From: a virus
IMG/VR virus record: IMGVR_UViG_3300025420_000016
Span: 1 to 31,408 of that record
DNA: 31,408 bases
Strand: one strand, 5' to 3'
Shown here: positions 1 through 31,408 of the stretch, piece by piece
Layout of the letters: each line of letters opens with the position of its first letter
How positions within the stretch are numbered: position 1 is the first letter of the stretch
Made by a program: the position numbers and the translations under genes
The notes under the pieces: model-generated
The model's database searches: none
Told to the model about the DNA's origin: nothing
What the model saw: the letters and a program-made list of their open reading frames with translations, nothing else

Positions 1-490
1 TGTCAATCGTTTTACTTGGTTTAAAGTCTTGAATCTCCTCTGGCGTATAAACCCCAACAACACAGCCTGGATAGACCGAACGTATACCCTCGCTGACGCA
101 CCTTGCTCTGAGCATAGCCCTGGGGTAATTCCTCCAGTTGTCTTTGTTCGCAATGCCGATGCTCTTTGCTTGTGCCAACGACCAACTGACTTCAAGACTC
201 CCGCCTGACGGGTGAGAGAATATGCCTGTGACAACCGCATCTGTGTATTCCTTCCAATTAACGCTACCTCCTGCCTGCTGAAATCTAGCTAACATGGCAT
301 CTGCCTTGAGAGCTGGGCGACCTTGAATCACATGGTAGTCACGCATAGCAACTGCTGGATGTAGATTCTCAGCTTGGCATAGCAACATGATTGCCATAGC
401 CTCTTGAGGATTCTTAAACCCAAACATCTTGCTAGACGCTGCAACCTCTGCCATTTGTGTAATGTCTTGTAGTGGTACTAAATTATTCAT
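1..490 (-). CDS. recT: RecT-like single-strand annealing protein (C-terminus cut by window edge)
   Basis: This is the N-terminal 163 codons of a protein that runs off the left edge of the window. It begins MNNLVPLQDITQMAEVAAS and contains HPAMAVRDYHVIQGRPALKA, DAMLARFQQAGG, FSHPSGGSLEVSW and NWRNYPRAMLRAR-type segments, which I recognise from RecT-like phage recombinases. Such proteins coat single-stranded DNA and anneal it to homologous DNA. The partner nuclease is encoded two genes upstream on the same strand (692-1591), giving an exonuclease/annealase pair of the RecE-RecT type. The ATG at 490-488 lies inside the end of the preceding gene (stop 485-483), so the two are translationally coupled. 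Family assignment is by remembered pattern, not by search. Confidence 0.8.
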   Translation of the reverse strand, partial: MNNLVPLQDITQMAEVAASSKMFGFKNPQEAMAIMLLCQAENLHPAVAMRDYHVIQGRPALKADAMLARFQQAGGSVNWKEYTDAVVTGIFSHPSGGSLEVSWSLAQAKSIGIANKDNWRNYPRAMLRARCVSEGIRSVYPGCVVGVYTPEEIQDFKPSKTID

Positions 491-695
491 GGTTAACCTC
501 TCTTTGTTTAATCATTGCATCTGCCATTGCATAACAAACTCTTGCGTTATTTTCATAATCCCATCCGTTTCTATCTGAATATTCACATATCAACGGAATA
601 AATTGACCTGCAAACCAGTCTCTAAGCTCCATGCCTTCGTGTGCCACAATTAACCCTGTGGTAGGGTGTTTGTACATGATTGGATATGCTTTCAT
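483..695 (-). CDS. Small hypothetical protein between exonuclease and RecT genes
   Basis: This 70-residue protein is not recognised. It opens with MKAYPIMYKHPTTGLIVAHE, is rich in aromatic residues and has a charged C-terminus. The start is supported by a GGAGG box about 11 bases upstream on the minus strand. Its first codon overlaps the last bases of the exonuclease gene, and its last codons overlap the RecT start, so all three are probably translated as a coupled unit. Its position inside the recombination cassette suggests an accessory role there, but the sequence shows no nuclease or DNA-binding motif. Confidence 0.7.
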   Translation of the reverse strand: MKAYPIMYKHPTTGLIVAHEGMELRDWFAGQFIPLICEYSDRNGWDYENNARVCYAMADAMIKQREVNHE

Positions 696-1591
696 TTTAT
701 TAAGAACCTCCTAGAACCAGCCTGCTCAACTACGAACTGGTCGTAAAGCTCAGGCATAGCACTCTGGAATAACTTAGCGTCAAACCTCTTACTTGCTTTC
801 GCAGCCTTCCACGTGGCAAGCACTGCACCATCTACAGTTTGCAAACTGGATGCAGTCTCCATAAACCCAGCTACCAGGGTCTGTAACTGTTCCTCACGCC
901 CCTCTAGGAGCTTGATTTCGTCTTTAAGGTGCCTGAGTGCCCTGCAAGCCTCTTCTACGCTCATAGAGGCTGTTTTGACCGTTCCTGTGACATCCTGCGG
1001 GTACAATAGCTTTACTTGGTCTAAATCCTCTGGCGGAAGTGTTGTTCCTGCTTGTACATGACCCCAGACCTTAGCCATCTGCTGAATAAGTTCAGTCTTT
1101 TGTTGGTCAGAAATATCGTAGGGGAACATAACAAACTCAGAACCACCAAACAACACTGCCAAGTAAATACGTGTGTTACCAAATACTGCGGTTTCGTGGA
1201 CTAACTGAGCCATATCAGCGTCAGGAATGGTATTAGAAATATCGTCAAACTTATTACGCTGATGGCTGCCGTAGTTTTTACATTCGACCAGAATTGTTTG
1301 TCCATTTTCAGTACCTACAAAATCAAAGTGGGAACGAAACCAAGGCTCTTTAGGATGTGTGAGGGACTCCTCCACCTTCTTAAGTTCTACCTTGAGCTTA
1401 GACTGGGCAAGGTTACCGATTACGGGTTCCATGACGTGTCCCATCTGGACTGCCTCTATGCCTGACAAGTCTGGTATGTCCATCTTGCCCTGCTTGGTCA
1501 AAATAACCTCGTTAGCCTTACCCATTGCGACCCGTCTAGAGTCTCCTGACCAGATAGCGGAATTACGTGTTGCTGGAGTGAAATCAGACAT
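692..1591 (-). CDS. YqaJ/lambda-exonuclease-like recombination nuclease
   Basis: This 299-residue protein matches the YqaJ viral recombinase (lambda Exo) type of PD-(D/E)XK nuclease. The likely active-site residues are visible in order: E55 in GHVMEP, D90 in SHFDF, the E103-x-K105 pair in ILVECKNYG, and the Q129/H132 region in AQLVHETAVF. Enzymes of this family resect double-stranded DNA ends 5' to 3', leaving a single strand for the annealing protein, here the RecT-like product of 1-490. A strong AGGAGGTGACAG ribosome-binding site precedes the ATG, and the gene overlaps the end of the upstream Cys-rich gene by 8 bases. The C-terminal third (about residues 205-299) is predicted helical and less conserved. 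I am confident of the fold and less sure of the exact polarity of resection. Confidence 0.85.
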   Translation of the reverse strand: MSDFTPATRNSAIWSGDSRRVAMGKANEVILTKQGKMDIPDLSGIEAVQMGHVMEPVIGNLAQSKLKVELKKVEESLTHPKEPWFRSHFDFVGTENGQTILVECKNYGSHQRNKFDDISNTIPDADMAQLVHETAVFGNTRIYLAVLFGGSEFVMFPYDISDQQKTELIQQMAKVWGHVQAGTTLPPEDLDQVKLLYPQDVTGTVKTASMSVEEACRALRHLKDEIKLLEGREEQLQTLVAGFMETASSLQTVDGAVLATWKAAKASKRFDAKLFQSAMPELYDQFVVEQAGSRRFLIK

Positions 1592-1811
1592 CTGTCACCT
1601 CCTTTGCCACAAAGTATTTAGCATCAATACGACAAGTGTCTATTGAGGTGTATTCCTTGCGCTCAGTGGCACAGTAGGGTAAGTCATCAAAACGGACATG
1701 AGACCCGTCTACGGGGCTTGGATGGTCGTCACGGGCACATCTGCCGTGTCTGGCCTTGCCAAATGAGTCAAGCCTATAGTGGGTGCAGTCGATACATAGT
1801 TTTATTTGCAT
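1584..1811 (-). CDS. Small Cys-rich putative zinc-binding protein
   Basis: This 75-residue protein has five cysteines (C6, C9, C25, C47, C60). The arrangement is a CxxC pair near the N-terminus followed by single Cys residues, ending with a DAKYF segment. It resembles small cysteine-rich phage proteins of unknown function that may bind a metal. The start is uncertain. ATGs at 1871, 1829 and 1811 are in frame and none has a clear Shine-Dalgarno box. I chose 1811 because the first CxxC then sits close to the N-terminus, and because the shared early leader motif (1832-1841) then lies 20 bases upstream, within the spacing range seen at the other early genes. It overlaps the exonuclease start by 8 bases. 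Confidence 0.65.
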   Translation of the reverse strand: MQIKLCIDCTHYRLDSFGKARHGRCARDDHPSPVDGSHVRFDDLPYCATERKEYTSIDTCRIDAKYFVAKEVTDV

Positions 1812-1831
1812 GGTATTGTGTACTTTCATGT

Positions 1832-1855
1832 TAGTTAGGAAATGTCTGTTAAGAC
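1832..1855 (-). promoter_or_regulatory. Early leader element, degenerate copy E (hairpin + TCCTAACTA)
   Basis: Read on the minus strand, a 4-bp hairpin (GTCT-TAAC-AGAC, 1855-1844) is followed by ATTTCCTAACTA. This matches the core CCTAACT of the elements upstream of four other early genes. It lies 20 bases before the ATG at 1811. This is the weakest copy: the stem is short and only the core of the motif is kept. Confidence 0.4.
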
Positions 1856-1883
1856 GATGTGATGATAACATTAGATGATTAGT

Positions 1884-2126
1884 CTAAGATAAATTATTTT
1901 CTCCTTTGTTGTTTAAATGTGAAAGGGGTTCTAGTCCAGCCATCAGGACCACCAGGTTACACAGCTCTTCCCTGAACCCTGCAGCGTCTACCTCTAGTTC
2001 TATTTGTTTACGATAGCGTTTGATTAGTAGCTCCACCTCTTTATGTCTGTACGCTACCTCTATGTCCATATCTTTACGATACTTTCGCCTAAGTTCTTCT
2101 CTACGTTTCAGTAATAGTTCTATCAT
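1884..2126 (-). CDS. Hypothetical coiled-coil protein
   Basis: This 80-residue protein is dominated by charged helical sequence. It opens MIELLLKRREELRRKYRK and continues with a heptad-like run, and a hydrophobic segment near residues 55-66 (LCNLVVLMAGLEPL) breaks the helix. No family is recognised. An AAGGAGGG box lies about 7 bases upstream of the ATG, making the start firm. The gene overlaps the stop of the preceding gene (2123-2350) by four bases and so is probably coupled to it. It lies between the origin-like region and the recombination cassette. Confidence 0.65.
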   Translation of the reverse strand: MIELLLKRREELRRKYRKDMDIEVAYRHKEVELLIKRYRKQIELEVDAAGFREELCNLVVLMAGLEPLSHLNNKGENNLS

Positions 2127-2350
2127 TCTCTACCCTCCTTAATTAAGTCCCCAACTGTCTTGGGTATTGATTTATAGGTCCAAAACCAAAAGTCTACCGA
2201 TAAAGTAGACTGCCTACACGTACGCTCAACGTACTCCAGCCACCTATGGTCATGGGGTCCTACCTCTACGGGATACCATGCAAACCACTTATGGGGCTTA
2301 CTTAGTCTTTCTACTTTTTCTAAATGGGTCTCCCCAAAATCTATCTTCAT
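2123..2350 (-). CDS. Small hypothetical protein, first gene left of the origin-like region
   Basis: This 75-residue protein is not recognised. It is unusually rich in tryptophan and other aromatics (WFAWYPVEVG, HRWLEYVE, VDFWFWTYKS) and has a basic-acidic C-terminus. It is the first gene on the left side of the iteron region and therefore the first to be transcribed from any promoter there. The ribosome-binding site is weak (AAGAAAGTAGAAC before the ATG). It overlaps the next gene by an ATGA junction. Confidence 0.6.
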   Translation of the reverse strand: MKIDFGETHLEKVERLSKPHKWFAWYPVEVGPHDHRWLEYVERTCRQSTLSVDFWFWTYKSIPKTVGDLIKEGRE

Positions 2351-2405
2351 GTTCTACTTTCTTAAGTTTAAGTCTACTACATACTATATATAATATATGT
2401 ATGTC

Positions 2406-2543
2406 TCTATATTGAACCTCTATATTGAGTTTTCTATATTGAGTTTCTATATTGAGACTTCTATATAGAGTTTTCAATATAGAGACCTCAATACAATTTT
2501 ACTCAATACATCTTCCTGTATATATATATTCCCTCAATATTGA
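2406..2543. repeat. Iteron array: 10-bp TCTATATTGA units spaced 13-14 bp
   Basis: Four exact direct copies of TCTATATTGA begin at 2406, 2419, 2433 and 2446. A palindromic variant TCTATATAGA follows at 2460, then an exact inverted copy TCAATATAGA at 2474. Degenerate TCAATAC units follow at 2488 and 2503, and a palindrome TCAATATTGA at 2534. From 2406 to 2474 the spacing alternates between 13 and 14 bp. Regularly spaced short direct repeats in a non-coding AT-rich region beside a DnaA box are typical of an iteron-type replication origin. A cluster of operator sites for a phage regulator is the main alternative. Confidence 0.75.
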
Positions 2544-2544
2544 G

Positions 2545-2571
2545 TAATTATTAATCTATGATTAATAATTA
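2545..2571. repeat. Perfect 12-bp AT-rich inverted repeat
   Basis: TAATTATTAATC (2545-2556) and its exact reverse complement GATTAATAATTA (2560-2571) are separated by only three bases. The repeat sits between the iteron array and the DnaA box. It could form a cruciform, mark the easily melted part of an origin, or bind a dimeric protein. Confidence 0.7.
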
Positions 2572-2597
2572 GGAATGCATATATGGTCAATCTAGCC

Positions 2598-2606
2598 TGT
2601 GGATAA
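2598..2606 (-). other. DnaA box (perfect consensus)
   Basis: The plus strand reads TGTGGATAA, the exact complement of the bacterial DnaA box TTATCCACA. A single perfect box could occur by chance, but its place 55 bp from the iterons and 27 bp from the AT-rich inverted repeat makes a role in replication initiation by host DnaA plausible. Confidence 0.6.
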
Positions 2607-2756
2607 CTTTATAAGGCTTTATAGGCATTATTTTTATTACCCACACTTACCCCTTACCCAGCCCCCAAAAGGGGCGCAGGGGTTGTTTTAAGGGGTTTAT
2701 TGGGACAATTGACACATAGGGGCTTCAGGCTCTGACAAACCCCCAGTTGTTCGCAC

Positions 2757-2936
2757 TTACTCATCATGTTCTATACGGGTTAACTCAATTACGAAAAACA
2801 CCAGCATGATAAGAAAACCTAGGGATAACCCCATAGTGTCCCCTTTAGATAAATTCTCTAAGAATAAATCATTTACCAATAAAAACAGACTAGCAGCGCA
2901 TATGCAAACGCCAAATGTATAAAAATAATATTTCAT
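2757..2936 (-). CDS. Small two-helix membrane protein
   Basis: A 59-residue reading frame begins at the ATG 2936-2934 and ends at TAA 2759-2757. Two strongly hydrophobic stretches are visible, at about residues 4-21 (YFYTFGVCICAASLFLL) and 35-53 (MGLSLGFLIMLVFFVIEL), joined by a short polar loop; the tail ends RIEHDE. It therefore looks like a two-pass inner-membrane protein. A perfect GGAGG box lies about 4 bases upstream, and the ATG overlaps the TGA of the preceding gene (ATGA), both strong signs that it is translated. Early expression argues against a classical holin. Superinfection exclusion or membrane targeting of replication are guesses. Confidence 0.7.
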   Translation of the reverse strand: MKYYFYTFGVCICAASLFLLVNDLFLENLSKGDTMGLSLGFLIMLVFFVIELTRIEHDE

Positions 2937-3115
2937 GCTACCTCCAATTCTCTAACAAATGAAACATAAGCCTCATGAACTGACCTACCCAATTCAATCA
3001 ACACTCTAGCCTCATTAGTTGAAATTCCCCTATGTTCGGCAAATACGTCAACGGTCAAATAGTTATTGAACCAGTCTAAAAACTCAGATTGTAGAAACGC
3101 TTGAGTATTACTCAT
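2933..3115 (-). CDS. Small hypothetical early protein
   Basis: This 60-residue protein is not recognised. It is acidic to neutral and mostly helical, starting MSNTQAFLQSEFLDWF. The frame could open at 3127 (MRYFMSN), but I chose the ATG at 3115 because a GAGGT box lies six bases before it. The shared early leader motif (3128-3137) lies 12 bases upstream of this start. The gene ends in an ATGA overlap with the membrane protein at 2757-2936, so the two are probably co-translated. Confidence 0.6.
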   Translation of the reverse strand: MSNTQAFLQSEFLDWFNNYLTVDVFAEHRGISTNEARVLIELGRSVHEAYVSFVRELEVA

Positions 3116-3127
3116 AAAATACCTCAT

Positions 3128-3154
3128 AAGTTAGGATAGATGCAAAATAGCATC
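3128..3154 (-). promoter_or_regulatory. Early leader element copy A (hairpin + ATCCTAACTT)
   Basis: On the minus strand a hairpin GATGC-TATTTT-GCATC (3154-3139) is followed by TATCCTAACTT (3138-3128), then the GAGGT ribosome-binding site and the ATG at 3115. The same order of hairpin, motif, GAGG box and ATG recurs at 3503-3536 and 4079-4111. Confidence 0.6.
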
Positions 3155-3157
3155 CCC

Positions 3158-3185
3158 TAGAAGCCTCATAGAAGCCCCTAGAAGC
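3158..3185. repeat. Three TAGAAGC direct repeats at helical spacing
   Basis: TAGAAGC occurs at 3158-3164, 3169-3175 and 3179-3185, with start-to-start distances of 11 and 10 bp. The array lies between the stop of the gene at 3192-3488 and leader copy A. Sites one helical turn apart would face the same side of the DNA, as expected for cooperative protein binding. Slippage-type duplication is an alternative. Confidence 0.45.
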
Positions 3186-3191
3186 TATTAT

Positions 3192-3488
3192 TTAAGCAGT
3201 CTGTAACATTTCCTCTTGAGCAAAGCAAATGCCGTCTAAATAGGCGTTAATTAAATCGTATAGATGCCTTTTAGTAGTGTGGTAACTGATTATTGGTGTA
3301 CGGCATCCACCATGTTCATTACACATTCTGTGTACGCATACTCCTCCATAAGCGTAGGACAAGTGGAAATTGCCCACATTAGCAACATTCCTGCCATCAA
3401 TGTGTGAATATGGTTTGCTAGGTGAGTTGGTTAACTCATTCAGTCTCTGTACTCTGTTTTCTAGCATTTTGTCTGTGATTCTGTCCAT
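3192..3488 (-). CDS. Hypothetical early protein
   Basis: This 98-residue protein is not recognised. It starts MDRITDKMLENRVQRLNEL, a helical segment. The middle is rich in Tyr, Gly, His and Cys (SYAYGGVCVHRMCNEHGG), where two Cys and two His lie within about 12 residues and could bind a metal. The C-terminus is helical again. GAGG lies 8 bases before the ATG, preceded by leader copy B (3503-3536). The neighbours are other small early genes, each with its own leader, unlike the tightly overlapping genes left of 2350. Confidence 0.6.
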   Translation of the reverse strand: MDRITDKMLENRVQRLNELTNSPSKPYSHIDGRNVANVGNFHLSYAYGGVCVHRMCNEHGGCRTPIISYHTTKRHLYDLINAYLDGICFAQEEMLQTA

Positions 3489-3502
3489 GATAAAACCTCA
3501 TT

Positions 3503-3536
3503 AAGTTAGGATTAAAAAGATACGCTAAAACGTATC
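3503..3536 (-). promoter_or_regulatory. Early leader element copy B (hairpin + TTAATCCTAACTT)
   Basis: On the minus strand a 6-bp hairpin GATACG-TTTTAG-CGTATC (3536-3519) is followed by TTTTTAATCCTAACTT, then AATGAGG and the ATG at 3488. The hairpin with five T residues after it resembles a weak intrinsic terminator, so it could end the upstream message as well as mark the next leader. A second hairpin (ATAGCC/GGCTAT, 3539-3559) lies just upstream of it. Confidence 0.6.
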
Positions 3537-3569
3537 GCATAGCCCCCATAAGAGGCTATACGCTAGACT

Positions 3570-3767
3570 TTAAACCGTTACCGCCTCAATAGGCTTAGAA
3601 TCGGTACAAATACACACTATGCGCTTAAATTTCGGTGCATTCTCTAGCGTGTGAACCGTTATATTTCTACCCGTGTGCGTGTAGCTTTCAACCCTCATCT
3701 TTTCACCGTGTACAGTGATAATTTGACCAATTTTGTAGTTTCCCTTTGGTATAAATGCAAATTTCAT
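3570..3767 (-). CDS. Small basic beta-rich hypothetical early protein
   Basis: This 65-residue protein is not recognised. It opens MKFAFIPKGNYKIGQIITVH and alternates short hydrophobic strands with basic turns (GEKMRVESYTHTGRNITVHT), which suggests a small beta-barrel such as an SH3- or OB-like fold. Two cysteines (CIC) lie near the C-terminus. The ribosome-binding site is weak (GAAAG). A motif copy (3787-3799) lies 19 bases upstream, without a clear hairpin. I cannot assign a role. Confidence 0.55.
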   Translation of the reverse strand: MKFAFIPKGNYKIGQIITVHGEKMRVESYTHTGRNITVHTLENAPKFKRIVCICTDSKPIEAVTV

Positions 3768-3786
3768 GATAATTCTTTCGATGGTT

Positions 3787-3799
3787 AAATTAGGATTAA
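3787..3799 (-). promoter_or_regulatory. Early leader motif copy C (TTAATCCTAATTT)
   Basis: The minus strand reads TTAATCCTAATTT, one base different from copies B and D, in the 33-base gap before the gene at 3570-3767. No convincing hairpin precedes this copy, since the upstream gene's stop codon is immediately adjacent. Confidence 0.5.
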
Positions 3800-3800
3800 A

Positions 3801-4055
3801 TTAAATAAATGATTCGTCAAAAAAGTGTTGATGTATTTCTACTGTCTCACACATCAAGCCAGTTATCTCACACTTAAAGAAATCAGTACCTTCAAATGGC
3901 ATAAAGTCCCATATTGATTTATCCATGGTGTTATCTTTAAACCATGTATCTAAAAGAATAGATTCCTCATTAGTTAAACCAGAGTAGTCACCATTGACTA
4001 AAGCGCTCAAAAAATGAGAGCCGATAATGTACATATAAGAATTGTTTGTTTGCAT
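3801..4055 (-). CDS. First early gene: acidic hypothetical protein
   Basis: This 84-residue protein is not recognised. It is acidic and aromatic-rich (NEESILLDTWFKDNTMD, WDFMPFEGTDFF) and has two Cys (CEITGLMCE). It is the first gene downstream of the consensus promoter at 4119-4146 and is therefore probably among the first expressed on infection. Small acidic early phage proteins often interfere with host functions, but nothing in this sequence proves that here. The start is backed by an AGAGGT box about 5 bases upstream and by leader copy D. Confidence 0.6.
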   Translation of the reverse strand: MQTNNSYMYIIGSHFLSALVNGDYSGLTNEESILLDTWFKDNTMDKSIWDFMPFEGTDFFKCEITGLMCETVEIHQHFFDESFI

Positions 4056-4078
4056 ATTTACCTCTTAGGAGAAGATTT

Positions 4079-4111
4079 AAGTTAGGATTAACAGAGTTAT
4101 TAAGCTCTGTT
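4079..4111 (-). promoter_or_regulatory. Early leader element copy D (hairpin + TTAATCCTAACTT)
   Basis: On the minus strand a perfect 7-bp hairpin AACAGAG-CTTAATAA-CTCTGTT (4111-4090) runs directly into AATCCTAACTTAA. It lies just downstream of the promoter at 4119-4146, so the transcript should begin at or very near the hairpin. That places this element at the extreme 5' end of the early messenger RNA. Confidence 0.65.
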
Positions 4112-4118
4112 ACTATGT

Positions 4119-4146
4119 ATTATATATATATAAAAACCATTGTCAA
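4119..4146 (-). promoter_or_regulatory. Consensus sigma70 early promoter
   Basis: On the minus strand a perfect -35 box TTGACA (4146-4141) and a perfect -10 box TATAAT (4124-4119) are separated by 16 bases. The upstream flank is AT-rich with TTGAAAATA-type runs, like an UP element. It points into the early genes, and the start site is expected near 4112. This is the clearest promoter in the window and implies that the host RNA polymerase transcribes the early genes. Confidence 0.85.
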
Positions 4147-4456
4147 CAACTATTTTCAATTATTTTCAATATATAAACCCTAGTAGAATAAAGTATTAAA
4201 CTGTAAATATGTATTCAAGTATGTTAGAATATATATTAATATCATATTGAGATAATACATAAGAGGGTGTATATCTATATATCTATAGTGTAATTAAACA
4301 ATTAGGGACAGATAGAAAATAGAGGGGTGACTACCTCTCCCCGCTCCCGTCTCACGCATATTTATATATTGAAGCAAGTGCTCACTAACCAGGGATATGG
4401 GAGTAAGTAATAACTTACATATTGTGATGTGAGTGCACACTGACCTATTGGGGACT

Positions 4457-4517
4457 TGGGGGTGTAATGTACGTGACCCCCACCCCTCCCCCGCATAAAA
4501 AAAATATGTATTTATGC
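4457..4517 (-). terminator. Possible terminator region after the GT9-like gene
   Basis: On the minus strand, just past the stop of the gene at 4512-5225, come an AT stem (GCATAAA/TTTATGC, 4517-4493) enclosing a run of eight T residues, the G-rich run, and a 7-bp GC-rich stem TGGGGGT/ACCCCCA with a 12-base loop. The order is not that of a classical intrinsic terminator, because the T run is in the loop of the first stem, so termination is only plausible. Confidence 0.35.
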
Positions 4518-5225
4518 CAGACGTTGTTTAGTAACTGTGTTGAGTGGTAGTACGTCTGATGTAGTTCCGTATACGGTTCTGTGTGCTTCTTTGTTCCACT
4601 TGTTATAGGTAGTCCACAGGGGTCCTGTATCTACTGCGTGGATTATCTTGACGGTTTTGGACAGGCAGCCTATGTCTGTGACGGACATACCCAGTTCTAG
4701 GGTAGATTGGCACAGCCCTGTGGGTAGGGTAGTCATAACGGTGTGGTCATCTGCCAGATACTTTTTAACCATGTTCTGGAAGAACCACGGGTTGTAGTCT
4801 GTGAGTTGGTTAGACATGGGTACAGAGTTGATGATGAGCACATCATATTTAGGGTGTTTGCCTTTCTCCAGTGCTGGGTAGTTGAAGAGGAAAGCATCTG
4901 GGTGTTGCATAGGGTTCATCACACCTAACTGATTACTGAGGTGGGAGAACCAGTCTAGGTGGAAGGCTACCCAGTTGCGTTTGAGGGGGGAGCGGTAGAA
5001 GTATCCGTCTGTACCTATCCAACTGTTAACAGCATCTTTGTTGTGGGTGAGGTCTTGTAGGGTGATGGGTAAGTTTTCACATAGTGGGAGGAGTTGCGGT
5101 ATGTACTCTTGTTTGCAGTAGTGGATGGCTTCTGTGTTTGGGTTGAACTCACAAACCTTGCGTAAGTAGTTCAGGTGGATGAGCTGGTCACCCAGGTGAT
5201 ATTCACTGTATGTGCGTACTAACAT
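4512..5225 (-). CDS. GT9-like (GT-B fold) glycosyltransferase-like protein
   Basis: This 237-residue protein resembles a short version of glycosyltransferase family 9 (heptosyltransferase-like). The N-terminal HLGDQLIHLNYLRKV segment has the Gly-Asp-x-Leu turn (G12-L15) of that family. The C-terminal half has LPTG..., IGCLSKTVKIIHAVDTG and a DTGP motif (199-202) where GT9 enzymes hold the nucleotide-sugar site. At 237 residues it is shorter than typical bacterial GT9 enzymes, so the substrate may differ. It probably acts in the host cytoplasm on sugars of the cell surface or the virion. AGGAGG before the ATG supports the start. It stands alone on the minus strand, facing away from the late block. 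Assignment is by motif, with moderate confidence. Confidence 0.5.
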   Translation of the reverse strand: MLVRTYSEYHLGDQLIHLNYLRKVCEFNPNTEAIHYCKQEYIPQLLPLCENLPITLQDLTHNKDAVNSWIGTDGYFYRSPLKRNWVAFHLDWFSHLSNQLGVMNPMQHPDAFLFNYPALEKGKHPKYDVLIINSVPMSNQLTDYNPWFFQNMVKKYLADDHTVMTTLPTGLCQSTLELGMSVTDIGCLSKTVKIIHAVDTGPLWTTYNKWNKEAHRTVYGTTSDVLPLNTVTKQRLA

Positions 5226-5253
5226 TTGCTTCCTCCTAGAGTTATGGTATTAT
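5226..5253 (+). promoter_or_regulatory. Weak candidate late promoter at the divergent junction
   Basis: In the 52-base gap between divergent genes the plus strand has TTGCTT (5226-5231) and TATTAT (5248-5253) separated by 16 bases. The -10 is good (5 of 6) and the -35 poor (3 of 6). The -35 overlaps the ribosome-binding area of the leftward gene. Late transcription must start somewhere near here, but it could use another signal or an activator. Confidence 0.35.
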
Positions 5254-5277
5254 CTGATTATAGGTGGAGATGATTAT

Positions 5278-5496
5278 ATGGAGATATTAGAGATAGAAAA
5301 GGGAAGTATCCTGCCAAGCCCACGGGTGGTGTACGCATACCCGTATGAGGATATGGAAGTGGGAGATAGTTTTACTGTGCCTGTGACGGCAAGGGCGAAG
5401 GTGTTGAATGCCAATTACAGGGCGGGTAAGCGGTTGGGTTTTAAGTTTAGTAGTAAGGCAGAGGGTGAATACTTGAGGGTCTGGAGAGTCTCATAA
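5278..5496 (+). CDS. Small phage protein at start of the late block
   Basis: This 72-residue protein begins MEILEIEKGSILPSPRVVYA and has a YPYEDMEVGDSF segment followed by a basic stretch and a final EYLRVWRVS. I recognise this general pattern from small phage proteins with a GDSF...RVWR layout, possibly DUF7303, of unknown function. The frame is open upstream to 5212, but GGTGGAG lies 8 bases before the ATG at 5278 and makes that the likely start. It ends in a TAATG overlap with the next gene. Confidence 0.65.
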   Translation: MEILEIEKGSILPSPRVVYAYPYEDMEVGDSFTVPVTARAKVLNANYRAGKRLGFKFSSKAEGEYLRVWRVS

Positions 5497-5711
5497 TGAC
5501 AGAACTACTGTGGATGACTGAAGATGAGCTTAGAGAGCGTTGCTATATGCTTGTAGAAGCCTTGTTGACTTCAGAGAATCACAGAGTAGAGTTAATCAAC
5601 AACATGGGTAAGGTATTGGCATATGGATACAACAGAGGATATACAGATGCAGCTGTACAACTCAAGATTGAAACTAAGAGCAGAGATGAGGAAAGCCATA
5701 CAGTGCATTAG
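5496..5711 (+). CDS. Small hypothetical protein
   Basis: This 71-residue protein is helical, acidic at the N-terminus (MTELLWMTEDELRERCYML) and polar at the C-terminus. No family is recognised. Its ATG overlaps the TAA of the preceding gene, and GGAG lies about ten bases upstream inside that gene. It is one of three short overlapping genes that open the late block. Confidence 0.6.
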   Translation: MTELLWMTEDELRERCYMLVEALLTSENHRVELINNMGKVLAYGYNRGYTDAAVQLKIETKSRDEESHTVH

Positions 5712-5847
5712 TCCTGCAAGTAAACGTAAGTTGGCAAAGGAGTGGGCAGAGGTCTACTCAGAAGTCTTTTACAAAGAATTGATAAGATGCGCTAAACGTA
5801 GAGACATAGCCTTTCATTTTGCAAATTGGAACTTAGGAGACGAATAA
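5686..5847 (+). CDS. Small basic hypothetical protein
   Basis: In this frame the protein is 53 residues, MRKAIQCISPASKRKLAKEW at the start and FHFANWNLGDE at the end, with a basic helical middle. The frame is open to ATGs at 5647 and 5623, which would overlap the upstream gene by 65 and 89 bases. I prefer 5686 because its overlap is short, although the ATG at 5647 has a good AGAGG box 8 bases upstream. It ends in a TAATG junction with the next gene. Function unknown. Confidence 0.5.
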   Translation: MRKAIQCISPASKRKLAKEWAEVYSEVFYKELIRCAKRRDIAFHFANWNLGDE

Positions 5848-6284
5848 TGGCAACACAACAAGAAATAATGGCATTGCTACAACAACAGCAGTACGAAAAG
5901 ATGAGGAAAGAATTGTTGGCTAGGAACATGGCGTATGCACATCCTGATTGGCAATCTCAAATGACTCAGTTACCACCAGAACAAGAAGCTGCGTTTAATA
6001 AGTGGTTAGAGCAAAATAATGTTAACTACAACCCTGCCGACAAATACCCTGACTATGATATGCGTGGTTACTATCAATCACTGCAACAAGGTAAAGCAGA
6101 GCAACCTGGAGTCAACCCTGTAGACCAACAGTTGCATTACCCAGATACTTTTAAAACTCCTTATCACGAATCATTTAGCAATGAATCTAAATGGGCTACA
6201 GAAGGTGCTCCTAGTTGGCAAGGAGAAAAATTGGTATCACCAGCTGGTGTGACTGTATTTGAAACTCAACCACAAGAAAAATGA
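5847..6284 (+). CDS. Conserved phage protein of the packaging region, Gln-rich N-terminus
   Basis: This 145-residue protein starts MATQQEIMALLQQQQYEKM after an AGGAGACGAATA leader; its ATG overlaps the stop of the gene before. It has an acidic-aromatic centre (NPADKYPDYDMRGYYQSL) and a C-terminal region with a YPDTFKTPYHESFSNESKWA segment. I have seen this kind of DYDMRG...DTFKTP.HE.FS.ES pattern in proteins encoded near phage terminase genes. The function is unknown; a virion or packaging accessory protein is the likeliest role from position. Confidence 0.6.
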   Translation: MATQQEIMALLQQQQYEKMRKELLARNMAYAHPDWQSQMTQLPPEQEAAFNKWLEQNNVNYNPADKYPDYDMRGYYQSLQQGKAEQPGVNPVDQQLHYPDTFKTPYHESFSNESKWATEGAPSWQGEKLVSPAGVTVFETQPQEK

Positions 6285-6988
6285 TAAAAAGAAAACTAAC
6301 CGCAGCAGTTGTCACTGTTACTAAAGGTAGACCTGAGCTAGACCAGTGTATAGCCTCCGTACAGTCTCAAACATACCCTGTCCAGCACTACCTACTTTAC
6401 GACAACGGTATGCTCCCCAGACTCCTTTTAAAGAAGAACCAGCACGTCTGTGTCTTCCCAACCCCTATAGCCTTTCCTGACAAAGATGGTCGCAGGTGGT
6501 TGGCAGCAGTACCTCACCTGATTAACGAAGACGTTACATTCTTCTGTAATGACGATGACTGGTTTGACCACAATCACGTAGCAAGCCTGATGGAGATTAT
6601 CAACAGAGATAATGACTGGGCATACTCACTGCGTAAGATACACAATAAGGACGGAGAGTTCTTGTTCAACGACAGGTGTGAAGCACTGGGTGAGTTGCAC
6701 GAGGACTGGAACAACAAGGGTTGTAACTTTGTAGACTGGTGTATGTGGGGCATGAGGACAGACAAGTTAAAAGGAATATCTGCAATCCTTGGTATGCCTG
6801 GCTTTGGTTCTGACAGAGAGTTTTACAGAGTTGCTAAACAGATGTTCCCCAAGTTTGGGACGACTAAGAAACATACTTTTAATTTCAGACTGGGTGGTAA
6901 CCCTGGCTCTGTTACAAAAGAGTTCTTTGAAGCAGGTCACAAGTTTATGAAAGACAAGTACGGTGAAGTAATGCCCTGGGAGGCTTGA
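6281..6988 (+). CDS. Family 2 (GT-A) glycosyltransferase
   Basis: This 235-residue protein has the layout of a GT2-type enzyme. The N-terminal strand (LTAAVVTVTKGRPELDQCIA) leads to SVQSQTYPVQHYLLYDNG, the usual nucleotide-binding start. A metal-binding acidic cluster, NDDDWFD at about residues 89-95, supplies the DXD motif. Such enzymes move a sugar from a nucleotide donor; in phages they can modify host surface glycans, virion proteins or DNA. The gene starts with an ATGA overlap with the upstream gene and ends in a TGATG overlap with the large terminase gene, so it is expressed with the packaging genes. It is about as long as the catalytic domain alone, with no membrane segment. The acceptor cannot be told from sequence. 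Confidence 0.75.
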   Translation: MIKRKLTAAVVTVTKGRPELDQCIASVQSQTYPVQHYLLYDNGMLPRLLLKKNQHVCVFPTPIAFPDKDGRRWLAAVPHLINEDVTFFCNDDDWFDHNHVASLMEIINRDNDWAYSLRKIHNKDGEFLFNDRCEALGELHEDWNNKGCNFVDWCMWGMRTDKLKGISAILGMPGFGSDREFYRVAKQMFPKFGTTKKHTFNFRLGGNPGSVTKEFFEAGHKFMKDKYGEVMPWEA

Positions 6989-8760
6989 TGGATTTTGACC
7001 TAGCCAAGTTTTATAAGTTCTGTGCCGAACTAAAGATTGAGACAAAAGAAGAAGGTCTCAAGAAAATGGGTAAGCTCTTAGGGACACAGACGTATGTCAT
7101 GGAAGAGATAGATAAGGGGTTAAAAGAAGATGTTCATTTCTTTGTTATTCTCAAAGGCAGGCAATTGGGAATTACCACAGTATCCCTGGCTCTTGATTTA
7201 TATTGGCAGTTCACACACCCAGGATGGCAAGGGACACTTGTTTCAGATACAGAAGAAAACAGGGATATGTTCCGAAGCACGTTGGGAATGTATATTGATG
7301 GTCTGCCCAAAGAATATAAGATTCCTTTGGTTGCCCACAATAGAAACCAGATGGTCCTCAAGAACAGGTCTCGCATCTTCTATCAAATTGCGGGAAATAA
7401 AGCTAGGTTGGGGCAGGGTAAGGCTATTACTTACCTTCATGCAACAGAGACCGCTTCCTGGGGAAATGACGAAGGTCTAGCTTCCCTGATAGCATCTCTT
7501 GCAGAAAAGAATCCTCAGCGTCTGTACATCTTTGAATCCACTGCACAAGGGTTCAATATGTTCCACGATATGTACAAGACGGCTAAGAGAGCTAGGACAC
7601 AGCGTGCAATATTTTGCGGTTGGTGGCGCAACGAGTATTACTCTGTAGGACCAGATACAAAAGAGTACAAGGTTTACTGGGACGGTAAACTCAAACCCGA
7701 AGAGAAGGAATGGGTTAGAGAAATTAAAAAGATGTACGGTGTTGAGATAAACTCACGCCAGATGGCTTGGTGGAGATGGAAGATGGCAGAAGGTATCAAG
7801 GATGAAACCCTGATGTACCAAGAGTTCCCACCAACTGAAGACTATGCTTTTGTGATGACAGGTACAAGTTTCTTTTCTAATAGCAGGTGTACAGATGCAG
7901 CAAAACACGCCAAAACCCTTGACTACGAATGTTACAGATACGCCTTTGGGCAACTCTTCCAAGACACAGAGTGCTTACCGTCCTCAGACCGTTTGGCAAC
8001 GCTACGGGTATGGCAACAACCCGTTGATACCGCCTACTACGTTATTGGAGCAGACCCAGCTTACGGCAGCTCAGATTGGGCTGACAGATTTTGCATACAA
8101 GTCTATCGAGTCTATGCAGACGGACTTGACCAAGTTGCTGAATTCGCCACATCGGAGCTTAACACTTACCAGTTCGCTTGGGTCATTGCTCACATTGCTG
8201 GAGCATACAAAAACTCGACTCTTAACCTCGAAGTTAACGGACCAGGACAAGCAGTCATCAACGAACTCAGAAACCTAAAACGTCTAGCCTCTGCCATGCA
8301 AGGCAAGATGGCAACCGACATGATGGACGTACTCGGTAGTATGCAAAACTACATTTGGAGGCGCAACGACACAATGGGTGGACTCTCCAACTCCATAGGC
8401 TTCCTAACCACCTCATCATCTAAAGAACGTATGCTCTCCTACATGAAGGATTACTTTGAGCGTGGCATGATGGGCATCTTCAGCATGGACTTGCTAGAAG
8501 AAATGAAAGGCATCGTCCGTGAAAATGGATTTATAGGTGCACCTGGTAGAGGTAAGGATGACCGTGTGATAGCTGCTGCCCTAGCTACGATTGCGTGGGC
8601 AGAACAAGTACAACCTAGATTGATAGGTATGCGTCTGTCAAAAGAAATGTCACTCAAACAAGATGAGTACACCCCTGAACAACTGGCAGTCGGCAAGAAC
8701 GTAAGCAATTATTTAAAGATGATAGGCGTGTACGGAGGTAAAGATGTTGCCTCTAGATAA
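6988..8760 (+). CDS. terL: Terminase large subunit
   Basis: This 590-residue protein is the packaging motor ATPase and nuclease. The Walker A-like loop GRQLGITT is at residues 57-64, a YLHATETASW segment near 150 probably holds the acidic Walker B residues, and FESTAQG near 180 matches the coupling motif. The RNase H-like nuclease follows: first Asp in IGADPAYGSSDW (about 355), a second acidic residue in LEVNGPGQ (about 413) and the last in GKDDRVIAA (about 521). It cuts the DNA concatemer and pumps it through the portal. I chose the ATG at 6988, which overlaps the upstream stop; an in-frame TTG at 6985 is possible. GGGAGG lies just upstream. Confidence 0.93.
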   Translation: MDFDLAKFYKFCAELKIETKEEGLKKMGKLLGTQTYVMEEIDKGLKEDVHFFVILKGRQLGITTVSLALDLYWQFTHPGWQGTLVSDTEENRDMFRSTLGMYIDGLPKEYKIPLVAHNRNQMVLKNRSRIFYQIAGNKARLGQGKAITYLHATETASWGNDEGLASLIASLAEKNPQRLYIFESTAQGFNMFHDMYKTAKRARTQRAIFCGWWRNEYYSVGPDTKEYKVYWDGKLKPEEKEWVREIKKMYGVEINSRQMAWWRWKMAEGIKDETLMYQEFPPTEDYAFVMTGTSFFSNSRCTDAAKHAKTLDYECYRYAFGQLFQDTECLPSSDRLATLRVWQQPVDTAYYVIGADPAYGSSDWADRFCIQVYRVYADGLDQVAEFATSELNTYQFAWVIAHIAGAYKNSTLNLEVNGPGQAVINELRNLKRLASAMQGKMATDMMDVLGSMQNYIWRRNDTMGGLSNSIGFLTTSSSKERMLSYMKDYFERGMMGIFSMDLLEEMKGIVRENGFIGAPGRGKDDRVIAAALATIAWAEQVQPRLIGMRLSKEMSLKQDEYTPEQLAVGKNVSNYLKMIGVYGGKDVASR

Positions 8761-9130
8761 GAAAACTCTTAAGAAAGAACTCAAACTGTTCCTTGATGAC
8801 AAGGACAGGGGTATCTCTATTAAGAATTTCTGTGAGATAGCGGGCATATCTGACCGTTTGTTTATGTACATCATCAAAGAAAACAAACTACCCATGACTG
8901 AATCTGTCCAACGTGGGCTTAACAGAGCCTATATGCACTGGAAAGAAGGGCGGTTGCGGGTAATGAAGAAACATACCAACGAGACTTATCCTGATTACAG
9001 GAAAGAACCAGTTCCTGCTGTAATGCCAATGAGTAAGTTAGTAATGACCAACACGGGGTTTAAAGTACAAAACAAGCCTTTAAATAGGCATAATTACGCA
9101 AATTTCGACAATATTTTGTTAAAAACTTGA
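8744..9130 (+). CDS. Helix-turn-helix protein, candidate small terminase
   Basis: This 128-residue protein has an N-terminal helical region with a helix-turn-helix-like segment at about residues 23-50 (SIKNFCEIAGISDRLFMYII), followed by a basic helix and a flexible basic C-terminus. It overlaps the end of the large terminase gene by 17 bases and has a perfect GGAGG box. No separate small terminase gene is seen upstream of terL, so this DNA-binding protein is a reasonable candidate for the packaging-site recognition subunit, although the order is reversed from the usual. A late regulator is the main alternative. Confidence 0.55.
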   Translation: MLPLDKKTLKKELKLFLDDKDRGISIKNFCEIAGISDRLFMYIIKENKLPMTESVQRGLNRAYMHWKEGRLRVMKKHTNETYPDYRKEPVPAVMPMSKLVMTNTGFKVQNKPLNRHNYANFDNILLKT

Positions 9131-9143
9131 AAAAGGGGGTGAT

Positions 9144-9668
9144 ATGGCAGTGCTTAAAGACTATATGTGTACAGAACACGGTGTATTTGAATCTAGGGAG
9201 GCAAAATGCCCTATAAAGTTCTGTCAAGGGGATTTATCTGTTATTTTCTTGCAACCAGTAGGCATAAAGTCCGAAAACACCAAGAAAAACGATAAAAACC
9301 TTAAACAACTGGCTTTAGAGTTTGATATGACCGATATTAAGTCTACAAAGGCTGGTGAACACCAAACTGGGTACTTAAAACGCAAAAATAAACTATCTGA
9401 CAAGGCTTTTGAGAAAGCTGGAGCTGCTATGGCTCAGAATCAGAAGCGTCAAGAGGAAGAAATAATTAAGCAACGTCTGAGTGGCGTAAACTGGGGTAAT
9501 GGTGGTAATATCAACCTCAAATCCGTCATGGGTGGGCAGTTTAAACCCGTTGCTGACGAAGCCGTTAGCGTTTTACCCAAAAGTGTAGGACAATTTGTAC
9601 CACCCAGACCTGGTGCAGGGAGTCAGGTTGACCATGAGGGACTTAAGATTAATTCAAGTTCGGAGTAA
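9144..9668 (+). CDS. Zinc-ribbon-like N-terminal phage protein
   Basis: This 174-residue protein begins MAVLKDYMCTEHGVFESREA and has C9, H12, C22 and C27, arranged like a small zinc-ribbon (C-x2-H...C-x4-C). The rest is lysine- and glutamine-rich, with a Gly/Asn-rich stretch near residue 120 and a polar C-terminus; it may be flexible. It sits between the HTH protein and the portal and has a GGGGGTGAT ribosome-binding site. Proteins with this N-terminal pattern occur near portal genes of other phages, but I know no proven role. Confidence 0.55.
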   Translation: MAVLKDYMCTEHGVFESREAKCPIKFCQGDLSVIFLQPVGIKSENTKKNDKNLKQLALEFDMTDIKSTKAGEHQTGYLKRKNKLSDKAFEKAGAAMAQNQKRQEEEIIKQRLSGVNWGNGGNINLKSVMGGQFKPVADEAVSVLPKSVGQFVPPRPGAGSQVDHEGLKINSSSE

Positions 9669-9670
9669 CC

Positions 9671-11296
9671 ATGAAAATACCAAAAGGGATGCTAGATAGA
9701 GATGAGTTCTTTAATGACATCATCTATAAATGCGAAGTCTCCCTTGCCTCTCGTAAAGTAGATTACGCTTCTTTACGTAACTGGTATCTCTTTGGTAACG
9801 GACCTGATGAAGCTCCTGCACTCTACAACAAAATATTTCCGCACCTAGACCAAGTTACTTCTTTCTTGTACTCTGCTGAGACAACAAGATTTAGTATTAA
9901 CCTGGGTGCGTCTGTTCCAGAAGGTGAGCACACCAAGATTCCAGTCCTCACAAAAGCTCTTAACAACGAGTGGCTAAATAGCAACGCTGACCAAGTATTT
10001 TCTACGGCTACCACTTGGGCACTTGTTTACGGCACAACTTACGTCAAGCTCATCATAAACAACGGTATCCATCCGTACATGGTTGAGCCTGGTACGGTGG
10101 GTGTCCTGCGTGAAGACATCACGTACACGGATAGACAAGAAGCAATCATCCACAAGTATTACATCACCAAGTCTGAGTTGTATGCTCGTCTGTACAAGCA
10201 TCCCAACAGAGACAAGATACTACAAAAAATAAATTCTATGCCTCACGAGAGGACCGAGATAGCCAACGGTTTAGAGCGTATTATTATTTCCCAGTCCAAC
10301 CCAACTATCTACGGTAACGTAAACCTAGACCTTGCTGGTGGTAACCGCTACAAGGCAGAGGTTGCAGAAGACACGGTTGAGATGACTGAGTTGTGGATAT
10401 GGTGTGACGACATTGCGGATTACAGAGTGGTCACAAAGGCAGACCCAGACGTAATTATTTATGAGCGTCCAGGTGAAGAAATGTTTATCAAGGGTGAACT
10501 CCCGTTCATCCAGATATGTCCTAATCCACTGTACGACTACTACTGGGGTGGTAGTGAAGTACAACGATTAATCTACTTGCAGCAGTTGCGTAACAGGCGC
10601 ATGACCGAAATCTTGGACCTGTTATCAAAGCAAGTTTCACCTCCAACCGCCCTAATAGGATTTACGGGAATCTTGGACGAAAAGAATTTCGCCTTGAACC
10701 GAGCTGGAGGTCTTTTATCTACTGATATGCCCAACGCCAAAGTAGAGAAGTTAGCACCCACTATGCCACCAGACCTCTTCACAGAACTGCGTGAGATAGA
10801 TGCAATGTTTGAGGAAGCATCAGGGGTGGGTAACGTACTACAAGGTAAAGGTGAGGCAGGTGTCAGGTCAGCAGGTCATGCCTCTCAGTTAGCCCGTCTG
10901 GGTTCGTCACGAGTAAAAAAACGGGCACTAATTATTGAGGATTCGTTAGAGAAGTTAGCAACCTTGTACTTAAAGGCTATGCAAATTTATGATGATACGC
11001 ACTTCAAAGACACGCACGGTATACCTTTCATTGCCGAACAGTTCACCAAAGAATTTACGGTTAAAGTGGACGGACACTCTAACTCACCCATCTTTACGGA
11101 AGACACAAGGACGCTTGCGTTTAACCTTCTTAAGGCTGGGGTTATTGACAAAAAATCATTACTTGATTTAATAGAGCCACCAATGAAAGAAGAGTTGATA
11201 GAACGGTTGAAGAAAATGGAGGAAAAACAAGCCTCACAACCGCCTAAACCTCCTGGTAAAGAACAAAGTAAACCTGAACTTAAGAAGGTCGGATGA
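9671..11296 (+). CDS. Portal protein
   Basis: At 541 residues this is the right size and in the right place (after terminase, before scaffold and coat) for the dodecameric portal through which DNA enters and leaves the head. The N-terminal helical region (LFGNGPDEAPALYNKIFPHL) and the PFIQICPNPLYDYYWGGSE stretch in the middle are portal-like. So is the following helix QRLIYLQQLRNRRMTEILDL, leading to the GVGNVLQGKGEAGVRSAGHA region near residues 385-405. The C-terminus is Lys/Pro-rich (KPPGKEQSKPELKK) and may contact scaffold or ejection proteins. CGGAGTAACC precedes the ATG. Confidence 0.85.
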   Translation: MKIPKGMLDRDEFFNDIIYKCEVSLASRKVDYASLRNWYLFGNGPDEAPALYNKIFPHLDQVTSFLYSAETTRFSINLGASVPEGEHTKIPVLTKALNNEWLNSNADQVFSTATTWALVYGTTYVKLIINNGIHPYMVEPGTVGVLREDITYTDRQEAIIHKYYITKSELYARLYKHPNRDKILQKINSMPHERTEIANGLERIIISQSNPTIYGNVNLDLAGGNRYKAEVAEDTVEMTELWIWCDDIADYRVVTKADPDVIIYERPGEEMFIKGELPFIQICPNPLYDYYWGGSEVQRLIYLQQLRNRRMTEILDLLSKQVSPPTALIGFTGILDEKNFALNRAGGLLSTDMPNAKVEKLAPTMPPDLFTELREIDAMFEEASGVGNVLQGKGEAGVRSAGHASQLARLGSSRVKKRALIIEDSLEKLATLYLKAMQIYDDTHFKDTHGIPFIAEQFTKEFTVKVDGHSNSPIFTEDTRTLAFNLLKAGVIDKKSLLDLIEPPMKEELIERLKKMEEKQASQPPKPPGKEQSKPELKKVG

Positions 11297-11466
11297 TGGC
11301 AACACAAAACGTAGGTGGAGCAAGAGTTAGCCCCAAGGCAGACCAGCCACGGGTGAGCACGGACACATTGCGTAAACAAACATCAGGACCAGGCTTGACA
11401 CAAAGAACAACGGGTGTTAAAAACTCATCTGGCGGTAGAACGCAACGCAACTACGCCAGAACTTAA
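11296..11466 (+). CDS. Small basic Thr/Gly-rich protein after portal
   Basis: A 56-residue frame, MATQNVGGARVSPKADQPR at the start and QRNYART at the end, follows the portal gene with an ATGATG overlap at its stop; an upstream ATG at 11293 would add one Met. It is basic, low in hydrophobic residues and probably unfolded on its own. AAGGTCGGATG provides a modest ribosome-binding site. I do not recognise a family, but the clean junction with the portal and the lack of any other gene in the stretch make it likely real. Confidence 0.55.
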   Translation: MATQNVGGARVSPKADQPRVSTDTLRKQTSGPGLTQRTTGVKNSSGGRTQRNYART

Positions 11467-11481
11467 TTAAGGAATGACATC

Positions 11482-11526
11482 ATGATGCACAGATATGGTA
11501 AAAGAGGTCGCAAGACCAGACGGTAA
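11482..11526 (+). CDS. Micro-ORF encoding an Arg/Lys-rich 14-residue peptide
   Basis: The reading frame gives MMHRYGKRGRKTRR and a TAA stop. An AAGGAATGACATC leader places a Shine-Dalgarno core (AAGGA) about 8 bases before the ATG. Eight of 14 residues are basic (His included). A second micro-ORF of the same character follows at 11593. The peptide could bind DNA or RNA. That it is translated at all is inferred only from the ribosome-binding site and the pairing with the second micro-ORF. Confidence 0.45.
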   Translation: MMHRYGKRGRKTRR

Positions 11527-11592
11527 TTCTTGAAAGAGAATAGGGTATGGTTTCTCCCCTTAATGAGAAATTGTTTGTTTAAGGAGCTTCCC

Positions 11593-11628
11593 ATGAAACG
11601 TGGTTCACGCAAACACAAGCGTAAGTAA
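11593..11628 (+). CDS. Micro-ORF encoding an Arg/Lys-rich 11-residue peptide
   Basis: The frame encodes MKRGSRKHKRK and ends in TAA. An AAGGAG box sits 6 bases before the ATG, as good as that of any structural gene here. Eight of 11 residues are basic. It shares KRG and an RK-rich tail with the peptide at 11482. Between them lies a weak stem (TTTCTC/GAGAAA, 11551-11570) followed by a T-rich run. Chance cannot be excluded for a frame this short. Confidence 0.45.
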   Translation: MKRGSRKHKRK

Positions 11629-11641
11629 TTATGCCGACATT

Positions 11642-11665
11642 GGCAGTATGTCGTAAAATACTGCC
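11642..11665. promoter_or_regulatory. Perfect 8-bp hairpin before the scaffold/coat operon
   Basis: GGCAGTAT (11642-11649) and ATACTGCC (11658-11665) form a perfect stem with an 8-base loop. No T run follows, so it is not a standard intrinsic terminator. It lies six bases upstream of a -35 box and could stabilise the 3' end of the portal message, act as an RNase III site, or bind a regulator. Confidence 0.5.
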
Positions 11666-11671
11666 ACCCTA

Positions 11672-11700
11672 TTGACAAATGGTTTGTAAGTGGTTACAAA
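11672..11700 (+). promoter_or_regulatory. Candidate sigma70 promoter for the coat cassette
   Basis: A perfect TTGACA (11672-11677) is followed after 17 bases by TACAAA (11695-11700; 4 of 6 to TATAAT). The gene at 11718 begins 18 bases later with an AAGGAG box, so the leader would be very short. An internal promoter here would raise transcription of scaffold and coat genes above that of the packaging genes. Confidence 0.5.
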
Positions 11701-11717
11701 CTAGGCAAGGAGAAAAT

Positions 11718-12242
11718 ATGAGTGTCCCGTCAGATAAGTTAATGGAGTTAATGAAAGGCAGTCGTTCTGCTGGAACGCCTATGCCTGGTGCACAGGATGC
11801 GCCCCCTCCAGGTGCTAATATGTCTGATGCTGAAGTACCTCCTATGGGTTCTCCAATGTCAACTCCTGAACCTAAGATGGGTTCTAAGGAGGCTGCAAAA
11901 ATTAATTTAGGTATGGCTCAAGATTTACTAGAGCAATCTTTACCTGCATTAGGTTCTGATTCTGAAGAGGGCAAAGCAGCGCTCGCAGCTATCGGTGCAA
12001 TCAACAAGATTCTTGGTGCACGTAAGAACAAAACAAACGAATTACAACAGTCAGAAATTCTTCAGATGTTGCAAACACTACCGCAAGCTGGTGGTGGCAC
12101 TCCAGAAGGAAAAGCTATGGCTGGTTCACCTATACCTGGTATGTCACCTCCTGGTGGTATGCCTCCTCCACCTCCAGCACCTGGCGGTGGTATGCCTCCC
12201 CCTCCTGGTGGTATGCCAGGGCTTCCCCCACCCCCAATGTAA
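11718..12242 (+). CDS. Met/Pro/Gly-rich probable structural protein
   Basis: This 174-residue protein starts MSVPSDKLMELMKGSRSAG after an AAGGAGAAAAT leader; an earlier in-frame ATG at 11679 would lie inside the promoter. It has three parts: a flexible Pro/Met-rich N-terminal third, a helical middle (about residues 54-115, KEAAKINLGMAQDLLEQSLP onward) and a C-terminal tail of repeated PPGGMPPP-like units. The tail should be extended and flexible. By position (portal, this gene, scaffold, coat) it may be a head or scaffold accessory protein. I do not recognise a family. Confidence 0.65.
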   Translation: MSVPSDKLMELMKGSRSAGTPMPGAQDAPPPGANMSDAEVPPMGSPMSTPEPKMGSKEAAKINLGMAQDLLEQSLPALGSDSEEGKAALAAIGAINKILGARKNKTNELQQSEILQMLQTLPQAGGGTPEGKAMAGSPIPGMSPPGGMPPPPPAPGGGMPPPPGGMPGLPPPPM

Positions 12243-12251
12243 GGAAAAATC

Positions 12252-12434
12252 ATGGATTTATTTAAACCAAGAGGTAATTCTCAACCACGTAGACCTACAG
12301 ACAACAACCAAAAGAATGGCGTTGTGATTAACACTCCACGTTATTCCCAGTTTGGCGGTTTGACTGGCGCAACTAAAGCTGCTTTTGGCGGTATGAGAGT
12401 TGAAAAGCCAGGTGACGGTAAAAAAATTATTTAA
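12252..12434 (+). CDS. Small basic hypothetical protein in the head cassette
   Basis: This 60-residue protein is basic and Gly/Asn/Pro-rich (MDLFKPRGNSQPRRPTDNN at the start, ending PGDGKKII). It is probably disordered. An AAGGAAAAATC leader precedes the ATG and the spacing to both neighbours is short. It is not recognised. Its position suggests a minor virion or assembly protein. Confidence 0.6.
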   Translation: MDLFKPRGNSQPRRPTDNNQKNGVVINTPRYSQFGGLTGATKAAFGGMRVEKPGDGKKII

Positions 12435-12455
12435 CAACGGTAAGAGGGTAACAAA

Positions 12456-12983
12456 ATGTCTTTAGAAAATCTTTCACTTGAAGCACGAGATGAGTTAGCT
12501 AGTCTGGCTCAAACGCTTGCTGAAAATCCAGACACTCGCAAAGACTTTTTGCGGATGACTAAAAAAATTAAGCCTGGAATGCCTATTCCTGAGCTGGACA
12601 TTGAGGAATACACCAACAGAGCAATCACTGCGTCTGATGCAAGAGTACAAGCCTTAGAGTCTAAACTCAGAGAAAGAGATGCTCAGTCTGAATTAGAAAA
12701 ACGCAGGAACAATCTGATTACTAATAAAAATATTAGAAAAGAAGATATTCCAGAAATTGAAAAACTCATGCTTGAAAAGCAGATTCCAAGTCACGACACT
12801 GCTGCCGAGTATTTTGAGTATATGAGACAGGCTGCAAAGCCTACTCCTACTGGGTACAACCCTTCCGCAGTTCGCCAGTTTGACCTTGGCAAATTCTGGA
12901 AAGACCCAAGAGGGGCAGCGCAGCAAGAGGCGGTGAAGGCTTTCGCAGACCTGCGTAAACCACAACGTCCAATCGGTTTGTAA
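12456..12983 (+). CDS. Probable scaffolding protein
   Basis: This 175-residue protein is almost entirely charged helix (RDELASLAQTLAENPDTRKD; ARVQALESKLRERDAQSELE), with a likely coiled coil at about residues 50-90. It has a more structured C-terminus carrying FDLGKFWKDP and a final basic RKPQRPIGL. Small helical proteins with a basic C-terminal end encoded directly before the coat gene usually guide procapsid assembly. No sequence family is recognised, so the assignment rests on fold character and gene order. Confidence 0.6.
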   Translation: MSLENLSLEARDELASLAQTLAENPDTRKDFLRMTKKIKPGMPIPELDIEEYTNRAITASDARVQALESKLRERDAQSELEKRRNNLITNKNIRKEDIPEIEKLMLEKQIPSHDTAAEYFEYMRQAAKPTPTGYNPSAVRQFDLGKFWKDPRGAAQQEAVKAFADLRKPQRPIGL

Positions 12984-13004
12984 AAGAGGGTAGTAAATTT
13001 GTCA

Positions 13005-13018
13005 GGGCAGAGATGCCC
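13005..13018 (+). promoter_or_regulatory. GNRA-tetraloop hairpin in the coat gene leader
   Basis: GGGCA-GAGA-TGCCC forms a 5-bp stem closed by a GAGA tetraloop, a stable RNA fold. It ends 17 bases before the ATG and just before an AAGGAG box, leaving the ribosome site open. It could protect or enhance translation of the most abundant virion protein. Confidence 0.5.
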
Positions 13019-13035
13019 ATCTTTAAGGAGCTAAT

Positions 13036-14058
13036 ATGGCTATAGGTGGTGGAATTCTGCCCCAGACAGGTAGTTCACAATTTACGGAACTTACGTATGT
13101 AACCCGTAGAGCGTTTATTCCCAAACTGGTTGTGCAGTTATACAACAGTACGCCTTTGATGGCAGCGTTGATTGCAAACAGTCAACAAGCATCAGGTGGT
13201 GTATCTTCAGTAACCGTGCCCGTCCAAGGCGCACAGTTTGTTAACGCACAGTGGTCTGACTACTCTGGCTCTTTTGCCCAGCCGTCAGTACAACAAGGTG
13301 CTTACAACGCTGAGTTTGACCTCAAGTTGATGATTTCTCCCGTGCCGTTCCTCGGTATGGAAGGCGTTGCTCAACAAGACGCTGCAATTATTCCATTGAT
13401 TGAAGCACGTATGAATGACGCAACCAACGTGATGATGGATGCAATGGCAACAGCCTTGTATAACAACACCACAAACAACCAACAATTTATCGGACTCCCC
13501 GCAGCGGTGGATGACGGTACAGGTGGTGCAACATACCAGACTACTTACGGTAACATCAACCGTAGCACCTACACATGGTGGCAGTCTAAGGTTTACAACG
13601 CAGGTAACGTAAACCCAACAAGACAAAACATTCTTCAGTACATTTCTGGAACAGTTAAAAGGGGTGCAGAAATGCCTTCTTTTGGTGTTTGCGGATTTGG
13701 TACATGGACACTCTTAGCTCAAGACTTTGTTGGTCAAGAGCAATACGTTATCACTCCTGGCTCAGGCTTTGATAGTGACAACAACGGTCCTCAAGCAGCG
13801 TTCAGAGCGTTGATGGTTGCGGGCGTTCCAATTTATCCAGACCCATATTGTCCAGAAGGCACTGTGTACTTCCTGAACACCAACTACTTGAGCTTGTACA
13901 TTCACGAGCAAGGTTCATTTGTGTTCACAGGATTTGAGTCCACATTACCTAACTGGCAAATTGGTTACGTAGGTGCGGTTCTTATGATTGCTGAGTTGGT
14001 GTCTGTAAAGCCCAAGGCAATGTCAAAAGTTACCAACTACAACTACCTCTCACTGTAA
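13036..14058 (+). CDS. Major capsid protein
   Basis: This 340-residue protein is the likely HK97-fold coat protein. It follows the scaffold-like gene, has a strong AAGGAG box, and shows the usual features. The N-terminal arm (GGGILPQTGSSQFTELTYVT) is followed by a long segment ending in the helix ARMNDATNVMMDAMATALYN. A FIGLPAAVDDGTGGATYQTT loop leads to the P-domain region (QFIGL...WWQSKVYN), and a C-terminal strand region ends KPKAMSKVTNYNYLSL. It would form the icosahedral shell together with the small proteins encoded next. Confident by context and remembered similarity to phage coat proteins. Confidence 0.85.
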   Translation: MAIGGGILPQTGSSQFTELTYVTRRAFIPKLVVQLYNSTPLMAALIANSQQASGGVSSVTVPVQGAQFVNAQWSDYSGSFAQPSVQQGAYNAEFDLKLMISPVPFLGMEGVAQQDAAIIPLIEARMNDATNVMMDAMATALYNNTTNNQQFIGLPAAVDDGTGGATYQTTYGNINRSTYTWWQSKVYNAGNVNPTRQNILQYISGTVKRGAEMPSFGVCGFGTWTLLAQDFVGQEQYVITPGSGFDSDNNGPQAAFRALMVAGVPIYPDPYCPEGTVYFLNTNYLSLYIHEQGSFVFTGFESTLPNWQIGYVGAVLMIAELVSVKPKAMSKVTNYNYLSL

Positions 14059-14071
14059 GGAGTAATGACAA

Positions 14072-14419
14072 ATGGCATTAGCACTCAATAAAATTATCCT
14101 TGCAAATGCAACGGCAAACACGCCTGGTGCGTATTTTACGTTTGCAAACATTTCTGCAACCACTACAGGTAACGTTATACCAGCAGGTGTGTACTTAGTA
14201 CCTCCTACTGCTAACGTGACCATCAACATGACCTCTGCAACCAACTTAACAACAGGAAACATTTCTGCTGTTGGACCTTTTATTGGAAACAATACAGGTG
14301 GTGTGGTTGTCTCTGACGGTGTTAACGTATTTATTAACTCTTCTGGTTACAACACTACTGTTCAAGTTTTGACAGTTGAAGGTGGTCAGAACGTTAGTGG
14401 TACATATAACAACGTTTAA
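14072..14419 (+). CDS. Small beta-rich capsid decoration-like protein
   Basis: This 115-residue protein is made of Thr/Asn/Val-rich strands (NVIPAGVYLVPPTANVTINM; GGVVVSDGVNVFINSSGY) with few charged residues, like head decoration or spike proteins. It follows the coat gene by 13 bases with its own AAGGAG-type site. Its role on the capsid surface is inferred from position and composition. Confidence 0.6.
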   Translation: MALALNKIILANATANTPGAYFTFANISATTTGNVIPAGVYLVPPTANVTINMTSATNLTTGNISAVGPFIGNNTGGVVVSDGVNVFINSSGYNTTVQVLTVEGGQNVSGTYNNV

Positions 14420-14428
14420 GGAGGACAC

Positions 14429-14890
14429 ATGGCTAATCCCGATTCAGTCAGTCAGTATTACCTGGATTCATTTGGGAATGGTCGTATTGGCTATGCTCCT
14501 CAAGCAAACTTAGCTACAACAGGGTCTGGTGTTATCACCATTCCTTTGTTGTCAGGTGGTTTGACTGTAGGTGCATCTGCTAACTCTTCTGGCTCTGTTA
14601 TTCTTCGCAGAATTACTGTGAACAATCCACAGGGCAGTGTATCTTCTGCTAACGTATCTATTACAACATCCAGTGATGGCAACATCTCTAATGCAGTAGT
14701 AGCCAACGTAGTTTTGTCTAACTTGACCACTTCTGGTAAGTATCAAGATTTAACAATTGCAGGTGCATACGGAGCAAATACGGCAGTTTCAGGGGCAACA
14801 ACACAAGCACTATACGTAAACATTAACACAGCTAGTGGTAACTCTAACTTGGTTAACATCGTAATTTATGGTGATGTTGTTAGTTTCTAA
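14429..14890 (+). CDS. Beta-rich structural protein
   Basis: This 153-residue protein starts MANPDSVSQYYLDSFGNGR and consists mainly of Ser/Thr/Asn/Val strands, suggesting a beta-sandwich. A perfect AAGGAGGACAC leader indicates strong translation, as expected for an abundant virion protein. It lies in the decoration-protein position after coat. It ends in a TAATG overlap with the next gene. It is not a recognised family. Confidence 0.6.
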   Translation: MANPDSVSQYYLDSFGNGRIGYAPQANLATTGSGVITIPLLSGGLTVGASANSSGSVILRRITVNNPQGSVSSANVSITTSSDGNISNAVVANVVLSNLTTSGKYQDLTIAGAYGANTAVSGATTQALYVNINTASGNSNLVNIVIYGDVVSF

Positions 14891-15231
14891 TGGATAAGGT
14901 ATTTGTAACCAATCGTGGCAACATCGAATTAACCATAGGTTATGACGGTGTTGTCTATGAGTTTGTAAAAAACGTATCTGTAGAGATTCCTCTTGCTGGA
15001 GCTGTGCAGTTATTTGGTTACACGCTTAAAGACAGAGAACACATTTTGGTTCGACATGGTTGGATTCAAACCCACGCAGAACTAGAAGAAAGTTTAAAAA
15101 AGCTAGACCAGTTTGAGATAACAACTGAGAAGCCTATAAAAGACAGCTCGTTACCCTCGGCTGTAGGCGTAGTACCCTTGCGTCTTGAGAAAGGCGTGGG
15201 GGGAAAATCCTTTCAAAAGCGGGTAGCTTAA
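14890..15231 (+). CDS. Probable head-completion or connector-associated protein
   Basis: This 113-residue protein has a beta-rich N-terminal part (MDKVFVTNRGNIELTIGYDG) with a LFGYTLKDREHILVRHGWIQ segment, then a charged helix and a basic flexible tail. It is translationally coupled to the upstream gene (TAATG) and precedes the connector-like gene. The position between coat/decoration and tail genes suggests a head-completion role; no family is recognised with confidence. Confidence 0.55.
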   Translation: MDKVFVTNRGNIELTIGYDGVVYEFVKNVSVEIPLAGAVQLFGYTLKDREHILVRHGWIQTHAELEESLKKLDQFEITTEKPIKDSSLPSAVGVVPLRLEKGVGGKSFQKRVA

Positions 15232-15244
15232 CTATGGATGTTTC

Positions 15245-16117
15245 ATGCCGACGCTCAACAACTATCTCACACAAGTTGAATATCTGCTGCATGATGCCAA
15301 CAATAATTTTTGGACTCAAGCTCAGTTAACAGGATACATTAACGAGTCTCGTTCACAATTAGTCAGGGATACGGGGTGTTTGCGTACAGTTCAAAACACA
15401 TCTACTCCCATAGCGTCTTCTAATCCCTACCTAAGCACAAACACAAATACAACACCTGCTACGCCTTGGGTGGCAAGTACATCCGTTACCGCAGGTCAGT
15501 ATGTGTTCAGCAACATTTACATTTATCAGTATCAAACAAGCGGTATATCTGGCACTGCTGCACCAGCGTATCCAACAGGTACAAACATTTTTCCCCCTAC
15601 CACCACATTTGCGGATGGTACGGCAACTTTGTTATATGTTCAAAATGCAGAGATTATTCCTTTTCAAGCGTTACCTAACGGAATTAATACGGTTGACATT
15701 CTCAACATTAATCTTTACTGGGGTAATAGTCGCATCCCTATGCGTTACTTGCCGTGGTCTGATTTCACTTCCCAGCTCCGTTATTGGCAGAATTACATTG
15801 GCAGACCAATTTGTTTTTCCGTCTACGGTCAACAACAAATATACATTGCCCCAGTCCCAGACCAGTCTTACTACATTGAATTAGACACGGTTATATTGCC
15901 ACAACCTTTGTCTATAGGTACGCCTGATGTGCAAGATACTATTCTTGACCCCTGGAGTACCGCAGTGCAGTATTACGCAGCCTACAAAGCTAAGTTTTAC
16001 GAGCAATCTTACGGTGAAGCCGAGATATACCAGCAACAATACAATAAAAAAGTATTGAACATTCTTAATTCTACTTACACAAGAAGAATCCCCAACCCCT
16101 ACAGTAGTGGAGGTTAA
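15245..16117 (+). CDS. Head-to-tail connector (adaptor)-like protein
   Basis: This 290-residue protein starts MPTLNNYLTQVEYLLHDANN and continues with a helical region ending GYINESRSQLVRDTGCLRTV. That pattern is typical of podovirus head-tail adaptor proteins of the P22 gp4 type. A Tyr/Thr-rich strand region follows (residues 55-130), and the C-terminal part (YYAAYKAKFYEQSYGEAEIY) is a long helix. It would sit under the portal and carry the tail hub. The ribosome site is weak (GGATG). Confidence 0.65.
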   Translation: MPTLNNYLTQVEYLLHDANNNFWTQAQLTGYINESRSQLVRDTGCLRTVQNTSTPIASSNPYLSTNTNTTPATPWVASTSVTAGQYVFSNIYIYQYQTSGISGTAAPAYPTGTNIFPPTTTFADGTATLLYVQNAEIIPFQALPNGINTVDILNINLYWGNSRIPMRYLPWSDFTSQLRYWQNYIGRPICFSVYGQQQIYIAPVPDQSYYIELDTVILPQPLSIGTPDVQDTILDPWSTAVQYYAAYKAKFYEQSYGEAEIYQQQYNKKVLNILNSTYTRRIPNPYSSGG

Positions 16118-16119
16118 GA

Positions 16120-18357
16120 ATGGCATCAGCAGAGCAAAAGAAAAGCTATGCGGTAATTAAAAACTTTAAAGGTGTAGATACCAAGGCTAACCGCACAGCT
16201 ATTGATAAGGATGAATTTTATTGGCTAGAAAATGCAATGCCAATAGGACCAGGCAACCTTAAAATTGTCTCTGGACCTGATAATGTTAAAAATATTGGAG
16301 GAAATAACGTTGTTTTTTCCAACACTGTTGTCTCTCTAACCAACGCAAACATCAATGGTCAGTACGTTGTAGCGTCCGAGTTTAACGGAGGCATGGAAGC
16401 GTACAACCTAAGCACCAGTAGTTTAGTCACTGTTGCTACTGCGGGTACGTTATCTAGCTCTAACGTCACCACAGCTCAGTATCAAAATACAGACTTGTTT
16501 ATAGGTGACCCCAACAAAGGTTTGTTTGACTGGAACGGTACAAGTCTAATTTCTGTGGGTTCTGTGAGCTTAATTGGCATTACAAACCCAGGTCAAAACT
16601 ACACGGCAGCACCAACCGTAACTATATCTGCACCTAACAACGCCAATGGTGTGCAAGCAACGGCTGTAGCAACGATTACAACAGGTGCAGGAGGCGTACA
16701 AAGCATAGTTGTAGGTAATGTAGGCTCTGGCTACACGGCAGTTCCTACGGTCACTATAGGTGCGCCTCAAGTCACGGGTGGAAACACGGCTGTTGCCTAT
16801 GCCACCATACAAAGCGGTAATGTGGTTGCAGTCACTGTTACCGAGCCTGGTTCTGGTTACTTAACTGCTCCTGCGGTCACAATCACAGGTGGTAATGGAG
16901 CTGGCGCAAACGCCACTGCAACGTTATCTAGCGGTATTGTTAATAGCATTACGCTTACAAATGCAGGTAGTGGGTATGCCAATGCCACTGTTACTTTCTC
17001 TGGTGGTGGTGGGTCTAACGCTGCTGCAATTGCGGAAGTAACTACATTTGCAACAGGTACAGTGTCTATTTACGTAGTAAACGGGGGTACTGGGTACGGT
17101 GCTTACGGTAATTTGGCGGTAACCATTTCTGGTGGAGGCGGTACAGGGGCAAATGCGGTGGCTGTAATTAGCGGAAATACAGTGGCAGAAGTAATTATGA
17201 CCAACAGAGGAACTGGGTACACCTCTGCTCCGTCTGTTGCGGTTGTTGGTGGAACAGGTAGCGGTGCAGTCATACAAGCAGTAGTAAGTACAAACCCTAT
17301 AGTAGATGTAGCAACGTTTTCAGGTCGTGTTTGGGTAGCGCAGGGTCGTACAGTTTATGCTTCTAGCTCTGTTTCTCCTACAGACTTTACTTCTGTGTCT
17401 GCTGTAGCACTGACACTTACAGATTCAACACTAGATAGCAACATTACTGCCTTGTTGTCTGCCAATAATTTCTTGTACATCTTTGGTGAAGACAGTATCA
17501 ACGTATTTAGTAATTTACAGGTAACAAATACGGGTGCAACTGTATTTACTAATACTAACGTATCTGCTTCTATAGGTTCTAAACGGTTGTACGCTATATT
17601 CCCGTACTTCCGTAGCGTGCTCTTTATGAACGACTACGGTATTTATGCGCTTGTAGGTTCTACAACCACCAAAATATCAGACCCTTTAGACGGTATTTTT
17701 CCGTATATTGACTTTACAAGACCTGTAACGGGTGGACAGGTGTTGATTAATAACATTTTGTGTGCCGTATTCAATTTCTACGTCAATAGCACTTTTCCAA
17801 TAGGTCCAAGCGGTTCTAGGTACATCCAGTGCATATTTTTTGAGAAAAAATGGTTTGTTACAAGCCAAGGGAATGCGCTTTCCTATATAACATCTGCGCC
17901 TCTGGCAGGTAAAATTAACCTTTATGGTATAGATAATTCCAACAATTTATATCAGTTGTATTCAAATACAACCAATAGTGTTAGCAGTTACATACAGACT
18001 GCTTTACAGGATATGGGTGACCCTATACGTACTAAACAGGCGTTGAAGTTTGCGGTTGAAGCTACTTTGACGCAAGCAGGTACGTTTAATGTGAGTGTGG
18101 ATTCTGAGACAGGAAGTAGTCCTGTGGTTACTCTGGCAGACGCTGGGGTATCTTGGATAAATAACAATAATCAGGTAATATCGTGGGTAAATAATAGCAG
18201 TGCAGTTGTGCAGTGGTTGCTATCTATCGGATATTACTTGTACAAATCGGATGCCAAGCAGTACGGAAAGTATTTGGGACTCACCATGACTTCCAACAAT
18301 GCTGGTTTTGTGGTAAATACGTTTGAATTTGAACATGAACTAAGAGTGAGGTTCTAA
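16120..18357 (+). CDS. P22 gp10-like tail hub / DNA stabilisation protein with inserted repeats
   Basis: At 745 residues this is longer than P22 gp10 (about 470), and the extra length is explained by an insert. Residues 1-145 and about 390-745 have the character of packaged-DNA stabilisation proteins: NFKGVDTKANRTAIDKDEFY near the start, the TFSGRVWVAQGRTVYASSSV region and ALQDMGDPIRTKQALKFAVE near the end. Residues about 150-390 are six tandem units of roughly 40 residues, each with a GSGYTAAPTVTI-like core and a following GGNGAGANATA-like turn. These probably form a beta-solenoid or an outer decoration on the tail. GGAGGTTAAGA precedes the ATG. The base family is well supported by position; the repeats are clear. 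Confidence 0.7.
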   Translation: MASAEQKKSYAVIKNFKGVDTKANRTAIDKDEFYWLENAMPIGPGNLKIVSGPDNVKNIGGNNVVFSNTVVSLTNANINGQYVVASEFNGGMEAYNLSTSSLVTVATAGTLSSSNVTTAQYQNTDLFIGDPNKGLFDWNGTSLISVGSVSLIGITNPGQNYTAAPTVTISAPNNANGVQATAVATITTGAGGVQSIVVGNVGSGYTAVPTVTIGAPQVTGGNTAVAYATIQSGNVVAVTVTEPGSGYLTAPAVTITGGNGAGANATATLSSGIVNSITLTNAGSGYANATVTFSGGGGSNAAAIAEVTTFATGTVSIYVVNGGTGYGAYGNLAVTISGGGGTGANAVAVISGNTVAEVIMTNRGTGYTSAPSVAVVGGTGSGAVIQAVVSTNPIVDVATFSGRVWVAQGRTVYASSSVSPTDFTSVSAVALTLTDSTLDSNITALLSANNFLYIFGEDSINVFSNLQVTNTGATVFTNTNVSASIGSKRLYAIFPYFRSVLFMNDYGIYALVGSTTTKISDPLDGIFPYIDFTRPVTGGQVLINNILCAVFNFYVNSTFPIGPSGSRYIQCIFFEKKWFVTSQGNALSYITSAPLAGKINLYGIDNSNNLYQLYSNTTNSVSSYIQTALQDMGDPIRTKQALKFAVEATLTQAGTFNVSVDSETGSSPVVTLADAGVSWINNNNQVISWVNNSSAVVQWLLSIGYYLYKSDAKQYGKYLGLTMTSNNAGFVVNTFEFEHELRVRF
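16569..17290 (+). repeat. Six GY-rich tandem protein repeats inside the hub gene
   Basis: The DNA of this stretch encodes six similar units of about 40 codons. The conserved pattern is [IV]-T-x-x-G-x-[GN]-Y-T-[AS]-x-P-[TS]-V-T-[IV], followed by a Gly/Ala/Asn-rich turn and a short strand ending in VAVT or VNSI. The units are diverged in sequence, so they are old or under diversifying selection and not recent copies. Confidence 0.65.
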
Positions 18358-18358
18358 A

Positions 18359-19297
18359 ATGGCTGGTGTACCCTATGTCTTTGCTTCGGCAACAACGTCT
18401 ATTCCTTTGTCGCAATTGGATGCGGACTTTAATACGCCCGTAACTATTGGAAACACATCTGTTGGTCTGGGTAATACGGTTACTTCTTTTGGTAACGTAA
18501 CACTTGTTAATCCAACCCTTACATCAGCAAACTTAAGTATTTCTGGTGGTACTGCTAACGGTGTGGTTTACATTAATAGCAGTAACGTAGCGGTGGCAAG
18601 TCCAACTGTACTGTCTTTTACTGGTACAAATTTAGGCGTTGGAACTTCTACTCCAACATCTCCTAGTGGATTTGCACAAAATGTAACTTTATATAACGCC
18701 ACAAATGCGGCTTATGTTGTAAATGCAAATAACGCTTATCGTTGTGAATTTGCTGTTTCATCTGGTGGCGGTTGGCTTTCTACTTATGATTCAATACCTT
18801 TAAGATTTGCAACAAGCAATACAGAAGTTGCTCGTTTTACAACTACAGGCAACCTTTCGTTCACAACATCCAACGCAGGAATAGTATTTAACAACAGTAG
18901 TGCTCTTGCAAATAGTACGCTTAATGACTATGAGACAGGGACTTGGACACCAACTTTAACCCCCGGAGGCGGAACATTAACTGCATATACTTCTGCCGGT
19001 ACTTACACAAAAGTTGGAAGAAATGTATTTATAAATGGTTATGTTTCAATTACAACGGCTGGTACTGCTTCAGGAGCAATGATTGTCGGAGCATTACCTT
19101 TTACTACAGCTTCTGTGGTAAATGGTAGATCATATGAAGGAGTTGTAAGAGAAGATAATGTAACGGGAACTTCTTATGCTAGTTTTGTCTCCGGAAGCTC
19201 AACTGTTTTACAAATAATATCTTTTACGGGAACTACCCCGCCGTGGACAAATAACTATGTATATACATTTTCTGCAACATATCCTGCATCATTCTAA
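18359..19297 (+). CDS. Tail fibre protein 1
   Basis: This 312-residue protein begins MAGVPYVFASATTSIPLSQL, a pattern I associate with virion-attachment ends of podovirus fibres. It continues with Thr/Gly/Asn-rich repeats (residues 25-110; IGNTSVGLGNTVTSFGNVTL) and a C-terminal domain (about 190-312) starting DYETGTWTPTLTPGGG and containing GTYTKVGRNVFINGYVSIT. That C-terminal layout is common in receptor-binding fibre tips. It would bind the host surface. GAGGTTCTAAA precedes the ATG. Confidence 0.7.
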   Translation: MAGVPYVFASATTSIPLSQLDADFNTPVTIGNTSVGLGNTVTSFGNVTLVNPTLTSANLSISGGTANGVVYINSSNVAVASPTVLSFTGTNLGVGTSTPTSPSGFAQNVTLYNATNAAYVVNANNAYRCEFAVSSGGGWLSTYDSIPLRFATSNTEVARFTTTGNLSFTTSNAGIVFNNSSALANSTLNDYETGTWTPTLTPGGGTLTAYTSAGTYTKVGRNVFINGYVSITTAGTASGAMIVGALPFTTASVVNGRSYEGVVREDNVTGTSYASFVSGSSTVLQIISFTGTTPPWTNNYVYTFSATYPASF

Positions 19298-19306
19298 GGA
19301 GTCACA

Positions 19307-19567
19307 ATGACACTCGCATCATCCACAATCATCGACCGCACAGAAGTGCTAGAAAACGGCACTATTCAAGTACGTCAAGCAGAAGTAATAACCAAAGACG
19401 GTGTAGAGATTACACGCACTTATCACAGATGGGTACGTCACCCAGGGGACACAGACTCACAAACAGACCCTGCGCCTATTCCTGCTATTGCATCTGCTGT
19501 GTGGACACCAGAAGTAATATCTGCATATCAAGCACAATTGGTATTACAAACCAAAATAGGTGAGTAA
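19307..19567 (+). CDS. Small protein following the fibre gene
   Basis: This 86-residue protein has a beta-rich N-terminal half (ENGTIQVRQAEVITKDGVEI; RTYHRWVRHPGDTD) and a C-terminal half AIASAVWTPEVISAYQAQLV. I recognise this combination from small proteins encoded beside phage fibre genes, where it may act as a fibre-assembly or attachment factor, but I know no proven role. AAGGAGTCACA precedes the ATG, and it ends in a TAATG overlap with the next gene. Confidence 0.6.
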   Translation: MTLASSTIIDRTEVLENGTIQVRQAEVITKDGVEITRTYHRWVRHPGDTDSQTDPAPIPAIASAVWTPEVISAYQAQLVLQTKIGE

Positions 19568-19902
19568 TGTCAGTATCAGCACCATTCTCTCCTTGCGGTA
19601 ACACAGTAGTTATATCTGCAACTACTACTGCTACTACGCCTGTTCAAGTAGCGTCTAGTACGCTTGGTGGTAATCAGTACAGGGTTATCAATAGCGGTGC
19701 TGTTGTAGTTATTCTTGGCTATGGTCAGACCTCTGCACAGGCTACCTCTGGTGCTGTAGTTCCTACGTCTACACAAAACAATTGTTTGCCATTACTACCA
19801 GGGACAGACGAAATAATTACGTTTGTACCTAATGCTTACTTTTCTGCAAATGCAACCAGTAGTACAGCAACTATTTATATAACGCCAGGTGACGGGGATT
19901 GA
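19567..19902 (+). CDS. Beta-rich virion-associated protein, paralogue of 29593-29943
   Basis: This 111-residue protein is Ser/Thr/Val-rich and ends YFSANATSSTATIYITPGDG. The gene at 29593-29943 has the same length class and layout: a TITAT core, a central YxxxNS...VxVxI strand and a final TxYxxPGxG. The two look like diverged copies. Here it follows the fibre cassette, while the second copy is in the lysis region. Small beta-sandwich virion or fibre-tip proteins are the likely class. Confidence 0.55.
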   Translation: MSVSAPFSPCGNTVVISATTTATTPVQVASSTLGGNQYRVINSGAVVVILGYGQTSAQATSGAVVPTSTQNNCLPLLPGTDEIITFVPNAYFSANATSSTATIYITPGDGD

Positions 19903-19912
19903 TACTAAAGTA

Positions 19913-20368
19913 TTACAACCATGATTTATAATTCTTATGTTCATTGTGAAGTTGATTGTGGTGATGCACACAAAGCCAAGTCACGACCAATCTCATATCA
20001 TCTGCATAAGATGAATGATGGGCTAAAGATTTCTCATCTCCGCAAACAAAACAATGTTGGCGAACAAGTTTACCTGTTCTCATTGCGTATGCAACTGCAC
20101 TTCTTGCCCGTTGTTTGTCTTTTGGCGCAATATATCGTTGAGCAGCTAGTTTGCCTTTTTCAGATTTTTTGTAACGTTTTTTTGATTCTGGGTACTGTTT
20201 TTCTTTTTGCCTTGTTGCCATACCCGCAGGGGTTTTTCTATGTTTTTTTATATAAGCCGTTCGACAAACTCGGCAAGTATGTAATCGACCGTCAGCCATT
20301 TGTTTATGCGGTGGGAATTCGGATAATAACTTTATTTCATTGCATTTTCGACAAGGTTTCAAGTCCAT
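19913..20368 (-). CDS. HNH endonuclease, likely free-standing homing type
   Basis: This 151-residue protein is encoded against the direction of all its neighbours, between two fibre genes. It has an N-terminal zinc ribbon (C6, C9, C32, C35), a Lys/Arg-rich linker and a C-terminal HNH fold: C106-x2-C109, H117-H118, D124, W131-x-C133, H135-H137, N138 and H141. Such genes move as selfish elements by cutting DNA lacking them. AAAGGTG lies 4 bases before the ATG. It may cut the fibre or neighbouring region of a competing phage that lacks it. All the expected metal and catalytic residues appear present, so it is probably active. Confidence 0.85.
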   Translation of the reverse strand: MDLKPCRKCNEIKLLSEFPPHKQMADGRLHTCRVCRTAYIKKHRKTPAGMATRQKEKQYPESKKRYKKSEKGKLAAQRYIAPKDKQRARSAVAYAMRTGKLVRQHCFVCGDEKSLAHHSSYADDMRLVVTWLCVHHHNQLHNEHKNYKSWL

Positions 20369-20405
20369 ACAACACCTTTAATGAGAAGATGGAGACTAGT
20401 ATACC

Positions 20406-21401
20406 ATGTTAAAAACTGTAGCTGTAATCACTGGAACTGTAACCAACGGAACTGTAACGCAAGTACAGGGTAATGGTACTGTCAACGGTATTACGCTCAC
20501 AGGTAACGTCACAACGTCTGGTAACCTCACACTAGGCGGTACTCTCTCTGGTGTTACTAACGCACAATTACAAAATAGTGCTGTTACTATTGGTAATACA
20601 ACAATATCTCTAGGTAGCACTGCAACAACTATAGGTAACTTGACACTTGGTAATGTCACTATTACAGGCGGAACAATTAGTGATAACACGGTCACAGCCA
20701 ATTCTTTTGTTGGCACAGGAAATATATTATCAAGTTCAAATATTGGCGTATTTTCTTATGGCAATTTATCTTATTCAGACACAGGTGTTGTTGCGTCTTA
20801 TGCTTCAAGTGTTAACAGTTACGTACAGATAGTTGCACAAAATCTCAGCAACGCTAATCAAGCGTCTACTGATTTTACGATTGTTAACGATACTGGAACT
20901 GCTTACGGTGATTTTGGAATTACATCTAGCACTTATTCTGGAACAGGAAGGTTTTACAACTCGAATGTTGTTTACGCTTATTCTGGTAACGTAGATTTAG
21001 TTATTGGTACTATTACTAATAATGCTGTTCACTTTGTAGGAAATAACGCAACAACAGATGCGATGACGTTAAATGGTAACAACACCATTACTATTAACGC
21101 ATTAGGTGCAACATTCCCAAATAGCTATTTGTCTAATTCAACAGCTACTTTAGGAAACGCAACAATAACATTAGGCTCAACAACGTCTAGTGTTGGCAAC
21201 TTAACTCTTTCTAACGTAACAATTACAAGCGGTAACGTAACAATTAACGCTGGTACACAAAACGTTCAGACCATCAATCACACTGCCACAACTAACGCCA
21301 ATGCCACAATGTCAACGGCTAGTATCCCGCTTGTACCGCAAGGATATATGCTGTTTGACTTGAATGGCACTGTCGTGAAAGTGCCTTATTACGCTCAATA
21401 A
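20406..21401 (+). CDS. Tail fibre protein 2
   Basis: This 331-residue protein is nearly all Thr/Asn/Gly/Val strand repeats, with two clear copies of a NTTISLGSTATTIGNLTLGN-like unit (residues about 60-80 and 255-280) and related partial units. The C-terminal end (IPLVPQGYMLFDLNGTVVKV) is different and may be a trimerisation or tip segment. A similar unit occurs in fibre 1 (18359-19297). It probably forms a trimeric beta-structured shaft. The ribosome-binding site is only fair (GGAG 13 bases upstream), probably because the antisense HNH gene lies just before it. Confidence 0.65.
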   Translation: MLKTVAVITGTVTNGTVTQVQGNGTVNGITLTGNVTTSGNLTLGGTLSGVTNAQLQNSAVTIGNTTISLGSTATTIGNLTLGNVTITGGTISDNTVTANSFVGTGNILSSSNIGVFSYGNLSYSDTGVVASYASSVNSYVQIVAQNLSNANQASTDFTIVNDTGTAYGDFGITSSTYSGTGRFYNSNVVYAYSGNVDLVIGTITNNAVHFVGNNATTDAMTLNGNNTITINALGATFPNSYLSNSTATLGNATITLGSTTSSVGNLTLSNVTITSGNVTINAGTQNVQTINHTATTNANATMSTASIPLVPQGYMLFDLNGTVVKVPYYAQ

Positions 21402-21404
21402 AAC

Positions 21405-21629
21405 ATGGAACTACAACAACTATTTGATATTGTCGTCACGATTGCAGGATTTCTTGCAGGATGGGTGCTGAATAACATAACCAAGGCTATAGAACGTCTA
21501 GACTCAGACATTCGTGATATGCCAAAAGACTATGTGACTAAAGATGACTATCACAGAGATATAGGCGAAATTAAAAGTATTTGTAAGCAGATATTTGACA
21601 AGCTAGATAACAAGGCAGATAAAAATTAA
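21405..21629 (+). CDS. Small single-pass membrane protein
   Basis: This 74-residue protein has one hydrophobic segment (about residues 6-22, FDIVVTIAGFLAGWVLN) and a charged cytoplasmic tail with helix IERLDSDIRDMPKDYVTKDD and a lysine-rich end. I have seen this tail pattern (KDDYhrdIgeIKsicdKIfdKLD) in small phage proteins near fibre genes; the role is unknown and a holin-like or spanin-like function is unproven. No Shine-Dalgarno box precedes the ATG. The stop overlaps the apparent start of the next gene. Confidence 0.6.
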   Translation: MELQQLFDIVVTIAGFLAGWVLNNITKAIERLDSDIRDMPKDYVTKDDYHRDIGEIKSICKQIFDKLDNKADKN

Positions 21630-21966
21630 CCAAAATGATTTATCTTACGTAGAGTTTGGTGACCTAGAAGGTCTTGCCAGGCTTACGTTCGAGAATTATT
21701 TACAGCATGAACTGTTCTTTAGCACGTTAAATACAAAAGGTGTAGAGACACCGTTCTATCCTATAGAAGATTTAAACCCAGCTAACATTGATGATTGGTT
21801 GCTTATACACAACCAGATGCACGAGTCTTTAGCGCAGATTCTTAATTTAGAAAACCCTTTTCAATTGCTAGATGCTGATTTCAACAAAGAAGATGACTTC
21901 TATGATTGGATAGGTGTTCACCAAGATATACACCAGCAGATAGCACAAGCATTAGGAGTGTTCTGA
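21625..21966 (+). CDS. Conserved protein with apparent ATT start codon
   Basis: An open frame runs from just after a TAG at 21604-21606 to TGA at 21964-21966, but has no ATG, GTG or TTG in its first half. From the ATT at 21625 it encodes 113 residues beginning (M)NQNDLSYVEFGDLEGLAR. It then has two matching helix-rich halves: IDDWLLIHNQMHESLAQIL and DDFYDWIGVHQDIHQQIAQA. That repeat and the acidic-aromatic character make it clearly coding. AAGG lies 9 bases before the ATT, and the next ATG overlaps its stop (TGATG). The alternative is a +1 frameshift from the membrane-protein gene at AAA-AAT-TAA, which would make a fused membrane-anchored protein. Confidence 0.7.
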   Translation: MNQNDLSYVEFGDLEGLARLTFENYLQHELFFSTLNTKGVETPFYPIEDLNPANIDDWLLIHNQMHESLAQILNLENPFQLLDADFNKEDDFYDWIGVHQDIHQQIAQALGVF

Positions 21967-24740
21967 TGGCTTTAGATACTGGTAATTACGCAATAATTAC
22001 AACAGGCAGGGGAGATACACAAACTGTTTCATATCCTCCTGATACAACTTATGGATATTTAAATTCCACCATTGATGCTATACCTGGATTAAGGGACGTT
22101 ATTAATGCTGGTGGAAAAAGCATGTATACACAGTTGCAAAATGCAATGTCTAACCCAATTCAGTATTCTGAATTAGGTTTGTTAGGAGCTTTGGCAAACG
22201 GTGACCAATCTCAAATCTCATCCAATGCACAATTTTTAACAAATCAAGGAAAAGATGTAACGTCAATACAAACTGACTTAAATGTTCTTAATCAACAAAT
22301 TGCTGCGGGGGAAAGCAATGGATTTGCTGGGCTTGTTGGTGGCGTTGCTGGTAACATTTTAAGTACCGTACTTTCTAGCCCTACTGCTATGGCTGGTATT
22401 GTTGCAACAGTATTATTGCCTGAAATGGCTGGAGAAATTGCTCCTTATATTGCTAGTTCATTAAATTTGAATATGGCAGTAACTTCTGAGGCGTTAATTG
22501 CAAAAGGAGTTGCTACTGCGTTATTGTCAGCGGGTGTACAAATGGGAGAGGGTGTACCGCAAGACCAAGCAATTAAAAATGCAGCAATTAATTCTTTAAT
22601 AACAACTGGCTCAAATGAAGTTGCTCTTAAACTTAATGAAATTCAAAATACGGTATCTCCTGCGGTAATTAATGCTTTAACGTCAGCGGGTGGCGGTGCT
22701 GTTCTTACATTGGCAAATGGAGGCACAAGTCAACAAGCTGTGCAAAATGCAATAGCAGGTGCTGCTGCTTCAACGGCTGGTACTGTTTCTCAAAATGCAG
22801 GATTAAATCCAACAACATCTAATGTTATTGCGGGCGCAACTGGAGGAGCGTTAACGGCTGGTGCTGGACCTGCGGGAGCTGTTACAGGTGCTTTGGGAGG
22901 ATACATGCAACCTGTATTGCCTCCTGGAACAATACCTGTAACGTTGCAAGATGGCTCAACAGGTTACATAACCAATCAAGGTGTTGTTTATAACAAAGAC
23001 GGAACAATTAACCAAGAAGCCAGTGTTAACAAAACAATAACAAATGCTCCAGGAACTCAAGTTGCAGCTCTTGCTGGTGGTTATACACTTTCAAATGTCA
23101 ACACGCCTGAACAACTTGCCACAGCTGGTATTACATTGCCACAAGGTTATTCTTTAGGTTCAAATAACGACCCAAATTCTGTCCTTGTAAATTTAACTGG
23201 AGGTCAAACTGCTTGGGTAACACAAACAGACCCAAATGCACCATCTTTGCCCCCTGCTGCGGCTGTATTACCACCACCTATTAATCCTGGTATTGGTATT
23301 AATTTAGCAGATTTAGATGCTAATTCGTTACAGGGTTTAACTGCTTACATAAACGCAGGCAGTGGAGGCGGTGGTGCTCAGGGAACATCTGCTGATTTTA
23401 ATTTTATTGGAACTGTAAACGGCACACCAATATTTAGCAGTAATGGTCAACAGTTTGCTTTAATTACAGTAAACGGCTCACCATCTTTGCAAGACCAAAA
23501 TGGCACTACTTACTTTTTAAGCCCAGAAGTAGATAAGCAATTAACTCAACTTCAAACGTTGACGAACCAATCGGTAACATCAAATAATGATATGTTGCCG
23601 TCAATTGATTCAAAATCTATATCTGACCCTACCAAAACTGATACCAGTGCAACTACAACTGATACTAGTAAAACAACATCTGAAACTACGGGTACTGAAT
23701 CAGGAGGCGGACAAACTACTGGTGGGACAACAACAAGCAATGCTGGACCAGCAGGTACAACAACTACCACAGAAACTCCAAGCGGAACTGATGCTTACGG
23801 TGTTGTTACACCAGGAGGTAAAGACCTTGGTTTAAATAAAAGTATTGTTGATTTAATAAATCAATTTTTACCAACTCCAATAAATGATGGCGGTCCTCCA
23901 TTAGACCCTACAAGCATTACATATACTGCTCCAACACCACAAACAACAAGTGGAGGAACTACAGGAACAACAGGTGGTACTACTGGTACAACTGGTACAA
24001 CAGCAGTCACTGGGGTTACTGGTGGAGAAACTGGTGGAGGTACACAAGGTGGTACTACTGGTGGTGCAACTGGTGGCACTACAGGAGGAGGAACGCCAAC
24101 AACCACAACAACTACTACACCTAGTGGCTCACCCACTGGTACACCGACTGTTACAGCAGGTGGAAGTGGAGGCGGAGGAACAACAGGCGGAGCAACTGGA
24201 GGTACAACAAGTGGAGCTGGAGGCACTACTACAGTAACACTTGGGAGTGGAGGCGGTAACGCAGGAACTGGAACTTCTGTTGGAGGTACTGGAACTACAG
24301 GCACTGGAACAATACTTGGCACAACAGGCTCTGGAGGCGGTGGCACTGGAGGTGGTGGTGGCACTGGAGTAGGAACAGGTGGAGGCGAAGGTGGTTCTGG
24401 CGGAGGCACAGGTGGCGGTACTGGCGGAGGAACAGGCGGTGGAGGAGGTGTTGGAGGTGGCACACCACCACCCGTATCAAGCGTTGACCCTAACCTCTAC
24501 ATTTACGGTAATGTGCCTAAGAATTTAGGTACAACGCTAGGTGTGTTGCCTATACGTGCTCCTCAACCCATAACAGGTCAGACACAAGGCTTGGGGGGTG
24601 GCGCAGCAGGTGGAGTCTCAGTAGAATCAGACCAGCCACAAAAGGCAGTCTGGAACGTACAGTCTCTCAAACTTCAGCCAGGGGCGCAGGAAGAAGAAAC
24701 TAAAGATTACGGTAACTTGTCCACAGTATTAGGAATTTAA
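21966..24740 (+). CDS. Large ejection-type virion protein with Gly/Thr-rich region
   Basis: From the ATG that overlaps the previous stop this is 924 residues; a longer frame back to 21906 would lie wholly inside the neighbouring gene. Residues about 120-330 hold long hydrophobic Ala/Gly/Val stretches (GLVGGVAGNILSTVLSSPTA; AVTGALGGYM), which may enter a membrane. Residues about 560-850 are almost pure Gly/Thr (GGTTGGATGGTTGGGTP type) and must be flexible. The last 80 residues return to ordinary sequence. It opens a run of four large proteins in the place of podovirus internal ejection proteins, which leave the head with DNA and form a channel through the host envelope. That role is inferred. 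Confidence 0.6.
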   Translation: MALDTGNYAIITTGRGDTQTVSYPPDTTYGYLNSTIDAIPGLRDVINAGGKSMYTQLQNAMSNPIQYSELGLLGALANGDQSQISSNAQFLTNQGKDVTSIQTDLNVLNQQIAAGESNGFAGLVGGVAGNILSTVLSSPTAMAGIVATVLLPEMAGEIAPYIASSLNLNMAVTSEALIAKGVATALLSAGVQMGEGVPQDQAIKNAAINSLITTGSNEVALKLNEIQNTVSPAVINALTSAGGGAVLTLANGGTSQQAVQNAIAGAAASTAGTVSQNAGLNPTTSNVIAGATGGALTAGAGPAGAVTGALGGYMQPVLPPGTIPVTLQDGSTGYITNQGVVYNKDGTINQEASVNKTITNAPGTQVAALAGGYTLSNVNTPEQLATAGITLPQGYSLGSNNDPNSVLVNLTGGQTAWVTQTDPNAPSLPPAAAVLPPPINPGIGINLADLDANSLQGLTAYINAGSGGGGAQGTSADFNFIGTVNGTPIFSSNGQQFALITVNGSPSLQDQNGTTYFLSPEVDKQLTQLQTLTNQSVTSNNDMLPSIDSKSISDPTKTDTSATTTDTSKTTSETTGTESGGGQTTGGTTTSNAGPAGTTTTTETPSGTDAYGVVTPGGKDLGLNKSIVDLINQFLPTPINDGGPPLDPTSITYTAPTPQTTSGGTTGTTGGTTGTTGTTAVTGVTGGETGGGTQGGTTGGATGGTTGGGTPTTTTTTTPSGSPTGTPTVTAGGSGGGGTTGGATGGTTSGAGGTTTVTLGSGGGNAGTGTSVGGTGTTGTGTILGTTGSGGGGTGGGGGTGVGTGGGEGGSGGGTGGGTGGGTGGGGGVGGGTPPPVSSVDPNLYIYGNVPKNLGTTLGVLPIRAPQPITGQTQGLGGGAAGGVSVESDQPQKAVWNVQSLKLQPGAQEEETKDYGNLSTVLGI
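23940..24470 (+). repeat. Low-complexity Gly/Thr codon repeats
   Basis: This stretch is built of short imperfect repeats of GGT-GGA-ACT-type codons encoding Gly and Thr, with few charged residues. The opposite strand looks like an open frame rich in Pro and Val only because of this composition. Slippage during replication can change its length between relatives. Confidence 0.75.
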
Positions 24741-24741
24741 T

Positions 24742-25803
24742 ATGGTAAACGCAGTCAGAAACTTAACAAGAATGGGCGCAGATGTGCGTCAGATTGCCAA
24801 GCTATTACAAGCAAAAGCTCCTTTTGGGCACAAACTTGCCTACATCAATGATGAGGAAGCTAAACTTCTAAAGAAGAGGGGTGGCTCTGGACGCATCACT
24901 AAAGAAGGTATTCCGTCTTATGAAGATGGAACAGAGGGAGAGCCGTATTTGACTGGTGGTGCAGGTCCAGGTCCTGCAACAGAAACTGCTCCCGCACCTT
25001 CACAACCAATTACAAGCGATTTCTCTGGTGGTGGTAACGAGCCATATTCCACTGCTGGTGCTGGACCGTCTGTGTCTAGTCAGCCAGATTTAAGCCCTCT
25101 GCAACCACAAACAATTACCCCTCAACCTAGCATACCCAATATAGATGTGGGACTGGCTAATCAAGGGGCACAGTCATTTGCTGATACTGAAGTTAATCCA
25201 ACAGACGCAAGACTGGCTGCGGGTACGCAAGTAAGTCCTTTGGAAAGTGCACCGCCAACACCAAAAGCACCTCCTCCTCCTCCTGAAGCACCAATGTCTG
25301 ACAGAACAAAAGCAGCGTTAGGCATAGGTGGATTACAAGCTATTTTAGGCGCACAACAGATTAAGAAAGCACAAGCTGGAGCTAACGCACCTTCTGCTGC
25401 ACTGGCTGCCCTTGGAGCACCTCAACAACAACTTGGCGCACAAGAAATGGCTCAAGCTCAAAGAGGTGAGTTGACTGCGGGTAACCAGGCAGCAATACAA
25501 GCTGCCAGAGCACAGTTAGGGCAAGGTATTGCCAACAGGGGTGGTGTTGGTGTGGCACAAGCGGTTAATCAAATAACGTCATTGACCAACCAGGCGTTGC
25601 AACAACAATACTCACAAGGCTCTAAAGACTTAGCTGCGGGTAATCAATACGCTGCTTCTGCAATACAACTAGGCGTACAACAAGACCAATATATACAGAG
25701 TATGACTGCCAATTATGTTGCTAATTTAGCTAGAACTGTGGCTAGTTTGTACGGTGCAACTCCGCAAACAAATGAAACTAAACCTAACGTACCCGCACCA
25801 TAA
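24742..25803 (+). CDS. Virion protein with a GHxLAYI...LLKxxGGSG N-terminal motif
   Basis: This 353-residue protein starts MVNAVRNLTRMGADVRQIAK and has GHKLAYINDEEAKLLKKRGG at residues 29-48. I recognise this as a small domain (GDTxLAHIxPxEAxLLKxxGG) that begins several virion proteins of podovirus-like phages. Residues 60-180 are Pro/Gly/Thr-rich and flexible, and the rest (185-340) is Ala/Gln-rich helix with an AQRGELTAGNQAAIQAARAQ stretch. It is a probable ejection protein. AGGAATTTAAT precedes the ATG. Confidence 0.6.
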   Translation: MVNAVRNLTRMGADVRQIAKLLQAKAPFGHKLAYINDEEAKLLKKRGGSGRITKEGIPSYEDGTEGEPYLTGGAGPGPATETAPAPSQPITSDFSGGGNEPYSTAGAGPSVSSQPDLSPLQPQTITPQPSIPNIDVGLANQGAQSFADTEVNPTDARLAAGTQVSPLESAPPTPKAPPPPPEAPMSDRTKAALGIGGLQAILGAQQIKKAQAGANAPSAALAALGAPQQQLGAQEMAQAQRGELTAGNQAAIQAARAQLGQGIANRGGVGVAQAVNQITSLTNQALQQQYSQGSKDLAAGNQYAASAIQLGVQQDQYIQSMTANYVANLARTVASLYGATPQTNETKPNVPAP

Positions 25804-25814
25804 GGAGAAAAATA

Positions 25815-27194
25815 ATGGGAACACTAACAAAATCTTTGGGTACAGATGTAAATTCTCCTGTGTCTGCTGTAGCTCCATCTTCTAAGTTCTTTCAAGAAGA
25901 ACTGATGCCTTCTATGCAGCAAATGCAAACAGCTTTAGGTGTAGAAGAAAAGTTTAAAAAAGAAAAAAGTGTGCAAGAAGCGCAACAACAAGCAGACATT
26001 TTGGGAAAAGATGTAATGCTGGCAGAAGAAGAAAACAAAAAACTTAGAGAAGACCCTACCAGGGCTAAATACCAAGCTGCTATAAGCCAAAAAGAAAGTG
26101 CAGCTTATATACCAGACCAAGAAAACCCTGAACGTTTAGCAACCATTTTGGCGTTGACAAACCTTATGGGAGTAGCCATAGGTCGTGGTGGAAAAGCAAA
26201 TGCACAGACTGCTTTGGCTGCACAAAACGGAATGTTAGAAGGTTACCAAAAAGGTCGTGCAGACATTATCAAGCAACAAAAAGACATATTTGATGAGACT
26301 CAAAAGAAACTAGATAAAACCATAGATGATTTGCACAGGGGTATGCAAGACGCTGCTATTTTGTACGCTAAAGATAAAGAAGCTGGTCATCAAAAAGCTA
26401 TGTTAACTATGGCTGCAAACCAAGCTAGTTTTATGAAAGATTTTTATGACAAAAATGGCATGGGTCAAACTTATGAAATGTCAAAACAAATCTATGAGAT
26501 GAAAAATAAGAAATATGAGGAAATGAAAAAAGAAGAAGCTAAAAATACCATCACTCCTTATCAACAAAAAAAGTTAAATCTAGAAGAAAGAGCGCTTAAG
26601 ATTAAAGAAGAAAAGGCAACTGGTGGAGGCGTAGGTGCTTTACCTAAAGATGCTAAAACCAAAGACGAATATAGAGCTAGATACGAAGTAATTAAAAATA
26701 TTGAAGATTTAGAGTCGTTATTAAAAGACCCTAAATACTCAAAATTTATTACGCCTTTGACCAAGTTTACACCAGATATAATTGCTAACTTGCAACAAAA
26801 CTTCCCAGAGTTGCAATCTAAATTAGCAAGAATTCAAGCTCAAGAGTTTTTGATTGGTGGTAAAGCCTTGACCGCTGGTGAACAAAAAATATTAGAACCT
26901 ATTTACGGATGGAGAGGTTTAACTGCGGATTCTTTGAGACAGCGTTTGAATGAAACCAAACGTTCAATTCAAACAACTCAGGCTTTAAATGAAGAAATCT
27001 ATCCTGGTTTTAAAGACTTACGACCAAAATTAAATGCTGCTTATGAAAGCATCGGAAAAATCCCAACAATTCCTCAAAGAAACATAGACCAAGTTACCTA
27101 CGAAAAAAATCAAATTATTAAAATGGGAGATAAGTCTTACCGTGTTATTGATGATTCTGACCCAACTGACCCTGAACTTGAGGAAGTCAAATGA
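25815..27194 (+). CDS. Long helical ejection-type virion protein
   Basis: This 459-residue protein is largely coiled coil: a Gln/Lys/Glu-rich run from about residue 30 to 120 (LGVEEKFKKEKSVQEAQQQA), a Gly-rich hinge near 130 (LMGVAIGRGGKANAQTALAA) and charged helices to about residue 275. A more globular C-terminal part contains ARIQAQEFLIGGKALTAGEQ. A perfect AAGGAGAAAAATA leader suggests strong expression. It sits second to last of the four large proteins; internal virion or ejection protein is likely, with no family recognised. Confidence 0.6.
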   Translation: MGTLTKSLGTDVNSPVSAVAPSSKFFQEELMPSMQQMQTALGVEEKFKKEKSVQEAQQQADILGKDVMLAEEENKKLREDPTRAKYQAAISQKESAAYIPDQENPERLATILALTNLMGVAIGRGGKANAQTALAAQNGMLEGYQKGRADIIKQQKDIFDETQKKLDKTIDDLHRGMQDAAILYAKDKEAGHQKAMLTMAANQASFMKDFYDKNGMGQTYEMSKQIYEMKNKKYEEMKKEEAKNTITPYQQKKLNLEERALKIKEEKATGGGVGALPKDAKTKDEYRARYEVIKNIEDLESLLKDPKYSKFITPLTKFTPDIIANLQQNFPELQSKLARIQAQEFLIGGKALTAGEQKILEPIYGWRGLTADSLRQRLNETKRSIQTTQALNEEIYPGFKDLRPKLNAAYESIGKIPTIPQRNIDQVTYEKNQIIKMGDKSYRVIDDSDPTDPELEEVK

Positions 27195-28684
27195 AATTAT
27201 CAGAATTAACCAGCGGGGAAGAACAAACTACGGCTGAAACCCCCAAACGACTAAAACTATCAGACATTAAGAAAACTTCTCCAGAAGAATCTAGTTTAGG
27301 GGGTGGATTAAAAGCTGCAGGTAAGTCGGCAGTTGAGGCTGTACCTGGTGCGCTTGGTGGATGGGCTGGAGCAGAATTAGGGGCAGGTCTTGGATTAATG
27401 ACAGGTCCTGCTGCGCCTGTCGCCTCTCCTTTGTTAGCTATTGGAGGTGGACTTGCGGGATATATGCAAGGCGAAAAAGCTGCTGAAGGTCTTGGTAAAT
27501 TAATTCCTGAAAGCGTAAAAAAAGCAACAGGTTTTGCGCCAGAAACAAGAGTAAAAGAACAAGCAGAATATCCTATTTCATCTATATTAGGTACAACAAT
27601 TCCAGATATTACAGCAATTGTTCGTGGTGGTTATAAAGCATCAAAGCCTGGTGTTAAAGCGTTGACTTCTCCTGAAGCGGTTGGTCAAGTTAGTGATTTT
27701 CAACAGCTGGGTGAAAGAGTTGAAAAAGCATTAACAGGACCTAAAAAAGCCGTTATTGAAGCTAGAAAGAAAGAAGCTACACAACTATATAACCAAGCAA
27801 AAGACACGGCTAGAAAAGTTCAAACTGCTGGTCAACCTTTTGCGGAATCTCCACAAGGAATAGCTTTAGCAAGAGACTTAGAAAATTCAAAATACTTTAC
27901 AGACTCTCAAGGAAATAAATTTTTAAAAAGTCAAAAAGAAATAGATGCCATTGATGACGTTCTTTCTGTTTTAAAGCCTAAAGTATCAGGAGGTCAAGTT
28001 TCTCCTCTTGGAGCTGGTGTGGTTTCTCAAAGAGTTACAAAAAAAACTCCAACGGTTCAAACACAAAAAGACATAGATGCTTTTATTGATGAACTTCGGT
28101 CTATTCGTGATGCCAACAAGCCTGGTCAACCTGTTACCAATTACGCTGGACTTACTAGGGAATACAGAAAAAATCTTATAGATAAGATTGAACGTCATTT
28201 ATATGATTGGGATAAAGATTACGAAAAAGCAGACCAGGCATATAAAGCAGCATCTCAGAAGTTAGCTCCATTTGAAACAGATTTAATGAGAAGAATTCTT
28301 AGAGAAGAAAAATACACTCCAGGAGAAATTGCCAGAGATACAGAAGCGTTTGCAAAAGAGTTTTTCAGTAGTTCAGACAAAGTAAAAGAACTAAAGTTTG
28401 CCACTGGTGACCCAAAATTTGTTTCTGATTTGGGTAAAGATTTTGCAGCAACAAAGTTAGACGGAATGACTCCTGCTAGAGTAAAAGAATTTGCATTTGC
28501 TCCTGAAAATCAAGGATGGATGACGGAAGCGGGAATAAAAGACGTTGTTCAAAAATACGCCCAAGAAGCGACAAAAGTTGAGTCAAGAAAAAATATGTTG
28601 AAATATTTTGGTATTGGAGCAGCTGGTTCTGCTATTGGTTTTCCATTAGCAAGAAGTATTCTTGGTGGATTTCAAAATTTATAG
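27191..28684 (+). CDS. Ejection-type virion protein with Gly/Ala-rich hydrophobic end regions
   Basis: This 497-residue protein has a Gly/Ala-rich hydrophobic stretch near the N-terminus (about residues 47-94; GGWAGAELGAGLGLMTGPAA) and another at the C-terminus (FGIGAAGSAIGFPLARSILG). The intervening sequence is charged helix (KAVIEARKKEATQLYNQAKD). Such ends could insert into the host membrane when the protein is ejected. The start overlaps the preceding stop by ATGA and has GAGG seven bases before. The context is the last of four large virion proteins. Confidence 0.6.
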   Translation: MKLSELTSGEEQTTAETPKRLKLSDIKKTSPEESSLGGGLKAAGKSAVEAVPGALGGWAGAELGAGLGLMTGPAAPVASPLLAIGGGLAGYMQGEKAAEGLGKLIPESVKKATGFAPETRVKEQAEYPISSILGTTIPDITAIVRGGYKASKPGVKALTSPEAVGQVSDFQQLGERVEKALTGPKKAVIEARKKEATQLYNQAKDTARKVQTAGQPFAESPQGIALARDLENSKYFTDSQGNKFLKSQKEIDAIDDVLSVLKPKVSGGQVSPLGAGVVSQRVTKKTPTVQTQKDIDAFIDELRSIRDANKPGQPVTNYAGLTREYRKNLIDKIERHLYDWDKDYEKADQAYKAASQKLAPFETDLMRRILREEKYTPGEIARDTEAFAKEFFSSSDKVKELKFATGDPKFVSDLGKDFAATKLDGMTPARVKEFAFAPENQGWMTEAGIKDVVQKYAQEATKVESRKNMLKYFGIGAAGSAIGFPLARSILGGFQNL

Positions 28685-28693
28685 GAGTTAATC

Positions 28694-28855
28694 ATGCCAC
28701 TCAGAAAAGGAAAATCTCGTGAAGTCATTTCAGAAAACATTAGCAAGCTCACAAAAGAGGGTGGTCGCCCCCGCAAACAAATTATTGCTATCGCTTTGTC
28801 AACGGCTCGTAAGCCCAAAAAATCAGCTAAACGAAAAAGCAAAAGAAGCCGTTAA
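28694..28855 (+). CDS. Small basic phage protein (possible DUF6496 type)
   Basis: A 53-residue frame starts MPLRKGKSREVISENISKLT, continues with a GRPRKQIIAIALSTARK helix and ends in a Lys/Arg-rich tail (SAKRKSKRSR). This pattern is familiar from a widespread family of small phage proteins with an R/K-x-QAIAIALSxARK motif, possibly DUF6496. The function is unknown, but nucleic-acid binding is likely from the basic tail. GGAGTTAATC precedes the ATG. It is the first of three small basic proteins in the last 3 kb. Confidence 0.7.
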   Translation: MPLRKGKSREVISENISKLTKEGGRPRKQIIAIALSTARKPKKSAKRKSKRSR

Positions 28856-28870
28856 GCTAGGTTTTAAATT

Positions 28871-29095
28871 ATGAGCAAAAAAAGTAAAGACAAAGGTATA
28901 AACCCAGAGCTTGAGAAAGCCATCTCTGAGTTGCTCAGGGCTACCATGATTGACCCTACCGCATCACTGACAGACAAGACAAAGATACTGGACCGTGCGC
29001 TCAAGCTAGAGGCTTTGAAAGCAAAGCTATCGGATGACGAGTACGGCTCAGGGTTTTTTAACCACGATGACGAGGAAGAAGATAAGGATATATGA
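28871..29095 (+). CDS. Small charged helical phage protein
   Basis: This 74-residue protein has a basic N-terminus, a helix (LEKAISELLRATMIDPTASL), then DRALKLEALKAKLSDDEYGS and an acidic end (NHDDEEEDKDI). I recall the KLEALKxKxxDDxYGSGFF pattern from small phage proteins of unknown role. It lies just before the lysis cassette. The ribosome-binding site is weak (TAGG). Confidence 0.6.
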   Translation: MSKKSKDKGINPELEKAISELLRATMIDPTASLTDKTKILDRALKLEALKAKLSDDEYGSGFFNHDDEEEDKDI

Positions 29096-29124
29096 TAATA
29101 TGATTACCTTTAACGGGAGAAATC

Positions 29125-29349
29125 ATGGATTCAGTAACTTTAATACGTCTAGCCTTAGAGGTCATCTCAGACCGATTGATAACGATATTGGCGTTGTCGA
29201 TGAGTTGCGGTCTGGCTTGCTACACAATGTGGGCAGGGGATTGGACAAGAGTCGCAACTTTGAGTATATTTGTGTTATTCAGTTACTTGATAGTAACCAA
29301 CAAGGAGAGAAATAATGCCAAGCAGCAACAGAAAGAATCAGTGGATTAA
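29125..29349 (+). CDS. Two-helix holin candidate
   Basis: This 74-residue protein has two hydrophobic stretches, at about residues 19-37 (LITILALSMSCGLACYTMWA) and 43-58 (VATLSIFVLFSYLIVT), and a polar basic C-terminus (NKERNNAKQQQKESVD). Length, two helices and a charged tail fit a class II-like holin, which would form holes in the inner membrane to time lysis. GGGAGAAATC precedes the ATG. The proximity to the 3TM holin-like gene and the endopeptidase supports the idea. Confidence 0.55.
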   Translation: MDSVTLIRLALEVISDRLITILALSMSCGLACYTMWAGDWTRVATLSIFVLFSYLIVTNKERNNAKQQQKESVD

Positions 29350-29593
29350 CAAAGACGGTTATGAGAATCAGCACATGGCTAATTCTCAAGTTCAAAGACC
29401 ACACGAGGTTAACCAACAAATAGCCAAGTCAATTCGTCCACAGTTGCCCAGAGATGGTTCTGTTGACATGGCTAGATGGACTCCTGGCACTCTGCCAAAA
29501 GGAGGTTTTCGTTCTGTAATTGATTTCTCTGGCACACCCAGTTATGACACTAAAAAAAGCCCAACTGAAGGTTCAGGCAAGAAGGTGTACTAA
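29315..29593 (+). CDS. Hypothetical protein of the lysis region
   Basis: This 92-residue protein starts MPSSNRKNQWINKDGYENQH and is polar, Asn/Gln/Pro-rich, with a GGFRSVIDFSGTPSYDTKKS segment near the end. No family is recognised. It overlaps the holin candidate by 35 bases in another frame and has a strong AAGGAGAGAAATA leader. It is probably flexible. Its position beside the paralogue of 19567-19902 hints at a virion role. Confidence 0.6.
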   Translation: MPSSNRKNQWINKDGYENQHMANSQVQRPHEVNQQIAKSIRPQLPRDGSVDMARWTPGTLPKGGFRSVIDFSGTPSYDTKKSPTEGSGKKVY

Positions 29594-29943
29594 TGGCTAA
29601 TAATATTCCTTTTCAGCCCATGGGTCCGACCGTAAAGGTTTCGGTCACAGGCGCTGCCAACACACAATCTAACGTATTTACCATCACGGCTACCAGTCCT
29701 TGCCAACAGTATTATTTGGCAAACTCTGATACCAGTGCTGCGGTATATGTACAGATAAATGCGTCTAATTCTTTCAATGTTTCTTTGCCAGACACAGGAC
29801 CTTCTAACGTTATTTCGTTGCCTCCTTACTCTTACAAAGTTGTAACTTGGCTACAGGTTGGTCCTACTGCTAACGTTTATGCGAAAGTAATTGGAGACGC
29901 AGCTAACGCATCTGTTTACGTTTGTCCTGGCGAGGGGTTCTAA
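29593..29943 (+). CDS. Beta-rich virion-associated protein, paralogue of 19567-19902
   Basis: This 116-residue protein begins MANNIPFQPMGPTVKVSVTG, has a TNVFTITATSPCQQYYLANS-like core and ends VYAKVIGDAANASVYVCPGE. The layout and end match the gene at 19567-19902. It is coupled by TAATG to both neighbours. A minor virion or fibre protein is likely; why a copy lies in the lysis region is unclear. Confidence 0.55.
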   Translation: MANNIPFQPMGPTVKVSVTGAANTQSNVFTITATSPCQQYYLANSDTSAAVYVQINASNSFNVSLPDTGPSNVISLPPYSYKVVTWLQVGPTANVYAKVIGDAANASVYVCPGEGF

Positions 29944-30344
29944 TGTTCCCACTAGAAGCTGTACTCGGACTGGCAACATCTTTGATTGACAGAATCTTTC
30001 CTGACCCTGCTCAGAAAGCCTCTGCTCAGTTGGAGTTGCTAAAGCTACAGCAGTCTGGTGAGCTTGCACAGATTACAGGTCAGCTTGACATCAACAAGAT
30101 TGAAGCTGCAAACGTTAATTTGTTTGTATCAGGCTGGAGACCAGCTATCGGTTGGGTATGTGCTCTAGCACTGGCATATCAGTATTTGGTTAGACCCCTA
30201 GCAGGTACTATTGCTACGATGGCTGGACATACTTTGCCACCTTTGCCAGGCTTGGATGACAACCTCTGGCAATTGATGATGGGTATGCTTGGCATGGGTG
30301 GACTTAGAACATTTGAAAAGGTGCAAGGAGTAGCAGCTAAATGA
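29943..30344 (+). CDS. GTA-type 3TM holin-like protein
   Basis: This 133-residue protein matches the GTA_holin_3TM family pattern. It has an amphipathic N-terminal helix with DRIFPDPAQKASAQLELLKL, then residues 63-71 SGWRPAIGW leading into a hydrophobic helix VCALALAYQYLVRPL. A second hydrophobic part (LWQLMMGMLGMGGLRTFEKV) completes it. Members are holins or holin-like proteins of phages and gene transfer agents. I chose the ATG at 29943, which overlaps the previous stop (TAATG), and not the frame start at 29922. An ATGA overlap couples it to the endopeptidase gene. Confidence 0.8.
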   Translation: MFPLEAVLGLATSLIDRIFPDPAQKASAQLELLKLQQSGELAQITGQLDINKIEAANVNLFVSGWRPAIGWVCALALAYQYLVRPLAGTIATMAGHTLPPLPGLDDNLWQLMMGMLGMGGLRTFEKVQGVAAK

Positions 30345-30760
30345 TAAATAGCAGGGACATCAATGAGTTACTACCAGAAGTTAAATCAAGGGTTGAACAC
30401 TTTATTGCTCTGTGTCAAGACAACAACATTGACCTGCTTATTACATCTACATATCGTGACATTGAAAGCCAGGATGCTTTGTATGCCCAGGGAAGGACAA
30501 CCAAAGGTCACGTTGTCACCAATGCAAAAGGCGGTGAGTCTTATCATAATTACCGCTGCGCTATTGATGTTGTGCCTATTGTAGGAGGTAAGCCAGACTG
30601 GGATACAAGTCATCCCGTGTGGGAATCTGTGGCTATGCTAGGTAAACAGGCAGGACTAGAGTGGGCGGGAGATTGGAAAACATTTAAAGAGATGGCACAC
30701 TTTCAGTTTACGCAAGGACTAACTATTGCACAACTTAAAGAAGGGGTGAGCTTTGCCTAA
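30341..30760 (+). CDS. M15-type peptidoglycan endopeptidase (endolysin)
   Basis: This 139-residue protein has the zinc site of the M15 (VanY/L-alanyl-D-glutamate endopeptidase) family. SYHNYRCAID gives H69 and D76, and EMAHFQ gives H120 with a nearby acidic residue (E117 or D111) as likely base. The front part includes ITSTYRDIESQDALYAQGRT, as in phage T5 and related endolysins. It cuts peptide bonds in peptidoglycan at the end of infection. No signal peptide is present, so it depends on a holin for export, which fits the neighbouring holin-like genes. Start and stop overlap the neighbours. Confidence 0.88.
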   Translation: MINSRDINELLPEVKSRVEHFIALCQDNNIDLLITSTYRDIESQDALYAQGRTTKGHVVTNAKGGESYHNYRCAIDVVPIVGGKPDWDTSHPVWESVAMLGKQAGLEWAGDWKTFKEMAHFQFTQGLTIAQLKEGVSFA

Positions 30761-30995
30761 ATCAACTAATCTATCGGAAGGAAGAGGGGAGAAATTACCT
30801 GCATCAAAAGGGGCAGGACTAACAGCCAAGGGACGGGCAAAATATAACAGAGCAACAGGGAGCAAGTTAAAAGCACCCCAGAAATCAGGTTCAAGACATA
30901 ATTCATTTTGTGCAAGAATGAAGGGTGTGGTTAGAAAAGCTAAAGGTCCAGCAACAAGGGCTAGGGCATCACTTAAAAGGTGGAACTGTAGATGA
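30753..30995 (+). CDS. Small basic phage protein with TTG start
   Basis: The frame begins at TTG 30753-30755, gives 80 residues (MPKSTNLSEGRGEKLPASKG at the start) and ends in a TGA that overlaps the next ATG. A GGGGTGA box lies 4 bases upstream, supporting the TTG start. The protein is rich in Lys/Arg/Ala/Gly; KGAGLTAKGRAKYNRATGSK and SFCARMKG...KAKGPATRAR are recognisable from small phage proteins (possibly DUF6321). The function is unknown; basic composition suggests binding to DNA or other polyanions. No ATG is available before residue 56. Confidence 0.7.
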   Translation: MPKSTNLSEGRGEKLPASKGAGLTAKGRAKYNRATGSKLKAPQKSGSRHNSFCARMKGVVRKAKGPATRARASLKRWNCR

Positions 30996-31135
30996 AAACT
31001 CCCAAAGCTAAACGTGGTTTGTACTACAACATTAACCAAAGACGTAAAAAGGGATTACTTGCTAAACGTCCTGGTCAAGCAGGTTACCCAACTGCGATGG
31101 CATTTAAAAGAGCTGCACGGACTGCCAAGAGATAA
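30992..31135 (+). CDS. Small basic phage protein, last gene of the late block
   Basis: A 47-residue frame, MKTPKAKRGLYYNINQRRKK at the start, has a GQAGYPTAMAFKRAARTAKR end that I recognise from a common family of tiny basic phage proteins with a PGxxGxPTxxAFxxAAxTAK pattern. Its ATG overlaps the stop of the preceding gene (ATGA). Together with the genes at 28694 and 30753 it forms a set of strongly basic small proteins. The function is unknown. Confidence 0.7.
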   Translation: MKTPKAKRGLYYNINQRRKKGLLAKRPGQAGYPTAMAFKRAARTAKR

Positions 31136-31173
31136 TCTCAAAACGGATTTAGCGTCCCCGCCACCAGAAAAAA

Positions 31174-31407
31174 TCAGTTTTCCCCAATATAGTCAGCTAC
31201 TGCGGTCATGATATTAGGTATATCTCCAACTGTGCAAGCCAGTACGTCAAAGTAATAGATAGTCTTGTGACCCCTATTTTGCATTCTTGCTTGATATTGC
31301 ATTAACTCCTTAATAGTGCCAATACTGGTAGTTCTCATAACAAACTCACCAAAATTGTCAAACAAGAAAAAATAGGTATATTGCTCATCTACCATCTGTT
31401 CCAACAT
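31174..31407 (-). CDS. Hypothetical protein at right window edge, possibly partial
   Basis: This minus-strand frame gives 77 residues from an ATG one base from the window end; the true start may lie beyond it. The sequence has a beta-alpha character (YTYFFLFDNFGEFVMRTTS; IYYFDVLACTVGDIPNIMTA) but is not a recognised family. It converges on the end of the late block at 31135, with only 38 bases between; that gap holds a weak AT stem (GAAAA/TTTTC) and no clear terminator. The strand matches the early block, so it may belong to it if the genome is circular. Confidence 0.5.
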   Translation of the reverse strand: MLEQMVDEQYTYFFLFDNFGEFVMRTTSIGTIKELMQYQARMQNRGHKTIYYFDVLACTVGDIPNIMTAVADYIGEN

Positions 31408-31408
31408 T

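Follow-up and report, generated by a model that had tools for sequence, protein, structure and literature searches.

A repeated hairpin-box leader module precedes small early genes in a freshwater phage and its distant relatives

Box copies and hairpins in front of the early genes

The window, meaning the whole 31,408-nt stretch of DNA analyzed here (IMG/VR record IMGVR_UViG_3300025420_000016), belongs to a freshwater phage. Many small early genes, in this phage and in distant relatives, carry a leader module composed of one or two stacked hairpins, a CCUAACUU-type box and then a ribosome-binding site. The box-proximal hairpin is termed hp2, and the longer hairpin abutting it upstream is termed hp1. 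The features of the window are as follows.

4119-4146, minus strand: sigma70-type promoter TTGACA-16-TATAAT (12/12); predicted +1 coincides with the opening base of hairpin 4089-4112
4089-4112, minus strand: hp2 in the leader of the first early gene, stem 8 bp, loop 8 nt; covaries in relatives
4079-4086, minus strand: box CCTAACTT (within AATCCTAACTT, 4079-4089), before gene 3801-4055
4061-4064, minus strand: Shine-Dalgarno (SD) GAGG of gene 3801-4055, from the sequence
3787-3794, minus strand: degenerate box CCTAATTT without hairpin, before gene 3570-3767
3536-3562, minus strand: hp1, stem 12 bp, loop 3 nt, abutting hp2; from folding and hp1 covariation
3519-3536, minus strand: hp2 GATACGTTTTAGCGTATC, stem 7 bp, loop 4 nt, followed by TTTTT; from folding
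3503-3510, minus strand: box CCTAACTT, before gene 3192-3488
3496-3499, minus strand: SD GAGG of gene 3192-3488, from the sequence
3154-3184, minus strand: hp1, 14 pairs including G-U, loop 3 nt, abutting hp2; from folding
3138-3155, minus strand: hp2, 5-6 bp, loop TATTTT; top covariance-model match in the window
3128-3135, minus strand: box CCTAACTT, preceding the gene whose start lies at 3115
3122-3125, minus strand: SD GAGG of the gene ending at 2933 (ATG 3113-3115), from the sequence
1844-1855, minus strand: small hairpin GTC TTAACA GAC, a degraded form of the orthologues' 8-bp hairpin
1833-1839, minus strand: degenerate box CCTAACT(A), before gene 1584-1811

The window has three exact copies of the 8-mer CCTAACTT on its minus strand and none on its plus strand, with all three copies confined to early-gene leaders, outside the structural genes and immediately 5' of start codons. 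A raw count of 11-mers with up to two mismatches across the whole window gives 13 against 12.96 expected by chance and is uninformative as evidence for the motif; the non-random part of the box signal is its exactness and position. An earlier note, made from the sequence alone, had placed four minus-strand copies correctly: TATCCTAACTT at 3128-3138, AATCCTAACTT at 3503-3513, AATCCTAATTT at 3787-3797 and AATCCTAACTT at 4079-4089. Its degenerate copy near 1832-1841 is likewise borne out (TTTCCTAACTA, minus strand, about 1832-1842), and the ATG at 1811, which it used as the start behind this copy, is backed by orthologues, whose corresponding leader has the hairpin intact together with TTTCCTAACTT. 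For gene 2933-3127, the true start is most likely the ATG at 3115, which follows GAGG at 3122-3125; the PHROG matches of the product start at residue 8 or later.

The hairpins that had been assigned to four of the five copies fold at 1844-1855, 3138-3155, 3519-3536 and 4089-4112, with none at the 3787 copy; in relative L005, the leader corresponding to the 3787 copy contains CCTAACTT, likewise without a hairpin. The module as first noted was half of the structure, comprising hp2 and missing the two hp1 hairpins and the promoter, which ends 6 nt before the 4089-4112 hairpin.

Architecture and enrichment across relatives

The commonest leader 8-mers in related records are TCCTAACT (37/412) and CCTAACTT (35/412), compared with a mean of 0.4 for permuted 8-mers. 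Neither was found in antisense in this census of leaders, and both are also top-ranked when records are picked by homology alone. The motif is present in the leaders of related phages at a frequency far above controls, and the stems covary (below), so that none of the three outcomes named in the earlier note as refuting its proposal was seen. The real pattern matches 33 contigs, several with two or three copies, whereas a scrambled-box control pattern matches 10, each with a single copy. Sequences 5' of the box fold with a minimum free energy of -7.4 versus -4.4 in control leaders (p about 2e-9). The hp2 stems measure 5-10 bp, with 17 different 5-nt base-proximal arms in 21 hairpins and with loops including TTTTA, TATTTT and CTTAATAA, among others.

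Upstream of hp2 lies either a sigma70 promoter with its predicted +1 at the first hp2 base or a longer abutting hp1, mostly of 11-14 bp. Well-placed promoters accompany 15/39 copies with hp2 versus 35/1200 random hp2 positions, and hp1 accompanies 16/39 versus 81/1200. Perfect promoters are present in the window and in relatives L005, L022 and L035, with the hairpin beginning 5-6 nt past the -10 element. Some copies have neither hp1 nor a promoter, and a few have no hp2.

Judged by terminase and capsid, the closest deposited relatives are MW202753 and MW202825, both uncultivated; no copy with an SD was found in MW202825, and the element is absent from MEP301, an isolated relative in one protein. 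A genome-collection scan for the host returned two matches only and was uninformative. The Rfam 15 covariance-model families, applied at the gathering score, gave no match for the leader, with tRNA alone detected, in five sources.

Stem covariation, a second lineage and shared leaders

Both hairpins covary. Among orthologous first-gene leaders, hp2 changes on both sides in 4/8 pairs, with 97.5% paired and a covariation score reached by 0/500 shuffles. For hp1, 5/11 pairs change on both sides and 100% are paired. Mixed-gap elements were also aligned with MAFFT, but that alignment put the stems in the wrong place and was left out. A distant second lineage has the same layout with the box CCTAAACT, and its hp2 changes on both sides in 4/5 pairs, again 100% paired. 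In this lineage hp1 is found in 21/36 copies, mostly sharing one base with hp2, versus 78/1310 random positions. A covariance model trained on lineage 2 alone recovers window copies as its top three window matches, with E-values of 0.0023 (the sole strong one), 0.12 and 0.48.

The distance between hp2 and the box in lineage 2 is 4 nt in 21/36 copies, with a standard deviation of 1.7 versus 3.2 for the box-SD distance. The spacing of hp2 and box thus varies no more, and in places less, than that of box and SD, which suggests that hp2 and the box, rather than the box and the SD, form one recognition unit.

Leader types A and B occur as near-identical copies before three and five unrelated protein families, respectively, and since unrelated genes stand behind near-identical leaders, the module has the look of a plug-in element, so far undescribed, that serves to make early proteins. 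The earlier proposal that hairpin and fixed box are selected at the RNA level is backed by covariation, folding controls and conservation before unrelated genes.

Proposed function and alternatives

Our tentative, preferred reading is a modular 5'-UTR: hp2 would cap the 5' end of the mRNA, hp1 would cap the message lying upstream, and the box would have a part in initiating translation or in controlling that step. The build of the leader is shown, whereas these functions are inferred. At promoter-proximal copies, the predicted transcription start falls on the first hp2 base, and the early mRNA would then open with a blunt 5'-terminal stem-loop resisting 5'-end-dependent decay. At internal copies, putative cleavage at the hp1/hp2 junction, or close to it, would give an upstream message that ends in hp1 and a downstream message that opens with hp2, and the processed 5' end would match the one made from a promoter. 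The CCUAACUU box, single-stranded and located between hp2 and the SD, could be where the translation machinery or a cooperating factor docks, and each small early gene would thereby obtain its own insulated, efficient start. Counting against this reading are the tight hp2-box spacing, the copies that have neither hp1 nor a promoter or that lack hp2, and the 11-14 bp hp1 stems, which are shorter than classical RNase III sites. A processing role, one of the functions raised in the earlier note, or a stabilizing one would suit both the junction of hp1 with hp2 and the hairpins at +1. Stem-loops at the 5' end are known to lengthen the lifetime of mRNAs in E. coli, and the same is cited for the leader of T4 gene 32 (references listed in PMC3997798; PMC8948821); in T7 gene 10, an A/U-rich enhancer located 5' of the SD is likewise established (PMC8748333).

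Two pairing roles for the box were considered. The box has no complementarity to E. coli rRNA, and GTTAGG is absent from the rrnA operon of E. coli, which served as a proxy for the host; an enhancer that simply pairs with rRNA, as proposed in the disputed T7 model, is therefore unlikely. Pairing of the box with its own SD (CCU/AGG) was dropped, as it involves 3 bp only and a long loop.

It is also conceivable, though rather unlikely, that hp2 and the box form the operator of a trans-acting RNA-binding protein, of phage or host origin, that switches many early genes together; a binding site for a translation regulator was another suggestion of the earlier note. The nearly fixed hp2-box distance in lineage 2, set against the variable box-SD distance, is consistent with such a site, as are its recurrence in front of unrelated genes and its position adjoining the SD, at which ribosomes would be shut out by a bound protein. 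T4 RegA and RegB, which act on T4 early mRNAs (PMC3014915), are precedents with shared switching of many early mRNAs, although the operator proposed here differs in being a shaped site. Stem sequences vary freely, however, so the protein would read shape and box only, and a search for RNA-binding domains among the early proteins, most of which match nothing, found none.

A conserved pseudoknotted RNA in relatives, encoded on the 3' side of the early operon in a region outside the window, carries the exact anti-box AGUUAGGA. We consider it doubtful that the box is the target of this phage-encoded RNA, which would expose AGUUAGGA(C), exactly complementary to UCCUAACU, so as to pair with all boxes. 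The RNA lies on the early strand in the window-clade records examined, G003, MW202753 and seven lineage-2 records, and complementarity to two boxes in MW202753 reaches 10-11 nt. Its stems covary in the window clade, where both sides differ in eight pairs (0/500) and the enclosed RAGUUAGGAC is invariant, and no Rfam family matched it at a permissive E-value. These records represent mostly one homologous locus and hence one evolutionary observation; moreover, AGTTAGGA overlaps the stop of an upstream ORF in L191 and several lineage-2 records, and the partner of the window-clade RNA could instead be a cis one, UUCUUAACUU, ahead of the following gene. The lineage-2 boxes read CCUAAACU while the RNA still reads AGUUAGGA, and compensatory box/anti-box change sought in that lineage was not found. 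A phage-wide circuit, in which hp1-hp2-box leaders act as receivers and the accumulating pseudoknotted RNA would switch all box-bearing early messages by base pairing, is equally improbable; the anti-box RNA is a lead towards antisense control.

Antitermination, also raised earlier, fits poorly because each gene has its own copy, placed right before the SD, and a nascent-RNA element like lambda nut or HK022 put, promoting read-through of the early operon, is very improbable. HK022 put consists of two neighbouring stem-loops close to the early promoter that work in cis on RNA polymerase; two abutting hairpins recall it and are found here at internal copies, whereas promoter-proximal copies have a single hairpin. 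In lambda nut, boxA lies 5' of the boxB hairpin; here the hairpin precedes the box, which is unlike boxA. An intrinsic terminator has a G+C-rich stem with a U-tract after it. The hp2 at 3519-3536, followed by TTTTT, scores as terminator-like, but this U-tract is not conserved: most other hp2 hairpins lack it. The hp1 hairpins score as terminators only via T-rich hp2 loops. That the shared leaders are merely DNA-level homologous joints for gene swapping, as their recurrence before unrelated families and a YqaJ/RecE-like recombinase encoded at 692-1591 might suggest, is extremely unlikely, given compensatory changes in divergent stems, a strand-specific box and +1 placement, which mere recombination homology would not lead one to expect.

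The leader family is apparently undescribed and occurs with precise geometry in dozens of environmental phage contigs, bearing on the question of how, in tailed phages, a large set of tiny early genes can each be expressed singly and exchanged. If the box or hairpin junction works as in the modular 5'-UTR, the leader would be a portable, insulated expression part; if the anti-box reading is true, one RNA would control the whole early programme, which is directly testable.

Comparison with known systems

The T7 gene 10 leader has a hairpin near its 5' end and a short A/U-rich element, UUAACUUUA, 5' of the SD. It shares with the present module the order of hairpin, A/U-rich element and SD and partly similar letters (UAACUU), but it is single-copy in T7 and served by another polymerase, whereas here the element is repeated and the box starts with CCU. 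Emory, Bouvet and Belasco reportedly described 5'-terminal stem-loops of the E. coli ompA and papA mRNAs, a stabilizing type in which the stem starts no more than a few nt from the transcript 5' end; a hairpin at the very 5' end is likewise predicted here for promoter-proximal copies (by promoter prediction only), but those are host genes without a repeated box or tandem internal hairpins. The T4 gene 32 5' leader and the CUUCGG intergenic hairpins are mRNA-stabilizing hairpins between phage genes with upstream processing, which the module would resemble, while the hp2 loops here are not CUUCGG and a conserved box goes with the hairpin. For the T7 gene 10 type of enhancer, complementarity to 16S rRNA is disputed (PMC8748333).

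The closest known kind is the SAS/ESAS system of mycobacteriophages, described in 2011 as a short asymmetric box 5' of many start codons, often with an inverted repeat on its 5' side, found with genes of different families and with no function assigned (PMC3203893). The SAS consensus is the 13-bp GGGATAGGAGCCC, and the ESAS arms are 17-bp repeats of conserved sequence (PMC3203893). Both systems place a repeated short box just 5' of start codons, often with a hairpin on its 5' side, before varied gene families. The present leader nevertheless differs in sequence and build: its box is CCTAACTT or CCTAAACT, separate from the SD and unlike the GGGATAGGAGCCC consensus; its stems are 5-10 bp and covary without conserved sequence, in place of 17-bp conserved arms; and it follows the promoter-at-+1 or second-hairpin rule, in unrelated, freshwater phages.

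Early-gene leaders in the window and its relatives

The record, a virus of 31,408 bases, carries its early and structural genes on opposite strands:

Minus strand: early module of small unknown proteins, with a YqaJ/RecE-like exonuclease at 692-1591
Plus strand: structural genes

An earlier note proposed that a hairpin (here called hp2), a short fixed motif (the box) and GAGG form a leader cassette under RNA-level selection, and all motif copies that it listed are present in the window sequence. With two mismatches allowed, the motif is no more frequent in the window than in shuffles, so that the case must rest on position and on relatives, in whose leaders its frequency lies far above permuted and scrambled controls. 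In related environmental contigs, collected by protein searches with two early proteins of the window, the motif recurs before early genes in many contigs, with up to six copies each. An unbiased census of every 8-mer in 412 distinct gene leaders puts the box 8-mers TCCTAACT (37 leaders) and CCTAACTT (35) in the top two places, against a mean of 0.4 leaders for 560 permutations of the box letters and zero occurrences of the antisense 8-mers; both remain on top in homology-only records (13 and 11 of 210 leaders). The pattern box-GAGG-ATG matched 33 stretches, including many related contigs that carry additional box copies, versus 10 for a scrambled box, none with two copies. Across 11 related records and the isolate MEP301, box plus GAGG gave 30 matches and the reversed pattern three.

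For gene 2933-3127, ATG 3115, located behind GAGG, is a more likely start than ATG 3127 (region 3113-3127). The AT-rich intergenic stretch at 2395-2571 contains CTATATTGAG/CTCAATATAGAG repeatedly, in direct and inverted orientation; these iteron-like repeats are possibly an origin or operator cluster.

Structure of the leader module

The 36 nt upstream of the box fold at a mean of -7.4 kcal/mol, whereas control leaders average -4.4 (p about 2e-9); the z values are -1.8 and -0.14. Window segments 3110-3200, 3485-3580 and 4053-4116 reach z of -4.6, -3.3 and -2.2; folding of the copies at 1832 and 3787 is indistinguishable from shuffles. Stem sequences vary among copies, with 17 distinct base-proximal arms in 21 hp2 hairpins; when a left arm is set against the right arm of a different copy, 2.0 of 5 positions pair, versus 5.0 for native arms, a value partly due to selection. 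Across orthologous leaders of the first early gene, both bases have changed in four of eight hp2 pairs, and 97.5% of cells are paired.

Either a promoter or a second hairpin (hp1) precedes hp2. Among 39 copies with hp2, 15 are promoter type and 16 hp1 type, compared with 35 and 81 of 1,200 random hairpin positions. The -10 hexamer of promoter-adjacent copies ends 4-8 nt upstream of hp2, which therefore begins at the predicted +1; in the window, this promoter is a perfect TTGACA-16-TATAAT. In internal copies, a long hp1 abuts or almost abuts hp2 in place of the promoter; five of its 11 pairs are altered on both sides, all cells are paired, and its covariation score was reached by 0 of 500 shuffles. 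Because the two elements alternate immediately 5' of hp2, the arrangement suggests that both would yield an identical RNA 5' end, hp1 copies through cleavage at the hp1/hp2 junction. A hairpin at a transcript's first base slows 5'-end-dependent decay in E. coli, according to works cited in PMC3997798, and stabilization of T4 gene 32 mRNA is credited to a 5' hairpin (PMC8948821).

Leaders with GATACGTTTTAGCGTATC, near-identical across about 85 nt, front three unrelated protein families, and those with G(A/G)TGCTATTTTGCATC front five; conservation of the leader therefore does not depend on which gene lies downstream. The hairpin GGGCTAAC..TAGCCC and its box apparently lie within the frame of an upstream small gene in six related records (L008 5289, L012 5703, L033 652, L037 1752, L040 4715 and L048 4182), a stretch that may serve doubly as coding sequence and leader. 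At L012 5335, L040 4434 and L023 2366, hp1-hp2 is intact and the box strongly altered (CCTTTTCCTAAGGGG, CCCTTTTCCTAAGAGG, ATTCACTAGCGGAGG), providing natural variants for telling hairpin function from box function. In the structural-module relative MW202825.1 (L192; capsid 86% and terminase 73% identical), a box with SD was not found; its early module has been swapped.

A second lineage with a different box

A family search with a 98-aa protein led to L129, a distant phage record with hairpin, CCTAAACT and SD in three copies, and a pattern search for this form returned 47 stretches. Since this lineage was collected by pattern, its box is ascertained; its hairpins, hp1 and promoters are not. 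Mean fold is -8.5 over 39 distinct contexts (92% below -5), and four of five outer hairpin pairs have changed at both bases, pairing being 100%. Among the 36 copies that have hp2, 21 also have hp1, mostly sharing one base with hp2, and four have a promoter, compared with 78 and 16 of 1,310 random positions. A covariance model built from this lineage alone placed its first three window hits at 3128-3154 (E 0.0023), 3519-3536 (0.12) and 1833-1855 (0.48), and its best matches on related contigs are again hairpin-box leaders. In 21 of the 36 copies, 4 nt separate the box from hp2, while its distance to the SD is variable, a geometry compatible with a possible protein operator.

An RNA complementary to the box

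Window-clade relatives encode a conserved structured RNA, in most cases immediately downstream of a phage tRNA-Lys(TTT) gene, in which an invariant RAGUUAGGAC is set amid covarying stems and a pseudoknot. This anti-box RNA lies outside the window, at these loci of other records:

L005 9074 (+), L009 10955 (+), L041 4037 (-), L057 9329 (-), L060 292 (+): anti-box RNA
Also L191 27723 (-), L217 16646 (+): anti-box RNA

A similar arrangement with the same AGUUAGGA is present in the related G003, the deposited genome MW202753 and seven second-lineage records. Single-stranded in the predicted pseudoknotted RNA, AGUUAGGA is complementary to the window-clade box at every position. Its pairing with leader boxes is a lead rather than a result; against it stand the mostly single locus, partial overlap with the upstream gene's stop codon in several records, the absence of a compensatory change in the second lineage, and a possible cis partner upstream of the next gene. 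Directly behind this RNA, L061/L062 (G001) and L220 (G040) carry an HNH-endonuclease-like gene where a glycosyltransferase-like gene stands in other records, as if by insertion of a homing gene. Pairing of the box with rRNA, judged on E. coli sequence, is unlikely.

Comparison with known systems

No Rfam family matches the leader module or the anti-box RNA, and searches of open-access papers turned up no description of the module. In T7 gene 10, an enhancer occupies the spot corresponding to the box, here between hp2 and SD (PMC8748333). Closest in kind are the SAS/ESAS elements of cluster K mycobacteriophages, whose function is likewise unproven (PMC3203893; PMC12699233); both sequence and build differ, making the leader module a variant of this kind and not a member of SAS/ESAS.

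Follow-up and report, generated by a model that had tools for sequence, protein, structure and literature searches.

Can a phage gene that carries no ATG, GTG or TTG at its beginning really be translated from AUU, and, if so, how did it come by such a start? Known genes very seldom start at AUU, AUC or ACG. The question is raised by a locus in a 31,408-base IMG/VR virus record, the whole of which was analysed and is called here the window; it carries terminase, portal and head-type genes. The features at issue are the following:

21405..21629, + strand: upstream small gene of 74 aa matching phrog_462 (there called lipoprotein), whose stop overlaps the ATT by one base.
21612..21615, + strand: AAGG inside the upstream gene, Shine-Dalgarno-like by its letters and of putative function.
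21625..21627, + strand: ATT, the candidate start codon, identified from the letters and from the start column in relatives.
21625..21966, + strand: gene of 113 codons counted from the ATT and closed by TGA (21964-21966), recognized from its frame, relatives, start column and pN/pS.

On the + strand, the reading frame is uninterrupted from 21607 to the TGA at 21964-21966. An earlier note on this DNA had claimed that the coding frame lacks a standard start, and this is indeed so: the first in-frame ATG, GTG or TTG is a TTG at codon 59 (21799), already within the first repeat, and a protein begun there would have 55 aa. The two similar segments described in the same note are present as well, together with a third, weaker one around residues 20-35. 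The AAGG at 21612-21615 stands 9 bases before the ATT at 21625-21627, the final T of which (21627) also opens the stop TAA (21627-21629) of the upstream gene. The upstream gene is itself real, as its match to phrog_462 (E 8.7e-12) indicates. Eight + strand frames of at least 60 codons have more than 30 codons before the first standard start; the other seven were judged by eye to be shadows of annotated-type genes or not protein-like. Generally loose initiation in the host was also considered and is not supported, since the other protein-like + strand frames all have a standard start (again by eye).

A scan of viral contigs (IMG/VR) yielded 59 loci encoding relatives, 58 of them with the N-terminus (L055 is truncated). 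The codon in the column of the window's ATT is ATT in 18 of the 58, ATG in 18, TTG in 11, ATC in 7 and GTG in 4; in other words, a standard start occupies this column in 33 of 58 loci. In all 25 ATT/ATC loci, reading back in frame leads to a stop without passing a standard start, and the N-terminus is conserved among relatives from codon 2 onward. Proteins identical from codon 2 may even differ in their start: the L024 group includes ATT (3), ATG (6) and TTG (1), the L037 group ATT (4) and ATG (2), and the pair L007 and L008 has ATT and ATC. Initiation at 21625, as the earlier note had proposed, is supported by the fact that the ATG, GTG or TTG of relatives stands in exactly that column, which otherwise holds only ATT, ATC or ACG. 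Four other contigs (L001, L002, L003 and L054) share the ATT, and the suspicion that the T at 21627 is a sequencing error for G was therefore rejected; L003 differs from the window by 13% in protein, yet has the same ATT.

Judged by substitution patterns, codons 2-58 of the window are under purifying selection: pN/pS is 0.18 in the comparison with L003 and 0.22 in that with L056, a relative that starts at TTG. Over codons 2-13, pN/pS is 0.06 in 14 ATT/ATC loci, and two ACG loci compared with each other show no amino-acid differences and 4 synonymous ones. Compared with L250, the same two loci give pN/pS of 0.34 and 0.19. A start at codon 59 (TTG 21799) was rejected because codons 2-58 are conserved. 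With 59 loci, an N-terminus conserved from codon 2 and low pN/pS in codons 2-58, the pattern is more than chance. Translation initiation at the ATT at 21625 is thus the best reading, and the gene does seem to use AUU, a very rare codon for this purpose, as its start.

Further scans listed 80 relatives each, of 228, 522, 175, 228 and 284 confirmed, and the counts are accordingly samples of the family. Deduplication left at least 226 distinct loci: ATG 134, TTG 29, ATT 25, GTG 24, ATC 12 and ACG 2. A standard start is missing from 38 of 225 distinct loci among the matches listed (ATT 25, ATC 11, ACG 2). The comparisons of these 38 with the 187 standard loci leave out three fused loci (L194, L196 and L199), and L055 and L143, which have no N-terminus, were dropped from the start comparison. 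Initiation at ACG would be even less common than at AUU; in L273 and L276 the ACG in the start column (near position 3000) follows the endonuclease leader, and going downstream a standard codon is not reached until codon 21 or 9. On the gene tree, which omits 7 of the 226 loci (too short, or with N or a stop), non-standard starts are scattered and require 23 to 24 changes, compared with a mean of 33.9 and a minimum of 29 after shuffling. Recombination could explain this scatter. A phage collection contained no close DNA match to the gene; tblastn found two relatives there at 52%, both starting with ATG, and a genome collection held one relative, the truncated L143.

The most serious competing explanation is that, where an in-frame ATG is present two codons downstream (INM type), it is the true start, so that only a part of the family needs a non-standard one. 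An ATG is indeed found at codon 3 in 16 of the 38 non-standard loci among those listed, and for these the earlier note's concern that homologues might start at a downstream ATG has substance. For relatives of the window, with their starts in the same column, it has none. Nor does this explanation apply to the window or to the 22 of 38 non-standard, non-fused loci among those listed that have no standard codon at position 3, where the first such codon is codon 9 to 59. We consider it a real contender, its chances falling somewhat short of even.

As to how normal starts were lost, a clue comes from the DNA immediately upstream. Many non-standard loci have the leader GAAAGG(T/C)AGGG directly before ATT, ATC or ACG. 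Among the loci listed, its strict form is found in 26 of 38 non-standard and in 0 of 187 standard loci, or in 19 of 25 and 0 of 97, respectively, after collapsing at 90% identity. The strict leader is absent from 12 of the 38 non-standard loci, the window's included (4 have a loose form, 8 none). This leader corresponds to the closing stretch (3' end) of a gene for an HNH homing-type endonuclease (HEG), whose C-terminus it encodes in frame. The gene ending at the leader is an HNH endonuclease in L049, L195, L289 and L310, where the recipient gene begins with ATT, and in L276, where it begins with ACG; a HEG is also found in L319 and L240 (ATG recipients) and in L130 (TTG recipient). A pattern scan for the leader added two HEG loci, L409 and L431, both with ATT; 20 of the 28 stretches found in this way precede the gene studied here and 8 do not. 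Altogether, among the loci listed, a HEG is present in 7 of 38 non-standard and 3 of 187 standard ones. The HEG protein of L049 matches phrog_3377 (E 1.3e-43), and the HEG also matches phrog_374 (E 2e-66); a Pfam-A search with the endonuclease returned no family. In L310, L195, L289, L409 and L431 the HEG stop is the TAA inside ATT-AAC.

Several other observations concern the leader and the endonuclease. Near position 2985 of L195, the final PKGG codons of the HEG read AAAGGAGGGG, which would offer the next gene a strong Shine-Dalgarno-like box. In L218, L221 and L222 (near 3001), a TTG start stands behind a leader resembling an endonuclease scar (aaaaggtggggacgaacc); this is possibly a scar that regained a standard start. 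The matches listed also include 78 further relatives of the endonuclease (L322-L399), and the gene for the present domain was not found there.

At one and the same site the HEG is either present or absent: each of the 10 HEG loci has colinear HEG-free flanks, with the recipient start at the same base. We compared the left flanks of the ten HEGs with HEG-free loci, counting the flanks that reach the junction. The start falls on the same base in 40 of 74 such flanks for L049, 48 of 86 for L310, 15 of 33 for L195, 4 of 8 for L289, 24 of 78 for L276, 32 of 57 for L319, 37 of 71 for L240, 14 of 17 for L130, 3 of 14 for L409 and 11 of 11 for L431. The remaining flanks differ mostly through small insertions or a different set of genes; in the best HEG-free flanks for L409 and L195, the start is displaced by 3 bases. 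Agreement between the HEG start and the recipient start of a HEG-free relative does not depend on the codon, which is ATG in L049/L042 (100% identical over the flank) and L289/L291, GTG in L130/L134 and TTG in L240/L244. Since the HEG start falls on the recipient-start base of HEG-free loci, the HEG would use the recipient's own start, whichever codon that is, and it appears to capture this codon. Behind the HEG, the codon remaining in the recipient's start column is AUU or ACG in seven of the ten loci and ATG or TTG in L319, L240 and L130. Capture, therefore, does not force a non-standard codon, as 3 of 10 HEG loci keep ATG/TTG recipients.

The direction of the change is suggested by relics. 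In L293, ten codons resembling the start of the HEG (MNKNAHQPTY) run directly into its final ones (RKVGTAH, stop), and what is left in L230, L236 and L239 is M-RKAG-stop; all four relics precede ATT or ATC, and the endonuclease is absent. The order of events suggested by them is that the HEG came in, then decayed, and that the leader and the weak start were kept. Accordingly worded as a mechanism, the HEG would sit exactly at the recipient's start codon, borrowing the start codon and leader of the recipient, and its 3' end would supply a new purine-rich leader to the recipient, left with AUU or ACG; later deletions would remove most of the HEG and keep the leader together with AUU, AUC or ACG. 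Homing activity of the HEG is likewise proposed from its distribution. The normal start thus appears to have been lost repeatedly within the family, the recurrence being mostly tied to the endonuclease gene, and endonuclease takeover appears to be the cause in most relatives without a normal start. The explanation as a whole, namely an AUU start at 21625 together with repeated start loss in the family, mainly by HEG capture, seems to us probable.

Might the association with the HEG be incidental, GAAAGGYAGGG being an old leader of the gene upstream of which HEGs merely inserted? The leader does work as a plausible Shine-Dalgarno region and, among the loci listed, is commoner without the HEG than with it. 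However, it encodes the HEG C-terminus in frame and is missing from every one of the 187 standard loci listed, relics of the L293 and L230 types join HEG start and end codons, and HEG starts sit on the recipient start rather than upstream of the leader of HEG-free alleles. We find such a coincidence unlikely.

Still less can be said for a +1 ribosomal frameshift at AAA-AAT-TAA, which would fuse the upstream membrane-type protein to the domain and give an anchored fusion. This alternative, put forward in the earlier note, draws on the conservation of the AAA-AAT-TAA string in the window, L001, L002, L003 and L054 and on genuine in-frame fusions of the domain to another protein in L194, L196 and L199. 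Against it, the frame of the upstream gene and its distance vary among ATT/ATC loci: its end overlaps the start in the window and lies at -4 in group B and at -1 in group D (L035, L037, L038 and L041), and in L052, L111 and L024 the upstream gene is in frame 0 and stops at -15 or -18. The slip site and the frame relation are conserved only within the window's own group and not across the family, there is an in-frame TAG at -12 in L024 and L049, and the same column holds ATG, GTG or TTG in more than half of the 58 relatives. Because upstream genes stand in different frames, with no fixed relation to the domain, the frameshift fusion was rejected as the mechanism of the family, and for the locus itself we regard it as highly improbable. 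In L194, L196 and L199, and also in L224 (near 3001), the partner protein carries TDGAD repeats and bears the domain, in frame, at its C-terminus; the start column there is an internal Ile codon (ATT/ATC). Reinitiation after the upstream gene is plausible. The upstream stop overlaps the start in 151 of the 187 standard loci listed, lies within 10 bases in 32 and further away in 2, and is absent in 2; the corresponding numbers for 36 non-standard loci listed are 7 overlapping, 19 within 10 bases and 10 further away. As standard-start loci also adjoin an upstream stop, reinitiation is not special to ATT loci.

Least credible of all is that the gene is a decaying, untranslated relic in ATT/ATC/ACG loci: these codons do initiate weakly in E. 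coli, and pN/pS over codons 2-25 inside the window's group is 0.65 (4 synonymous and 10 other differences, three pairs summed), but the frame is stop-free and constant in length at 113 aa, pN/pS is 0.06 to 0.2 in most comparisons, and the gene has been kept across the 13% protein divergence in the window's group.

The start at 21625 may have had a different origin from the captured ones. The window's group consists of the window, L001, L002, L003 and L054, and neither the HEG leader nor the endonuclease was found in it; the search for the endonuclease in the window gave no match at E 1e-6. Among the loci listed, the nearest standard-start relatives have TTG in ggcagacaaaagTTGAAC, and the window reads ggcagataaaaATTAAC. 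Loss of one G from TTGAAC would give ATTAAC, so that ATT replaces TTG, the upstream stop changes from TGA to TAA and both frames are kept; a one-base-deletion intermediate of this group would read aaaaaTTGAACC, without a HEG. Most likely, then, the window's ATT arose from TTG by a one-base deletion; a trimmed scar or a recombinant is a possible alternative origin. Initiation at the AUU, which overlaps the upstream stop, would be helped by the AAGG that precedes it by 9 bases and probably also by ribosomes coming straight from the end of the upstream gene. Both the direction of the start change and reinitiation are inferred here from comparison of sequences.

Concerning the product itself, AlphaFold2 (35 aligned sequences) predicts three long helices with a mean pLDDT of 88.7. 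His 28, 62, 66, 99 and 103 are invariant in the 35-sequence alignment, and it is conceivable that these five histidines on the three predicted helices form a metal site. A Pfam search with the 113-aa product gave no family at E up to 1, the best PHROG had E 0.18, and Foldseek on BFVD together with VIA-align 2 on PDB chains gave no decisive fold (best Z 5.5, helical). A role in the virion or tail is suggested by the fusion to a repeat protein and by the location of the gene behind repeat-rich ones.

Is there a precedent for such a start? E. coli infC, the gene for IF3, starts at AUU. In both cases AUU replaces AUG; here, in contrast, the gene belongs to a phage, its start codon varies among close relatives, and a mobile endonuclease gene often accompanies the change. 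According to PMC2268962, IF3 acts against non-canonical starts, and its excess inhibits them as well as reinitiation without a Shine-Dalgarno box. Streptomyces sigR has a conserved noncanonical GTC start, reported in PMC5472188 to be repressed by IF3. A conserved rare start codon is what the two cases share, but sigR is a host gene with its own codon, whereas here the start has been lost recurrently in a phage family. Closer to the proposed source of the change are mobA-E of T4-like phages, described in PMC2988022 as free-standing HNH endonucleases between phage genes, present or absent among relatives; the mobE start overlaps an upstream stop, and mob cut sites lie hundreds or thousands of bases from the insertion. 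As in that account, an HNH gene lies here between two phage genes in some relatives only. What sets our HEG apart is its position right on the start codon of the gene that follows, and in seven of the ten loci this gene would restart at AUU or ACG; comparable start loss is absent from the portion of the mobA-E account available (PMC2988022). In the titles and abstracts of open-licence literature searched, an endonuclease taking its neighbour's start codon or leaving AUU is unreported, and 'homing endonuclease' and 'ATT start codon' were not found together in open-licence literature.

The family offers natural start alleles with ATG, GTG, TTG, ATT, ATC and ACG, some of them with identical proteins, and the cost and control of non-AUG initiation are for this reason directly measurable. 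The family also shows how a selfish element may come to alter the place where translation of an adjoining gene begins, and why such genes could be overlooked in phages by rules that rely on start codons. It is tempting to go further and propose that the HEG spreads by capturing a start codon and leader, that the recipient restarts at AUU, AUC or ACG, that the weak start outlives the HEG and that the altered start may block recutting, a chain that in our judgement could go either way. If it is true, immunity against recutting would be paid for with a weak start.
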